Shown: positions 1-64,000 of the stretch, piece by piece | Numbering within the stretch: the first letter of the stretch is position 1 | Layout: each line of letters starts with the position of its first letter | Source: an uncultured Massilia sp. | Lineage (GTDB): Bacteria > Pseudomonadota > Gammaproteobacteria > Burkholderiales > Burkholderiaceae | DNA length: 64,000 nucleotides | Assembly (NCBI GenBank): GCA_946886065.1 | Contig: CAMPHU010000001.1 | Span: forward strand, 1-64,000 | Direction: 5' to 3' | Translations under genes and position numbers: made by a program | Notes under the pieces: model-generated | Told to the model about the DNA's origin: nothing | Databases searched by the model: none | Seen by the model: the letters and a program-made list of their open reading frames with translations, nothing else

Positions 1-1708
1 GCAGGATCGCGCCTTCGGCCACGTCGTAGAAGCGGCAGATCAGGTTGACCAGGGTCGACTTGCCGGAACCGCTGTGGCCCACCAGGCCGACCATCTCGCC
101 CGCCTTGATCTTGAGCGAGATGCCGCGGTTGACCGCGCGGTTACCGTAGCGGAAACCGACTTCGCGCAGCTCGATCTCGCCGGCTACCCGGTCCACCTTC
201 ACCGGATTGACCGGGTCCGGCACGCTCGACACGTGGTCGAGGATGTCGAAGATACGCTTGGCGGCCGAGGCCGACTTTTGCGTCACCGAGACGATGCGGC
301 TCATGGAATCGAGCTTGACGTAGAAGCGGCCGCTGTAGGCGATGAAGGCCGTCAGGGTGCCCACCGTGATGTCGCCGCGCGAGACCTGCCAGATGCCGAA
401 GCACCAGATCACCAGCAGGCCGATCTCGGTCAGCAGCGAGACGGTCGGCGAGAACAGCGACCAGACCTTGTTCAGCTTGTCGTTGACGGCCAGGTTGTGC
501 CTGTTGGCTTCGCGGAAGCGGGCGGCTTCGCGCTTTTCCTGGGCGAAGGCCTTGACCACCCGGATGCCGGGAATGGTATCGGCCAGCACGTTGGTGACCT
601 CGCCCCAGACCCGGTCGATCTTCTCGAAGCCGGTGCGCAGCCTGTCGCGCACCACGTGGATCATCCAGGCGATGAAAGGCAGCGGCACGAGCGTGACCAG
701 CGCCAGCCAGGGATTCATGCTGAACAGGATCACGCCGGTCATGATGATCAGGAGGACGTCCGACAGGAAGTCGAGCAGGTGCAGCGACAGGAAGACACTG
801 ATCCGGTCCGAACCGCTGCCGATGCGCGACATCAGGTCGCCGGTGCGCTTGCCGCCGAAGTATTCGAGCGACAGCCGCAGCAGGTGTTCATAGGTGGTCG
901 AGCGCAGGTCGGCGCTGATGCGCTCGGAAGCCAGCGCCAGCACGTAGGTCTTGCCCCAGCCCAGCGCCCAGGCCAGCATCGCCGCCCCGAACAGGCCGCC
1001 CATATATAAATAGACGAGCGAAGTGTCGATGGTCTGGCCGTTTTGATAAGGAATCAAGACCTTGTCCATCAGCGGCTTGGTCAGGTAAGGCGGGATCATG
1101 TGCGCGCCGGTCGAACCGAGCATCAGCAGGAAGCCGACGAGCAGCTGGCCTTTATACGGCCTGGCGAAGCGCCACAGGCGGAACAGGGTCCAGGTGGACG
1201 GCGGGGTGTGCAGCACCTTTTCGCAGATCGGGCAGTCTTCCTGGTCCGGCTCCAGCGGGGCCTTGCAACTTGGACAAGTATGCTGCTCCGGCGGCTGCAC
1301 CGGGATGCCGGTGACCACGCTCTCGACCTGGTCCTTGAACTGGTCCACCACGCGGATCGCCTGCAGGTTCTGCCCCAGGGTGAAGCGCCAGGAGGCCAGC
1401 AAGGCATGCTCGTCCACCAGTTCCAGGTGGCCGACGCCGGCGTGGTCATGGTGGCGCAGTTCCAGGCCGGCGCGCAGCGGCCAGTCGCGCCAGGCGCTGT
1501 CGCCCGGGGCGCGGGCCAGCAGGCGGTGGCTGGTCACCACGACCAGCCCCTTCACGAAACGTAATTTCGCGTCGAGGTCAACCTCCACGCTGCTTAAAAC
1601 GTTTTCCCCTGGTGCAAGCTGTTTCGCGACGTCACTTTGCCAGCGTTCGGGCAAAAAACTGGCGGCTACCGCCAGCGACGACGGACTAGCAAGTTGTTGA
1701 GTTGTCAT
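1..1708 (-). CDS. ABC transporter, fused permease/ATPase, next to cyanophycin genes (3' end outside window)
   Basis: Half-transporter of the exporter (MsbA-like) type. From the ATG at 1708, the first ~185 residues form a soluble domain with a four-cysteine zinc ribbon (CPSC at 145-148, CPIC at 159-162). A six-helix membrane domain follows from about residue 189, and then an ATPase domain whose Walker A (GHSGSGKST) is at residues 544-552. The remainder, with signature motif and Walker B, lies left of the window. It is divergent from the two cyanophycin synthetase genes. An exporter of this kind is repeatedly found beside cphA in betaproteobacteria, so a link to cyanophycin metabolism is likely, but its substrate is unknown. 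The N-terminal zinc-ribbon domain is unusual for an MsbA-like protein. Confidence 0.85.
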   Translation of the reverse strand, partial: MTTQQLASPSSLAVAASFLPERWQSDVAKQLAPGENVLSSVEVDLDAKLRFVKGLVVVTSHRLLARAPGDSAWRDWPLRAGLELRHHDHAGVGHLELVDEHALLASWRFTLGQNLQAIRVVDQFKDQVESVVTGIPVQPPEQHTCPSCKAPLEPDQEDCPICEKVLHTPPSTWTLFRLWRFARPYKGQLLVGFLLMLGSTGAHMIPPYLTKPLMDKVLIPYQNGQTIDTSLVYLYMGGLFGAAMLAWALGWGKTYVLALASERISADLRSTTYEHLLRLSLEYFGGKRTGDLMSRIGSGSDRISVFLSLHLLDFLSDVLLIIMTGVILFSMNPWLALVTLVPLPFIAWMIHVVRDRLRTGFEKIDRVWGEVTNVLADTIPGIRVVKAFAQEKREAARFREANRHNLAVNDKLNKVWSLFSPTVSLLTEIGLLVIWCFGIWQVSRGDITVGTLTAFIAYSGRFYVKLDSMSRIVSVTQKSASAAKRIFDILDHVSSVPDPVNPVKVDRVAGEIELREVGFRYGNRAVNRGISLKIKAGEMVGLVGHSGSGKSTLVNLICRFYDVAEGAIL

Positions 1709-2004
1709 GTATTGCGCCCGGTGACAGGCAAAAGTTCTGGAGGGATGAGCAAGGCAGCCGGCTCGGCAAGCACAAAAGGGCTGCTAACAGCACCGCTGCG
1801 TGAAACGCTCCACAGAGCGACTTAACGTTCTCGTCTATCCTTTGGATGACAAAGGGCGATGCTGGCAGAAAATGATGCGGCACGGTAAGCTCCGTTCCCC
1901 TCAAGTATACATGATGCATGTTGCGGAAAGTCCCCGCGGCAGGCGTCGACGATAAGGTAATCGTCCAGGTGAGCAAACGGACACGTGGACATAGACATTG
2001 CTAA
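1709..2004. promoter_or_regulatory. Divergent control region between ABC transporter and cphA'
   Basis: About 296 bases separate the two start codons. The region is less GC-rich than its flanks and must hold both promoters. I could not assign a confident -35/-10 pair for either direction, and no clear Shine-Dalgarno precedes the cphA' ATG. A short imperfect palindrome (tacatgatgcatgt) lies around 1908-1921. No gene is seen. Confidence 0.4.
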
Positions 2005-4182
2005 ATGAACAAGAAGAACGACATCAAGTTTCTCCGCGTCAGCTACCTGCGCGGTCCGAACATCTGGACTTACCGCCCGGTGATCGAGGCATGGCTCGAC
2101 ATCGGCGAGCTTGAAGACTTTCCCTCGAACACCCTGCCCGGCTTCACCGAACGCCTGACCGCCTGGCTGCCGGGCCTGGTCGAGCACCATTGCGGCGTCG
2201 GCCACCGCGGCGGCTTCATCGAGCGCCTGAACGACGGCACCTGGGCCGGCCACATCCTCGAGCACATCGTGCTCGAGCTGCAGAACCTGGCCGGCATGAA
2301 GACCGGCTTCGGCAAGACCCGCTCCACCGGCGAGCACGGCATCTACAAGATGGCCTTCCGCACCCGCGACGAACTCGTCGGCCGCGCCGCCCTCGACGCC
2401 GGCCATGCCCTGATGATGGCCGCGATCAACGACACGCCCTTCGACCTGCCCGCCACCGTGGCCCACCTGACCGACCTGGTGGACCGCTATTGCCTTGGCC
2501 CGTCGACCGCGCACATCGTCGATGCCGCCACCGACCGCAAGATCCCGTCGATCCGCCTCACCGAAGGCAACCTGGTGCAGCTCGGCCACGGCGCCGCGCA
2601 GCGCCGCATCTGGACCGCCGAGACCGACCGCACCAGCGCCATCGGCGAAGGCATCGCCAGCGACAAGGACCTGACCAAGACCCTGCTGTCCTCCTGCGGC
2701 GTGCCGGTGCCGGAAGGCTCGATCGCGCGCAGCCCGGAAGACGCCTGGGACGAAGCCCGGGACATCGGCCTGCCGGTGGCCGTCAAGCCGATCGACGGCA
2801 ACCACGGCCGCGGCGTCTCGCTCAACCTGATGACCGAGGCCGACGTCAAGGCCGCCTATGAAATCGCGGCCGTCGAAGGCGACAGCAAGTCGGTGCTGGT
2901 CGAGCGCTTCATCCCGGGCAACGAGCACCGCCTGCTGGTGGTGGGCCGCAAGGTGGTCGCCGCTGCCAGGGGCGAATCGCTGTGGGTGACCGGCGACGGC
3001 AAGCAGACCGTGACCGAGCTGTGCGAATCCCAGATCAACATCGACCCGCGCCGCGGCGAAAGCGAAGAGCACCCGCTCGGCCTGGTCAAGCCGGCCGAAA
3101 GCGGAGAGATCCTGCTCGACCTGAAGCGCCAGGGCCTGGCGCCGGACTCGGTGCCGCAAGCCGGCCAGAAGGTCCTGATCCAGCTGAACGGCAACGTCGC
3201 CGACGACGTCACCGACCTGGTGCACCCGGAAGTCGCGCATGCCGCGGCGCTGGCCGCGCGCGTGGTCGGCCTCGACATCGCCGGCATCGACCTGGTGTGC
3301 GAAGACATTTCGCGCCCGCTCGCCGAGCAGCGCGGCGCCATCATCGAAGTCAATTCCAGCCCGGGCCTGCTGGCCCACATCAAGCCGGCCAGCGGCCAGC
3401 CGCGCAACGTCGGCCAGGCCATCGTCGACCACCTGTTCGGGCCGAACGAGAATGGCCGCATCCCGGTCGTGGGCGTCACCGGCACCCTGGGCACCAGCCT
3501 GATCGCACGCCTGATCGGCTGCCTGGTCCACATCACCGGCAAGCACGTGGGCGTGGCCAACGGCGAAGGCCTGTACCTGGACGCGCGCGAAGTCTCGCAC
3601 CGCGACTCCACCGGCGTCGAAGCGGGCCAGCGCCTGCTCATCAACCGCACCGTGCAGACCGCCGTGTTCGAATCGAACGCGCGCTCGATCCTGCTTGAGG
3701 GCCTGCCTTACGACCGCTGCACCGTGGGCGTGGTGACCGACATGGAAGGACTCGATGACGTGGCCGAGTTCTACATCCGCGACGAAGAGGCGATGCGCAA
3801 CGTGATCCGCAGCCAGGTCGACGTGATCCTGCCGGAAGGCGCGGCCGTGCTGAACGCCGCCAACGAGCGCGTTGCCGCCCTGGCCGAGCTGAGCGACGGC
3901 CGCGTGATCTTCTACGCGCTGGACGAGCACAACGCCGTCATGGCCGAACACCGCGCCAGGGGCGAGCGCGTCGTGTTCGCGCGCGACGGCCGCATCGTGC
4001 TGGCGGAAGGCCAGAACGAGATGCCGCTGCTGGAGCTGGCGAAGATGAAACCCGCAACCGTCAGGCACCCGGAAAACGTGCTGGCGGCGGTGGCGGCGGC
4101 CTGGGCGCTGGATGTGCCTTCGGACCTGATTTGCGGCGGCCTGCGTGCGTTCGACGCGACCCCGAAGAAAGCAAACAATTAA
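2005..4182 (+). CDS. cphA': Truncated cyanophycin synthetase paralogue CphA'
   Basis: A 725-residue relative of the downstream CphA. The N-terminal domain and the ATP-grasp domain look intact, with KPIDGNHGRGV near residue 257 and EVNSSPG near 449. The Mur-ligase-like part is degenerate: where CphA has the P-loop TGTNGKTT, this protein reads TGTLGTSL (492-499), so the ATP-binding lysine is lost. The protein then ends before the Mur-ligase C-terminal domain. It should therefore keep only one of the two ATP-dependent ligation sites. The truncated cyanobacterial CphA2 polymerises beta-Asp-Arg dipeptides; a similar recycling role is a reasonable inference here, not shown. The start ATG is at 2005. 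cphA follows after 82 bases. Confidence 0.9.
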   Translation: MNKKNDIKFLRVSYLRGPNIWTYRPVIEAWLDIGELEDFPSNTLPGFTERLTAWLPGLVEHHCGVGHRGGFIERLNDGTWAGHILEHIVLELQNLAGMKTGFGKTRSTGEHGIYKMAFRTRDELVGRAALDAGHALMMAAINDTPFDLPATVAHLTDLVDRYCLGPSTAHIVDAATDRKIPSIRLTEGNLVQLGHGAAQRRIWTAETDRTSAIGEGIASDKDLTKTLLSSCGVPVPEGSIARSPEDAWDEARDIGLPVAVKPIDGNHGRGVSLNLMTEADVKAAYEIAAVEGDSKSVLVERFIPGNEHRLLVVGRKVVAAARGESLWVTGDGKQTVTELCESQINIDPRRGESEEHPLGLVKPAESGEILLDLKRQGLAPDSVPQAGQKVLIQLNGNVADDVTDLVHPEVAHAAALAARVVGLDIAGIDLVCEDISRPLAEQRGAIIEVNSSPGLLAHIKPASGQPRNVGQAIVDHLFGPNENGRIPVVGVTGTLGTSLIARLIGCLVHITGKHVGVANGEGLYLDAREVSHRDSTGVEAGQRLLINRTVQTAVFESNARSILLEGLPYDRCTVGVVTDMEGLDDVAEFYIRDEEAMRNVIRSQVDVILPEGAAVLNAANERVAALAELSDGRVIFYALDEHNAVMAEHRARGERVVFARDGRIVLAEGQNEMPLLELAKMKPATVRHPENVLAAVAAAWALDVPSDLICGGLRAFDATPKKANN

Positions 4183-4191
4183 TATTGATGC

Positions 4192-4211
4192 GGCCCGGCA
4201 GGCGCCGGGCC
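4192..4211 (+). other. GC-rich hairpin between cphA' and cphA
   Basis: A perfect 8-bp stem (ggcccggc / gccgggcc) with a 4-base loop lies just after the cphA' stop. It has no T-tract, so it is more likely an mRNA-stability or attenuation element than a full terminator. It could uncouple the levels of the two synthetases. Confidence 0.5.
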
Positions 4212-4264
4212 CTGGTGTCCGCCTTTGCCCTGGCTTAGGCGGCCCGCGAAAGGACTGACGGTTT

Positions 4265-6847
4265 ATGGAAGTATCACGCGTACGGGCCCTGCGTGGCCCC
4301 AACCTCTGGAGCCACCACACTTCGGTCGAGGCGATTGTTTCTTGCTCCCCCGACGAGGAATCGATCGGCGCCCTGCCCGATTTCGAAAACCGCCTGCGCA
4401 CGCGCTTCCCGCGGATCGGCCAGCTGCAGCCGATGGGCCACGACGACACCGTCCCGATGGCCCAGGTGCTGGAGCACGCGGCCCTGGCCCTGCAGGCCGA
4501 AGCCGGCTGCCCGGTGACCTTCAGCCGCACCACCGCCACGCTCGAGCGCGGCATCTACCAGGTGGTGGTCGAGTACAGCGAGGAAGACGTCGGCCGCCTG
4601 GCCCTCGAACTGGCCCAGGAACTGATCAAGGCCACCGTCGAGGACCAGCCCTTCGACCTGGCCGGCGCGCTGGCGCGCCTGCGCGAGCTGGACGAGGACG
4701 TGCGCCTCGGCCCGTCGACCGGTTCGATCGTGCAGGCCGCCGTGGCCCGCAACATTCCCTTCCGCCGCCTCACCGAAGGCAGCCTGGTCATGTTCGGCTG
4801 GGGCAGCCGCCAGCGCCGCATCCAGGCCGCCGAGATCGACGCCACCGGCGCCATCGCCGAATCGATCGCGCAAGACAAGGAACTGACCAAGAAGCTGCTG
4901 GACGCCGCCGGCGTGCCGGTGCCGCATGGCCGCACCGTGACCGACCCGGACGACGCCTGGGCCGCCGCCCAGGAGATCGGCCTGCCGGTCGTGATCAAGC
5001 CCAAGGATGGCAACCAGGGCAAGGGCGTGACCGTCAACGTCACCACCAAGGAACAGCTGACCGCCGGCTTCCACGCGGCCTCGGAGTTCCGTGACGACAT
5101 CATGGTCGAGCGCTACCTGCCGGGCCACGACTACCGCCTGCTGGTCATCGGCGACAAGCTGGTGGCCGCCGCGCGCCGCGATCCGCCGCAAGTGGTGGGC
5201 GACGGCAAGCAGACCGTGCGCCAGCTGGTGGAACAGGTCAACCTGGACCCGCGCCGCGGCGACGGCCACGCCACCTCGCTGACCAAGATCCGCTTCGACG
5301 ACATCGCCCTGGCGACCCTGGCCAAGCAGGGCCTGAACGCGGACACGGTGCCGGCAGTGGGCCAGCGCGTGGTCCTGCGCAACAACGCCAACCTGTCGAC
5401 CGGCGGCTCGGCCACCGACGTCACCGACGACGTGCACCCGGAAGTCGCGGCGCGCGCGATTGCCGCCGCCCACATGGTCGGCCTGGACATCTGCGGCGTC
5501 GACCTGGTGTGCGACAGCGTGCTCAAGCCCATCGAGGAACTCCACGGCGGCATCGTCGAAGTCAACGCCGCGCCGGGCCTGCGCATGCACCTGTCGCCCT
5601 CGTTCGGCAAGAGCCGCCCGATCGGCGAAGCCATCATGGACACGCTGTACGCCCCCGGCGACGACGGCCGCATCCCGGTGGTGGCCGTGACCGGCACCAA
5701 CGGCAAGACCACCACCGTGCGCCTGATCGCCCACCTGCTCACCGCATCGGGCCTGCGCACCGGCATGACCAACACCGACGGCGTCTACATCGAAGGACGC
5801 CGCATCGACAGCGGCGACTGCAGCGGTCCTCGCAGCGCGCGCAACGTGCTGCTGCACCCGGACGTGGACGCGGCCGTGTTCGAGACCGCGCGCGGCGGCC
5901 TGCTGCGCGAAGGCCTCGCTTTCGACCGCTGCCAGGTGGCGGTGGTGACCAACATCGGCGCGGGCGACCACCTGGGCCTGAACTACATCACCACGCTGGA
6001 GGACCTGGCGGTGCTCAAGCGCGTGATCGTGCAGAACGTGCTTGAGACCGGCATGGCCGTGCTCAACGCCGCCGACCCGGTGGTGGCCGCGATGGCCGAA
6101 GTCACCCGCGGCGACGTGACCTTCTTCGCCCAGGACGTCTTTAATCCGATCCTGTCGATGCACCGCGCCCAGGGCCGCCGCGTCGTCTTCGTCGAAGACG
6201 GCCACCTGGTCTGCGCCCGGGGCAAGCAGGAAGAACGCATTCCGCTGAACGAAGTGCCGATCACCCGCAACGGCACGGTCGGCTTCCAGGTCGAGAACGT
6301 GATGGCCTCGGTGGCCGCCGCCTGGGCGGTGGGCACCTCGTGGGCATCGATCCGCGGCGGCCTGAAGACCTTTGTCGGCGAAAGCGACAACGCGCCGGGC
6401 CGCTTCAACGTGTTCGACTACAAGGGCGCGACCGTGATCGCCGACTACGGCCACAACCCGGACGCCATCGCCGCGCTGAGCGCCGCCGTGCAGGGCATGC
6501 CGGCCAAGCGCCGCTCGGTGGTGATCAGCGGCGCCGGCGACCGCCGCGACCAGGACATCACGCAGCAGACCGAAATCCTGGGCAAGGTGTTCGACGATGT
6601 GCTGCTGTACCAGGACCAGTGCCAGCGCGGCCGCGCCGACGGCGAAGTGCTCGCCCTGCTGCGCAAGGGCCTGGACGGCGCCACCCGCACCAGCCACGTC
6701 GAGGAAATCAATGGCGAATTCGTCGCCATCGACCGCGCGCTGGAGCGCCTGCAGGCGGGCGACCTGTGCCTGATCCTGATCGACCAGGTGGACGAAGCGC
6801 TGGCCCACATCGCCAAGCGCATCGCGGAGTCGCAGCAGGCCGCCTGA
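4265..6847 (+). CDS. cphA: Cyanophycin synthetase
   Basis: Makes cyanophycin, a polyaspartate chain with arginine side branches, in the cytoplasm from Asp, Arg and ATP without a ribosome. The 860-residue length fits full CphA. In order: an N-terminal domain, an ATP-grasp domain (KPKDGNQGKGV near 245, EVNAAPG near 435) and a Mur-ligase module with an intact P-loop (TGTNGKTT at 476-483) and a C-terminal domain (ADYGHNPDA near 727). Start ATG at 4265 with a GAAAGGA-type ribosome site upstream. It lies behind cphA' on the same strand. The organism therefore probably stores nitrogen and carbon as cyanophycin granules; no cyanophycinase gene is in the window. Confidence 0.96.
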   Translation: MEVSRVRALRGPNLWSHHTSVEAIVSCSPDEESIGALPDFENRLRTRFPRIGQLQPMGHDDTVPMAQVLEHAALALQAEAGCPVTFSRTTATLERGIYQVVVEYSEEDVGRLALELAQELIKATVEDQPFDLAGALARLRELDEDVRLGPSTGSIVQAAVARNIPFRRLTEGSLVMFGWGSRQRRIQAAEIDATGAIAESIAQDKELTKKLLDAAGVPVPHGRTVTDPDDAWAAAQEIGLPVVIKPKDGNQGKGVTVNVTTKEQLTAGFHAASEFRDDIMVERYLPGHDYRLLVIGDKLVAAARRDPPQVVGDGKQTVRQLVEQVNLDPRRGDGHATSLTKIRFDDIALATLAKQGLNADTVPAVGQRVVLRNNANLSTGGSATDVTDDVHPEVAARAIAAAHMVGLDICGVDLVCDSVLKPIEELHGGIVEVNAAPGLRMHLSPSFGKSRPIGEAIMDTLYAPGDDGRIPVVAVTGTNGKTTTVRLIAHLLTASGLRTGMTNTDGVYIEGRRIDSGDCSGPRSARNVLLHPDVDAAVFETARGGLLREGLAFDRCQVAVVTNIGAGDHLGLNYITTLEDLAVLKRVIVQNVLETGMAVLNAADPVVAAMAEVTRGDVTFFAQDVFNPILSMHRAQGRRVVFVEDGHLVCARGKQEERIPLNEVPITRNGTVGFQVENVMASVAAAWAVGTSWASIRGGLKTFVGESDNAPGRFNVFDYKGATVIADYGHNPDAIAALSAAVQGMPAKRRSVVISGAGDRRDQDITQQTEILGKVFDDVLLYQDQCQRGRADGEVLALLRKGLDGATRTSHVEEINGEFVAIDRALERLQAGDLCLILIDQVDEALAHIAKRIAESQQAA

Positions 6848-6883
6848 TGGCTTTGACCAGGGCGGGTGGGTTATCCTAGCCGG

Positions 6884-7711
6884 ATGACCCATCCGTTCCT
6901 CCCTCCTCTCGGCCCGCGCATGCTGATGCGCGCGCTGTTCAAGCGTCCCGCGCATCGTGCCGATGCGGCCATCCAGGCCACTTACCTGCTCCCCGGTATC
7001 GACCTCGCCCACGTGCGGCGCTATCGGGCCGCATTCGGGTTCGAGGGCGAAGCCGTCCCCCTCACCTTCCTGTACCTGATCGCGCAGCGCGCCCAACTGG
7101 CCACGATGCTGGACCGTCCGGCGCCTTTCCGCATTCCGGGACTGATCCACGTCGAGAACGCGCTGGTCATGCACGGGCCTGTCGATCCCGCGCGGCCGCT
7201 GGCGATCACGACGAAGCTGGCCCTGCAGCCGCCCGCGCCGAACGGCGCCATCCACTGCCTGCTGGAGACGCAGGCCTTCGACGGCGAACGGCTGGCCTTC
7301 GTGTGCAGCAGCGATTACCTGGTCAAGCGCGGCGGCAAGTCCGGCGGCGGCGCATCGCCGCGGACGGAGCCCCCGGAGGGCAAGCCGCTGGGCCGGTGGA
7401 CGCTCGCGCGGGATGCCGGCAGGCGCTATGCAGCCTTGTCGGGCGACTGGAATCCGATCCACCTGTGGGCGTGGAGCGCGCGCCTGATGGGCATGCGCAC
7501 GCCGATCATCCACGGGGCGCACACGCTGGCGCAAGCCTGCGCGCTGCTGGAGAAGGAGGCGGGACGGCGCGTGACCTCGGTCTGGTGCCGCTTCCGCAGC
7601 CCGGTGCCGCTCGGCGCGGAAGTGAGCCTGATCGAAACAAACGCCCTTGGGGAATTCGCAGCCCTGTGCAAGGGCCGCGTGGCGATGGAAGGCCGCGCGG
7701 ACTTCGCCTAA
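6884..7711 (+). CDS. MaoC/hotdog-fold (R)-enoyl-CoA hydratase-like protein
   Basis: A 275-residue double-hotdog protein. The C-terminal half carries the hydratase-2 motif DWNPIHL (about residues 188-194), with the catalytic Asp and His, followed by the conserved IIHGAHTLA stretch. Proteins of this type hydrate trans-2-enoyl-CoA, often feeding fatty-acid oxidation or polyhydroxyalkanoate synthesis; the substrate here is not known. I prefer the ATG at 6884. A GTG at 6866 is in frame, but the extra six residues look like leader. A -10-like TATCCT lies only six bases before the ATG without a well-spaced -35. Its end overlaps the convergent PEP-CTERM gene by four bases. Confidence 0.8.
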   Translation: MTHPFLPPLGPRMLMRALFKRPAHRADAAIQATYLLPGIDLAHVRRYRAAFGFEGEAVPLTFLYLIAQRAQLATMLDRPAPFRIPGLIHVENALVMHGPVDPARPLAITTKLALQPPAPNGAIHCLLETQAFDGERLAFVCSSDYLVKRGGKSGGGASPRTEPPEGKPLGRWTLARDAGRRYAALSGDWNPIHLWAWSARLMGMRTPIIHGAHTLAQACALLEKEAGRRVTSVWCRFRSPVPLGAEVSLIETNALGEFAALCKGRVAMEGRADFA

Positions 7712-8355
7712 GCCAGGCGGCGGCGCAGCGCCGCCAGAGCGGCCAGCCCTGCTGCCAGCAGGCCCAGCGAGGCCGGTTCCGGCACCTGCGCCGGATCGCC
7801 ATCATGGTGCTCGCCTTCGAGCGAGACGATCAGTTGGGATGCATAGTATTCGAGCGGATCCTGGCGGCTGGTGTCGCCGATGCTCAGGGTCCAGCGGCCG
7901 AAAATGTCGAAATTGTCGAACGCGCTCAGGCTGCCGACCGGGCGGAAGGCGCCTGCCTGCACCTGCGGGCCGCGCACCGCGCCCTCGTCGTCGAAAGTGA
8001 GCGCCACCTGCCCCACGCCGGCGCTGCCCTGGGTGAAGGTGTTCTGGGTGACCAGGTCGACCGTGACGCCGCCGGGGCTGGTCAGGCGCAGGACGATTTC
8101 GTTTTCGTAGGGAGTGCCCTTGCCGACGCACTGGCCGCCGGCCGGCCCCAGCACCGGGTTGTCGCACTTGGCGAACGAGACCAGGATGTTCAGGTCGGCG
8201 ATGAGGCCGTGGGTCTGGACGTCCAGGTAACGCAGGCCGCTGCTGTTATCGAACAAGCCGTAGCTGCTGTCGGTGGCGATGACGCCAGCCTGCGCATGCG
8301 CCACACCGAAGACCAGCGTCAGTGCGCCGGCAATCTTGATGATGTTGCGTTTCAT
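7708..8355 (-). CDS. PEP-CTERM secreted protein with P-domain-like fold
   Basis: A 215-residue exported protein. It has a signal peptide (basic start, hydrophobic core, cleavage near AQAG at about 21-24) and a C-terminal exosortase sorting tail: the VPEPASLGLL motif, a transmembrane helix, then a basic end (LRRRLA). The body, with stretches such as FGRWTLSIGDTS and a following beta strand, resembles the proprotein-convertase P domain. PEP-CTERM proteins are sorted by EpsH-type exosortase in exopolysaccharide-producing Gram-negatives; the exosortase is not in this window. A GGGAG ribosome site precedes the ATG at 8355. The function of the body is unknown. Confidence 0.85.
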   Translation of the reverse strand: MKRNIIKIAGALTLVFGVAHAQAGVIATDSSYGLFDNSSGLRYLDVQTHGLIADLNILVSFAKCDNPVLGPAGGQCVGKGTPYENEIVLRLTSPGGVTVDLVTQNTFTQGSAGVGQVALTFDDEGAVRGPQVQAGAFRPVGSLSAFDNFDIFGRWTLSIGDTSRQDPLEYYASQLIVSLEGEHHDGDPAQVPEPASLGLLAAGLAALAALRRRLA

Positions 8356-8409
8356 GTGTTCTCCCTAGTCGATACCTGCTTGTAAGCAATAATCGCACCA
8401 ATCGAACGA

Positions 8410-8438
8410 AACCTAGAAAAATCAATAACTTGAATCAA
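8410..8438 (-). promoter_or_regulatory. Probable promoter of the PEP-CTERM gene
   Basis: Read on the minus strand, TTGATT (8438-8433) and TAGGTT (8415-8410) are separated by exactly 17 bases, about 55 bases before the start codon. The -10 is a weak match. Inferred from sequence only. Confidence 0.45.
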
Positions 8439-8600
8439 CATTAGTTTCGTAACAACAATGCAGTGTAAGGAAACCCGACATCCCGCATCCCGGCCTTGCG
8501 CAAACCGGCATGCGATTTTTGCAGCATCCGGCCGAGTCGAACGCGGTAAAATGGCAAGCCTTGGCTGCGCACCTGCCCCGCCGTACCGAATTCCGAAGAC

Positions 8601-11255
8601 ATGAACGCCCCCACTGAGATCAACGCCGCCGCCCTCAAGCACAGCGCGACCGAAAAACACACTCCGATGATGCAGCAATACCTCCGCATCAAGGCCGATT
8701 ACCCGACCATGCTGGTGTTCTACCGCATGGGCGACTTCTACGAACTGTTCTTCGACGACGCCGAGAAGGCGGCCCGCATCCTGGGCATCACCCTGACCGC
8801 GCGCGGCGCTTCCGGCGGCAACCCGGTCAAGATGGCGGGCGTGCCCTTCCATTCGCTGGACGGCTACCTGGCCAAGCTGGTCAAGCTGGGCGAATCCTGC
8901 GCCATCTGCGAGCAGATCGGCGACCCGGCCCTGAGCAAGGGCCCGGTGGAGCGCAAGGTGGTGCGCGTGGTCACCCCCGGCACCCTGACCGATTCCGACC
9001 TGCTGCCCGAAAAGGCCGAGCGCCCGCTGCTGGCCCTCTACCTGATCAACCAGCGCAAGACCGTCACCGCCGGCCTGGCCTGGCTGTCGCTCGCCAGCGG
9101 CGGCCTGCGCCTGATGGAGTTCTCGGGCGAGCAGCGCGCGGTCGAGCTGCGCCTGTCCCACGAGCTGGAGCGCATCGCCCCGGCCGAGATCCTGCGCGCC
9201 GACGGCGCCGACCTGTTCGACGCGCCGCCGATCGCCCACACCCAGCGCGTGCCGGAATGGCATTTCGACGTCATCAAGGGCCACCAGGCGCTGCTGGAGC
9301 AGCTCGGCGTGGCGACCCTCACCGGCTTCGGCGCGGACGGTCTCGGCGCCGCGTTCGGCGCGGCCGGCGCGCTGCTGCGCTATGCGCAATCGACCCAGGG
9401 CCGCGGCCTGCAGCACGTGCGCAGCCTCACCTGCGAACAGGAAAACGAATTCATCGGCCTGGATGCGGCCACGCGCCGCAACCTGGAGCTGACCGAAACC
9501 ATCCGCGGCCAGGAGTCGCCGACCCTGTTCTCGCTGCTGGACGGCTGCCGCACGGCGATGGGCTCGCGCCTGCTGCGCCACTGGCTGCACCACGCGCGCC
9601 GCGACCAGGCCGTGGCCCGCTCGCGCCACGAAGCCATCGAGGCGCTGGCCCAGGCGGATGCCTGCAGCAGCTTGTCCGCCACCTTGGCCCAGGTGCCCGA
9701 CATCGAACGCATCACCACGCGCATCGCCCTGCTGTCGGCGCGCCCGCGCGACCTGGCCAGCCTGCGCGACGGCCTGAAGCAGCTGCCGCTGCTCAGCCAG
9801 CAGGTGGCGCGCTGCTTCATCCCGGGCGACGCCTGCCTGCTGCGCGAAATCCACGACGACCTCGCCACGCCGGAAGCCTGCCTCGACCTGGTAACGCGCG
9901 CGATCATGGAAGAACCGGCGGCGATGGTGCGCGACGGCGGCGTGTTCGCACGCGGCTACGACGCCGAGCTGGACGAACTGCGCGCCCTGTCCGAGAACGC
10001 GGGCCAGTTCCTGGTCGACCTGGAAACGCGCGAGCGCGCCCGCACCGGCATCGCCAACCTGCGCGTCGAGTACAACAAGGTGCACGGCTTCTACATCGAA
10101 GTCACCAACGGCCAGGCCGACAAGGTGCCGGACGACTACCGCCGCCGCCAGACCCTGAAGAACTGCGAACGCTACATCACCCCGGAACTCAAGGCCTTCG
10201 AAGACAAGGCCCTGTCCGCCCAGGACCGCGCGCTGGCGCGCGAGAAGATGCTGTACGACCAGCTGCTGGCCGACCTGGCGCCGCACATCGGCTGCCTGCA
10301 GACCATCGCGCGCGGCCTGGCGCAGATCGACACCCTGGTGGCCCTGTCCAGCCACGCGCTGAAGAACAACTGGTGCGCGCCGCAGCTGGTGAGCGAGCCC
10401 TGCCTGACCATCGTCGAGGGCCGCCATCCGGTGGTGGAAAACCAGATCGAGCGCTTCATCGCCAACGACTGCCGCCTGTCGAACGACCGCCGCCTGCTGC
10501 TCATCACCGGCCCGAACATGGGCGGTAAATCGACCTTCATGCGCCAGGTGGCCCTGATCACCCTGCTCGCCTACATCGGCAGCTATGTGCCGGCCACCCA
10601 GGCGACCATCGGCCCGATCGACCGCATCTTCACCCGCATCGGCGCCAGCGACGACCTGGCCAACGGCCGTTCGACCTTCATGGTGGAGATGACCGAATCG
10701 GCCGCCATCCTCAACGGCGCCACCGAGCATTCGCTGGTGCTGATGGACGAAGTGGGCCGCGGCACCTCGACCTTCGACGGCCTGGCGCTGGCCTGGGCCA
10801 TCGCGCGCCACCTGATCGAATCGAGCCGCAGCTTCACCCTGTTCGCGACCCACTACTTCGAACTGACCCAGCTGCCCGAGACGCATCCGAGCGCGGTCAA
10901 CGTGCACCTGTCGGCGGTCGAGCACAAGGACAGCATCGTGTTCCTGCACGCCGTGCAGGAAGGCCCGGCCTCGCAGAGCTATGGCTTGCAGGTGGCCCAG
11001 CTGGCGGGCGTTCCGCCGGCCGTGATCAAGGCGGCGCGCAAGCACCTGGCGCGCCTGGAAGCCCAGGCGCTCGACACCACGCCGCAGCTCGACCTGTTCG
11101 CCGCCCCGGCCGAAGAAGCCGAAGAAGCGGCCCCGGAAGCGTATGCGCCGGCGGACGACGGCCTGCGCGACGCACTGGCCGCCATCGATCCGGACGCACT
11201 CACGCCACGCGAAGCGCTCGAGCGCCTCTACGAGCTCAAGCGCCTCGCCGCCTGA
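8601..11255 (+). CDS. mutS: DNA mismatch repair protein MutS
   Basis: Recognises mismatches and small loops after replication and, with MutL, starts strand-directed repair. The 884-residue length is normal. The N-terminal mismatch-binding domain has the conserved [11 protein letters not shown] stretch (about residues 40-50), which includes the Phe-x-Glu wedge. The ATPase end has Walker [10 protein letters not shown] (about 637-645), then [12 protein letters not shown] and the conserved THYFEL. Start ATG at 8601; a TAAAAT -10-like box lies at 8547-8552, but no good -35 is seen. The stop overlaps the next start (TGATG), so translation of the two is probably coupled. Confidence 0.98.
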
Positions 11256-12208
11256 TGCCGGTAGTGCGTCCGTCCCTCCTCCTTGCCGCGGCCCTGCTGG
11301 CCGCAGTGCCGGCCTTCGGCCACGCCAGGGAAAAAACCAAGGACGAACGGACGCATGCATTTGGGTTTGTCGGCAACAGTTCCGACGACGACGGCGAAGC
11401 GCGCCTCAAGCGCGTGCTGAAGGAGACCTCGGAGAAGTCGCTGGCCTTCGTGGTCCTCACCGGCATCAAGGACGGCAAGGAGAGCTGCGGCGACCGGCTG
11501 TACCAGAAACGGCGCGACCTGATCGAGCGCGCGAAGCGGCCGGTGATCGTCTCGCTGGCCGGCAGCGACTGGACCGGCTGCCGCAATTCGGCCGGCCGCA
11601 CCAATGCCATCGAACGCCTGAACCGCCTGCGCGAACTGCTGTATGGCGAACCGGCCTCGCTGGGCGAGGACAAGCTGCCGGTATCGCGCCTGTCGAGCAG
11701 CCCGCGCTTCAGGGCGTATGCGGAGAACGCGCACTGGCAGGTGGGCAAGGTGCTGTATGCGACCGTCAATCTCCCGGCCGAGAACAACCACTACCTTCCC
11801 GCGGCGGGCCGCAACAGCGAATACGAAGACCGCACCGTGGCCAACCGCTTCTGGCTGAACCGGCTGTTCGCGATCGCGCGCAACGAGAAGGCGGAGGCGC
11901 TGGTGCTGTTCGCCGAAGGCGACGTCAAGCCGCTGCTGCAGGAAGAAAGCAAGGGCTTGCGCGGCTTGCTGCGCAGGGAGCCGGCGGTGCAGGACGGGTT
12001 CGAGGAGACGCGCAAGCAGATCCAGGCGCGGGCGGCCAGGTTCAAGGGGAAGGTGCTGCTGGTGGATAGCGGCGCGCTCAAGGGCAAGCGGCCGGTGATT
12101 ACCTGGCGCGGGAATCTGGGGCAGCTTTCCGTGGGGGAGAAGGCGGTGGAGGTGAAGGTGTCTTCGGAGAAGGGGGCGGTGTTCGAGGTGGGGGATGCGA
12201 AACGGTGA
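11255..12208 (+). CDS. Secreted degenerate calcineurin-like phosphoesterase homologue
   Basis: A 317-residue protein with a signal peptide (cleavage near FGHA, about residue 24). The middle follows the layout of secreted metallophosphoesterases whose core reads GDNEWTDC, but here the equivalent segment reads AGSDWTGC (about 105-112). The N-terminal metal-binding Asp motif is also not recognisable. The fold is likely kept while at least part of the dinuclear metal site is gone, so this may be a non-catalytic family member. The start overlaps the mutS stop by one base, giving probable translational coupling. No relation to mismatch repair is implied. The homology is judged by eye and needs a profile search. 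Confidence 0.6.
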   Translation: MPVVRPSLLLAAALLAAVPAFGHAREKTKDERTHAFGFVGNSSDDDGEARLKRVLKETSEKSLAFVVLTGIKDGKESCGDRLYQKRRDLIERAKRPVIVSLAGSDWTGCRNSAGRTNAIERLNRLRELLYGEPASLGEDKLPVSRLSSSPRFRAYAENAHWQVGKVLYATVNLPAENNHYLPAAGRNSEYEDRTVANRFWLNRLFAIARNEKAEALVLFAEGDVKPLLQEESKGLRGLLRREPAVQDGFEETRKQIQARAARFKGKVLLVDSGALKGKRPVITWRGNLGQLSVGEKAVEVKVSSEKGAVFEVGDAKR

Positions 12209-12235
12209 ACGCTGGCACTCCTAGCTAGTCACGCA

Positions 12236-12344
12236 AACTTGGGTCCCCGCCTTCGCGGGGAGTCATTACCGCCAGTGGCGGGAATGACGGCTTTTAGGCT
12301 ACGTACATTAAACCGTCGTTCCGGCGGAGGCCGGAACCCAAGTT
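12236..12344. repeat. REP/BIME-like palindromic element
   Basis: Two outward-facing units start with aacttgggt at 12236 and end with acccaagtt at 12344. Each holds a GC-rich hairpin (ccccgccttcgcgggg; ccggcggaggccgg). Between them is a third inverted repeat (gtcatt..ccgcc agt ggcgg..aatgac, about 12262-12288). A related pair sits at 41442-41525. This fits the REP/BIME class of intergenic repeats moved by RAYT-type nucleases. The element lies between convergent genes and may also end transcription. Confidence 0.75.
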
Positions 12345-12416
12345 CGTCGCGAACCACAAACGCAAACCGCAGCCCGCCCCTATGCAAGGGACAAACGCCG
12401 CGGCTCACTCAAAGCA

Positions 12417-12959
12417 TCACTGCAGCGGCTGGCTGCGGAAGTGATCGCCCTCTTCGCTGTCTTCCGTCTGTTCATGGCCATGGTGATGGCCATGCGGACC
12501 ATGCACGTGACCGTGCTGCACTTCTTCGGCAGTCGCCGCGCGCACGTCGATCACCGACAGGTCGAAACGCAGCGCCATGCCGGCCAGCGGGTGGTTGCCG
12601 TCCAGGACGACCTTGTCGTCGGCGATGTCGGTCACGGTGAAGATGGTCGGCTCTTCGTCGGCGCCCTCGGCCATGCCTTCGAACTGCATGCCGACTTCGA
12701 TCGGCTCAGGCAGGCGGTTGCGGTCTTCGACTTTCACCAGCGCAGGATCGTAATCGCCGAACGCATCTTCCGGTTCCACCTGGATCGTCGACGAATAGCC
12801 CGGTTCCTTGCCATCGAGCTCTTCTTCGATCTTCGGCAGGGTGTTTTCGTAGCCACCGTGCAGGTAGACCATCGGCTGCGAACCTTCTTCGATCAGGTTG
12901 TTTTGCGCGTCCGACAGCTTGTAGTTCACCGTCACGACCGTATCTTTGGCAATCTTCAT
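12417..12959 (-). CDS. slyD: FKBP-type peptidyl-prolyl isomerase SlyD
   Basis: A cytoplasmic prolyl isomerase and chaperone that also binds nickel through a histidine-rich tail. The 180 residues begin with the typical MKIAKDTVVTVNYKL. The FKBP core is split by an insert-in-flap chaperone domain (about 70-125), followed by DGNHPLAGMALRFD. The tail has about nine histidines (HGHVHGPHGHHHGH, about 148-161), the metal-binding part used for hydrogenase nickel delivery in E. coli. A TATAAT box on the minus strand at 12992-12987 is the likely -10. It is divergent from roxA, with 77 bases between the start codons. Confidence 0.95.
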   Translation of the reverse strand: MKIAKDTVVTVNYKLSDAQNNLIEEGSQPMVYLHGGYENTLPKIEEELDGKEPGYSSTIQVEPEDAFGDYDPALVKVEDRNRLPEPIEVGMQFEGMAEGADEEPTIFTVTDIADDKVVLDGNHPLAGMALRFDLSVIDVRAATAEEVQHGHVHGPHGHHHGHEQTEDSEEGDHFRSQPLQ

Positions 12960-12986
12960 CGCACATCCTTTCGTTGTAAGGTGCGG

Positions 12987-12992
12987 ATTATA
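12987..12992 (-). promoter_or_regulatory. -10 box of slyD
   Basis: TATAAT on the minus strand, about 28 bases before the slyD ATG. No convincing -35 is seen at normal spacing. Confidence 0.5.
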
Positions 12993-13025
12993 CCCTCGAA
13001 CAGGATACCGCCCCGCTCCGCTGGT

Positions 13026-13031
13026 TATAAT
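13026..13031 (+). promoter_or_regulatory. -10 box of roxA, placing the transcript start at the ATG
   Basis: A perfect TATAAT ends six bases before the roxA ATG at 13037. With usual -10 to start-site spacing, transcription would begin at or next to the start codon, giving a leaderless mRNA. The -35 region has no clear consensus. Confidence 0.5.
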
Positions 13032-13036
13032 GGCGC

Positions 13037-14158
13037 ATGAAAAAATTACAGCTTCTTGGGGATATTACCCCCGCTCAGTTCTTGCGCGATTACTGGCACA
13101 AGAAACCCCTCCTGATCCGCCAGGCCATTCCTGGTTTCAAGCCTTTTCTCAAGTTCGACAAGCTGGCCGAACTGGCCCAGCAGAACCATGTCGAAGCGCG
13201 CCTGGTGACCCAGCGCGGCGGCCAGTGGGACATGCTGCACGGTCCGCTGGCGGAGCTGCCGGCGCGCACCGAGCCGGGCTGGACAATGCTGGTCCAGGGC
13301 GCCAATCTCTATGACGAGCGCGCCGACGAACTGCTGCGCCAGTTCCGCTTCGTGCCGGACGCGCGCCTGGACGACCTGATGATCAGCTACGCCAGCGACG
13401 GCGGCGGCGTCGGTCCGCACTTCGATTCCTACGACGTGTTCCTGCTGCAGGCGCAGGGCAAGCGCCGCTGGCGCATCGGCGCCCAGCAGGACCTGAGCCT
13501 GGTCGAGGGCCTGCCGCTGAAGATCCTCGCCAACTTCGCGCCGGAAGAGGAATTCGTGCTGGAACCGGGCGACATGCTCTACCTGCCGCCCCACTACGCC
13601 CACGACGGCGTGGCCGAAGGCGAATGCATGACCTATTCGATCGGCTTCCGCTCGCCCTCCTTCCAGGAACTGGGCGAAGCCTTCCTGCAATTCATGGCCG
13701 ACTCGATCGACCTGCCCGGCCGCTATGCCGACCCGGGCCTGCAGCCGGCCAGGAACCCGGCCGAGATCCCGCGCGACATGCTCGCCACCGTCACCGAGGA
13801 ACTCAACAAGGTGCGCTGGGACGAGGAAGACGTGACCGTCTTCCTGGGCGAATACATGTCCGAGCCCAAGCACAATGTGTTCTTCACGGGCCCGGCCAAG
13901 CCGCTGACCGTGGGCCGCTTCATGGAGACCGCGGCCAAGCGCGGCCTCAAGCTCTCCAGCAAGACCCTGATGCTCTACCGCGGCAAGCATGTGTTCATCA
14001 ACGGCGAATCCTTCGCCGTCGGCCGCGCCGACAAGGTGGTACTGGACGCGCTGGCCAACGAACGCCGCCTGGAAGGCGCGCAACTGGACAGCGCCACCGA
14101 CGACGTGCTGGAAGCCCTGTACACCTGGTACCAGGACGGCTGGATCGAACTGGGCTGA
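13037..14158 (+). CDS. roxA: Ribosomal protein uL16 arginine 3-hydroxylase (cupin/JmjC)
   Basis: A 2-oxoglutarate/Fe(II) oxygenase of the RoxA (YcfD) family, which hydroxylates an arginine of ribosomal protein uL16. The 373-residue length matches the family. The iron-binding triad is visible as HFD (His129 region, motif GPHFDSYD at 127-134) and a distal His in PPHYAHDG (His189), with KRRWRIG following the first strand. The C-terminal half is the family's dimerisation and winged-helix part. The start ATG is at 13037; a TATAAT six bases upstream argues for a leaderless transcript. The next gene starts eight bases after its stop. Confidence 0.93.
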   Translation: MKKLQLLGDITPAQFLRDYWHKKPLLIRQAIPGFKPFLKFDKLAELAQQNHVEARLVTQRGGQWDMLHGPLAELPARTEPGWTMLVQGANLYDERADELLRQFRFVPDARLDDLMISYASDGGGVGPHFDSYDVFLLQAQGKRRWRIGAQQDLSLVEGLPLKILANFAPEEEFVLEPGDMLYLPPHYAHDGVAEGECMTYSIGFRSPSFQELGEAFLQFMADSIDLPGRYADPGLQPARNPAEIPRDMLATVTEELNKVRWDEEDVTVFLGEYMSEPKHNVFFTGPAKPLTVGRFMETAAKRGLKLSSKTLMLYRGKHVFINGESFAVGRADKVVLDALANERRLEGAQLDSATDDVLEALYTWYQDGWIELG

Positions 14159-14166
14159 GCACAGGC

Positions 14167-14646
14167 ATGGACGAGCCGCTCACCATCCGCTTCGACACGC
14201 GCCGCGAATGCGAGGCGCAGTTCCGCGCCTGCGTGGCGGCCTCCAAAGCCAGCCTGGCGCTGTTCGATCCGGATTTCGCGGTGTACCCACTCGGCGCGCC
14301 GGACGTGGACGCCGCCCTGCGCGCCTTCCTGGCGGGCGGCGGCGTACTGCGCCTGGCGCTGCATGATCCTTCCCATATCGAGCGCCAGTATCCGCGCTTC
14401 CTGCGCCTGCTGCGCGACTACGGCCACTTGTGCGAGTGCCGCCAGACCGGGCGCGGCCTGCGCAATCTGACCGATTCGTTCTGCATCGGCGACGGGGAAC
14501 ACGTGGTGCGGCGCTTTCACAGCGACCATCTGCGCGGCGAAGCGGTCTTCCATTCGGCGGAGGCGTGCGACCTGCCGGCGCACCGTTTCGCGGCAATCTG
14601 GGAGGAATCCCGGATCGTGCTGCAGCCGACGACCACGGGCTTGTGA
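14167..14646 (+). CDS. Uncharacterised DUF7931-like protein
   Basis: A 159-residue soluble protein without signal peptide or membrane segment. It starts with strand-helix elements (TIRFDTRRECEAQFRACV) and contains SFCIGDGEHVVRRFHSDHLRGEAVF (written here in part; core residues 100-125). The pattern of a short domain with conserved His and Arg downstream of a cupin oxygenase resembles the DUF7931 proteins of betaproteobacteria, thought to have a phospholipase-D-like fold. No catalytic HKD motif is seen. It begins eight bases after roxA, so the two are probably one transcript. Function unknown. Confidence 0.7.
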   Translation: MDEPLTIRFDTRRECEAQFRACVAASKASLALFDPDFAVYPLGAPDVDAALRAFLAGGGVLRLALHDPSHIERQYPRFLRLLRDYGHLCECRQTGRGLRNLTDSFCIGDGEHVVRRFHSDHLRGEAVFHSAEACDLPAHRFAAIWEESRIVLQPTTTGL

Positions 14647-14774
14647 AGCCAAAAGCTTGCTTCTAAGTCAGCGTTTCAGGCTTCGGTTGCATCTTGTAAC
14701 AATATGAAGCTTAACTCTTCACAAAATACTTTCATTGCGGAACGAGTTCGCTATTGCGATTCAGTAAATTTGGC

Positions 14775-14780
14775 TATAAT
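14775..14780 (+). promoter_or_regulatory. Promoter -10 box of the Ala-rich lipoprotein gene
   Basis: A perfect TATAAT. An imperfect TTGCGA lies 15 bases upstream, which is short spacing. It implies an untranslated leader of about 125 bases before the ATG at 14915. Confidence 0.55.
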
Positions 14781-14851
14781 ATCAGGTCAGGAAGGTTCCG
14801 TTGCCTATATGGCAGTATTGCTATTTTTGAAGCACGAGAATTCCGCCGAGC

Positions 14852-14871
14852 AATAATTACCGGTAATTATT
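14852..14871. promoter_or_regulatory. Perfect 20-bp palindrome in the lipoprotein leader
   Basis: aataattaccggtaattatt is fully self-complementary and lies between the TATAAT and the ribosome site of the lipoprotein gene. It could be a DNA operator or a leader stem. It is much more AT-rich than the surroundings. Confidence 0.55.
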
Positions 14872-14914
14872 ATTCGCAACAAGCAGTACTACTTTTGAAA
14901 TATTAAGGAAAATC

Positions 14915-15190
14915 ATGAAAAAATCCCTGCTGATCGTTTCCCTGATGGCTGTTGCTCTGGCTGCTTGCAGCAAGAAAGAAGAAGCACCGGCAACCCCGGC
15001 AACCACCGAAGCTCCGGTCGCTGCTCCGGCTGACACCGCTGCTGCTCCGGTCGCTCCGGCTGCTGACGCTACCGTTGCTCCGGCTGCTGACGCTGCTGCT
15101 GCCGCTTCGGCTGCCGCTTCGACCGCTGCTGACGCAGCTGCTGCTGCTTCGCAAGCTGCTTCGACCGCTGCTGAAGCTGCCAAGCAGTAA
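14915..15190 (+). CDS. Small alanine-rich lipoprotein
   Basis: A 91-residue protein with a lipoprotein signal (MKKSLLIVSLMAVALAAC; lipid-attachment Cys18). The mature part is almost only Ala, Pro, Thr, Asp and Ser, in repeats such as AAPVAPAAD and ASTAADAA. It is predicted to be an elongated, low-complexity tail anchored in an envelope membrane. Lys at position 2 and Ser at +2 after the Cys favour the outer membrane. An AAGGAA ribosome site, a TATAAT promoter, a long leader and a strong terminator mark it as an independent and probably well-expressed gene. Biochemical role unknown. Confidence 0.9.
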   Translation: MKKSLLIVSLMAVALAACSKKEEAPATPATTEAPVAAPADTAAAPVAPAADATVAPAADAAAAASAAASTAADAAAAASQAASTAAEAAKQ

Positions 15191-15213
15191 TCAGAATTTT
15201 TCTGATTCCGAAG

Positions 15214-15239
15214 AAACCGGCCTGTGGGCCGGTTTTTTT
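15214..15239 (+). terminator. Rho-independent terminator of the lipoprotein gene
   Basis: Stem aaaccggcc / ggccggttt with loop tgtg and a run of T residues, 24 bases after the stop codon. Confidence 0.92.
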
Positions 15240-15303
15240 CGTCTGATGATTTTGCATGCGGCGCGATGATTCGCGCCCAGGTTCGCCCGCATGCCGGCGG
15301 CGC

Positions 15304-15334
15304 AAAAAAAAAAACCGGCCCAAGGGCCGGTTTT
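15304..15334 (-). terminator. Rho-independent terminator of the bamC operon
   Basis: On the minus strand, aaaaccggccc / gggccggtttt with a 2-base loop is followed by a long T-run, 24 bases beyond the bamC stop. The symmetric A- and T-tracts make it potentially bidirectional. Confidence 0.92.
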
Positions 15335-15357
15335 CCATTTGCGGTCGCAGGACCGGA

Positions 15358-16509
15358 TTACTTCAGCTCTTCACTCAGCAGCTTCAGGATCTTGGCCGCG
15401 GTCGGCGAGGTCGCCGGCTTGCCGTCATTGGTCTGCACGGTCACTTCGCTCACGCTCGCGCCCTGCTGCGCCTTGACCAGCACGCGGAAGCGCTGCGCTT
15501 CCTTGGCCTTCTCGTCTTCACCGAAGGTGAACAGGCGCTTGAAGAAGCCGTCGGTCTTGGCCGCGTCCGGATCGACGTAGCGCACGAAGTAGATGCCCTG
15601 CACGCGGTCGCGGTCCTCGACGGTGAAGCCGACGCGGTCCAGCGCCAGGCCGACGCGGCGCCATGCGCGGTCGAAGCCTTCGTCGACTTCCACCTTGTCG
15701 CCCACCAGCTTGGCGTGCTGAGGCTGCAGCGGCGCGTTGGTGACGGTCGCTTCGGCGGTCTTGACATCCTTGGTGCCGGTCAGGTGCGCCACCATGCGCG
15801 CCAGGAACTGCGATTCCAGGCCCGGGTCGTTCGGACGCGAGGTCCAGGTGGTGGATTCCTTCTGCACGCCGACCAGCACTTCCTCGGCGCCGCGGTGGCT
15901 CACGTAGATCTCGGTCGAGCCGTCCGGCAGGCGCTCCAGGCGGGTGCGGAACTTGTCCTTCATGCCGGTCGACCAGGCCTTGTCGAACACCTTGCCGAGC
16001 GTGTTGCGCAGGAAGTCCTGCGGGATCTTCGAACGGTCTTCGACCCAGTTGGTTTCCATGGTGCCGGTCGTGGGCGATTCGATCTCGAGGGCGAATCCCA
16101 TGTCTTCCCAGAACTGGCGCAGTTGCGGCCACAGCTGCTCCGGCGTCTGCTTGACCACCAGCCAGCGCTGGTCGCCGGCGCGCTCGATGCGCACGGCCTC
16201 GCTCGCGACCGGGCCCACGGTTTCCGCACCGGCCACCGGGGCGGCGCCTTGCACGCCGCGCGATTGCTGGAAGCCGGATGCGGTGGCGATGCCCTTGGCG
16301 TCCGGGACGGCGTAGCGGTTGTCACGCTGGAGCTGGGTCAGGTCCGGCGGCACTTCCAGTGCGGCGGCCTTCTTGGCGCCCCGGTAATCCACCTTGTCCG
16401 ATTCGAACACGGTGGTGCAGGCCGCCAGGCTGAGCGCGAGCGCGGTGAGCGTCAGCGCACGGCCGGCGGCGGGAGCGGAAACCAGGGTCGTTTTCTTGCG
16501 AATAGTCAT
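15358..16509 (-). CDS. bamC: Outer-membrane assembly lipoprotein BamC
   Basis: Lipoprotein subunit of the BAM complex, which inserts beta-barrel proteins in the outer membrane. The 383 residues have a lipobox with Cys31 (LSLAAC). The conserved unstructured N-terminus follows (VDYRGAKKAAALEVPPDLT, about 41-59), which in E. coli lies on BamD, then two helix-grip domains (about 100-220 and 260-383). It is downstream of dapA, the same order as the E. coli dapA-nlpB pair. The protein ends at the start of a strong terminator and so closes the minus-strand operon. Confidence 0.93.
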   Translation of the reverse strand: MTIRKKTTLVSAPAAGRALTLTALALSLAACTTVFESDKVDYRGAKKAAALEVPPDLTQLQRDNRYAVPDAKGIATASGFQQSRGVQGAAPVAGAETVGPVASEAVRIERAGDQRWLVVKQTPEQLWPQLRQFWEDMGFALEIESPTTGTMETNWVEDRSKIPQDFLRNTLGKVFDKAWSTGMKDKFRTRLERLPDGSTEIYVSHRGAEEVLVGVQKESTTWTSRPNDPGLESQFLARMVAHLTGTKDVKTAEATVTNAPLQPQHAKLVGDKVEVDEGFDRAWRRVGLALDRVGFTVEDRDRVQGIYFVRYVDPDAAKTDGFFKRLFTFGEDEKAKEAQRFRVLVKAQQGASVSEVTVQTNDGKPATSPTAAKILKLLSEELK

Positions 16510-16551
16510 GTCGTTCGATGTCAGGTACGAGGAACCCGAATCCTGGCGGAT

Positions 16552-17436
16552 TCAGGACTGTGGATGGACGCCCGCGGCCGCCAGGGCGGCGCGCACGGCG
16601 TCGTGGTACTGCGTGGACAGCGGCGCGAGCGGCAGGCGCAGGCCGGCCGGCATCTTGCCCATCTCGGCCAGCGCCCACTTCACCGGCACCGGGTTCGGTT
16701 CGATGAACAGCTTGCCGTGCAGGTCCAGGACGCGGTTGTTGATCTCGATCGCGCGCGCGATGTCGCCGGCCATGGCGGCCGCGCACAGTTCGTGCATGGC
16801 GCGCGGGGCGACGTTGGCGGTGACGGAGATGTTGCCGGCGCCGCCGCAGAACATCAGGGCCATGGCAGTCGCGTCGTCGCCCGAATAGACGGCGAAGGAC
16901 TTGTCGACCATGCGCAGCAGCTCGATGCCGCGGCCGATGTTGCCGGTGGCGTCCTTGACGCCGACGATGTTGTCGATCGGGGCCAGGCGGGCGATGGTCT
17001 CGTTGCCCATGTCGGCAACGGTGCGGCCCGGCACGTTGTACAGGATGATCGGGAGGTCGACGGCTTCCGCGATGGTGCGGAAGTGGCGGTACATGCCCTC
17101 TTGCGTCGGGCGGTTGTAGTACGGCACCACCTGGAGCGAGGCGTCGGCGCCCACTTCCTTGGCATGGCGCGTCAGCGCGATCGCTTCGACGGTCGAATTG
17201 CCGCCGGTGCCGGCGATGACGGGAATGCGCCTGGCGACGTGGTCGACGGCCAGCTTGACCAGTTCGCAGTGCTCTTCCGGAGAAACGGTGGCCGATTCGC
17301 CCGTGGTGCCGACGATGACGATGCCGTCGGTCCCTTCCGCGATGTGCCAGTCGAGCAGTTTGCGCAGGGAATCGCGGTCAAGACTGCCGTCTTCGAACAT
17401 CGGGGTGACGATTGCTACGATGCTGCCCTTAATCAT
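16552..17436 (-). CDS. dapA: 4-hydroxy-tetrahydrodipicolinate synthase
   Basis: First committed enzyme of the diaminopimelate/lysine branch: it condenses aspartate semialdehyde with pyruvate. The 294 residues match the family. The class I aldolase motifs are present: GTTGES (about 43-48), the Tyr of [14 protein letters not shown] (about 107-120) and the Schiff-base Lys in GVKDATG (about 161). I use the ATG at 17436; an upstream in-frame TTG would add six residues, but the ATG has the usual [13 protein letters not shown] start. It lies between the methyltransferase gene and bamC in a minus-strand operon. Confidence 0.97.
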
Positions 17437-17490
17437 AATCTTTGGACCGTGCAAGTAAATAAAAGTCTGATTGTAGCGGATCGCCCGCCG

Positions 17491-18081
17491 CTATGGTTCA
17501 TTCCTGGCCACAATATGGTCGAGCCTGGCTTCGGTTTTGCCGAACGCCGGGCCCGCCGCGCACAGGCGCTGCACCTGGGCCGGATGCGGCCTGTCCACGT
17601 GGCCGTCCTCGTAGGCCAGCACCTGCAGGCCGCCGGCCTGGGCCAGCGCCAGCAATTCGCCGGGCGCCAGCAGGAAATCCGGGTTCGACGGCTTGCCGTA
17701 GACCTGGTTACCCTGCGCGAAGGTTTCGTAGATCAGGATGCCGTCCGGGCGCAGGCTCGCAGCCAGGTGCGGGAACAAGGGGCGGTACAGGTAATTGGTG
17801 ACGACGATGGCGGCAAAGCGCCCGGCCTCGAAGGGCCAGGGCGAACCGTCCTCGAGGTCGTATTCCATGGCGGCGACACCCTGGCCGGCGGCCGTGGCCA
17901 GCGCCTCCGGCTTGCGGTCCAGCGCCAGCACCGGGTGGCCGAGCGCGGCCAGCAGGCGCGTGTGGCGGCCGCTGCCGCAGGCCAGGTCCAGCACCTCGCC
18001 TTCCGGCACGATGGGGGCAAAGCGCGCCACCCAGGGTGAAGCCGGCAGGTTCATCATGTTGATCGGCGAGTTCGTCATCAT
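17491..18081 (-). CDS. Class I SAM-dependent methyltransferase (TehB-like)
   Basis: A 196-residue protein with motif I VLDLACGSGRHTRLLA (about 30-45), the acidic end of strand 2 (LALDRKPEAL) and the post-III region, so it should bind S-adenosylmethionine. The substrate is not predictable; its size and motif I resemble TehB-type small-molecule methyltransferases. The start is set by the ATGATG whose first ATG overlaps the trpS stop (ATGA), meaning coupled translation. An open frame continues upstream inside trpS, but that part is shadow sequence. Confidence 0.85.
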   Translation of the reverse strand: MMTNSPINMMNLPASPWVARFAPIVPEGEVLDLACGSGRHTRLLAALGHPVLALDRKPEALATAAGQGVAAMEYDLEDGSPWPFEAGRFAAIVVTNYLYRPLFPHLAASLRPDGILIYETFAQGNQVYGKPSNPDFLLAPGELLALAQAGGLQVLAYEDGHVDRPHPAQVQRLCAAGPAFGKTEARLDHIVARNEP

Positions 18082-19292
18082 GTATAGGCAATCCCCATCG
18101 CTTCGCGCACATCGCGCATCGTTTCCTGCGCCAGCTTGCGCGCCTTGTCGCAGCCGTCCGCCACGATCGCGCGCACCAGGGTCGGGTCGTCCAGGTAGGG
18201 CTGGGCGCGTTCGTGCATCGGCTCCTGCTCCGCCAGCACGCCGTCGATGACCGGCTGCTTGCACTCGATGCAGCCGATGCCTGCGCTGGTGCAGCCGTTC
18301 ACCACCCAGTCGCGCGTGGGCGCGTCCGAATACACCTCGTGCAGCTGCCATACCGGGCAGCGCTTCGGCTCGCCCGGGTCGGTGCGGCGCACGCGCGCCG
18401 GGTCGGTGGGCATGGTGCGGATCTTCTTGACCACGCTGTCGCGCTCCTCGCGCAGCGCGATCGCGTTGCCGTAGCTCTTGGACATCTTGCGGCCATCGAG
18501 GCCCGGCAGGCGCGAGGATTCGGTGACCAGGGCCTGCGGCTCGGCCAGGATGATCCGGCGGCTGCCTTCCAGGTAGCCGAACAGGCGCTCGCGGTCGATG
18601 TTCGACAGGCTGCCGGCGTCGTCCAGCATGGCTTTCGCCTGCTCCAGGGCGTCGCTCTCGCCTTCCTGGTGGTAGGCGGTGCGCAGCTCCAGATAGAGTT
18701 TGGCGCGCTTGCTGCCCAGCTTCTTCACGGCCGCCATGGCCTTCTCTTCGAAGCCCTTTTCCTTGCCGTAGATGTGATTGAAGCGGCGTGCGATCTCGCG
18801 CATCATCTCGACGTGCGGGAGCTGGTCCTCGCCCACCGGCACCATGCTGGCGCGGTAGATCAGGACATCGGCCGCCTGCAGCAGCGGGTAGCCGAGGAAG
18901 CCGTAGGTGGCCAGGTCCGTATTTGCCCTATTCGTGGCCAGGTTCTCGATCTGGTCCTTGTAGGTCGGGACGCGTTCGAGCCAGCCGAGCGGCGTGGACA
19001 TCGACAGCAGCAGGTGCAGCTCCGCGTGCTCCGGCACCTTGGACTGGATGAAGATGGTCGCCTGCGACGGATCGATGCCGGCGGCGAGCCAGTCGATCAC
19101 CATGTCCCAGGTGCTGCGCTCGACGATGCCCGGATCGTCGTAGTGCGTGGTCAGCGCGTGCCAGTCGGCGACGAAGAACAGGCAGGGATGCTCGGCCTGC
19201 AAGGTGATCCAGTTCTTCAGGGCGCCATGGTAGTGCCCCAGGTGCAGGGCGCCCGTGGGGCGCATGCCGGAAACGACGCGGTCGGGGTACAT
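18078..19292 (-). CDS. trpS: Tryptophanyl-tRNA synthetase
   Basis: Charges tRNA-Trp. It is a 404-residue class I synthetase with HLGH (17-20) and KMSKS (about 270). A C-terminal extension with CTSAGIGCIECK (about 335-346) carries cysteines, as in the longer, zinc-type bacterial TrpS. It starts at the ATG at 19292, one base from the stop of the site-2 protease gene, and its stop overlaps the methyltransferase start, so the three are one operon. Confidence 0.96.
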   Translation of the reverse strand: MYPDRVVSGMRPTGALHLGHYHGALKNWITLQAEHPCLFFVADWHALTTHYDDPGIVERSTWDMVIDWLAAGIDPSQATIFIQSKVPEHAELHLLLSMSTPLGWLERVPTYKDQIENLATNRANTDLATYGFLGYPLLQAADVLIYRASMVPVGEDQLPHVEMMREIARRFNHIYGKEKGFEEKAMAAVKKLGSKRAKLYLELRTAYHQEGESDALEQAKAMLDDAGSLSNIDRERLFGYLEGSRRIILAEPQALVTESSRLPGLDGRKMSKSYGNAIALREERDSVVKKIRTMPTDPARVRRTDPGEPKRCPVWQLHEVYSDAPTRDWVVNGCTSAGIGCIECKQPVIDGVLAEQEPMHERAQPYLDDPTLVRAIVADGCDKARKLAQETMRDVREAMGIAYT

Positions 19293-19293
19293 G

Positions 19294-19950
19294 TCAGCGC
19301 AGCAGCAGGTACAGGGGCGAGGTGACCAGTTTGAGCATGAAGTCGCCCAGCATCATGACGGGGACGACCCAGAAGCTCAGCAGCTTCAGGAAGATCAGCG
19401 CCAGCACGATGAAGAAGCCGTAGGGCTCGATTGCCGCGAACTTGTAGGCCAGGCGGTGGGGCAACAGGCTGGTGACCACGCGGCCGCCGTCCAATGGCGG
19501 AAGCGGGAACAGGTTGAACGCGAACATCAGCAGGTTGGTGAATACGCCGGCCTCGGCCACCGCGTGCGGAAAGGCTTCGTTGACCTTGAAGGCGTTCAGC
19601 AGCAGCGCCAGCACCAGCCACAGGAAGGCCATCAGGAAGTTCGCGCCGGGGCCGGCCAGGGCCACCCAGGCCATCTGCTTCTTGGGATTGCGCAGGCGGC
19701 TGAAGTCGACCGGTACCGGCTTGGCGTAGCCGAACACGAAACCGCTGGTCAGGTAGAGCGCGATCGGAATGACGATGGTGCCGAACACGTCGATGTGCAC
19801 CAGGGGATTGAGGCTCATGCGGCCCTGTGCATACGCGGTGTTGTCGCCGAAGTACTTGGCGGCGTAGGCGTGGGCGGCTTCGTGCAGGGTAATCGCAAAA
19901 AGAACGGGCAGTGCGTAGACTGCGATGTTACGTATAATTTCTGGATCCAT
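19294..19950 (-). CDS. Site-2 protease family intramembrane metalloprotease
   Basis: A 218-residue integral membrane zinc protease of the short M50 (SREBPS2P/Rv2869-unrelated, FtsH-independent) class. The zinc site is HEAAH (23-27) in the first helix, with the third ligand in NLFPLPPLDGGRV (about 158-170). Unlike RseP it has no PDZ domain. It conserves its place between yciO and trpS seen in many betaproteobacteria. Substrate unknown. The start ATG is at 19950. Confidence 0.93.
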   Translation of the reverse strand: MDPEIIRNIAVYALPVLFAITLHEAAHAYAAKYFGDNTAYAQGRMSLNPLVHIDVFGTIVIPIALYLTSGFVFGYAKPVPVDFSRLRNPKKQMAWVALAGPGANFLMAFLWLVLALLLNAFKVNEAFPHAVAEAGVFTNLLMFAFNLFPLPPLDGGRVVTSLLPHRLAYKFAAIEPYGFFIVLALIFLKLLSFWVVPVMMLGDFMLKLVTSPLYLLLR

Positions 19951-20015
19951 ACCGGGGATTCTAACAGAGCGGCCGCCGGACAGACCGGCAGGCCAAGGGA
20001 TGGGAGAACGCGGCC

Positions 20016-20639
20016 TTACAGGCCGAACACGGACGGGTCTCCCCTGCCCTCGCGCACCAGCTCCGGCGCCGGGCCGGTCAGGTCGACCACGGTGGTGGGT
20101 TCCAGCGTGCCGGCGCCGCCGTCGATCACCAGCTCGATCTGCTTGCCGAGGCGCTCCTGCACCTCTTCCGGATCGGACAGCATGTGGTCGTCGCCCGGCA
20201 GCTGCAAGGTGGTGCCGATCAGCGGCTCGCCCAGTTCTTCCAGCAGCGCCAGGGTGATGCGGTTCTCCGGCACGCGCAGGCCGATGGTCTTGCGCGACGG
20301 GTGGGACAGGCGGCGCGGCAGTTCGCGCGTGGCTTCCAGGATCACCGTGTAGGGCCCCGGCATGGTGGCCTTGAGCAGGCGGTACTGGGCATTGTCGACC
20401 CGCGCGTAGAGCGCGATCTCGGACAGGTCGCGCGCCAGGAGGGTCAGGTGGTGCTTGTCGTCGACGCCGCGGATGCGGCGCAGCTTCTCGACCGCGGCCT
20501 TGTCGTCGAGGCGGCACACCAGCGCATAGGCCGAGTCGGTCGGCGCCGCCACGATCCCTCCCGCGCTGATGATCTGCGCTGCCTGCTTGATCAGGCGCGG
20601 TTGCGGGTTCTCGGGGTGGATCTGGAAGTATTGGCTCAT
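20016..20639 (-). CDS. YciO-type Sua5/YrdC-family protein (L-threonylcarbamoyladenylate synthase-like)
   Basis: A 207-residue protein of the YrdC/Sua5 fold, with the substrate-binding stretch GIVAAPTDSAYAL (about 28-40), the KxR region (KLRRIRG) and PGPYTVIL (about 105-112). Full length and motifs match E. coli YciO (206 residues) rather than TsaC, so a role in t6A tRNA modification is possible but less certain than for TsaC. I start at the ATG at 20639, not the TTG seven codons upstream, because the ATG gives the YciO-like MSQYFQIHP start. Confidence 0.88.
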   Translation of the reverse strand: MSQYFQIHPENPQPRLIKQAAQIISAGGIVAAPTDSAYALVCRLDDKAAVEKLRRIRGVDDKHHLTLLARDLSEIALYARVDNAQYRLLKATMPGPYTVILEATRELPRRLSHPSRKTIGLRVPENRITLALLEELGEPLIGTTLQLPGDDHMLSDPEEVQERLGKQIELVIDGGAGTLEPTTVVDLTGPAPELVREGRGDPSVFGL

Positions 20640-20666
20640 CGGCAGCGGCTCTTTATTCAATCAGGA

Positions 20667-21542
20667 TCAGCGCAGCGACTGGAGCGCGGCGATGCGCTGC
20701 TCCATCGGCGGGTGGGTCGAGAACAGCGCGCCCCAGCCGCCGCCGCTGCCGGAAATGCCGGAAGCGGCCATCGACTGCGGCAGTGCGCCCGGGGCCAGGC
20801 CGCCGAGGCGGGCCAGAGCGTGCTGCATCGGCACCGGGCTGCCCAGCAGCTTGGCCGAACCGGCGTCGGCGCGGAACTCGCGCTTGCGCGAGAACCAGGC
20901 CACGATGATCGAGGCCAGGATGCCGAACACGATCTCGCAGACGAACACGGTGACCATGTAGCCGATGCCCGGCCGCTCGCCCTCGCTGCGCAGCAGGACC
21001 TTGTCGATGAAATAGCCGACCACGCGCGCCAGGAACACGACGAAGGTGTTGACCACGCCCTGGATCAGGGTCAGGGTGACCATGTCGCCGTTGGCGATGT
21101 GGGCCACCTCGTGGCCAAGGACCGCTTCGACCTCGTCGCGGTTCATGCCCTGCAGCAGGCCGGTGGAGACGGCCACCAGGGCGGAATTCTTGAAGGCGCC
21201 GGTGGCGAAGGCGTTCGGTTCGCCCTCGTAGACGGCGACTTCCGGCATGCCGATGCCGGCGCGCTCGGACAGGCGGCGCACGGTGTCGACCAGCCACATC
21301 TCGGTCGGGTTGGCCGGCTGGTCGATGACGCGCGCGCCGGTCGACCACTTGGCCATCGGTTTGCTCATGAGGAGCGAGATGAAGGAGCCGGTGAAGCCGA
21401 CGACCAGCGAGAATATCGCCAGCGCGCCGATATCGATCCCCTGCCCCGTGACGGCCCGGCCCACGCCGAGCAGGTTCAGCACGAGCGACACCACCAGCAC
21501 CACGGCGAGGTTGGTGGCAAGGAACAGGACAATGCGCTTCAT
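20667..21542 (-). CDS. htpX: Membrane protease HtpX
   Basis: Heat-inducible inner-membrane zinc protease (M48) that helps FtsH in removing damaged membrane proteins. The 291 residues have two N-terminal membrane helices, the zinc motif HEVAH (144-148), two further helices and the Glu ligand in [14 protein letters not shown] (about 222-235). The start [11 protein letters not shown] is typical, and a strong GGAGG ribosome site precedes the ATG at 21542. A sigma-32-like promoter lies directly upstream, just after the stop of the esterase gene. Confidence 0.96.
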
Positions 21543-21580
21543 GAAGAGGCCTCCTGACAGCTATCGATGACAGGATGCCA

Positions 21581-21609
21581 AGATTGGGCTGCAACACGGA
21601 AAATTCAAG
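21581..21609 (-). promoter_or_regulatory. Sigma-32-like heat-shock promoter of htpX
   Basis: On the minus strand CCCTTGAA, with CTTGAA at 21609-21604, is followed 15 bases later by CCCAATCT (21588-21581), close to the sigma-32 consensus CTTGAAA / CCCCATNT. It lies about 39 bases before the htpX ATG. Confidence 0.7.
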
Positions 21610-21612
21610 GGC

Positions 21613-22707
21613 TCAGCCGGTGCACTCCAGGAAGAAGCGCAACATCTCGGCCGATGCCGACGGCCCTGCGGCATCGGTATGCGAACCATGCGGGTTGCCG
21701 CCCGACCAGGCATGGCCGGCACCGTGCAGCTGCCAGTGCTCCACTACGGTCCGGCTCCCGTCGCGCCAGGTGCTGCGGGTGCAGCGCCGGCCGGCATGGT
21801 CGTGCGCCTCGCTGTGCCGCTGCAGCGGCCCGTCCTGCGCTTTCAGGAACTGGGCCAGCACAGCGTCGCCGTTGCCCGTATTGACCAGGTGGTCGGCGTC
21901 GCCGTGGAACACGATCGCCGGCACGCCCCGGCGCAACTTCTTTGCCTTGCCCGGTTCGCGCATCGCCTTCAGCCCCGACATGAGGTCTTTCGCGCTGCCG
22001 GCGGGCAGGCCGGAATGGACGCCGACTGCCGCGTACACATCGGGATACTCCGCGCCCAGGATGGCCGCCATCGCGCCGCCCGCCGACAGGCCGGCCACGA
22101 ACACCCGCGCCGGGTCGGCGCCGTGCTCGTCCACCAGCTGGCGCGTCATGCCGGCCAGGATCGCGGGCTCGCCGCGCTCCCGCGCCTGGTGCGCCGTTTC
22201 GAACCAGTTCCAGCAGCCGTTATGGTTGGCGCCCTTGTCCTGTTCGGGATAGAGCACCAGGCAGCCGTGCTCCTCGGCCAGCGCATTCATGGCGGTGCCG
22301 GTCGCGAAGTCGCCGGGGTTCTGGGTGCAGCCGTGCAGCATCACGACCAGGGGACGCGGCCCCTTCGCCGGCCGCGCCGGAACATACAGCTTGTAGTTGC
22401 GGGCGCCGGCGGCGCAGCGGTAGCTGCCGTCGATGAAGCGGCCCGGCGCGTGCGCATCCGCCCCTGCGGGACGCGTGGGAGCGTGTGCGCCCGGGCCGTG
22501 CCGGCGGCGCATCCGTTCGCTCCAGCCGGGCGCCTGGTTCAGGTCGACGAATGGCGCATGGGCCGGCTGTGCCGGGACGGCCTGCGGCAGCAGGCCGGAT
22601 TCGGCCAGCGCCTTCTGGATCAGCGCCGTGGCCGCCGACGCGTCCTGCGTCTTCGCGAGCCGGGCCGACTCCATCATCTGGGAGATAAAACGGTCGATTG
22701 GTTTCAT
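21613..22707 (-). CDS. PHB-depolymerase-family (LpqC-like) esterase
   Basis: A 364-residue alpha/beta hydrolase. The first ~90 residues are poorly conserved. The catalytic part starts at about GSYRCAAGARNYKLYVP, with an oxyanion-hole motif HGCTQNP and the nucleophile elbow GLSAGG (Ser near residue 205). The acid and base lie near GDADHLVN and GAGHAWSGG, followed by DAAGPSASAEMLRFF. This group is annotated as PHB depolymerase family esterase; the true substrate may be another ester such as a feruloyl or acetyl group. No signal peptide is seen, so it is probably cytoplasmic. It follows the RHH regulator after eight bases and is probably controlled with it. Confidence 0.88.
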   Translation of the reverse strand: MKPIDRFISQMMESARLAKTQDASAATALIQKALAESGLLPQAVPAQPAHAPFVDLNQAPGWSERMRRRHGPGAHAPTRPAGADAHAPGRFIDGSYRCAAGARNYKLYVPARPAKGPRPLVVMLHGCTQNPGDFATGTAMNALAEEHGCLVLYPEQDKGANHNGCWNWFETAHQARERGEPAILAGMTRQLVDEHGADPARVFVAGLSAGGAMAAILGAEYPDVYAAVGVHSGLPAGSAKDLMSGLKAMREPGKAKKLRRGVPAIVFHGDADHLVNTGNGDAVLAQFLKAQDGPLQRHSEAHDHAGRRCTRSTWRDGSRTVVEHWQLHGAGHAWSGGNPHGSHTDAAGPSASAEMLRFFLECTG

Positions 22708-22715
22708 ACCTGTCC

Positions 22716-23132
22716 TTAAGTGTGTAGGCGGTCCGCCAGGGCTTCCCTGACGGCCGGGGGCGCGACGAATGCGCCGAGGACCTGGACCGAGGCAATGGCC
22801 GCGCGGGCCAGCTCGGGGTCGACATCATCCTCGATGACGGCCAGGCCGAGGACCTGGATTTCCAGTTGCTGCCCGTTCGCCACGACGTGCTCGAGTTCGC
22901 GGCGCGAATAGCGGTGCATGCCCATGACGTAGCGCTTGCGCACGACGGTTTGCCGGATCGTCTCTGCATGCACCTGCAGCAGGTTGCGGATCGCGGTGCG
23001 CACGAAATCGGTGCGGTTCGAATAAAAGCCTTCTTCGACCAGCAGGTCGAGCTGGGCAAGGTCGACCAGCCCGACGTTGACCGTCACCTTGTCGCTGTCA
23101 GGTAATTTTTGCTGTGATGCAACGAGTTTCAT
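22716..23132 (-). CDS. CopG/ribbon-helix-helix transcriptional regulator
   Basis: A 138-residue protein. Residues about 15-55 form a ribbon-helix-helix DNA-binding unit (strand KVTVNVGLVDLAQLDLLV, then helices with SNRTDFVRTAIRNLL). The C-terminal ~80 residues are a possible ligand or oligomerisation region. It is the first gene of a two-gene operon with the esterase. A perfect inverted repeat immediately upstream, with a further half-site, is the likely operator, so the gene is probably autoregulated. ATG at 23132 with a GGGAGAG ribosome site. Confidence 0.88.
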   Translation of the reverse strand: MKLVASQQKLPDSDKVTVNVGLVDLAQLDLLVEEGFYSNRTDFVRTAIRNLLQVHAETIRQTVVRKRYVMGMHRYSRRELEHVVANGQQLEIQVLGLAVIEDDVDPELARAAIASVQVLGAFVAPPAVREALADRLHT

Positions 23133-23148
23133 TGTGCTCTCCCTCTTC

Positions 23149-23179
23149 TATACTCCAGATGGAGTATATCGGGAGTATT
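23149..23179. promoter_or_regulatory. Probable operator of the RHH regulator
   Basis: tatactcc-agat-ggagtata (23149-23168) is a perfect 8-bp inverted repeat. A third half-site, ggagtatt (23172-23179), lies 11 bp from the second, which is one helical turn. On the minus strand the repeat contains a TATACT that could serve as -10, so binding would block the promoter. Confidence 0.65.
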
Positions 23180-23194
23180 TCAAGGTGAGCAGGC

Positions 23195-23222
23195 AAGAAA
23201 AAAGCCCGCGCGGGCGGGCTTT
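23195..23222 (-). terminator. Rho-independent terminator of the cold shock gene
   Basis: On the minus strand, an aaagcccgc / gcgggcttt stem is followed by T residues, about 47 bases beyond the csp stop. Confidence 0.85.
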
Positions 23223-23268
23223 CCTTGATCGTCCTGCTCGGACGCCGTCATGCGGCGCCGGAACGTGG

Positions 23269-23478
23269 TCAGATCGAGCGGATGTTGCTGGCCTTGTCGC
23301 CCTTCGGGCTGGCGGCGCGTTCGAAGGACACGCGCTGGTTTTCGGCCAGGCTCTTGAAACCGTCGGACTGGATGTCCTTGAAGTGTGCGAACAGGTCGCC
23401 GCCGCCTGCGTCAGGGGTGATGAAGCCGAAGCCCTTGGAATCGTTGAACCATTTGACGGTGCCGGTTTGAATAGTCAT
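23269..23478 (-). CDS. CspA-family cold shock protein
   Basis: A 69-residue single cold-shock domain that binds single-stranded RNA and DNA. RNP1 is KGFGFI (15-20). RNP2 reads DLFAHF (28-33) instead of the usual (V/L)FVH(F/Y). WFN at 10-12 is conserved. The ATG at 23478 has AAGG nine bases upstream. About 230 bases separate it from the next gene upstream, which leaves room for a long 5' leader of the cspA type, although I cannot place the promoter with confidence. It is monocistronic, with its own terminator. Confidence 0.95.
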
Positions 23479-23709
23479 GTTTGAAATACCTTGAGTGAAT
23501 TGGGCGAAATGCCGAAATGCACATGCAAGCAAGCGGGTACAGCAGAGGGAATCAAACAGGACTGCCCAGGGGGCGAGACGGGAGAGAGACCAACGAGACG
23601 ACTTGATGTAGTGCCCGATCAAAGATACAGGACACTGCCCCGTTCACCTAATCATTTCGAAATTTCTTTACTGCTGAGTGCAGAAATTGCCGGTCGTACA
23701 CGTCTGCTG

Positions 23710-24543
23710 TCAGAACCAGTCGTGCCACACGGGCGTCAGCCCTGCCGGCAGCGGCGGCAGCTCCGCGAACTCGACGCGCGCCTCGCCCGGCGCATGGAAA
23801 TCGGTGCCGCGCGAGGCCAGGAAGCCGTAGCGGCGCGCCAGCTCGGCATAGGTCGCGTACTGATCGGGCGTGTGGCTGCCGGTGACCACCTCGATGGTGT
23901 TGCCGCCCAGCTGGCGGAACTCGTCGAACAGCACGCCTTGCGCGGTATCGCTGAATTTATAGCGTCCCGGATGGGCAATCACGGGAATGCCGCCGGCGCC
24001 GCGGATCCAGCCCACGGCATCCGCCAGCGAGGCCCAGCGGTGCGGCACATAGCCCGGCTTGCCTTCCGTGAGATAGCGGCGGAACACCTCCGGGGTCGAA
24101 CCGCAGACGCCGATCTCCACCAGGTAGCGCGCAAAATGGGTGCGCGACATCAGGTCCGGGTTGCCCACGTAATGGAGGGCGCCCTCGTAGGCGCCGGGAA
24201 TGCCGGCCTGCTCCAGCTGGGCGGCGATCTCGCGGGCGCGTGCCTCGCGGCCGTTGCGGGTGGCGGCCAGCCCTTCGATGAGGGCGCGGTTGTCTTCGTC
24301 GACCTGCAGGCCGACGATGTGCACGGTTTCGTTGGCCCAGGTCACCGAGATCTCGACGCCCGCCACGAAGCGCATGCCCAGGTCCTTCGCAGCTGCGCGC
24401 GCCGCCTTGATGCCGCCGACTTCGTCGTGGTCGGTCAGGGCCCAGACGTCGACACCGCTCTTGCGGGCGTAGGCAGCCACCGCGGCCGGTGCGAGCACGC
24501 CGTCGGAGACGTTGGAATGGCAGTGGAGATCGACTTTCAACAT
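23710..24543 (-). CDS. rnm: PHP-domain 5'-3' exoribonuclease (RNase AM / YciV)
   Basis: A 277-residue PHP phosphoesterase. The metal-binding motifs are DLHCHSNVSDG (5-15), TDHDEVGG (about 38-45), GVEIS (about 62-66), HPGRY (about 198-202) and GTDFHAPGE (about 252-260). Related E. coli RNase AM (YciV/TrpH) trims the 5' ends of rRNAs and degrades short oligonucleotides. In many betaproteobacteria it lies next to yciO, S2P and trpS; here cold shock, esterase and htpX genes are in between. The start is the ATG at 24543. Confidence 0.9.
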   Translation of the reverse strand: MLKVDLHCHSNVSDGVLAPAAVAAYARKSGVDVWALTDHDEVGGIKAARAAAKDLGMRFVAGVEISVTWANETVHIVGLQVDEDNRALIEGLAATRNGREARAREIAAQLEQAGIPGAYEGALHYVGNPDLMSRTHFARYLVEIGVCGSTPEVFRRYLTEGKPGYVPHRWASLADAVGWIRGAGGIPVIAHPGRYKFSDTAQGVLFDEFRQLGGNTIEVVTGSHTPDQYATYAELARRYGFLASRGTDFHAPGEARVEFAELPPLPAGLTPVWHDWF

Positions 24544-24664
24544 GGCACGGTAATGGCGAATGCGGCAATGACGCGTTCTGAAACGAAGCATTGTACGCGC
24601 TTTACGGTGGCCCTTGGGCTGCGATCCGCTTGCGCGGGATGCCTGGTCATGCTTGATCGCAAGT

Positions 24665-25699
24665 TTAAAAGTCGTAGCGCAGTCCAAGGGCAAGCGCATG
24701 GCCGCCGCGAATGCTCGCATCGAAATCGGCCAGGCCGCCCCGGGAGGGAGAAAGGGCGGCAGTCTCGGCTTCACGGTAATACTCGGCAAAGAGCTTGTAC
24801 TGGTCCGACAGTGTGTAATCGATGCCCAGATGGACAATCCTGTCGCCGTAGTTTTCCACTTTTGCGAGCATCAGCTTGAGCGTGCCTTTACCCAGCACAT
24901 AGCTGCCGAAGAGGTTGATGGCGCGGTTGCCCTTGCTCGAGAAGCCGCCAGGCTGGAGATTGCCGGTATCGAACAACTCATACTTCAAGGCGAGGTAGAG
25001 CTTGTCGGCCTGGTGCGTGGCGGACAGCCCGTACAGCCGGTTGCCGCCATAGCCCGCATCGCCCCGGTCATCGATGCCTGCGCCGATGCGGGTGTTGCCG
25101 CGGGTATAGGAGGCGGTGGCTTGCCAGCGCCGCGCATCGATGCGTGAAGTCGAGCGCCGGTTGCCGCGGCTGCCGGAATAGGCAGCCGCGAAGGATAAGC
25201 CTTCGAGCTCCGGGCTGGCATAGGCAATGGTCCTGGCGACCCGGAATACCGTATAGGTCGCGTAACCACTGTAGTAACTACTGAACCTATCCACCGGCGC
25301 AGCAATCGCGTTGTAGTAAGGCATCCATTGCTGGCCATAGACCATTGATCCGAAACGGCCCCGCAATCCGATGCGCGCGATCCTGATCGGCTCTTCCTGG
25401 TCATAGGGATCGCGCAACCTGGCATGCGCGGAATCGAGGGGAATCTCGAGTTGACCAACCAGCGCCAGGCCGGAATCGAGCGGATAGTCCAGCTTGACTC
25501 CCAGGCGCGAGTAGGCGTCGCGCACGGAGGTGTACGCGCCGAAGCTGTCGCGGCGGTCTGGGCCGACCCGCTCCAGTTGCGTGCGCAGCGAACCGTAGAA
25601 ATCGAGCGCGGTGGAATTTTGGGCGGCAAGCGTGGCAGAGAGCATGCAGCCCGCTAGCGCAAGCACGAAGCCAGCCGATGCCTTACCTGGTTCAGCCAT
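24665..25699 (-). CDS. Gram-negative porin
   Basis: A 344-residue outer-membrane trimeric-porin-like barrel. After a signal peptide (about residues 1-25, ending ATLAAQ) come alternating amphipathic strands with periplasmic turns (LDFYGSLRTQLERVG; GRFGSMVYGQQWMPYY), and the protein ends in the Phe (LGLRYDF) required by the BAM machinery. The start ATG at 25699 overlaps the marC stop (ATGGCTGA), so the porin is the second gene of a marC-porin unit. It may allow passage of small hydrophilic solutes; specificity cannot be read. Confidence 0.88.
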   Translation of the reverse strand: MAEPGKASAGFVLALAGCMLSATLAAQNSTALDFYGSLRTQLERVGPDRRDSFGAYTSVRDAYSRLGVKLDYPLDSGLALVGQLEIPLDSAHARLRDPYDQEEPIRIARIGLRGRFGSMVYGQQWMPYYNAIAAPVDRFSSYYSGYATYTVFRVARTIAYASPELEGLSFAAAYSGSRGNRRSTSRIDARRWQATASYTRGNTRIGAGIDDRGDAGYGGNRLYGLSATHQADKLYLALKYELFDTGNLQPGGFSSKGNRAINLFGSYVLGKGTLKLMLAKVENYGDRIVHLGIDYTLSDQYKLFAEYYREAETAALSPSRGGLADFDASIRGGHALALGLRYDF

Positions 25700-26435
25700 G
25701 GACAATCTCCGCATATCGGGACCGCAAGCTCGCCTGGATCTCGGCCGGAGGCGCATGAACAGGCGTCAGTTCGAACATCAACTCACGCACGCCATCCCAG
25801 ACGATCTGCACCCCAAGACACAGCAGGATGAAGGCGCTCAGGCGCAGGAAAACAGCCGTGCCTGCTTCGCCGATCAGGCGCAGGAAATGCTCGCCATAGC
25901 GAAATGCCAGGTAGAGCAGGATGCCGATGACGGCCAGCGCCAGCAGGGCGGCGCCCATGCGCGCCAGGGAGGTCACCAGTTCCACATCGTGCAGGGCCAC
26001 GCCGACCGTAATGGCCACGGAGATCGAGGCCGGGCCGCAGCTGATGGGAAAGGTCAGCGGATAAAAGGCCTGCCGGTGTGCAAGGTCTGGCGTGAACGCC
26101 TCGGCCAGGGCAGCCCGGCTGTCCGGCGTCGCCGGCGTTGCGCCGAGCAGGCGCCATGCGACGGAAGCCAGGATCAGGCCGCCGCCGACCCGGACGATAG
26201 GCAGGGAAATGCCGAAAAAATCGAGGACATAGGATCCGACCAGCATCGAGCCTGTCATCAGCCAGAACATGTTACGGGCGATACGGCGCGCAAGCAGCGT
26301 GCGGGTGGCCGGGGATGCACCGTCGGTCATGCTCAGGAAGATCGGCGCGGTCGCGGCCGGATTGAGAATCGGCAACATCGTCACCAGCACGAACAAAAAG
26401 CTCCTGGCGGCTGCCAGCATTAACTCGGTTGTCAT
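25692..26435 (-). CDS. MarC-family integral membrane protein
   Basis: A 247-residue protein with six predicted membrane helices and the MarC signature region near the first helix (TMLPILNPAATAPIFLSMT, about 19-37), plus a repeat of the pattern at FPISCGPASISVAI. The biochemical function of MarC proteins is not established; an antibiotic-resistance role was retracted for E. coli MarC. I start at the ATG at 26435. An open frame extends further upstream but has no membrane pattern. The last codons overlap the porin start. Confidence 0.88.
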   Translation of the reverse strand: MTTELMLAAARSFLFVLVTMLPILNPAATAPIFLSMTDGASPATRTLLARRIARNMFWLMTGSMLVGSYVLDFFGISLPIVRVGGGLILASVAWRLLGATPATPDSRAALAEAFTPDLAHRQAFYPLTFPISCGPASISVAITVGVALHDVELVTSLARMGAALLALAVIGILLYLAFRYGEHFLRLIGEAGTAVFLRLSAFILLCLGVQIVWDGVRELMFELTPVHAPPAEIQASLRSRYAEIVHG

Positions 26436-26794
26436 GGCAAACCGGATTTCCTTCCTGGAACGCATGGGCCGTCGCCGAAGATGGACGGCGCCTGGGTGAA
26501 GGCGGACCTCGGTAATGCACACTCTACCTGAACGCCCCGCGAGGGCAACGCACTGCTGGAGCCGGCCTGCCCGGCGACAGGAGCACGCGGTCAATCGGAC
26601 AGTTACCTGAACGACAACATGGTAAGCTTCCTTCGACGGCGCATGGCCGGCACGGCCGTTGCGCCGCGCTCTGCATGGACCGGCCTGGAAATGCGGTAAC
26701 GCGGAAACGCCGCTTGCCGCTCCCGGCTTGCTTGCGCGCCCCTCGTGCGCTGCAGGGCGCCCCAACCAGCGATGTAGCCAGGAAAGCGGAATCG

Positions 26795-28783
<1,989 letters not shown>

Positions 28784-28798
28784 CCGCACACGGCAGCT

Positions 28799-29686
28799 TC
28801 AGGCGCTCCCGGGCGCGAGGAACTCCTCCAGCATGTGCGCCAGCATCTCCGGCTGGTCATGATGCAGCATATGCCCCGCAGCCGGGATCATGCGGGCGGT
28901 CACCTCGCGCAAATGCCCCATGCGCCGGTCGATCTCCGCCCTCGCCTGCTCCTTCGGCCCCATCCAGCGCCACATGTCGGTTTCCTCGGCCTCGACCCAC
29001 AGCACCGGGGCCGTGATCGCGCTCCAGCAAGCCATGATCTCTTCCACGTGGTACAGCAGCGGCCCGTGCATCTTGTGCGCCGGGTCGCCCAGGATGCGCC
29101 ACTGCCCGTCGTCGCCCTGCGCCGACCAGTGTCCGGCCAGGAAAGCCGCGCGTTCTTCGGACAAACGCGGATTGGTCTTGCGCAGCCGCCCCGCCACCTC
29201 GGCCAGGCCGGCGTAGCCGCGCATCGCAGGCGGCTCGCGCAGCTCGTCCAGCCACTTGGCGACGCGCCCCGGATACTGCGACGGCCGCGTGGCCGGCAGC
29301 CCGAAACCTTCCAGGTTGATCAGCTTGCCCACCCGCGCCGGCCGCACGCCGCCATAGATGCCCGCGATATTGCCGCCCATGCTGTGGCCGAGCAGGTTCA
29401 CGGCCTCGCCCGGTGCGTAATGGTCGAGGATCTGGTCGAGGTCGGCCACGTAGTCCGGGAACCAGTAGGTGTCCGAGCGCGTGTTCTCGGTCAGCCCGAA
29501 GCCGCGCCAGTCCGGCGCGATCACGTGCCAGTCGCCCTCCAGGCAGTCGACCACGAACTGGAAGGAAGCCGACACGTCCATCCAGCCGTGCAGCATGAAG
29601 AGCTTGGGCGCGCCTTCCCTGCCCCAGTGGCGGACGTGGGTGCGCAGGCCGCGCACGGTAATGAATTCGGATCGGGACGGTTTCAT
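28799..29686 (-). CDS. Alpha/beta-fold hydrolase
   Basis: A 295-residue cytoplasmic hydrolase with an oxyanion motif HGWMD (about 34-38), the nucleophile elbow GHSMGG (Ser near 107) and the C-terminal catalytic His in AAGHMLHHDQPEML (about 270-283). The DWRGFGLT stretch is typical of the epoxide hydrolase/haloperoxidase/esterase superfamily. The substrate is unknown. The start is set at the ATG at 29686. It is convergent with the BetT gene and divergent from the carbonic anhydrase gene. Confidence 0.87.
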   Translation of the reverse strand: MKPSRSEFITVRGLRTHVRHWGREGAPKLFMLHGWMDVSASFQFVVDCLEGDWHVIAPDWRGFGLTENTRSDTYWFPDYVADLDQILDHYAPGEAVNLLGHSMGGNIAGIYGGVRPARVGKLINLEGFGLPATRPSQYPGRVAKWLDELREPPAMRGYAGLAEVAGRLRKTNPRLSEERAAFLAGHWSAQGDDGQWRILGDPAHKMHGPLLYHVEEIMACWSAITAPVLWVEAEETDMWRWMGPKEQARAEIDRRMGHLREVTARMIPAAGHMLHHDQPEMLAHMLEEFLAPGSA

Positions 29687-29796
29687 ATCAGCTCTGGAAA
29701 TAGTACGGTCGTTCGCATGATTATATAAGGGAACGGTTGATTTCGCTCGCCGCGCCCCCATCTGCCGCCAGTCGGACGATGCGAAAGCGCAGGGGG

Positions 29797-29802
29797 TAAA
29801 AT
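29797..29802 (+). promoter_or_regulatory. -10 box before the gamma-carbonic anhydrase operon
   Basis: TAAAAT lies 33 bases before the ATG at 29835. The -35 is not clear. Confidence 0.35.
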
Positions 29803-29834
29803 AGCGGTATATCAACCCTTCCGCGAGCACATCC

Positions 29835-30359
29835 ATGGCGATTTACCAGCTGGGCGAGCATGCCCCCGAGATCGATGCATCGGCCTTCGTGGCCGATACG
29901 GCAACCCTGGTCGGCAAGGTGACCCTCGAGGCGAATGCCTCGGTATGGTTCGGCGCAACGATCCGCGGCGACAACGAGCGCATCACGATCGGCGAGAACA
30001 GCAACGTCCAGGAAGGCACGGTGATGCATACGGACATGGGCTACCCACTCACGATCGGCAAGAACGTGACGATCGGCCACCAGGCCATGCTGCACGGCTG
30101 CACGGTGGGCGACGGCTCGCTGATCGGGATCCAGGCCGTGGTGCTCAACGGCGCGAAGATCGGCAAGGGTTGCCTGGTCGGCGCCGGCGCCCTGGTCACC
30201 GAAGGCAAGGAGTTTCCGGACCACTCGCTGATCCTCGGTTCGCCCGCCAAGGTGGTGCGCACCCTCACGGAAGAAGACGTAACGCGCCTGCAGGGCAGCG
30301 CCGCCAGCTATGTGGCGCGCGGCCAGCTGTTCAAGGCGCAGCTCAAGAAAATCGGATAA
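29835..30359 (+). CDS. Gamma-class carbonic anhydrase family protein
   Basis: A 174-residue left-handed beta-helix protein made of hexapeptide repeats (for example [31 protein letters not shown]). The zinc-binding histidines lie in MHTD (about 65), IGHQ (about 82) and LHGC (about 87). Members include the YrdA/PaaY group; carbonic anhydrase activity is not certain for all. It ends four bases before hslO, so they are co-transcribed. Confidence 0.9.
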
Positions 30360-30362
30360 GAA

Positions 30363-31319
30363 ATGACGACTCAAGACACCAGGGACACCCTGCAAAAATT
30401 CATCTTCGACAACGCCGCCGTGCGCGGCGAGCTGGTCGAGATTTCGGACACCTGGCGCGAGATCCAGGCGCGCCACGCCTATCCCAAGGCCGTGCGCGCG
30501 GTACTGGGCGAGATGGTCGCGGCCGGCGCCCTGCTGTCTGCCAACCTGAAGTTCAACGGTTCCATCATCATGCAGATCCATGGCGACGGCCCGGTGCGCC
30601 TGCTGGTGGTCGAGTGCGACGCCCAGCTGCGCATCCGCGCCACCGCGAAACTGGCGCCGGAAGCCGAGGTCCCGGACAACGCCAGCCTGCAAGACCTGTT
30701 CAATGTGCACGGCAAGGGGCGCTTCGTGATCACGCTCGACCCGGCCGACAAGGTGCCGGGCCAGCAGCCCTACCAGGGCGTGGTGCCGCTGGCCGGCGAC
30801 GACATGGCAACCGTGATCGAGAACTACATGCTGCGTTCGGAGCAGATGGACACGCGCCTGTGGCTGGCCGCGGACGACAAGATCGCGCGCGGCCTGCTGC
30901 TGCAAAAGCTGCCGCGCCACAGCGGCGTGGAAGGCCAGACCAAGCAGGCCACCGAAGCGGAAGACCTGGAAACCTGGAACCGCGCCGTCATGCTGGGCCA
31001 GACCCTGAAGCGTGAAGAGATGCTGACCACCGACATCCAGACCCTGCTCAAGCGCCTGTTCTGGGAAGAGACCATCCGCGTGTTCGATCCGGCGCACCCG
31101 CAGTTCCACTGCAGCTGCACCCGCGACAAGGTCGGCAACATGCTCAAGATGCTGGGCGAGGAAGAAGTCAATTCCGCACTGGCCGAATTGGGCGAGCTGG
31201 GCATCAACTGCGATTTCTGCGGCAAGCACTACTCCTTCGACAAGGTGGATTGCGCCCAGCTGTTCAGCACCGAAAGCCCGGTGCAGACCCTGATGCCGCC
31301 GAGCGGCAGCACCCACTGA
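30363..31319 (+). CDS. hslO: Redox-regulated chaperone Hsp33
   Basis: A 318-residue holdase chaperone activated by oxidative unfolding. The C-terminal zinc switch is intact: CSC (about 256-258) and CDFC (about 289-292), the CxC and CxxC pairs. The N-terminal substrate-binding domain has the conserved GDGPVRLLVVECD stretch. It starts four bases after the carbonic anhydrase gene and 12 bases before the thioesterase gene. Confidence 0.96.
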   Translation: MTTQDTRDTLQKFIFDNAAVRGELVEISDTWREIQARHAYPKAVRAVLGEMVAAGALLSANLKFNGSIIMQIHGDGPVRLLVVECDAQLRIRATAKLAPEAEVPDNASLQDLFNVHGKGRFVITLDPADKVPGQQPYQGVVPLAGDDMATVIENYMLRSEQMDTRLWLAADDKIARGLLLQKLPRHSGVEGQTKQATEAEDLETWNRAVMLGQTLKREEMLTTDIQTLLKRLFWEETIRVFDPAHPQFHCSCTRDKVGNMLKMLGEEEVNSALAELGELGINCDFCGKHYSFDKVDCAQLFSTESPVQTLMPPSGSTH

Positions 31320-31331
31320 AAGAACGTGCCG

Positions 31332-31763
31332 ATGCGTGACACGCCCCGCAGCGCCTTCGCCCACTTCCTCGCGCTGCCGACGCGCTGGATGGACAACGAC
31401 AGCTACGGGCATGTCAACAACGTCAACTACTACAGCTTCTTCGACACGGCGGTGAACCGCTACCTGATCGAACAGGGCGTGCTCGACATCCATAAGGACA
31501 GCGTGGTGGGGCTGGTGGTGGAGACGGGCTGTTCGTATTTCAGCTCGATCTCGTTTCCGGATACGGTGCATGCCGGGATCCGGGTGGCGAAGCTGGGCAA
31601 TTCCAGCGTGCGCTATGAGATCGGCTTGTACCGCAACGATGGCGAGACGCCGGCTGCGGCGGGGCACTTCGTTCACGTGTACGTGGATCGGGAGACGAAT
31701 CGGCCGGTGCCTGTCCCTCCGGCCACGCGCGCGGTGCTCGAAGGCCTCGTGCGCGCGCGGTAA
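31332..31763 (+). CDS. Acyl-CoA thioesterase (4HBT/YbgC type)
   Basis: A 143-residue hotdog-fold thioesterase. The catalytic region WMDNDSYGHVNNVNYYSFFD (about 19-38) has the Asp and HVNN pattern of 4-hydroxybenzoyl-CoA thioesterases. I choose the ATG at 31332 because the GAAAGAA ribosome site is better spaced than for the GTG at 31326. It is the last gene of the gamma-CA-hslO unit. Substrate unknown. Confidence 0.88.
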   Translation: MRDTPRSAFAHFLALPTRWMDNDSYGHVNNVNYYSFFDTAVNRYLIEQGVLDIHKDSVVGLVVETGCSYFSSISFPDTVHAGIRVAKLGNSSVRYEIGLYRNDGETPAAAGHFVHVYVDRETNRPVPVPPATRAVLEGLVRAR

Positions 31764-31891
31764 CCCGTCACTTTCACCGTGGTGGCCGACCGTCTGCGCT
31801 CATCGGCCCGCTTTTGAACCGGGACACCACCCGGCAAATCCCCCGCTCCAGTGCTAAGCTGTTAGTTCTTCGACATCAAGGAGGACGCACG

Positions 31892-32398
31892 ATGGACATC
31901 GATATTGGCATCAGCAACGACGACCGCGCGAAGATCGTGGAGTCGCTGTCGACAGTGCTGGCGGACAGCTACATGCTCTACCTGAAGACCCATAACTTCC
32001 ACTGGAACGTGACCGGCCCCATGTTCCAGACCCTGCACGTCATGTTCCAGGAACAGTACACCGAGCTGTGGAACGCGCTCGACGACATCGCCGAGCGCAT
32101 CCGCGCGCTGGGCCACTATGCGCCGGGCACCTACAAGCGCTATGCGGAGCTGTCGAGCATTCAGGAAGAGCCGAGCGTGCCGGATCCGCGGGAAATGATC
32201 CGCCAGCTGGTGGAAGGCCAGGAAATCCTGGTCCGCACCCTGCGCGCCAGCGTGCGCATCGCGGACGAGATCGACGATTACCCGACCGCCGACATGCTGA
32301 CCACCCGCATGGAGATCCATGAAAAGAACGCGTGGATGCTGCGTGCCTTCCTGGAGCACGGCAAGGGGCATATGCAGGGGGATGCGTCGTCGCCGTGA
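31892..32398 (+). CDS. dps: Dps-family DNA-binding ferritin-like protein
   Basis: A 168-residue four-helix protein that stores iron using peroxide and protects DNA. The ferroxidase ligands are in THNFHWNVTGPMF (His and following) and in the Asp/Glu of LDDIAERIRALG. A perfect Shine-Dalgarno (AAGGAGG) lies eight bases before the ATG at 31892. The N-terminus is short and acidic, without the Lys-rich tail of E. coli Dps, so direct DNA binding is uncertain. It has its own transcript after the thioesterase gene. Confidence 0.93.
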   Translation: MDIDIGISNDDRAKIVESLSTVLADSYMLYLKTHNFHWNVTGPMFQTLHVMFQEQYTELWNALDDIAERIRALGHYAPGTYKRYAELSSIQEEPSVPDPREMIRQLVEGQEILVRTLRASVRIADEIDDYPTADMLTTRMEIHEKNAWMLRAFLEHGKGHMQGDASSP

Positions 32399-32439
32399 CC
32401 CGGCCGGGGGCTGCCCGGGCGCGCGGGCAGCCGGGGCGT

Positions 32440-32721
32440 TCAGCCGGCCTTGCCGCCCGACATATGAAGATCGACCACCTTCATGATCTCCAGGGTGAGA
32501 TCGAGGTCGAACTCGCCGGAGGCGAGCGCCGCCTGCAGCTGCTCGCGCGGCAGGCCCACGGCGGCGGCCAGGCCCGGCAATGCCGGCGCCTGCGATACCG
32601 CCAGCAGCGCGGCCGAGATCAGCTGGCCGTCGCCGTCTTCGAAGGCGTCGGCCAGAACGTCCGCGATCGCGTCGAGCGAATCGAGCGCAGCGGGATCGAT
32701 GGGGGAATTCGGTGAAGTCAT
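32440..32721 (-). CDS. Orphan antitoxin-like HTH protein
   Basis: A 93-residue acidic protein. Its course (LDSLDAIADVLADAFEDGD, then AAVGLPREQLQAALASGE, then LDLTLEIMKVVDLHM) follows the addiction-module antidote family in which a HTH is preceded by an acidic helix. The usual partner, a RelE/HigB-like killer gene, is not beside it: the neighbours are dps and ftsB. So it is either a solitary regulator or a remnant. The homology is judged by eye. ATG at 32721, 17 bases after the ftsB stop, so it may be co-transcribed with eno-ftsB. Confidence 0.6.
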   Translation of the reverse strand: MTSPNSPIDPAALDSLDAIADVLADAFEDGDGQLISAALLAVSQAPALPGLAAAVGLPREQLQAALASGEFDLDLTLEIMKVVDLHMSGGKAG

Positions 32722-32738
32722 GAGGGAATGCGAAGCCT

Positions 32739-33086
32739 TCAGCGCTTCGGCTTGTCCTTGTCCTTCGGCGCGGGCGGAGGCGGCGGCACGGTCATCGAGA
32801 CCGCGGGCTGCTCGTCCTTGCGCAGCACCTGCACGAAGATTTCGTTCTGCTTGATCATGCCCAGCTCGTAGCGCGCGCGCTCCTCGACCGCGCCCGTGCC
32901 CTCTTTCAGGTCGCGGACTTCGGATTCGAGCTTGGCGTTGCGCGCCTTGAGCTGGTCGGTCTTGAGGCGCACGGCCTCGACCTGTCCGCGCATGTCCGCC
33001 ACGGACAGCCAGCCGCCCTTGCCGATCCAGAGCGGGTACTGGATCAGCAGGAGAAGAGCGGCAAGGGTGATCGTGATCAGGCGCAT
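32739..33086 (-). CDS. ftsB: Cell division protein FtsB
   Basis: A 115-residue bitopic inner-membrane protein of the FtsQLB complex, which activates septal peptidoglycan synthesis. One N-terminal membrane helix (about 3-20) is followed by a periplasmic coiled coil (about 30-75) and the conserved [21 protein letters not shown] stretch (split here; about 70-88). The Pro/Lys-rich tail ([14 protein letters not shown]) is longer than in E. coli. It is downstream of eno, the usual order. Confidence 0.93.
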
Positions 33087-33120
33087 GAGCGGAAGGCCGG
33101 CCAGGGGCCGGCCCTGAGGA

Positions 33121-37135
<4,015 letters not shown>

Positions 37136-37229
37136 TCAGACTCATGCTCATATCCAACATGCATTAATACTTTATTATCATGCGAATCTTGCATATGATG
37201 GCTGTTCTCGTCCTTTTTCACGGGTTGCC

Positions 37230-38453
37230 ATGTCCACCGCACCAGATGTCCTTCCCGCCGAGCCGCCAGCCTCGGCGCTTTCCACCGCCATGCCGGCCGG
37301 GCCGGAAGCCTCCGGGCCGGAATCCTTCGTGCCCGAAGCCGCCGCGCCTGCGCCGCAGGTTCACGTGCCGGTCTTCACCGGCAGCGGCAAGGAATACTTC
37401 CGCATCTGGGTCATCAACCTCCTGCTCAGCCTCGCCACGCTCGGCATCTATTCGGCCTGGGCCAAGGTGCGGCGCCTCCAGTACTTCGACCGCAACACCC
37501 GGCTCGCCGGCGCCTGCTTCGACTTCCGGGGCGACCCCAGGGCCATCCTGCGCGGCCGGATCCTGGCCTTCGTCCTGGTGGTCGCCTATCAATACGCGTT
37601 CGGCTTCTCGCTCCAGGTCGGCGCCGCGGTGATGGTCTTCCTGATGCTGGCCATGCCCTGGCTGCTGCGCGGCGCCCTGCGCTTTCGCCTGTCGAACACC
37701 CAGTACCGCGGCCTGTGGCTGGGCTTCGGCGGCGGCGTCGGCGCGGCCTACCTGGCCTACCTGCCTCCGCTCGCCGTCTTCCTGCTTCCCTCGGTGCTGC
37801 TGGCGATCTTTATCGATCAGCCGGCGCTGGCAAGCCTGCCCTTCCTGCTGCTCCTGGCCTGGCCGCTGATGCACGGCCGGGCGCGGGCCTACCAGCAGCG
37901 CCACCTGCTGTTCGGCGACCAGGGCGCGCGCTACACACTCAGCTCCTGGCGCTTCTACCGCCCCTACCTGATTGCGGGTATCGTGGCCTTCGGCGTCGCA
38001 CTGGCGATCGGCATCGTGGCCGCCATCGTGGGGGGCGTGATCTTGGCCATGCTCAAGAAGGATTCGCCGGGGGCTGCGTTCACCACGCTCCTCCCCGCGG
38101 TATTGGGCGTCCTGTTCGTCTACATCGGCTACCTGATGGCCGGCCCCTACATGCAGGCCCGCATCGGCAACCTGGTCTGGTCGAACACCGGTTTCCCCGG
38201 TGTGCGCATCCGCTCCACGCTGCCCGCCAAGGGCTTGATGCTGCTGCAGACCAGGAACGCCTTGCTGACCCTGTTGACGCTCGGCCTCTACCGCCCCTTC
38301 GCCGTGGTGGCCGTGCACCGTTTCAGGCTGCAGCACGTAGAGATTGCGTTCGACGAGGGCTTCGAACAGGCCATGGCGCGCGCCGCCCAGGGCCGCCGCA
38401 ACGCAGCCGGCGACGGTGCCAGCGATGCCCTCGGCATCGATCTTTCCTGGTGA
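37230..38453 (+). CDS. YjgN/DUF898 family membrane protein
   Basis: A 407-residue inner-membrane protein. After a Pro/Ala-rich cytoplasmic leader (about 1-48) come repeated units of a short amphipathic segment and membrane helices, with the family's LLSLATLGIYSAWAKVRRLQYF (split; about 65-87) and its echo LLTLLTLGLYRPFAVVAVHRF near the C-terminus. Function unknown. It is followed after seven bases by an M48 peptidase gene; YjgN-M48 pairs recur in proteobacteria, suggesting a shared envelope role. The ATG at 37230 is chosen because earlier codons lie over the pyrG leader. Confidence 0.88.
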   Translation: MSTAPDVLPAEPPASALSTAMPAGPEASGPESFVPEAAAPAPQVHVPVFTGSGKEYFRIWVINLLLSLATLGIYSAWAKVRRLQYFDRNTRLAGACFDFRGDPRAILRGRILAFVLVVAYQYAFGFSLQVGAAVMVFLMLAMPWLLRGALRFRLSNTQYRGLWLGFGGGVGAAYLAYLPPLAVFLLPSVLLAIFIDQPALASLPFLLLLAWPLMHGRARAYQQRHLLFGDQGARYTLSSWRFYRPYLIAGIVAFGVALAIGIVAAIVGGVILAMLKKDSPGAAFTTLLPAVLGVLFVYIGYLMAGPYMQARIGNLVWSNTGFPGVRIRSTLPAKGLMLLQTRNALLTLLTLGLYRPFAVVAVHRFRLQHVEIAFDEGFEQAMARAAQGRRNAAGDGASDALGIDLSW

Positions 38454-38460
38454 GGACTTG

Positions 38461-39489
38461 ATGACCAACGCATACTTTTTCGACGGCCTCAGCGCCCGCC
38501 TTCACGAAGTCGAGCTCGCATCCAGCGGCGGCGCCCTGCTGCTGCGCGGCGCGGTCGAGCGCAGCTATCCCCTGTCCGGCGTCGAGCTGGCGGAACCGTT
38601 CGCCGGCGCCCCGGCCGTGCTGTACCTGCCCGACGGCGCCCGCTGCGAGGTGAACGATCCCGCAGCCCATGGCTGGCTGGCCGACACGCTCGGCTACCGC
38701 AAGTCGCGCGTCGTGCGCTGGCAGGAACACACCGGCGCCGCCCTGGCCTGCCTGGTGCTGCTGGTCCTGCTGATCGGCGCCACCGTCAAATGGGGCATTC
38801 CCGCCGCCAGCGAACGGATCGCGGCCGCCCTGCCGGCCGACGTCGACCGGAGCCTCGGCGCCAATACCCTCGCGGTGCTCGAACGGCAAAACATGATCAA
38901 GCCCTCGCGCTTCAGCGACGAGCGCCTCGCCCAGCTGGAAGCGATCAAGCAATCGGTGACGCCGCCCGGCATGCGGCTGCGCCTGCTGGTGCGCGATTCC
39001 GCCCAGTTCGGCCCGAACGCGCTGGCCCTGCCCGACGGCACCATCATCCTCACCGACCAGATGGTCAAGATGATCGTCGGCGAGGGCGAACTCGACGAGT
39101 ACGCATCCGCCGCCCTGGCCGGGATCCTGGCGCACGAAGCCGGCCACGTGCGCATGCGGCATTCGGCGCGTTCGCTGACCCGCGCCTCGCTCACCGCGGC
39201 GCTGTCGGCCACCCTGTTCGGCGACTTCAGCGCCGTCGCCGCCGGCGCACCGGCCCTCCTGATGAACATGAAGTTCTCGCGCGCCATGGAAACCGATGCC
39301 GACAACTTCGCCATCGAGACCCTGCGCGCACGCGGGATTTCCCTCGCGCCGATGGCCGAGGTGTTCGAGCACCTGGGCAAGGACGAGCCCGCGGACAGCT
39401 GGATCGACATCCCGGCCGGCTATGTCTCGACCCATCCGGCCAGTGGCGAGCGGGCGGCGCGCCTGCATCGCGCTGCGGACGAAAGCTGA
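38461..39489 (+). CDS. M48-family membrane metallopeptidase
   Basis: A 342-residue protein. The N-terminal ~90 residues form a small cytosolic domain (DGLSARLHEVEL...). One membrane helix (about 97-115) follows, and then the peptidase domain with zinc motif HEAGH (225-229) and the third ligand in AMETDADNFAIE (about 276-287). It belongs to the M48 (Ste24/BepA-like) class, most like those paired with YjgN. The ribosome site GAGGA lies within 10 bases of the ATG at 38461. Substrate unknown. Confidence 0.9.
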   Translation: MTNAYFFDGLSARLHEVELASSGGALLLRGAVERSYPLSGVELAEPFAGAPAVLYLPDGARCEVNDPAAHGWLADTLGYRKSRVVRWQEHTGAALACLVLLVLLIGATVKWGIPAASERIAAALPADVDRSLGANTLAVLERQNMIKPSRFSDERLAQLEAIKQSVTPPGMRLRLLVRDSAQFGPNALALPDGTIILTDQMVKMIVGEGELDEYASAALAGILAHEAGHVRMRHSARSLTRASLTAALSATLFGDFSAVAAGAPALLMNMKFSRAMETDADNFAIETLRARGISLAPMAEVFEHLGKDEPADSWIDIPAGYVSTHPASGERAARLHRAADES

Positions 39490-39653
39490 ACTATTTGACA
39501 ATTCTGTGTTGGCGACGCCACAAATGATGGCGAAAGTTGGGCACCCGTATTGCATTTCGGCAATAATCTCGACTTTCGACTCCTTGTGCGGCAAAGCGTG
39601 TCCGGATCCTTCCCTCTAACGGCGGGAGGGCCGGGCCGGATACCACCACCAAC

Positions 39654-41360
39654 ATGACCACTTTTAACAAGCTCAATATCGGCACGCGGCTGGCGGCCGG
39701 CTTCGTCCTGACCCTCCTGTTCACCGTCGTGATTGCCGCCACCGGCATCTGGCGCCTCGACCAGGTCGCCACCGAAACCCGCGAGATCCTGGCCCAGCCC
39801 ATCGCCAAGGAGCGCATGATCGCGGAGTGGTACACCCAGATCTTCGCCGCCGTGCGCCGCACCGCCGCCATCGTCAAGAGCAGCGATCCTTCGCTGGGCG
39901 ACTATTTCAAGCAGGACGCCGCCGCCACCGGCAAGCTGTCCACCGAGCTGATCAAGCGGATCGAGCCGTTGATCAGCGGCGACGACGAGACCGCCCTGTT
40001 CAAGGCGGTCCAGGAACACCGCAAGGCCTACAGCGCAGCGCGCGACAATGCCGTCAAGGCCAAGGCCGAAGGCAATGTCGAGCTGGCCGACCAGATCCTG
40101 GAACAGCAGTTCACCCCGGCCGCCAAGGCCTACCAGGAACAGGTGCGCCTGCTGCTCGACCTGCAGCACAAGCGCATCGCCGCCAGCGCCGCCGAGATCG
40201 ACGCCACCGCCAGCCGCGGCAACGTCCTGATCGCTTCGCTGGCCGCGGCCGCGCTCGCGCTGGGCGCCGTGTTCTCCTGGCTGCTGACGCGCTCGATCAC
40301 GGTGCCGCTGCGCGAAGCCGTGCGCGCCGCCGAGACCGTGGCCGCGGGCGACCTGACCCACCGCATCGAGACCGCACGCGGCGACGAGACCGGCGCCCTG
40401 CTGCGCGCGCTGCGCAACATGAACGACAGCCTGGCGCGCATCGTCACCGAAGTGCGCACCGGCACCCAGGCCATCAGCGGCGCCTCGAGCGAAATCGCGG
40501 CCGGCAGCTTCGACCTGTCCAGCCGCACCGAGCAGCAGGCCGCCTCGCTGGAGGAAACCGCCGCCTCGATGGAAGAACTCACCGGCACCGTGCGCCAGAA
40601 CGCCGACAATGCGCGCCAGGCCAACCAGCTGGCGATCGCGGCCTCGAGCGTGGCCAGCGAAGCCGGCAGCGCCGTCGAGCAGGTGATCGCCACCATGGGC
40701 TCGATCAACGAATCCTCGCGCAAGATCGTCGACATCATCGGCGTCATCGACGGCATCGCCTTCCAGACCAACATCCTGGCGCTGAACGCCGCCGTGGAAG
40801 CGGCGCGCGCCGGCGAACAGGGTCGCGGCTTCGCCGTGGTGGCCTCCGAGGTGCGCAACCTGGCCCAGCGCTCCGCCTCGGCCGCCAAGGAAATCAAGCA
40901 GCTGATCGGCGACTCGGTCGAGAAGGTCGACGCCGGCGCCAAGCTGGTCGACCACACCGGCGCCACCATGCAGGAAGTGGTGACCTCGATCCGCCGCGTG
41001 ACCGACATCATGGGCGAGATCAGCTCGGCCAGCCAGGAGCAGATCCAGGGCATCGACCAGGTCAACCAGGCGATGTCGCAGATGGACGAAGCGACCCAGC
41101 AGAACGCCGCCCTGGTCGAGGAAGCCACCGCCGCCACCAGCGCGCTCCAGCAGGAAGCCGCGCGCCTGGCCCAGGTGGTCGACGTGTTCAAGCTCGGTCA
41201 CGAGCAGCGCGCCCCGGCCGCTCAAGCCGCCCGCCCCGCTGCGAACCTGCCGGCCCTGCGCGCCAGCGCGCCGGCCAAGCGCCCTGCCCCGGCAAAGTCT
41301 TCGCGCCCGGCCGCCAAGGCCACGGCCGCCACCGCCGACGGCGACTGGGAACAGTTCTGA
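39654..41360 (+). CDS. Methyl-accepting chemotaxis protein (Tar-like)
   Basis: A 568-residue chemoreceptor with a membrane helix (about 11-31), a periplasmic four-helix-bundle domain (about 35-190) and a second helix (about 192-212). HAMP follows (about 213-265), then the methylation and signalling helices, with the conserved hairpin tip [22 protein letters not shown] (split; about 364-385) that contacts CheA/CheW. The tail is Ala/Pro-rich and ends in DWEQF, close to the NWETF pentapeptide that tethers CheR and CheB on Tar/Tsr. The ligand is not predictable. No chemotaxis or flagellar genes are near. Confidence 0.95.
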
Positions 41361-41441
41361 TTCCGCGCGCCGGCGCCAGGTTCCTTGACCGTATCAGAGC
41401 CAGCGCCCCGGTCTTGTCACGATAGTCCTGCAGCATAAGCA

Positions 41442-41525
41442 CGTCGCCCCGGCGAAGGCCGGGGCCGGGTTTGCACGCACCCCAACTGCGCAAGGAACTT
41501 GGGCACCGGCCTCCGCCGGTGCGAC
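41442..41525. repeat. REP/BIME-like palindromic element, second copy
   Basis: Two inverted units: 41442-41472 (cgtcgccccggcgaaggccgg...) and 41496-41525 (aacttgggcaccggcctccg...). They share the tggg/ccc edge, a GC-rich hairpin and the cgacg end with the element at 12236-12344. It lies between the convergent MCP and BCCT genes. Confidence 0.75.
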
Positions 41526-41559
41526 GATCCTGCGGTGAGCGGTGGAATCCAGGCAGAGC

Positions 41560-43077
41560 CTAACGGGCGACCATCTCCCGCACGCGCCGGCGCATCTCCT
41601 TCTCCTTCCGGCTTTCCGCGATCCAGTCCTCGCGCAGCGCCCGCCACAGGGCGATCACCATCAGCACGATGACCATGGCGAAAGGCAGCGCGAACAGGAT
41701 GGTCGCGGTCTGCACCGCCTTGAGTCCTCCCGCCAGCAGGAGGCTGATGGCGATCCCCGCGATCAGCACTCCCCAGACGATCTTCACGCGGCCCGACGGA
41801 TTCGGGTTGCCCTTGCTGCTCATCATGCCCAGCACCAGCACCGCCGAGTCGCCGGAGGTCACGAAGAACACCAGCACCAGCACGGTCGCCGCCACCGACA
41901 TGATCTGCCCGAAAGGCAAGGCGTGCAGCATGTCGAACAGCGCCAGCGCCATGTCCGACTTGACGGTCTCGGCGAGCGGAACGTGCTGCCAGATCTGCAT
42001 CGTGAGCGCGCTGCCGCCGAACACCGAGAACCACAGGAAGGCCGCCAGCGAAGGCGCCAGCACGGTGCCGATGATGAACTCCCTCAGCGTGCGTCCGCGC
42101 GAGACGCGCGCGATGAACAGGCCCACGAACGGCGACCACGAGATCCACCAGGCCCAGTAGAAGATGGTCCAGTTGGCGACCCACGAACTGTCGCGGAACG
42201 GCGTCGAGCGCAGGCTCATGCGGACAATATCGCTGGCATAGCTGCCCAGGGTGTTGGTCAGGGTGTCGATGATCGCCACCGTCGGGCCGAGCAGGAACAC
42301 GGCCAGGGCGAGCAGCAGCGCCAGCAGCATGTTGGCGTTGGACAGCAGCTTGATGCCCTTCTCCACCCCGGACACCGCCGAACCCAGGAAGATGGCGGTG
42401 GTGACGACGATGATCGCCACCTGCCAGCCGGCGCCGATCTCGAGGCCGAAGACGGCGTGCAGGCCGCTGTTGATCTGCAGCGCGCCCATGCCCAGGGACG
42501 AGGCCACGCCGAAGGCGGTGGCCACCACCGCCAGCACGTTGAACAGCCCGGACAGCGCGCGCACCGGGCGCCAGGGCAGCGAATCGGTCACCGTGCTGAT
42601 GAGCGGCGTGCCGGCGCGCCGGTACTGGAAGAAGGCGATCGCCAGGGCGACCACGCTGTACACGGCCCAGGGATGCACGCCCCAGTGGAAGAACACGTAG
42701 CGCATGGCCGCATTCGCCGCTTCCGGCGTGCCGGCGGTGACGCCCGGAGGCGCGGTCACGTAATGGGAAAGGGGTTCGGCCACGCTCCAGAACACCAGGC
42801 CGATACCCATCCCGGCCGCGAACAGCATGGCAAACCAGCTGCCCACCGAGAACTCGGGTTCGTCGTCCTCGTCGCCGAGCTTGAGGCTGCCGTAGCGGCC
42901 GAAGGCGACGAAGGCGGCGAACAGCACCAGCCCCAGCACGACCCAGAGGTAGAACCAGCCGAAGTTGCGGGTCAGGGACGCCAGCATGGCGTCGAGCGTC
43001 GAGGCCATGTGGCCGGGAGCGATGATCCCCCATAGGACGATCAGGAAAATGAAACCTGCGGAAAAGAGCATTTGCAT
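41560..43077 (-). CDS. BCCT-family transporter
   Basis: A 505-residue, 12-helix carrier with BCCT signatures: FAAGMGIGLVFWSVAEPLSHY, FFHWGVHPWAVY and the helix-8 WAWWISWSPFVGLFIARVSRG. It lacks the long cytoplasmic tail of the BetT-like carrier at 26795, so it is less likely to be osmotically gated in the same way. It could import betaine, carnitine, choline or another quaternary amine. The ATG at 43077 has GAGG eight bases upstream. Confidence 0.9.
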   Translation of the reverse strand: MQMLFSAGFIFLIVLWGIIAPGHMASTLDAMLASLTRNFGWFYLWVVLGLVLFAAFVAFGRYGSLKLGDEDDEPEFSVGSWFAMLFAAGMGIGLVFWSVAEPLSHYVTAPPGVTAGTPEAANAAMRYVFFHWGVHPWAVYSVVALAIAFFQYRRAGTPLISTVTDSLPWRPVRALSGLFNVLAVVATAFGVASSLGMGALQINSGLHAVFGLEIGAGWQVAIIVVTTAIFLGSAVSGVEKGIKLLSNANMLLALLLALAVFLLGPTVAIIDTLTNTLGSYASDIVRMSLRSTPFRDSSWVANWTIFYWAWWISWSPFVGLFIARVSRGRTLREFIIGTVLAPSLAAFLWFSVFGGSALTMQIWQHVPLAETVKSDMALALFDMLHALPFGQIMSVAATVLVLVFFVTSGDSAVLVLGMMSSKGNPNPSGRVKIVWGVLIAGIAISLLLAGGLKAVQTATILFALPFAMVIVLMVIALWRALREDWIAESRKEKEMRRRVREMVAR

Positions 43078-43439
43078 AAGGACCTCATGAGGCAAGCGCG
43101 GATGCGGCAAACGGCGGGCCGGCCGATGCCGTCACGCGGCTCGGGCGAAGGATGGTCAGGAAACGGTGCGCGCCGGGCTTGCGGTTCGGCGCGCTCCAGG
43201 GAGGCAGCCGCAGGGCTGCGCTCCGTCAGGCGGATCGTTCGGCCGGACGCCCGCAAGGGGCGGGAAAGGCGAACAGGCCGCGCGGCCCGGAAGATCGATG
43301 CATGGGCTGGCGGCAGGAATGACTGGCAGGCGCCAGCGGTCTGCATTATAACGAAAACAATTGATTTGTACAAATATAGATTCTGCGGGAGAAATGCGAT
43401 GTGCCGTGGATGCACGGTGCATGCCGCGGCAATCGGTGT
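43078..43439. other. Intergenic region without a recognised gene
   Basis: About 360 bases between the BCCT gene and the promoter of the sugar carrier. Short open frames exist, but none has a ribosome site or protein-like composition. It must contain the BCCT promoter, which I cannot place. Confidence 0.5.
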
Positions 43440-43468
43440 TTGACAGGCAAGCGCGGCGGCGGCATACT
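43440..43468 (+). promoter_or_regulatory. Promoter of the cellobionate-type carrier gene
   Basis: TTGACA (43440-43445), a 17-base spacer and CATACT (43463-43468), with the LacI-type operator starting nine bases further on. Confidence 0.75.
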
Positions 43469-43477
43469 TGCGAGATA

Positions 43478-43491
43478 TGTTAGCGCTATCA
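43478..43491 (+). promoter_or_regulatory. LacI-type operator at the carrier promoter
   Basis: TGTTAGCGCTATCA, a near-perfect palindrome with central GC, just downstream of the -10. The same 14 bases in the same orientation relative to transcription occur before the gluconokinase gene (49475-49462). It is the likely site of the LacI-family repressor at 49520-50548. Confidence 0.8.
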
Positions 43492-43557
43492 ACTTTAGCA
43501 TGGCTGGGCGCTGATAAAAGCGGGGCCGGTCCCCGCATACCAATAACGGAGACGATC

Positions 43558-44979
43558 ATGCTGACACGTGAGGACGCAAGCCCAGGCTGCGCCACGCCCG
43601 CCCCGCCTTCCAGCCCGGGCGCCGCCGCGCCGCCGGCCGCCGCCGCGCTGACCTGGCGCGAAAAGCTCAGCTACGGCGTCGCCGACATGGGATTCAACTT
43701 CTTCTGGACCAATGTCGCCACCTTCCTGCTGATCTTCTATACCGACACTTTCGGCATCTCGGCCGCCGCCGCCGCGACCCTGATGTCGGTCATCAAGATC
43801 GTGAATGCCTTCACCGATCCCATGATCGGCGCCGCCGCCGACCGCACGGCGACCCGTTTCGGCAAGTTCCGCCCTTACCTGGTGTGGATGTCGGTGCCGC
43901 TGGGCGCCGCCGCCGTGCTGACCTACACCACGCCCGACCTGGAGGGAGACGCCAGGCTGGCCTGGGCCTACGGCACCTACCTGATGATGATGGTCTGCTA
44001 CACCTGCGTGAACATCCCCTACAACGCGCTGTCCGGCGTGATGTCGGCCGATCCGCAGGAACGCTCGACCATCAATGGCCTGCGCTTCATCTTCGCCTTC
44101 GCCGGATCGACCCTGGTCACCGCCGCCACGCCCTCGATGGTGCAGTGGCTGGGGGCCGGCAACGAAGCGCGCGGCTGGCAGCTCACCATGCTGGCCTGGA
44201 GCGTGGCCGCCGCCCTGCTGTTCCTGGTCACCTTCCTCAATACCCGCGAGCGCGTGACGCCGATGCCGGGCCAGGAGTCGGACGTGAAGCGCGACATCCT
44301 GGACCTGATGGCCAACCGTCCCTGGATGGTGCTGTTCGTGCTGGCCCTGGTGATCATGGTGACCATCACCCTGCGCACCACCACCGCCGCCTATTACTTC
44401 AAGTACGTGGTGGGACGCCCGGAACTGATGGCCAGCTTCGTGCCCACCTACATGGTGGCCGCCGCGATCGGCGCGGCCTGCACGCCCCTGCTCACCCGCT
44501 TCGCCGACAAGAAGACCCTGATGATCGTGTTGATGAGCGCGACCGCGCTCCTGTCATCGAGCTTCTTCTTCATTCCGCCGGAGCGCATCGACCTGATGTT
44601 CGCGCTGCAGGCCGGCCTGGGGCTGGTGCTCGGGCCCAAGTCGCCGCTGGCCTTCTCGATGTACGCCGACACCGCCGACTACAACGAATGGCGCACCGGC
44701 CGCCGCGCCACCGCCATGACCTTCGCCGCCGCCACCTTCTCGCAGAAACTCGGCACCGCGCTGGCCGTGGCCGTGATCGGCTCGGTGTTCACCGCCCTCG
44801 GCTACGTGCCCAACGCCGCGCAGAGCAGCGGCTCGCAGGCGGGCATCGTGTGGCTGATGTCCTTCGTGCCGGCCGCCTTCGCGCTGGCGGCGGTGCTGAC
44901 CATGTGCTTCTATAACCTCGACAGCAAACAGCTGGCCCGCATGCAGGCAGACCTGGCCGCGCGCAAGGCCGGAACATGA
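43558..44979 (+). CDS. GPH-family sugar:cation symporter, probable cellobionate carrier
   Basis: A 473-residue, 12-helix carrier of the glycoside-pentoside-hexuronide (MelB-like) family, with [23 protein letters not shown] (split; about 81-103) holding the cation-site Asp and the RxGKxRP motif. It imports a sugar or sugar acid with H+ or Na+. Because a GH94 phosphorylase gene overlaps its stop (ATGA) and a gluconokinase shares its operator, cellobionate or a related beta-glucoside acid is the likely cargo. The ATG at 43558 has GGAG ten bases upstream. Confidence 0.88.
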
Positions 44980-44990
44980 ATGGAGACCCG

Positions 44991-47339
44991 ATGCTGAACC
45001 CCACCGAGAACGGCGCCCGCTACGAACTGCACAGCCCCACCGCCATGCCCAAGGCGGGCGGCTTCCTGTGGAACCGCAGGATGATGATCCAGGTGACCTG
45101 CCGCGGCTACGCCACCGCCCAGTTCATGCAGCCGGAACCGGCCAAGTACTCGTACGCGCCGAACCTGGAAGCGAAGACCTTCATGCAGCCGGAACAGGCC
45201 TACTACGCCCACCACCCGGGCCGCTTCTTCTACGTCAAGGACGAGGAGACCGGCGAGCTGTTCTCGGCGCCCTACGAGCCGGTGCGCGGTGGCGTGGACC
45301 GCTTCGTGTTCTCGGTCGGCCGCAGCGACCTGCGCTGGACCGTCGAGAAGCTGGGCATCCGCGTCGAACTCACCCTCGGCCTGCCGGTCGAGGACGTGGC
45401 CGAGCTGTGGACCCTGGCGGTCACGAATTTATCCGGCCGGCCGCGCCGCATCAGCGTCTACCCGTATTTCACGGTCGGCTACATGTCGTGGATGAACCAG
45501 TCGGCCGAGTACCGCGCCGACCTTGGCGGCATCGTGGCCTCCTGCGTCACGCCCTACCAGAAGCTGCAGGACTACTTCAAGAACCGCCTGTTCAAGGACA
45601 AGACCTTCCTGCTGTGCGAAACCGCGCCCGAGGCCTGGGAAGCGAGCCAGCCCGCCTTCGAAGGCGAAGGCGGGCTGCACGCGCCCTCCGCGCTCGAAGA
45701 GGAACTGCTGGCCGGCGGCGACGCGCGCTACGAGACGCCGGTGGCCGCCGTGCAGTACCGCCTGGCCCTGGCGCCTGGCCAGGCCGAGCGCCGGCGCTTC
45801 CTGTTCGGCCCCGCCTACGACGACGCCGAGATCGCCGCGCTGCGCGCGCGCTACCTGAGCGCGGAAGGCTTCGCCGCCGCCGCGCAGGCCCAGGAAGCCT
45901 ATATCGACGAGGGCAGCGGCTGTGTCAGCATCGAGACGCCGGACAAGGAGCTGGACAACTTCGTCAACCACTGGCTCGCGCGCCAGGTCTACTACCACGG
46001 CGACGTCAACCGCCTGAGCACCGATCCGCAAACCCGCAACTACCTGCAGGACAACATGGGCATGGCCTTCGTCAAGCCCGGGGCGGCGCGCGCCGCCTTC
46101 CTGCACGCCCTCTCCCAGCAGGAAGCGGGCGGCGCGATGCCGGACGGGATCCTGCTGTTCGAAGGCGCGGAGCTCAAGTACATCAACCAGATCCCGCACA
46201 CCGACCACTGCGTCTGGCTGCCGGTCTGCCTGCGCGCCTATCTCGACGAGACGGGCGACTACGCCATCCTGTCCGAGCCTGTCACGGCCCCGGACGGCAC
46301 GCGCACGGCCTTCGAGCGCATCTCGATGGCGATGGACTGGCTGCTGCACAAGCGCGACCACCGCGGCCTGAGCTACATCGAACAGGGCGACTGGTGCGAT
46401 CCGATGAACATGGTGGGCTACAAGGGCCGCGGCGTGTCCGGCTGGCTGACGGTGGCGGCGGCCTATGCCCTCAATCTCTGGGCCGAGGTCTGCGATGCGC
46501 GCGCCGACGCGGCCCTGGCCGCGCACTTCCGCGCCGGAGCGGCCGCCATGAACGCGGCGGCCAACGCCCACCTGTGGGACGGCGCCTGGTTCGGGCGCGG
46601 CATCACCGACGACGGCGTCAAGTTCGGGGTCGCCGCCGACACCGAGGGACGCATCTACCTGAACCCGCAGAGCTGGGCGATACTGGGCGGCGCCGCCAGC
46701 GCGGAACAGCGCGCCCTGATGCTGGAGCAGATCGACGCCCAGCTCGACACCCCCTTCGGCGTGCAGATGTTCGCCCCGCCCTACAGCAGGATGCGCGAGG
46801 ATGTCGGCCGCGTGACGCAGAAGCATCCCGGCTCGGCCGAGAACGGCGCGGTGTACAACCACGCCTCGGTGTTCTATATCTACAGCCTGTACACGGTGGG
46901 CGAGACCGAACGCGCCTTCGACGCCTTGCGCAAGATGATCCCCGGGCCGGGCATGGAAGACTATCTGCAGCGCGGACAGCTGCCGGTCTTCATCCCCAAC
47001 TACTACCGCGGCGCCTGGAAGGAGTACCCGCGCACGGCGGGGCGTTCGAGCCAGCTGTTCAATACCGGCACGATTTCCTGGGTCTACCGCAGCGTGATCG
47101 AAGGCCTGTGCGGCCTGAAGGGCGATGCGCGCGGCCTGCGCATCGCGCCGCAGCTGCCGCAAGGCTGGCCCGGCATGAAGATCGTGCGGCGCTTCCGCGG
47201 CGCGACCTTCCACGTGGAGGTCACGCGCGGTTCGGGCAACGGCGTGCAGGTCGTGTGCGACGGCGTGGTGCTGCCTGCGGGCCGCATCGAGGGCATCGAG
47301 GCCGGCCGCAGCTACACGGTCGCCGTCCTGGTGCCCTGA
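44991..47339 (+). CDS. GH94 glycoside phosphorylase, probable cellobionic acid phosphorylase
   Basis: A 782-residue GH94 enzyme. The N-terminal beta-sandwich (about 1-290) contains [19 protein letters not shown]; then comes the (alpha/alpha)6 barrel with catalytic-region [16 protein letters not shown] (acid Asp near residue 467), and a C-terminal jelly roll. Length and the opening motifs resemble cellobionic acid phosphorylases, which split cellobionate to alpha-glucose-1-phosphate and gluconate. That fits the gluconokinase nearby. A cellobiose, chitobiose or laminaribiose phosphorylase is the alternative. I chose the ATG at 44991, with GGAG six bases upstream; the ATG at 44976 overlaps the carrier stop and is also possible. 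Confidence 0.8.
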
Positions 47340-47352
47340 ACGCAGGGCCGCT

Positions 47353-47607
47353 TCAGTCGCCCGGCCCCTCGCCGGGCATGGTGTCGGCCATCAGGCGCAG
47401 CTCTTCCGGCGTGAGTTCTTCCGGCTTCTTGCCCTCGAGGCCGTCCACGTCGGCGGGCATGCGCTCCTGCGCCTGCTGCTGGCTGCCTGCCTGTTCTCCC
47501 TGCTGGTTGCCGGGGTCCGGGAGGGACTCCTGCCGGGTGCCTACCCGCAGATCGGTCTGCTGCACATTGCCGTTCTGCAGGTTCTTGTTCTGCTGATCGT
47601 TCGCCAT
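47353..47607 (-). CDS. Small hydrophilic Gln/Asn-rich protein
   Basis: An 84-residue protein of low complexity: a Gln/Asn-rich N-terminal half (NDQQNKNLQNGNVQQ), a Pro/Gly linker and an acidic C-terminal helix (GKKPEELTPEELRLMADTM). No signal peptide, membrane segment or known domain. A GGGAG ribosome site precedes the ATG at 47607. Likely disordered; function unknown. Confidence 0.65.
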   Translation of the reverse strand: MANDQQNKNLQNGNVQQTDLRVGTRQESLPDPGNQQGEQAGSQQQAQERMPADVDGLEGKKPEELTPEELRLMADTMPGEGPGD

Positions 47608-47680
47608 GGTGGTCTCCCTGCTGCGCACTGGTTTGGAAAAACCAGTGTGGCACAGAGCCCGTTCCGACGGCGTCCGGCTG

Positions 47681-48469
47681 CTAGACCACCTCGTTCCAGG
47701 TGGGCTTGCTGATGTAGGGCCGGGTGTACTCGCAAACCATGCCGTCGTATTCCGACACCGTCTTGCTGCCGTCCTTGAGCACGTAATGCAACTGCCTGCA
47801 GGGCGTGTCGCCGATCGGATGATCGCCGATGCTGGTGATCGACACATGGTATTGCGTGCCCTTCCAGCTCACGCTCTCGCCGCGCTTCAGGCCCGCCAGC
47901 AGCCTGGGAAACTCGACCGGGTAGTCCGCGCCCTTCCTGAGCAGCGAATGGCCGCCCCAGGCGTCGAAATAGTAACCGCCTTCGCAGCCCTGGCAGCGGA
48001 TCTTGCTGGCGTCGCGGAAGGCGTACTTGGCTTCGCGCGCCTGCTTGAATTCGAAGTCGCGGAAGCTGCCGACCGGGCACTGGGTGTTTTCCGGCCACAG
48101 GCCGGCGGGCTCGAAGCTGTCCGGCCTGGGGCCGAGCAGCAGCTTGGCGCCCTTCATCCGCTTGCAGCCGGCCGGCAGCGGCGGCTTGGCGGCTACCTGG
48201 GGCGCGGCCAGCTGTTGCGCCGCGGCCGTCTCGGGCGGACGGGCAGCGTCGTCCGGCTGGGCGGCCACGGCCTGGGCCTGGGCCGGTTGCGCCGCCCCCT
48301 CGAAGGCGCGGTCGATGGCCACGGTCACCGCGCGGTCGACATTGCCCGACACGGCGGCGCGCGCCGCATTGGCGGCGGATTGCTTGAGGAAGTCGCCGAA
48401 GGACTGCGCCTGGGCGTTCAGCGACAGGCAGGCGCCCGTCAGCAGGAGGATGCGTTGGATCGTGTTCAT
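47681..48469 (-). CDS. Uncharacterised secreted protein
   Basis: A 262-residue protein with a signal peptide (MNTIQRILLLTGACLSLNAQ, cleavage near AQA). An Ala-rich linker (about 40-95) is followed by a globular domain with six cysteines, including IRCQGCEGGYYFDAWGG (about 153-169), which could be two disulfides. No known family is recognised. It faces the opposite strand to the carrier and GH94 genes and is not obviously part of that pathway. Confidence 0.75.
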   Translation of the reverse strand: MNTIQRILLLTGACLSLNAQAQSFGDFLKQSAANAARAAVSGNVDRAVTVAIDRAFEGAAQPAQAQAVAAQPDDAARPPETAAAQQLAAPQVAAKPPLPAGCKRMKGAKLLLGPRPDSFEPAGLWPENTQCPVGSFRDFEFKQAREAKYAFRDASKIRCQGCEGGYYFDAWGGHSLLRKGADYPVEFPRLLAGLKRGESVSWKGTQYHVSITSIGDHPIGDTPCRQLHYVLKDGSKTVSEYDGMVCEYTRPYISKPTWNEVV

Positions 48470-48691
48470 GGAGGCCCCCGGAATTGGTGAAGGCAGCCGC
48501 GCAGGAAGGGTCCGGCTTCCTGCGCCCGCTGGCAAACCCGAAGTCTAGTGCGGGCGCCGCCCGAGGTCCCACATCACCGGTGGGGGGAAATTCGTGCCAA
48601 AGATGCGCAAATTTCAGTGAAATTGTGATTTTGTGCAACCATTTGTAACCGGCAAGCATGGTAGGCTACATCTTTCGCCCGGAGGACATGA

Positions 48692-48931
48692 ATGGGATCC
48701 AAATTGGAAAGCCAGTGGTGGTACGGTGGCCTGGTGACGGCCCTGTCCATGCTGTCGACACGGCTCGTGTTCGAGTCGGCGGGCTTGCCCCTGCCGGAGA
48801 ACCTGGCCCAATGGATCCTGTGCGCCTTCTGCTTCACCTGCATGTGGCGCTGCTTTTCCTTCCTGGGCTGGCTGACCGTCCTGCTCGTCGCGCCCGCTTC
48901 CAGGCTCCTGGAACAGACCCTTCCCCGCTAA
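48692..48931 (+). CDS. Small membrane protein
   Basis: A 79-residue protein with one or two hydrophobic segments (about 13-25 and 40-68), several Cys and Trp in the second, and a good GGAGGA ribosome site five bases before the ATG at 48692. No known domain. It is convergent with gntK, and the two stops overlap by four bases. Confidence 0.6.
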   Translation: MGSKLESQWWYGGLVTALSMLSTRLVFESAGLPLPENLAQWILCAFCFTCMWRCFSFLGWLTVLLVAPASRLLEQTLPR

Positions 48932-49452
48932 CGCCCGCTTCCTGCGCTGGCCAGGATGCGCCCGACCAGGGTGTCCGGATCCTCGCCCGCGTCGAGCGTG
49001 ATGCCCGCTTCGTCCGCCTGCAGCGGCTCCAGCGTGCGCAGCTGGCTGTCGAGCAGCGATGCCGGCATGTAGTGCCCCGGACGGCCGCGCATGCGCGCCT
49101 CGATCAGGCCGCGTTCTCCGGCCAGGTGCGCGAATCTCACCTGGCCCGGCGCGTCTCCTGCCCCGCGCAGGATGTCGCGGTAGGCGCGCTTGAGCGAAGA
49201 GCAGGACAGCACGATGCCCTTGCTGCCGGCATGCGCGATCTCGGCGCGCAGCGCTTCCAGCCAGCCCTGGCGGTCGGCATCGGTCAGCGCGATCCCGGCC
49301 GACATCCTGGCCACGTTCTCCGGCGAATGGTAATCGTCGCCTTCCACGAAGGGCGCGTCCAGCGCCGCCGCCAGCCTGGCGCCCACCGCACTCTTGCCGC
49401 AGCCGCTGACGCCCATGACGACCCAGGCGATGCCCTTTTCCTTGATATCCAT
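48928..49452 (-). CDS. gntK: Gluconokinase
   Basis: Phosphorylates gluconate to 6-phosphogluconate, which enters the Entner-Doudoroff or pentose phosphate route. The 174 residues show the shikimate-kinase-like P-loop GVSGCGKS (14-21), EGDDYHSPENVARM (about 37-50) and RGRPGHYMPASLLDSQ (about 122-137), diagnostic for GntK. ATG at 49452. Its promoter carries the operator found before the carrier gene, so it is co-regulated with cellobionate uptake although it lies on the other strand. Confidence 0.95.
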   Translation of the reverse strand: MDIKEKGIAWVVMGVSGCGKSAVGARLAAALDAPFVEGDDYHSPENVARMSAGIALTDADRQGWLEALRAEIAHAGSKGIVLSCSSLKRAYRDILRGAGDAPGQVRFAHLAGERGLIEARMRGRPGHYMPASLLDSQLRTLEPLQADEAGITLDAGEDPDTLVGRILASAGSGR

Positions 49453-49461
49453 ACCTTGCAG

Positions 49462-49475
49462 TGATAGCGCTAACA
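49462..49475 (-). promoter_or_regulatory. LacI-type operator at the gluconokinase promoter
   Basis: On the minus strand TGTTAGCGCTATCA, identical to the site at 43478-43491 and placed seven bases after the -10. It is the expected target of the adjacent LacI-family repressor. Confidence 0.8.
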
Positions 49476-49482
49476 AAGATGC

Positions 49483-49511
49483 AGGATACGCGTCTTCCAT
49501 GACGCTGTAAA
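49483..49511 (-). promoter_or_regulatory. Promoter of gntK
   Basis: On the minus strand TTTACA (49511-49506), a 17-base spacer and TATCCT (49488-49483). It lies in the 67-base gap after the LacI gene stop. Confidence 0.7.
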
Positions 49512-49519
49512 GCCCGGTA

Positions 49520-50548
49520 TCAGGTGCTTTCGCGCTGGCGCAAGGTGAAGCCGAGGTCGATGCGTTGCTGTTCCGGCTCCTTGCCGGCGATGACCTGCAG
49601 CAGCAGCTTGGCGGCCTCGAAACCGATCCGGTAGCGCGGCGTATCGATCGTGGTCAGCGAGGGCACCATCAGCGCCGACGCCGGCAGGTCGTTGAAGCCG
49701 CAGATCGCGACCCGTTCAGGCACCGGGATGCCGCGCCGCTGGCAGTGGTAGATGGCGCCGTGGGCCAGGTCGTCGTTGCAGAAGAAGACGGCGTCGCAAT
49801 CGGGCACATCGGCCAGCATGCGCTCCATCAGTTCCGCGCCCAGTGCGATGGTGGACGGCGTCGGCACCATGATCTCCAGGCGCGGATCGGCCAGCCCGGC
49901 CGCCTGCATCGCCTGGCGGTAGCCGTCGGCGCGGCGCAGGGTACGCTCGTCGAGCTGGGCGCCGACGAAGGCGATGCGGCGGTAGCCCTTGTCGATCAGG
50001 TGGCGCGTCATCTCGAAGCCCGCGTCCAGCTGCGAAAAGCCCACCGACAGCGTGTCGGGGCTGCTGGCCAGGTCCATCATCGACACTACCGGCACGCGCG
50101 AGCTGGCCAGCATCTGCGCCACCGGCGGGCTGTGCGTAATGCTCGTCAGCAGGATGCCGTCCGGGTTCGACTGCAGGTAGACGCGCAAGAGCTTTTCTTC
50201 CTCGGCGTCCGAATAATGGGTGTTGCCGATCAGGAGCTGGTAGCGGCTGGGGCCGACCGCATCGTGGATGCCGTCCAGGACCGCCGGGAACACGGCGTTC
50301 GACAGCGAAGGCACCAGCACCACGATCACATGCGATTGCGCCGATGCCAGCGCGCGCGCGGCGCGGTTGGGTACGTAACCGAGTTCGCCCACCGCCTGCT
50401 CCACCTTGGCGCGGGTCGCTTCCGACACCAGCTGCGGCTGACTGAGCGCGCGCGAGGCCGTCATGATCGATACCCCCGCCAGTGCCGCTACCTGTTCCAG
50501 CGTGGTACGCCCGGTGCCTCTTGCTTTTCCGCCGCTACTTCTGCTCAT
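49520..50548 (-). CDS. LacI-family transcriptional repressor (GntR-like)
   Basis: A 342-residue regulator with a HTH and hinge (about 15-68: TLEQVAALAGVSIMTASRAL...GYVPNRAARALAS) and a periplasmic-binding-protein-like effector domain. Sequence style fits the gluconate repressor GntR group. Two identical operators flank its regulon: the sugar carrier and gntK. The likely inducer is gluconate or a cellobionate product. I take the ATG at 50548, the most probable HTH-proximal start; upstream in-frame codons read through non-coding sequence. I see no operator copy before its own gene. Confidence 0.9.
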   Translation of the reverse strand: MSRSSGGKARGTGRTTLEQVAALAGVSIMTASRALSQPQLVSEATRAKVEQAVGELGYVPNRAARALASAQSHVIVVLVPSLSNAVFPAVLDGIHDAVGPSRYQLLIGNTHYSDAEEEKLLRVYLQSNPDGILLTSITHSPPVAQMLASSRVPVVSMMDLASSPDTLSVGFSQLDAGFEMTRHLIDKGYRRIAFVGAQLDERTLRRADGYRQAMQAAGLADPRLEIMVPTPSTIALGAELMERMLADVPDCDAVFFCNDDLAHGAIYHCQRRGIPVPERVAICGFNDLPASALMVPSLTTIDTPRYRIGFEAAKLLLQVIAGKEPEQQRIDLGFTLRQREST

Positions 50549-50748
50549 TTGATTCCTGTGTGAGTTCTTATCGTTATACAGCCATGTTTCGGCCGCCGGC
50601 CTGCCGGACCACCTCGATTGCGCCACGCTTTGGTTATCTTGTCAATATCTCACGGATAAGACGACGTTTTCTGACGCGCGTGCGCAGCAGCATGCGTGCT
50701 GTCCTTGACGCTCCCCGGAGGCCTGCGGCAGAGTGCCTGCATTGCCAG

Positions 50749-51987
50749 ATGCATCCAGCCTACATGCCCGCCGATTACCAACAGCCTCCCGCCGACGTCC
50801 AGCCCGCCGTCCCCTCCTCTTCCTTCGACGAACGATACAAGCAAGCACGCGATCTCGCCAACAGCGGCCAGCCTGCCCTGGCCCTGGCCGCCTATGACGC
50901 GCTGCTGGCGCGCTCGCCGGGCAACGCCGACGTGCTGCTGGGGCGCGGCATCGCCTTCACGCGCCTGGAGCGCTGGAGCGAGGCGGAAGCCGACCTGAAG
51001 GCGGCGGCGAAGGCCTCGCCCGCCTACGCCGACGTCTGGTCCGCGCTGGGCAACCTGTACCAGTGGAGCGGCCGGCCGGAACAAGCCATCGATGCCTATG
51101 CGCGCGCGATCGCGCTGCAGCCGGACGACCCTGCCGGCTACCTGGCGCGCGCCCGCGTCCTGCGCGCCGCCGGCCGCGCCGCCGATGCGCGCGCCGACCT
51201 GGCGCGTGCGCGCAGCCTGGGTGCCGACGCCGCCGGGATCGACGCCATGCTGGCATCGATGCGTCCGCGTCCCGGCACGCCCGAAGCCGCCATCGCCGAA
51301 GGCTATTCCTGGGCCGCCAGCCTGTCCTCGACCTGGACCAGGCTGGGCGACAACCCGCGCTGGAACGAGCAGACCGCCAGCGTGCGCCATTATGGCAGGC
51401 TCGGCTCGGTCGCCTTCGAGACCTTGCGCGCGCAGCGCTTCGCGCAGACCGGCCACGCCTGGGCGCTGGACGCCTACGCCACGCTGTGGAACGGCGCCTA
51501 TGCCAATATCCGCTACCAGCGTGCGCCCTCGGCGCGCCTGTTCCCGGCCAACGCGGGCCGCATCGAGCTGTATCAGGCCATCGGCGGCGGCTGGGAAGTC
51601 TCGCTCAGCGACGACGTGCTCGGCTTCGGCGAGCGCGTCAACATCTACGGCGTGAGCCTGGCGAAGTACAGCGGCAACTGGTACGTCCAGCTGCGCCACC
51701 AGAACATCGTGTCGGCGGCTTCGCACAGTTCGGGCGACCGCCTGCTGGGACGCTACTACTACCGGGGCGATGCCGACAGCTATCTCGAACTCGCGCTGAA
51801 CCGCGGCCGCAGCGACGATCCGCTCTCGCTCGCCGGCGGACGCACCCGCTCGGGCGGCGGCAGCGCCAACCTGGTGCATTATTTTTCGCGCGACTGGGGC
51901 GGCCGCGTGGGCGCCGCGTTCTCGCGCGACAGCGGCGGCGGCGCGCGCGAGCGCAGCCTGAGTTTCGCCGTCCATCGCCGCTGGTAA
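50749..51987 (+). CDS. TPR protein with YaiO-like outer-membrane beta-barrel
   Basis: A 412-residue protein with two to three TPR units (about 22-125: ARDLANSGQPALALAAYDALL...YARAIALQPDD), then a C-terminal region of ~250 residues with alternating strands ending in Trp (VHRRW), as in YaiO-family outer-membrane proteins. YaiO-like proteins are linked to polysaccharide or envelope functions but are poorly characterised. No signal peptide is found after any reasonable start, which is odd for an outer-membrane protein. ATGs at 50749 and 50764 are both possible, and neither has a good ribosome site. A sequencing frameshift or a true start further upstream cannot be excluded. Confidence 0.75.
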   Translation: MHPAYMPADYQQPPADVQPAVPSSSFDERYKQARDLANSGQPALALAAYDALLARSPGNADVLLGRGIAFTRLERWSEAEADLKAAAKASPAYADVWSALGNLYQWSGRPEQAIDAYARAIALQPDDPAGYLARARVLRAAGRAADARADLARARSLGADAAGIDAMLASMRPRPGTPEAAIAEGYSWAASLSSTWTRLGDNPRWNEQTASVRHYGRLGSVAFETLRAQRFAQTGHAWALDAYATLWNGAYANIRYQRAPSARLFPANAGRIELYQAIGGGWEVSLSDDVLGFGERVNIYGVSLAKYSGNWYVQLRHQNIVSAASHSSGDRLLGRYYYRGDADSYLELALNRGRSDDPLSLAGGRTRSGGGSANLVHYFSRDWGGRVGAAFSRDSGGGARERSLSFAVHRRW

Positions 51988-52003
51988 AGGCCGGCAAGCA
52001 GCG

Positions 52004-55000
52004 TCAGCAGAAATCGCGGCTGGGCGCATGCAAGCCGCCCAGCAAGTGCGACATGTCGACCAGGCGCTTGGCCACCAGGTGGCGCACCTCCCCTTCCTTC
52101 TGCCAGATTCCGTAGACCCCGAGCAGCGGCGCGTTCAGCACTTCGTGCCGCTGCTGCTCCACCAGCGAGGGCCAGACGATCACGTTGACATTGCCGGTCT
52201 CGTCCTCCAGGGTCATGAACAGCACGCCCTTGGCGGTGCCGGGCCGCTGGCGCACCGTCACCATGCCGCAGGCGCGCGCCAGCTGGCCGTTCTGGTAGTC
52301 CATCAGGGCGGAGGCCGGCATGAAGCGCCTGGCCAGCAATTGCGGGCGCAGCAGCGCCAGCGGATGGCGGCCCAGGGTCAGGCCCTGGGCGCGGTAGTCG
52401 CCCACGATCTCCTCGCCTTCCGAAGGCGCGGCCAGCCGGGGCGTGTCTTCCTGCACCGTGGTCGGGCGCAGCAGGTCGCGGTCGGGCACCGCGCCCACCG
52501 CCTGCCACAGGGCTTCGCGCCGGTGCCCGGCCAGCGAGCGCAGCGCGTTGGCCCCGGCCAGCACCTGCAGGTCGCCCCGGTCCAGGCGCGCGCGGCGCGC
52601 CAGGTCGGCCACGCTCTCGAAAGGCCGGATGGCGCGCGCTTCCTCGATGCGCTCGGCCACCTCGCGCTTCATCCCTCGCTGCAAGGACAGGCCGAGGCGC
52701 ACCGCCGGCTGGCGCGAACGGTCGGCCGGGTCGAGTTCCTCCAGCGCCGAATCCCAGCCGCTGATCGTCACGTCGCTTGGGCGCACCTCGATGCCGTGGC
52801 GGCGCGCGTCCTGCACCAGCTGCGAGGGGCTGTAGAAGCCCATCGGCTGGCTGTTGAGCAGCGCGCACAGGAAGGCCGCCGGCTCGTGGCACTTGAGCCA
52901 GGAGCTGGCATAGGCCAGCAGCGCGAAGCTGGCCGCATGCGATTCGGGGAAACCGTATTCGCCGAAGCCCTGGATCTGGCTGAAGATCGATTCGGCGAAG
53001 GACAGCTCGTAGCCGCGTTCCAGCATGCCGCCCACGATGCGGTCGTAGTACTGCTCCAGGCCGCCCTTGCGCTTCCAGGCCGCCATCGCGCGCCGCAGCT
53101 GGTCGGCCTCGCCCGGCGTGAAGCCGGCCCCCAGGATCGCCACCTGCATCACCTGCTCCTGGAAGATCGGCACGCCCAGGGTGCGTTCGAGCGCCACCTT
53201 CATCTCGGGACTTGGATAGTGCACCGGATCGAGGCCTTGCCTGCGCCGCAAATAAGGGTGCACCATGCCGCCCTGGATCGGGCCGGGGCGCACTACCGCC
53301 ACCTCGATCACCAGGTCGTAGAACTGGCGCGGCTGCATGCGCGGCAGCATGCTCATCTGCGCGCGCGACTCGATCTGGAATACGCCCACCGTGTCGGCCG
53401 CGCAGATCATGTCGTAGGTGGCGGCATCGTCGGCCGGGATGTCCTGCATCTCGAACACGTCGCCGTAGCGCTGCCCGACCAGTTCCAGCCCGCGCCGCAT
53501 CATCGACAGCATGCCCAGCGCCAGCACGTCGACCTTCATCAGGCCCAGTTCCTCCAGGTCGTTCTTGTCCCACTGGATCACGCTGCGCTCTTCCATCGCC
53601 GCGTTCTCGATCGGCACCAGGCGCGACAGCTTGCCCTGGGCGATCACGAAGCCGCCCGGATGCTGCGACAGGTGGCGCGGGAAGTTGAGCAGCTGCTGGG
53701 CCAGGGTCGCCCATTGCTGCGACAGCGGCGCTTCCGGATCGAGGCCGCTTTCGGCCAGGCGTCCCAGCAGATCGGCGCGGCTGTCGAACCAGTGGTGCAT
53801 CTTGGCCACCTTCTCGACGATGGCCAGGTCGATGCCGAGCGCGCGCCCGCTGTCGCGCAGCGCGCTCTTGGGGCGGTAGCTGATCACCACCGCCGCCAGC
53901 GCCGCGCGCTCGCGCCCATACTTGCCGTAGATGTACTGGATAACCTCTTCCCTGCGCTGGTGCTCGAAGTCGACGTCGATGTCGGGCGGCTCGTTGCGCT
54001 CCTTCGAGATGAAGCGCTCGAACAGCAGGCTGGCGCGCGCCGGATCGACCTCGGTGATGCCCAGGCAGTAGCAGACCGCCGAGTTGGCGGCCGAACCGCG
54101 GCCCTGGCACAGGATGTTCTGCGACCGGGCGAAGCGCACGATGTCGTACACCGTCAGGAAGTAGTGCTCGTACTTCATGTCGGCGATCAGGCCCAGCTCG
54201 TGCTCGATCTGGGCCTGCACCTTGGCGGGAATGCCTTCGCGGAAGCGCCGGTGCGCGCCGATATAGGTTTCCGCGCGCAGGTAGCTGCTGGCCGTGTGGC
54301 CGGGCGGGACCACTTCGTCCGGGTATTCGTAGCGCAGCTCGTCGAGCGAGAAGGTGCACAGGCGCGCGATGCGCAGCGTCTCGGCCAGGGCCTCGCGCGT
54401 GTAGATGTTGGCCAGGCGCAGGCGCGCGCGCAGGTGCTGCTCGGCGTTCTGCGCCAGGCCGTAGCCGCATTCGGCCACCGGCTTGCCCAGGCGCGTGGCG
54501 GTGAGCGTGTCCTGCAGGGGCTTGCGTGAGCGGACATGCATCACCACCTGGCCCAGCGCCGTGATCGGCAGGCCGTGCTGCCAGCCAACCTCCTCCACCG
54601 TGGCGCGGTGGGCCTCGTCGAAGGCGCGGTGCAGCAAGGTCAATCCGAGCCAGGCGCGACCCGGGAAGGTGGTGGCCATCCACGCGGCCTGCGCGTGCAG
54701 GCGGTCCACATCCTGCGCCTCGTGCCCGGGATAGGCCGGCAGCAGGATCGCCAGGCAATCGGGCATGTGCTTCAGGTGCGCGTGTGCCTGATCGGGTTCG
54801 GCCAGGTCGTCCAGCGTGAGGAAGTATTCGCCCTTGGCGGCGCGCATGCGGCCCAGGGTGATCAGTTCCGACAGGTTGCCGTAGCCGTTGCGGTTCTGCG
54901 CCAGCAGGATCAGGGACAGCGCCGGGCTGCCGTCGCGCCGCTTCAGGTGGAAGTGGGCGCCGATCACCAGCGGCAGGCCGGCCTTCTTCGCTTCGCCGTG

Positions 55001-55186
55001 CGCGCGCACCACGCCGGCCAGCGAGCACTCGTCGGTCAGTGCCAGCGCGAAGTACCCGAGCTTCACCGCGCGCATCACCAGTTCCTCCGCGTGCGAGGCG
55101 CCCTGCAGGAAGGAAAAGTTGGACATGCAGAACAGCTCCGCATATTGCGGCAGCACCTGAGGAGATGGAATATCGGTGGCGGTCAT
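52004..55186 (-). CDS. dnaE2: Error-prone DNA polymerase DnaE2 (ImuC)
   Basis: A 1060-residue C-family polymerase used in SOS mutagenesis. The PHP domain starts at AELFCMSNFSFLQGASHAEEL, then comes the polymerase core (RGSAANSAVCYCLGI; ERNEPPDIDVDFEHQRREEV with catalytic Asp residues), HhH and OB domains. It is shorter than replicative DnaE1 and lacks the tau-binding tail. A perfect LexA box lies 45 bases upstream. The usual partners imuA and imuB are not adjacent. I use the ATG at 55186; the first conserved residues start shortly after. Confidence 0.96.
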   Translation of the reverse strand: MTATDIPSPQVLPQYAELFCMSNFSFLQGASHAEELVMRAVKLGYFALALTDECSLAGVVRAHGEAKKAGLPLVIGAHFHLKRRDGSPALSLILLAQNRNGYGNLSELITLGRMRAAKGEYFLTLDDLAEPDQAHAHLKHMPDCLAILLPAYPGHEAQDVDRLHAQAAWMATTFPGRAWLGLTLLHRAFDEAHRATVEEVGWQHGLPITALGQVVMHVRSRKPLQDTLTATRLGKPVAECGYGLAQNAEQHLRARLRLANIYTREALAETLRIARLCTFSLDELRYEYPDEVVPPGHTASSYLRAETYIGAHRRFREGIPAKVQAQIEHELGLIADMKYEHYFLTVYDIVRFARSQNILCQGRGSAANSAVCYCLGITEVDPARASLLFERFISKERNEPPDIDVDFEHQRREEVIQYIYGKYGRERAALAAVVISYRPKSALRDSGRALGIDLAIVEKVAKMHHWFDSRADLLGRLAESGLDPEAPLSQQWATLAQQLLNFPRHLSQHPGGFVIAQGKLSRLVPIENAAMEERSVIQWDKNDLEELGLMKVDVLALGMLSMMRRGLELVGQRYGDVFEMQDIPADDAATYDMICAADTVGVFQIESRAQMSMLPRMQPRQFYDLVIEVAVVRPGPIQGGMVHPYLRRRQGLDPVHYPSPEMKVALERTLGVPIFQEQVMQVAILGAGFTPGEADQLRRAMAAWKRKGGLEQYYDRIVGGMLERGYELSFAESIFSQIQGFGEYGFPESHAASFALLAYASSWLKCHEPAAFLCALLNSQPMGFYSPSQLVQDARRHGIEVRPSDVTISGWDSALEELDPADRSRQPAVRLGLSLQRGMKREVAERIEEARAIRPFESVADLARRARLDRGDLQVLAGANALRSLAGHRREALWQAVGAVPDRDLLRPTTVQEDTPRLAAPSEGEEIVGDYRAQGLTLGRHPLALLRPQLLARRFMPASALMDYQNGQLARACGMVTVRQRPGTAKGVLFMTLEDETGNVNVIVWPSLVEQQRHEVLNAPLLGVYGIWQKEGEVRHLVAKRLVDMSHLLGGLHAPSRDFC

Positions 55187-55230
55187 CGGCTCCGGCACGG
55201 CTGGGCTACAATCCTTAAGCAAAACAACAA

Positions 55231-55250
55231 TACTGTATGAATATACAGTA
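55231..55250. promoter_or_regulatory. LexA (SOS) box of dnaE2
   Basis: tactgtatgaatatacagta is a perfect 20-bp palindrome matching the CTGT-N8-ACAG LexA consensus. It lies between dnaE2 (ATG 55186, minus) and the PhzF gene (ATG 55284, plus), so it may control either or both. Confidence 0.9.
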
Positions 55251-55283
55251 TAACCGACCAACGACACACAGCAAGAGAGAACG

Positions 55284-56078
55284 ATGCGCATCCATGCCCT
55301 GCTTTGCTTCGGCCAGCACCCCGGCGACGGCAACCCCGCCCTGGTGATCGAAGACGATCCACGCGGCCAGGCCGAGCGCGCCGCCTTCGCGCGCGAGCGC
55401 AACACGACCTGCGTCTGGATCGATCCCGCCACCGAAGCGGGCATCGCAGGCGTGGTCGACTACTTCTATCCCCACGCCCGCAGTCCCTTGTGCGTGCACG
55501 CGACGCTGGCGGTGGCCCAGGTGCTGTTCGCGCGCGCTCCCGGAGCCGCGATGCTGGCGGTCCGCACCGCGATGCGCAGCCAGCGCCTGGGACTGGTGCG
55601 CGAGGACGGCGACTACTTCGTGCAGATGGATGTCCAGGAAGCGGCCCAGCCCGCGCTCGGCGGCGAACAGCTGGCGCGCCTGCTGGCGGCGCCGCACCTG
55701 GTGACCGCATCGAAGCCGCGCGCGGCCTCGATCGGCAGCCCGAAGCTCCTCGTGGAGGTGAAGGACGCGGACAGCCTGCACGCACTCGTGCCCGACCTCG
55801 CCGCCATCACCGCCTGGAGCAGGGAGACCGGCGTGAACGGCATGTACGTATACTGCCGGCGCGCGGATGGACGCTACGAAGGACGCAACTTCAACCACCT
55901 CGACCATGCACTGGAAGACAGCGCCACCGGCGTTGCGGCGGGCGCGCTGACGGCGCTGCTGGGACAGGGAATCAGCTTGCTGCAAGGCCGCGCGACCGGG
56001 CGCAGCTGCCTGATCCGCACCCGCTACGCCGATGGCATGGTCTTCGTCGGCGGACGGGTCGAAGCGGCAGGCGGATAG
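55284..56078 (+). CDS. PhzF-family isomerase-like protein
   Basis: A 264-residue protein of the diaminopimelate-epimerase fold. PhzF-type features are DGNPALVIEDD (about 15-25), the strand around YFYPHARSPLCVHATLAVAQVL (about 60-81) and EDSATGVAAGAL (about 212-223). The catalytic Glu of PhzF sits in this family near GN(P/A)xxV; I do not see a clear Glu there. Substrate unknown. ATG at 55284 with AGAGAGA ribosome site. Confidence 0.88.
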   Translation: MRIHALLCFGQHPGDGNPALVIEDDPRGQAERAAFARERNTTCVWIDPATEAGIAGVVDYFYPHARSPLCVHATLAVAQVLFARAPGAAMLAVRTAMRSQRLGLVREDGDYFVQMDVQEAAQPALGGEQLARLLAAPHLVTASKPRAASIGSPKLLVEVKDADSLHALVPDLAAITAWSRETGVNGMYVYCRRADGRYEGRNFNHLDHALEDSATGVAAGALTALLGQGISLLQGRATGRSCLIRTRYADGMVFVGGRVEAAGG

Positions 56079-56120
56079 GGCTTTTCGTCATGCTGCTTGA
56101 ATGATTTGAGCTTATATCAT

Positions 56121-56132
56121 TACAACGTTGTA
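56121..56132. promoter_or_regulatory. Perfect 12-bp palindrome before the TonB receptor
   Basis: tacaacgttgta has the central CG and arm pattern of LacI-family operators. It is distinct from the tagcgcta sites of the LacI protein in this window, so the regulator may be elsewhere. Confidence 0.5.
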
Positions 56133-56202
56133 TTAACGATACAGAGCCATGGTGACTAAAGGGTCAATTGATTAGTATTCAATTTTCCCCCGGAGAAAAT
56201 CT

Positions 56203-58596
56203 GTGCTCAAACTCAAACTGATTCCCCAGTCGCTCGTGCTTGCCCTGTACGGCGGCGCCGCCCTCGCTTCCCTGCTTCCCGCCGCCGCCTTCGCACAAAG
56301 CGCAGCGCCGGCCGTCACCGGCGATGTCGCCACCGTCAGCGTGGTCGGCTCGCGCCGCGTCGGCAACGCCTCGTCCACCGACACCCCGGTGCCGGTCGAC
56401 TTCATCCCCATGACCAAGGCGGCCGAACAAGGCGGCCAGTTCGACCTGGCGCAGGCGCTGACCAACATTTCGCCCTCGTTCAACTCGACCCGCCAGACCG
56501 GCGCGGACGGCGCCGACCTGATCGACTCGGCCGCCCTGCGCGGCCTGGGCTCGGACCAGACCCTGGTGCTGGTCAACGGCAAGCGCCGCCACACCGTGGC
56601 GCTGGTGAACCTGTTCGGCGCCCGCAACCGCGGCAATACCGGCACCGACATGAATGCCATCCCGCTGCTGGCGATCAAGAACGTGCAGGTGCTGCGCGAC
56701 GGCGCCGCCGCGCAATACGGCTCGGACGCGATCGCGGGCGTGATCAACATCGAACTGAAGAAGAACCTGGGCTGCGAATCGGTGCTGGGCTACGGCCAGT
56801 ACACCGAAGGCGACGGCGAGAACTGGCTGGCCTCGGCGTACTGCGGCGTGGCCGTGGCGGGCGGCGTGCTGGGCATCACCGGCGAATGGTACGACCGCGG
56901 CCGCTCGAACCGCTCGGAGCCGGGCAACCCGCGCATCATCGGCGACACCAAGTCCGAGAACCAGACCATCTACCTGAACGGCGAATTCCCGACCGGTCCC
57001 GGCAAGTTCTACTTCACCGCGGGCGCGCAGAAGCGCGACGCCTCGTCGGCGGCCTGGGCGCGCGAAGGCGTGGGCTCGGAGGACATCCCGTCGCGTAACT
57101 CGGCGGCCATGTACCCGGACGGCTTCGTCCCCTTCATCGATGGCGACGTCGACGACCGCTGGGGCACCGTGGGCTACCGCTGGCAAGTGGGCGAATGGAA
57201 TGCCGACCTGTCACAGACCTACGGCTACAACCGCCTGATGTACAACATCAACAACACCCTGAACGCCTCGATCGCCAACCTCGACTTGCTGAATGGCGGC
57301 CCGGGCCGCAGCGCCTCGGCCTTCGACGCGGGCGGCTTCTCGTTCCGCCAGGCGACCACCAACCTGGACTTCAGCCGCTTCTACAACGGCGTCCTGAACG
57401 GCATGAACGTGGCCTTCGGCCTGGAGCACCGCCGCGAGAACTACAAGATCTTCGCCGGCGAACCGGGTTCCTGGATCGACGCCGACGGCGTGGGCGTGGG
57501 CGGCAATGCCGGCAGCCAGGGCTTCCCGGGCTTCCAGCCGGGCGACGCGACCGACAGCGACCGTCACAGCAGCGCCGCCTACATCGACATCGAGACCGAC
57601 GTCAGCGACCGCTTCAAGGTCCAGACCGCGTTGCGCCACGAGCGCTATTCGGACTTCGGTTCGACCACTACCGGCAAGCTGGCCGGCTCCTACCGCGTGA
57701 CCCCGAGCGTGCTGCTGCGCGCCTCGGCCAGCACCGGCTTCCGCGCGCCCTCGCTGCAGCAGGTGCACTTCTCGTCGACCTTCACCGACTTCGTCAGCGG
57801 CGTACCGCTGGACGTGGTGCTGGCGCCGAACGGCGGCCCGGTGGCGAATGCCGCCGGCATCCCGCAGCTCAAGGATGAAGAATCGAAGAGCTTCACCGCG
57901 GGCATCACCTGGTCGCCGACCCAGTCGACCTCGGTGACGGCCGACCTGTACCGCATCGACATCGACGACCGCATCGTGCTGTCGGGCCGCTTCGATGAAG
58001 AGAACTACCCGGCGCTGGGCGCCACCCTGCGACAGCTGGGCGTGGGCCAGGCGCAGTTCTTCGTCAACTCGGTGGACACCAAGACGCAGGGCCTGGACCT
58101 GACGGTGTCGAACCGCGCCGACCTGGGCGCCGGCAAGCTGAGCACCTTCCTGGCCATGAACTTCAGCAAGACCGAAGTAAGGAACGTGAAGGCCCCGGCC
58201 GCGCTGGCGGGCTTCGAGGACGTGCTGCTGTCCGAGCGCGAGCGCCTGTTCATCGAGGAAGGCGCGCCGCGCCGCAAGGCCACCCTGGGCTTCGACTACA
58301 GCCTGAACAAGTTCGAGACCTCGCTGCGCATCATCCACTTCGGTCCGCAGACCCTGGGCACCTTCTCGGGCCCGCCGGTGCCGAACCAGAAGTACGACGC
58401 CAAGACCTCGGCCGACCTGTCCTTCACCTGGGCCTTCACCGACAAGACCAAGCTGACGGTCGGCGGCACCAACATCTTCGACGTCAAGCCGACGGCACAG
58501 GATCCGAACGAAACCGACAACGGCTTCAAGTACGAGAGCGTGCAGTTCGGCCTGAATGGCGCATCGGTGTTCGCGCGCCTGTCGCACAAGTTCTGA
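56203..58596 (+). CDS. TonB-dependent outer-membrane receptor
   Basis: A 797-residue ligand-gated barrel with a signal peptide (about 1-31, AFAQS) and a plug domain (about 45-180: VSVVGSRRV..., QVLRDGAAAQYGSDAIAGVINI near 163-184). A 22-strand barrel follows, ending in Phe (ARLSHKF). A TonB box is not obvious. The start is a GTG at 56203 with CGGAGA upstream. It takes up a siderophore, oligosaccharide or another large solute; the class cannot be fixed from the motifs. An upstream palindrome suggests control by a LacI-type regulator. Monocistronic with its own terminator. Confidence 0.93.
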   Translation: MLKLKLIPQSLVLALYGGAALASLLPAAAFAQSAAPAVTGDVATVSVVGSRRVGNASSTDTPVPVDFIPMTKAAEQGGQFDLAQALTNISPSFNSTRQTGADGADLIDSAALRGLGSDQTLVLVNGKRRHTVALVNLFGARNRGNTGTDMNAIPLLAIKNVQVLRDGAAAQYGSDAIAGVINIELKKNLGCESVLGYGQYTEGDGENWLASAYCGVAVAGGVLGITGEWYDRGRSNRSEPGNPRIIGDTKSENQTIYLNGEFPTGPGKFYFTAGAQKRDASSAAWAREGVGSEDIPSRNSAAMYPDGFVPFIDGDVDDRWGTVGYRWQVGEWNADLSQTYGYNRLMYNINNTLNASIANLDLLNGGPGRSASAFDAGGFSFRQATTNLDFSRFYNGVLNGMNVAFGLEHRRENYKIFAGEPGSWIDADGVGVGGNAGSQGFPGFQPGDATDSDRHSSAAYIDIETDVSDRFKVQTALRHERYSDFGSTTTGKLAGSYRVTPSVLLRASASTGFRAPSLQQVHFSSTFTDFVSGVPLDVVLAPNGGPVANAAGIPQLKDEESKSFTAGITWSPTQSTSVTADLYRIDIDDRIVLSGRFDEENYPALGATLRQLGVGQAQFFVNSVDTKTQGLDLTVSNRADLGAGKLSTFLAMNFSKTEVRNVKAPAALAGFEDVLLSERERLFIEEGAPRRKATLGFDYSLNKFETSLRIIHFGPQTLGTFSGPPVPNQKYDAKTSADLSFTWAFTDKTKLTVGGTNIFDVKPTAQDPNETDNGFKYESVQFGLNGASVFARLSHKF

Positions 58597-58614
58597 GTCG
58601 CGGGACTCGTCATG

Positions 58615-58643
58615 AAAAAGGCTCCGCTTGCGGAGCCTTTTTT
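58615..58643. terminator. Terminator between the TonB receptor and the 480-residue gene
   Basis: ggctccg / cggagcc with a 4-base loop, A-tract before and T-run after. It works for the receptor gene; the opposite gene's stop codon lies inside the same T-run, so it is probably bidirectional. Confidence 0.9.
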
Positions 58644-60084
58644 ATTGCAGCGCCGGTCGCCGGCGGTTCGCCAGTTCGGCGCTGTCGCCCAGGAGCAGCA
58701 GGTCCTCGCTCAGGGACTGGAGCGCCTGCTCGCGGCGCGCCTCGCGCTCTTCCCGGCTCTCCTCGCGCGCCTCGCCGTCCCGGCCCGCCCGATACGGATC
58801 CAGGATCGCGACCAGGTCCCTGAGCAGCTGCTGTTGCGCCGGCGCCGTCGTATCGGACATCATCCTGCCCAGCACGTACTCGCGCACGCGTTCGGATTGC
58901 TCGGCCGACTGCTCCAGCCTGGCCAGGCGCAGCTTGCCGTCCCTGCGCTCCAGGGTGGCATCGCTGCGCGCGGTATCGTCGATCTCGCGATACCGGTAGT
59001 TCTGGGACTCGGACGAAAAATTGAAGGCCAGCTGGCCGCCTTCGCGCAGCGGTTCGTGGAACTGCGCGCTGAGCCTGGAGCGCTGGCTCTGGGCCAGCGA
59101 GCGGTCCGCCCACGAGGCGCCTCCGATCCGCGTTTCCTGCGCCACCTCGTAGTGGAAGCCGTCGACCTCGCTCAGGCGGGCCGGATTGATGCGCTGGGGA
59201 GCCTGGGTGACGGATGCGCTGAAATCCGCCAGCCCGGTCAGGACCGCATGCTCTTCCCGCGCCAGGGCCCGGGACGCGTCGGCGGGCGCATCGCGGCTGG
59301 CCGTGCGGCTCAGGTCTGAAAACGCATCCCTGAACATCGCCGTCAAGTGTGCGTCCCCATGGCCGCGCCGGGCGGCCTGGTCGAACTGCTTCAGGTAGCT
59401 GGCGATCGCCTTGTCCTGCTGCTGCCGGGTTCCCAGGGCTTCCGGCATGCCGGTTTTCACGCTCAGGTCCAGCGTGCCGGCGGGGCTGTCGACGTGCACG
59501 CTGCGCTGCTCGCCATCGATATGGAAGTCCAGCGTCTGGATCTCCGGCGGCACCGTGGGCAGCGTCACCGCCGCATGGAGCTCGATCGACTGCAGCAGGC
59601 CGCCGTCGAGGCGCGACAGCTTCCCCAGCCGGAGCTGGGGCGTGTCCATGGCCATGCCGTCGATGGCATCCTGGAAGCCTTCCGCCAGGCCGGCCAGGGC
59701 CGCGCGTTCGTCCTCGCTCAATTCGGCATCGGCGCCGATCCGCACCAGGAGTTCGTTGCCGCGGCTGGCGAGGCCGAGGGTGACGGTCGCGCCGCCGGCG
59801 GTGACGACGTTCAGGGAGAACCCGTGGTCCACATCGTCCGGCAACGGCGGCGGCTCGATCGCGGCGACCGGCCCGCTGCCGAACGCCTCCAGCAGTGCGC
59901 TCCCCGCGTCCCTGAAGCGCAGCCACGCGGGCATGCGCTGCGCGCTGGCCAGCCCGTCCGTACTGAGCGTGACGATGGAGGACGGCGCCGCGTCGGCCAT
60001 CGAGGGCGCGGCGGCCCGGTTGAGCGGGCCGGGAGAATAGGAAACGGCGGACCGCAGCGCGGGCAGGGTCGGAATGCTGGTCAT
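58642..60084 (-). CDS. Uncharacterised protein, 480 residues
   Basis: A soluble, acidic 480-residue protein with no signal peptide and no membrane segment. An Ala/Ser/Pro-rich N-terminus (about 1-50) is followed by mixed alpha/beta segments with ESQNYRYREIDDTAR (about 365-379) and a C-terminal charged helix (REESREEREARREQALQSL). No known domain is recognised. The gene lies between the TonB receptor and a small membrane protein gene and is probably expressed on its own. Confidence 0.8.
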   Translation of the reverse strand: MTSIPTLPALRSAVSYSPGPLNRAAAPSMADAAPSSIVTLSTDGLASAQRMPAWLRFRDAGSALLEAFGSGPVAAIEPPPLPDDVDHGFSLNVVTAGGATVTLGLASRGNELLVRIGADAELSEDERAALAGLAEGFQDAIDGMAMDTPQLRLGKLSRLDGGLLQSIELHAAVTLPTVPPEIQTLDFHIDGEQRSVHVDSPAGTLDLSVKTGMPEALGTRQQQDKAIASYLKQFDQAARRGHGDAHLTAMFRDAFSDLSRTASRDAPADASRALAREEHAVLTGLADFSASVTQAPQRINPARLSEVDGFHYEVAQETRIGGASWADRSLAQSQRSRLSAQFHEPLREGGQLAFNFSSESQNYRYREIDDTARSDATLERRDGKLRLARLEQSAEQSERVREYVLGRMMSDTTAPAQQQLLRDLVAILDPYRAGRDGEAREESREEREARREQALQSLSEDLLLLGDSAELANRRRPALQ

Positions 60085-60151
60085 GATGACTTAACGACAA
60101 AACGGCCCGCGAACTTGAGCGCCGCCCCCGCTCCCGCGCAAGCTGCCCGTT

Positions 60152-60643
60152 TCAGCGCAGGGCGCGGCGCCGCAGCTGCAGCAGCTGGTAGCCGGTGCCG
60201 AGCAGGAACAGCACGAACATGCCGGCCAGCGCCAGCTGTACCGGCGCCGATTCGGGACCGTGGCCGATCGGATCGCCCGCCGGCAGGCGGCTCAGGGTTT
60301 CGTTGGTGCCAGGGACCATCAGGAGCATGAAACTGAAGGACATCAGCCCCACCTGCACATAGGCGGCCGAGCGGCCGAGGAAGGCGATGCGCGGTGCCAG
60401 CGTGGCGGCCGCCATCACGAGCAGGGTCAGCAGGCCCAAGGCGTGGCCGGGATTGAAGCCGCCGGTGCTCGACAACGCGAAGGCGGTGACGACGGACGCG
60501 AGCATGCCGAGCCAGTACAGCTTGCCGGCACGCGTGCCCGGATCGATTTTCCCGTAGCGGCAGAAGGCGAACAGGCCCGCGGCGACGGGAACCAGGCTCA
60601 AGGCCGTGTGGACGATGCCGGCAATCGACAGGGGAAGCGCCAT
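60152..60643 (-). CDS. Small TetR-controlled membrane protein
   Basis: A 163-residue protein with four or five predicted membrane helices (about 5-25, 43-62, 70-88, 95-115, 135-155) and a short basic tail (LRRRALR). ATG at 60643 has a strong AAGGAG ribosome site. An operator-like palindrome shared with the tetR gene lies just upstream (60667-60682). Function unknown. Confidence 0.8.
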   Translation of the reverse strand: MALPLSIAGIVHTALSLVPVAAGLFAFCRYGKIDPGTRAGKLYWLGMLASVVTAFALSSTGGFNPGHALGLLTLLVMAAATLAPRIAFLGRSAAYVQVGLMSFSFMLLMVPGTNETLSRLPAGDPIGHGPESAPVQLALAGMFVLFLLGTGYQLLQLRRRALR

Positions 60644-60666
60644 GATGAACTCCTTTTTCGTAATTT

Positions 60667-60682
60667 GACCTACTAGTCGGTA
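60667..60682. promoter_or_regulatory. TetR-type operator before the membrane protein gene
   Basis: gacctactagtcggta: a palindrome with 15 of 16 positions equal to the reverse complement of the site at 61333-61348 upstream of the tetR gene. Confidence 0.7.
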
Positions 60683-60746
60683 GGCGAACGGTTTCAAAAA
60701 ATGGCCATGCAAACATGGCCAAGAATCACAAGGACAATAGAAGCAA

Positions 60747-61322
60747 TCAGGTCCTGCTCAGTCTGCCGATGGCGTCGCCAACCACGGCGGCAAACACATC
60801 GGCCGAACCGTACACGCGCGCCGACAGCATGGCGCCGTGCACGTTCGCCATGAAGGCGTCCGCTTCGGCCGCGGCGCCGCGCGGCAGCACCAGCTTGCCT
60901 TCCGCCTCCCCCTTCTCCAGGGTGGCCGCCAGCCAGGCGGCGAGGTCGCGGAAGTGCAGTTTCACTTCCGCAGCAAGCTCTTCCGGCAGCGACAGCAGCT
61001 CGGCCGCCAGCAAGGCGCACAGGCAGAACGGCGCGCGGTCGTCGCGGATGCAGGCTTCCCAATAGCCGGCGTAGGCGCGCAGCTGGGCCAGCGGGTCGGG
61101 CACGGCCGCCGACAGCTGCGCGAGGCCGCTCCGCGCCTGCTCCCGGTAGCGGATCAACAACTGCCGCACCAGCTCGGCCTTCGTCGCGAAGTGAAAATGG
61201 ATACTGGGTTTCTTCACCAGGACCACGTCCGCGATGTCGGCATAGCTGAAACCGTGATAACCCTGCTGCACGATCAGCTGCTGGGCCGTATCGAGGATGC
61301 GTTGTGCGGTATCGGTGCTCAT
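60747..61322 (-). CDS. TetR-family transcriptional regulator
   Basis: A 191-residue repressor with an N-terminal HTH (AQQLIVQQGYHGFSYADIADV, split; about 12-32, then HFHFATKAELV) and a helical ligand domain containing several Cys (about 105-112). ATG at 61322. One operator overlaps its own upstream region and another precedes the membrane gene 68 bases beyond its stop, so it probably represses itself and that gene. Ligand unknown. Confidence 0.9.
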   Translation of the reverse strand: MSTDTAQRILDTAQQLIVQQGYHGFSYADIADVVLVKKPSIHFHFATKAELVRQLLIRYREQARSGLAQLSAAVPDPLAQLRAYAGYWEACIRDDRAPFCLCALLAAELLSLPEELAAEVKLHFRDLAAWLAATLEKGEAEGKLVLPRGAAAEADAFMANVHGAMLSARVYGSADVFAAVVGDAIGRLSRT

Positions 61323-61332
61323 GGACCCAATA

Positions 61333-61348
61333 TACCGACTAGTAGGTA
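61333..61348. promoter_or_regulatory. TetR-type operator before tetR
   Basis: taccgactagtaggta, 7/8 symmetric around the central TA-type step; matches the site at 60667-60682 in the opposite orientation. Confidence 0.7.
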
Positions 61349-61477
61349 GGTACGCAAGCCGTTTTTTCGATGGTGTGCCTTCCTTGGTTTCGTCGGCCGG
61401 ACAGGCGTTTCGTCGGAAAGCGCAGGCGCCGCGCGCCCTTCGCGGCGACACTGGCGTTTTCGACACGGGAGCGCATC

Positions 61478-62356
61478 ATGAGCAAGCGAGCAGTCTTCCT
61501 GTTCTACCTGTCCTGTGCCGGCGCCTGGGCGGCCGGGGCACCTCCCCTGCCGGAACCCTGCCGCCTGGCCGCGGCGCCGCGCGCGCAGTTCGCCGTCCGG
61601 ATTCCCTTCTACGTGGTCGACGGGCGCATCTATGTCCAGGCCCGCGCCAACGGGCGCGGCCCCTTCCGCTTCGCCGTCGACACGGGCGCCAGCGGCCTGG
61701 GCCGCGCTGACGCGAGCCTGGTCGCCGCGCTCGGCCTGCAGCGCCAGGGCCGCACCGCTACGTCGGACGGCGTGCAGGCCGCCGCGGTCGACACCGTGCA
61801 TCTCGATTCGCTCGAACTGGAGGGCTTGTCCCGCAAGGATCTGGAGGTCATCACCCGCGACTACAGCAGCCGGATGGCCGCCGGCGCCGCCTTCCACGGC
61901 ATCCTCGGCCGCGACTTCTTCGCGGACGGCCTGCTGATCCTGGACTACCCGAACAAGACCCTGTCGTTCAGCCGCACCCTGTCGCTGCCCGCCGCGGGAG
62001 AACACATCCTCAGGTACGAACGCGCATTCCGCGTGCCTGTCACCATCGGCGCAGTGCGAACCGAAGGCAACCTGGACACCGGCGCCAACGTCAGCTTCGT
62101 GCTGCCCCAGGCGCTCTACGACCAGGTCGGCACGGCCCCGCTGGAGCAGGCGGGACAAGGCAGGCTGACGAATACGCGCATCGACACCATGCGCGCGGTC
62201 GTCCCCGGCCCGTTCAGGATCGGCGCCGCCAGCGTCAAGGACGTGGAAGTGCGCGTTTCCGCGCGCTTCCCCGAGCTGCTCGTCGGTGCGCACGTCCTGC
62301 AGCACTACGCACTGATGATCGACCAGCGCTCGCGCAGCATCGCGCTATGCCCCTGA
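61478..62356 (+). CDS. Secreted retropepsin-like aspartic protease
   Basis: A 292-residue protein with a signal peptide (MSKRAVFLFYLSCAGAWAAG). Two catalytic DTG triads are present, FAVDTGASG (D68) and GNLDTGANV (D200), so it has both lobes in one chain like an internally duplicated retropepsin. It also has a GILGRDFF (about 141-148) flap-side motif. Substrate unknown. ATG at 61478 with GGGAG upstream; divergent from tetR. Confidence 0.85.
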   Translation: MSKRAVFLFYLSCAGAWAAGAPPLPEPCRLAAAPRAQFAVRIPFYVVDGRIYVQARANGRGPFRFAVDTGASGLGRADASLVAALGLQRQGRTATSDGVQAAAVDTVHLDSLELEGLSRKDLEVITRDYSSRMAAGAAFHGILGRDFFADGLLILDYPNKTLSFSRTLSLPAAGEHILRYERAFRVPVTIGAVRTEGNLDTGANVSFVLPQALYDQVGTAPLEQAGQGRLTNTRIDTMRAVVPGPFRIGAASVKDVEVRVSARFPELLVGAHVLQHYALMIDQRSRSIALCP

Positions 62357-62421
62357 CGAACCGGCCCCCAGCGGCTCTGCTATAGTCGATAGCTCCGCAC
62401 AATCGGTCCGCCCGCAAGTCA

Positions 62422-63492
62422 ATGAACACATTCTGGAGTCCCCACGTCGGCAAGCTGACGCCTTACGTACCGGGCGAGCAGCCCCGGATCGAGCGCCTGG
62501 TCAAGCTGAACACCAACGAAAATCCTTACCCACCGTCGCCCAAGGTGATGGCCGCCATCGAGGCCGTGGGCGCCGACCGCCTGCGACTCTATCCCGATCC
62601 GCAATCGTCCCGGCTCACGCAGGCGCTCGCCTCCTATCACGGCGTGGACCCGGACGAGGTATTCGTCGGCAACGGCTCCGACGAAGTGCTGGCCCATGCC
62701 TTCCATGCCTTCTTCGTGCAGGACGCTCCCCTACTGATGCCGACGGTGAGCTACAGCTTCTACCAGGTGTACTGCCGCCTCTACGGCATCGAGGCGCGGC
62801 TCCTTCCCCTCGATGCGGACATGCGGATCGACCCCGGCCAGTACGGCGCGCCCTGCGGCGGCGTGGTGATCGCCAACCCGAACGCGCCGACCGGCATCGC
62901 GCTGGCGCTGGACGAGGTGGAGCGCATCCTGCGCGCGCAGCCGGACCGCGTCGTGCTGGTGGACGAGGCCTACGTCGACTTCGGGGCGGAATCCAGCGTT
63001 TCGCTGATCCGTGACTACCCCAACCTGCTGGTGGTCCACACCTTCTCCAAGTCGCGCGCGTTGGCCGGCCTGCGCGTCGGCGCCGCGTTCGGCCAGCCGC
63101 AGCTGATCGAAGGGCTGAGGCGGGTAAAGGACAGCTTCAACTCCTACCCGCTGGGCCATCTGGAAATCGCCGGCGCCGTCGCATCGCTGGAAGACGAGGC
63201 GTATTTCCAGACCCGGCGCGCCCAGGTCATGGCGACGCGCGAGCGCCTGGCGGAGCGCCTGCGCACGCTTGGATTCGACGTGCTGCCCTCGGCCACGAAC
63301 TTCGTGTTCGCGCGTCACACCCGGCATCGCGCGGGCGACCTGGCCCAGGCATTGCGCGAGCGCGCCATCCTGGTACGCCATTTCAAGTCGCCGGGCATCG
63401 ACAACTACCTGCGCATCAGCATCGGCACCGACGAGGAATGCGCGCAGCTCGTGGCGGCGCTGGAAGACATCACCGCGTCAAGCCTGGCTTGA
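62422..63492 (+). CDS. hisC: Histidinol-phosphate aminotransferase-type enzyme
   Basis: A 356-residue fold-type I PLP enzyme: [11 protein letters not shown] (about 30-40), the PLP Asp/Tyr region, and the Schiff-base Lys in [14 protein letters not shown] (Lys near 214). It catalyses transamination of histidinol phosphate in histidine synthesis or a related aromatic/amino acid reaction. It stands alone here, apart from any his operon, so a paralogue role is possible. A TATAGT lies about 40 bases before the ATG. Its end overlaps the convergent PEP-CTERM gene by 15 bases. Confidence 0.88.
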
Positions 63493-64000
63493 ACGCCTGC
63501 GCGACACGAGGATGCCTGCCAGCGCGGCGCCGAACAGCGCCAGCGATGCCGGCTCGGGCACGGTGAAGTCATCCATCGCCCACGGCGTCGGGCTGCTGTT
63601 GTAGATCACCAGCGTATCGATGCCGTTCCATCCCAGCTGCACCCACTGCGGCGCCAGCGTATCGATCACATACGAGACGTCCGTGGAGAACAGGAGCTGG
63701 CCATTGCGCCAGCCTTCGAACGAGATCTCCTGCTCCAGCCACGCGGAAGTGAAATACGCACCCACGAAGTTGAAGCCGCCGGTTCTGGAAATCGCGGCCG
63801 GCGCGCCGTCGCGGTTGAAAGCGGTGTTCGCGAACGAGACCGTGCCCGTCTCGTAGCCGCTGCCCGGATAGGCGTCGGCCCGGATCACGCCGACATTGTC
63901 CCAGCCGAAGCCCTGGTAGCCATTGGCCAGCACCTCGGTTTCATCGCCCGGCAGGTCGTCGAAGCCGATCACGCCGGCGGATGCCCCGAACGACGCCATC
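63478..64000 (-). CDS. PEP-CTERM secreted protein (5' end outside window)
   Basis: At least 173 residues ending in the exosortase tail [25 protein letters not shown]. The body, with many aromatic residues and Gly/Asn turns ([20 protein letters not shown]), is beta-rich with no known domain. The N-terminal residues in the window ([12 protein letters not shown]) look like the end of a signal peptide, so the true start is probably beyond the right edge. Confidence 0.8.

Follow-up and report, generated by a model that had tools for sequence, protein, structure and literature searches.

Organization of the locus

The DNA analysed here is a 64-kb stretch from a Massilia sp., the whole of which we refer to as the window. 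The gene order in the region of interest is a BCCT-family transporter gene (minus strand), a carrier-GH94 gene pair (plus strand), a reading frame at 47681-48469 (minus strand) and a gntR-gntK tandem (minus strand), in which gntR comes first and the second of 2 putative operators occupies the gap between the 2 genes (Table 1). An earlier note on this DNA had described the clustering of a GPH carrier, a GH94 enzyme, a gluconokinase and a LacI repressor, and the profile scores given below bear out these family assignments. By eye, the start of the carrier gene was placed most probably at the ATG at 43558, and not with an open frame that begins before operator 1; likewise, the most likely start of gntK is the ATG at 49452. 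The GH94 gene starts at either 44976 or 44991, and the open frames of several relatives begin at the equivalent of the latter position.

Table 1. Genes and putative control elements of the carrier-GH94 and gntR-gntK region, in window positions
Feature	Position	Strand	Basis
GPH-family cation symporter, probable cellobionate importer	43558..44979	+	MFS_2 and TIGR00792 matches
GH94 protein, cellobionic acid phosphorylase (CBAP) by sequence	44976..47339	+	4zle, PF17167, conserved residues
Gluconokinase (gntK), GntK/IdnK type	48928..49452	-	TIGR01313, PDB 3t61, 1knq
LacI-family gluconate repressor GntR (gntR), by sequence	49520..50548	-	NF052440, PDB 3h5o
Sigma-70-like promoter of carrier-CBAP pair	43440..43468	+	TTGACA, 17 nt, CATACT
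Putative GntR operator 1, TGTTAGCGCTATCA	43478..43491	+	near expected transcription start
Putative GntR operator 2, identical 14-mer upstream of gntK	49462..49475	-	motif search and conservation
Sigma-70-like promoter of gntK	49483..49511	-	TTTACA, 17 nt, TATCCT

A genome scan turned up 519 stretches that encode relatives of the GH94 protein, and we kept the best 80 as related loci; the closest among these 80 is that of Massilia sp. ST3 (GH94 91%, carrier 93%, gntR 95%, gntK 79%). The protein encoded at 47681-48469, between the GH94 gene and gntK, has a possible signal peptide, as judged by eye, and is without any Pfam or NCBIfam match; an equivalent was seen in only one of the best 80 loci, L001 (69%). 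The neighbour of gntR, at 50584-51987, encodes a TPR protein with a YaiO-type outer-membrane barrel, and similar genes are present in L001, L002 and L008.

The GH94 protein, the carrier and the gluconokinase

In a search of solved structures, the GH94 protein matched the Saccharophagus degradans structure 4ZLE with 1220.8 bits over residues 9-787, as compared with 203.5 bits for the next solved relative, a chitobiose phosphorylase; its score against Pfam PF17167 was 199.7 bits. The PDB name of 4ZLE is putative b-glycan phosphorylase, and the protein is listed as a cellobionic acid phosphorylase in the accessible portion of a review (PMC8950772). We observed that residues Q195, D475, R612 and K616 of the window protein are kept in 81/81 orthologues, ie those of the 80 loci and the window. 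Of these residues, Q195, R612 and K616 are the positions on which Gln190, Arg609 and Lys613 of 4ZLE fall by alignment, and it is these 3 residues of the Saccharophagus enzyme that reportedly, in work of Nam et al. from 2015, bind the acid group of the substrate. The aspartate of the GDWCDP motif, D475, is presumably the catalytic residue. At the positions of R612/K616, printed alignments gave F/V for chitobiose phosphorylase and Y/Y for cyclic glucan synthase, and the cellobiose phosphorylase 3qde, read via a bridging protein, has E/Y. By sequence, the GH94 protein is nearest to characterised CBAP and not to CBP, ChBP or NdvB, and it is predicted to split cellobionate by phosphorolysis to glucose 1-phosphate and gluconate. 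The resemblance to cellobionic acid phosphorylase that had been remarked on earlier is upheld both by the gap in bit scores and by the invariance of the acid-binding residues.

The carrier, scanned from 43468, matched Pfam MFS_2 with 304 bits and exceeded the cut-off of the GPH model TIGR00792 (378.1 vs 231.35 bits); it scored 127 bits against the melibiose carrier in the PDB. As judged from its family and its company, this GPH symporter probably imports cellobionate. The gluconokinase was likewise over the TIGR01313 cut-off (174.9 vs 113.75 bits), and its matches in the PDB included 3t61, Gluconokinase (130.8 bits) and 1knq, Gluconate kinase (98.4 bits).

The repressor and its putative operators

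The LacI protein scored 526.4 bits against the NCBI GntR equivalog NF052440, for which the cut-off is 400 bits, and 357.4 bits against PDB 3h5o, 'Transcriptional regulator GntR'. By these sequence comparisons the protein is GntR, the gluconate repressor, and because it scores as GntR its likely effector is gluconate, together with 6-phosphogluconate by analogy with Pseudomonas aeruginosa. The accessible text on the latter organism gives the GntR operator as 5'-AC-N-AAG-N-TAGCGCT-3' and reports release by gluconate and 6-phosphogluconate (PMC5902321); that on P. plecoglossicida describes GntR footprints, 5'-AG-N2-AGCGCT-N-TCT-3', upstream of gntR, gntK and gntP (PMC12195362). The core of these published operators (TAGCGCT/AGCGCT) is also seen in the 14-mer of the window.

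There are exactly 2 copies of the 14-mer, TGTTAGCGCTATCA, in the 64 kb, and they lie 9 and 7 nt past the -10 elements of 2 promoter-like sites; copy 1 precedes the GPH carrier-GH94 pair and copy 2 precedes gluconokinase. Both copies, and both promoter-like sites, were thus located where the earlier note had placed an identical 14-mer right after the -10. Its remark that the copies share the same orientation carries little weight, since the 14-mer is self-complementary at 12/14 positions. With up to 3 mismatches allowed, there were 4 strand-matches in the window, which is not unusual (mean of 2.38 in shuffled sequence, with 18/100 shuffles reaching 4). The relaxed pattern TGNTAGCGCTANCA, searched without mismatch, gave 2 matches, at the same 2 places, and none in 100 shuffles. 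In the segment 43300-50800 we found 3 sigma-70-like sites vs 0.9 (sd 1.0) in shuffles, the third being on the minus strand at 43372-43345. Upstream of gntR in the window, there was no match to the 14-mer at up to 3 mismatches; the gene lacks a site of its own here, unlike its autoregulated Pseudomonas counterpart, and some relatives, L023, L028 and L046 among them, have one. We have treated autoregulation as not defining for a LacI-type GntR.

Conservation at related loci

The carrier gene lies upstream of the GH94 gene, on the same strand and within 1 kb, in 76/80 of the related loci. A gntR-like gene is present in 69/80, gntK in 52/80, and carrier, gntR-like gene and gntK together in 49/80, counts in which some loci are cut by contig ends and distant LacI proteins are included among the 69. 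Many Duganella loci have all 4 genes on a single strand, in the order gntR-gntK-carrier-GH94. Of the loci tested, 2 (L024 and L045) have a GH3 glycosidase gene after GH94 and one (L002) has a TonB receptor gene there.

Forty-six loci encode a GntR that is at least 65% identical to that of the window, and in 45 of these a site with at most 2 mismatches is present at an operon head, the exception being L045. Sites in the 46 loci had a density of 1.02 per kb at operon heads (95 sites) vs 0.011 per kb elsewhere, and 8 of the 10 sites outside operon heads were just beyond gntR. Within this group, a site was found upstream of gntK in 28/28 loci and within 400 bp upstream of the carrier in 36/45; shuffled carrier-upstream sequence gave 0/900. 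The 9 loci without a site so close to the carrier are L020, L023, L024, L028, L029, L037, L040, L045 and L046; when operon heads in general are counted, all of these except L045 have one. Among the 34 loci with a GntR below 65% identity or with none, a site was seen upstream of the carrier in 3/30 and upstream of gntK in 10/22, vs 1/600 in shuffles. The Roseateles/Pelomonas loci keep the genes, with a gntR-like product of ~47-51% identity; at up to 2 mismatches, the palindrome was not found in them.

The 14 columns of the site average 1.73 bits upstream of the carrier and 1.80 bits upstream of gntK, vs 0.12-0.34 in the flanks; the rows of this alignment (38/46 carrier loci, 28 gntK loci and the window) were chosen for having a site with at most 2 mismatches, and the conservation of the site in it is therefore partly a matter of selection. 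By eye, a similar -35/-10 pattern precedes the site in many relatives.

In L004, L006, L007, L009, L011, L012, L014 and L015, a GntR-type site lies ~75-240 bp past the end of gntR. No gntK was detected in these 8 loci; the site there may be a relic or may control something small.

A probable larger regulon in relatives

We scanned 12 CBAP-bearing genomes with TGNTAGCGCTANCA and found 32 places, 1-4 in each, as compared with 16 for the reversed control. Since the excess over the control is no more than twofold genome-wide, single far-off copies prove nothing, and it is the positions of the copies that make the argument. Of the 32 places, 18 are at the CBAP locus, 11 lie ~1-4 kb upstream of a GntP permease (11 genomes) and 3 are elsewhere; the twelfth genome, G002, has one-mismatch sites upstream of its gntP operon (L116). 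This operon includes a second gluconokinase gene, gntK2, in 12/12 genomes and a TonB-dependent receptor gene in 10/12, the gene families having been checked for L102. At least 2 sites with up to 2 mismatches are associated with the gntK2-gntP operon in all 12 (L102-L104, L106-L108, L111-L116); they are 142-166 bp apart, with spacings of 159 bp in 6 genomes and 165-166 bp in 4, a spacing at which a repression loop could form. More widely, a GntP permease is encoded in 23/29 CBAP-bearing genomes.

The GntR regulon is thus probably larger, as judged from site positions, than the 2 sites of the window. The two-site regulon proposed earlier stands for the window itself and does not extend to its relatives, which carry a further operon with such sites. 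When the L102 permease was used as a tblastn probe on the window (E 1e-3), no GntP-type permease was found, and the gntK2-gntP operon was likewise not found, as the gntK2 probe matched the known gntK only; a TonB receptor probe gave a single weak match (32% over 158 residues, at 56314).

Two further occurrences of the motif may be mentioned. At L110:5986, the exact 14-mer is upstream of a gene for a TonB receptor 62% identical to that of the gntP operon. At L105:7520, a near-identical site is upstream of a TonB receptor-GH1-GH9 cluster, beside a divergent LacI gene whose product is below the GntR cut-off, which suggests that, in these genomes, different LacI proteins may have overlapping operators. 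The L105 site and the reversed control (16 vs 32) led us to reject the view that every copy of the motif is controlled by GntR.

Linkage of gntR and CBAP across the family

We also sampled 145 genomes from the family of genome G001, which, with G015, was already known from the CBAP loci. CBAP orthologues (at least 71% identity) were present in 9 of the 145, G001 and G015 included; the remaining matches were at most 31% identical, and most were in very long frames of ~2900 residues, a length that fits NdvB-type cyclic glucan synthases. GntR was over the cut-off in 46/145 genomes, and each of the 9 CBAP genes has an over-cut-off gntR no more than 3.3 kb away. Of the 37 genomes with GntR and without CBAP, 12 loci were read: gntK was within 5 kb in 10 of them, and 8 of these 10 have the site. 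As gntR without CBAP is thus mostly accompanied by gntK and the site, the role in gluconate metabolism looks the older one, and the simplest history would be that of an old gntR-gntK unit whose control later took in the carrier-CBAP pair.

A model for control of the module, and alternatives to it

We consider it likely, and hold with good confidence, that the locus serves cellobionate catabolism, that it is controlled by the ordinary gluconate repressor, GntR, and that gluconate induces it. What the analysis shows is the gene identities, by family scores, and the site with its conservation; the substrate of the carrier, the activity of the enzyme, and GntR binding and its effector are what we infer. 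In the model, the steps of which draw on family knowledge and published GntR work, the GPH symporter would import cellobionate, which the GH94 enzyme would convert with phosphate, in the cytoplasm, to glucose 1-phosphate and gluconate, and gluconokinase would convert gluconate to 6-phosphogluconate. Where each of the 2 transcripts begins, GntR would occupy the 14-mer until freed by gluconate, perhaps also by 6-phosphogluconate, and its release would raise carrier, CBAP and gluconokinase. Freed in this way, GntR would allow the module to be induced by its own reaction product and also by free gluconate, and the switch would reset as gluconokinase drains gluconate to 6-phosphogluconate. Cellobionate use and LacI control through the 14-mer had both been anticipated in the earlier note, and support for both comes from the sequences and residues, from the gene neighbourhood and from conservation of the site in relatives.

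The same genes could be read with a repressor that senses cellobionate itself, gluconate being merely a metabolite. One of the 2 sites in the window does precede a disaccharide carrier, and the window yielded no GntP-type permease by tblastn; however, the margin of the LacI protein over the GntR equivalog cut-off, the sites that relatives have upstream of gntK2 and gntP, and the company that GntR mostly keeps with gntK where CBAP is absent (10/12 loci) make such a repressor improbable. We regard as quite unlikely, too, that the enzyme naturally acts on some other acid disaccharide, for example cellobiouronate (glucosyl-glucuronate) derived from polysaccharides, which the same acid-binding subsite could accommodate. 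When run in reverse, the Saccharophagus enzyme is reported in the same work of Nam et al. from 2015 to use glucuronic acid, too, as acceptor, but a gluconokinase and a gluconate repressor are what is linked to the enzyme here. That this is a plain cellobiose or cellodextrin phosphorylase locus, with which it has the GH94 family in common, we dismiss as exceedingly improbable, the solved cellobiose phosphorylases scoring ~1000 bits below 4ZLE and a cellobiose phosphorylase having E/Y in place of R612 and K616; on these 2 grounds, identity as a cellobiose phosphorylase was rejected.

The source of cellobionate

For the preferred model, that of a module induced by gluconate through GntR, the source of cellobionate was considered in 29 CBAP-bearing genomes, from 30 of the 80 loci with L026 left out. 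The LPMO family searched for was AA10, and none was detected in 27/29 genomes, the 2 with AA10 being those of L050 (Cellvibrio mixtus, 6) and L052 (Massilia frigida, 1). On this AA10 count, an LPMO of the organism's own was rejected as the source. The more likely suppliers of cellobionate are other organisms or other oxidases, and most bacteria with the module probably scavenge it. As for the earlier note's link to LPMOs, the chemistry bears it out, but given these 27 genomes the link is an indirect one. Membrane PQQ dehydrogenase had matches in 18/29 genomes and was over the cut-off in 5/29, and it provides no general answer as an aldonate source. GH9, to which many cellulases belong, is present in 23/29.

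We put forward more tentatively, and as somewhat the less probable outcome, that in Massilia and its kin this one repressor serves as a sensor of oxidised cellulose. It would then govern cellobionate uptake and splitting, 2 gluconokinases, a gluconate permease and a TonB receptor, maybe for aldonates, in mostly AA10-less bacteria living on cellobionate from fungi or other users of LPMOs.

Relation to known systems and significance

With Saccharophagus degradans CBAP (Sde_0906, 4ZLE) the window protein shares a near full-length match, the same acid-binding residues and the same predicted reaction; XCC4077 of Xanthomonas campestris is a further known cellobionic acid phosphorylase. The accessible literature on the Saccharophagus and Xanthomonas enzymes makes no mention of GntR control or of linkage to a carrier and gluconokinase. 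The LacI-type GntR regulon of P. aeruginosa and P. plecoglossicida has the same repressor model, the TAGCGCT/AGCGCT core and gntK as a likely target in common with the window, and gntP is a likely GntR target in the relatives, as in Pseudomonas. Unlike the Pseudomonas regulon, a disaccharide-acid carrier and CBAP have a site here and gntR in the window has none, and in 10/12 of the relatives tested the gntP operon includes a TonB receptor gene.

Neurospora crassa carries out the same steps by means of a carrier, CBT-1, a phosphorylase, CAP, and a gluconokinase, but this is a fungal system with an MFS carrier and its own LPMOs, and the accessible part of the report mentions no GntR control (PMC4537572). 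Escherichia coli likewise provides a bacterial example of cellobionate use, via AscB, although in the available text its authors hypothesised a phospho-beta-glucosidase route and not phosphorolysis (PMC4403981). A bacterial link of GntR or LacI to cellobionate was not found in the literature covered, which takes in accessible parts of PMC12076931 and PMC7564387 and few subscription papers. The enzyme, CBAP, and the gluconate regulon are already known; what would be new is a cellobionate module within GntR control.

LPMOs release aldonic ends from cellulose, and to our knowledge the bacterial consumers of these products have been little studied. A conserved bacterial module with a likely regulator would provide a genetic marker for users of cellobionate, and the prediction is that bacteria can live on it even when they have no AA10 LPMO. 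If the model is true, a repressor of central metabolism has been reused to sense a disaccharide via one of its cleavage products.
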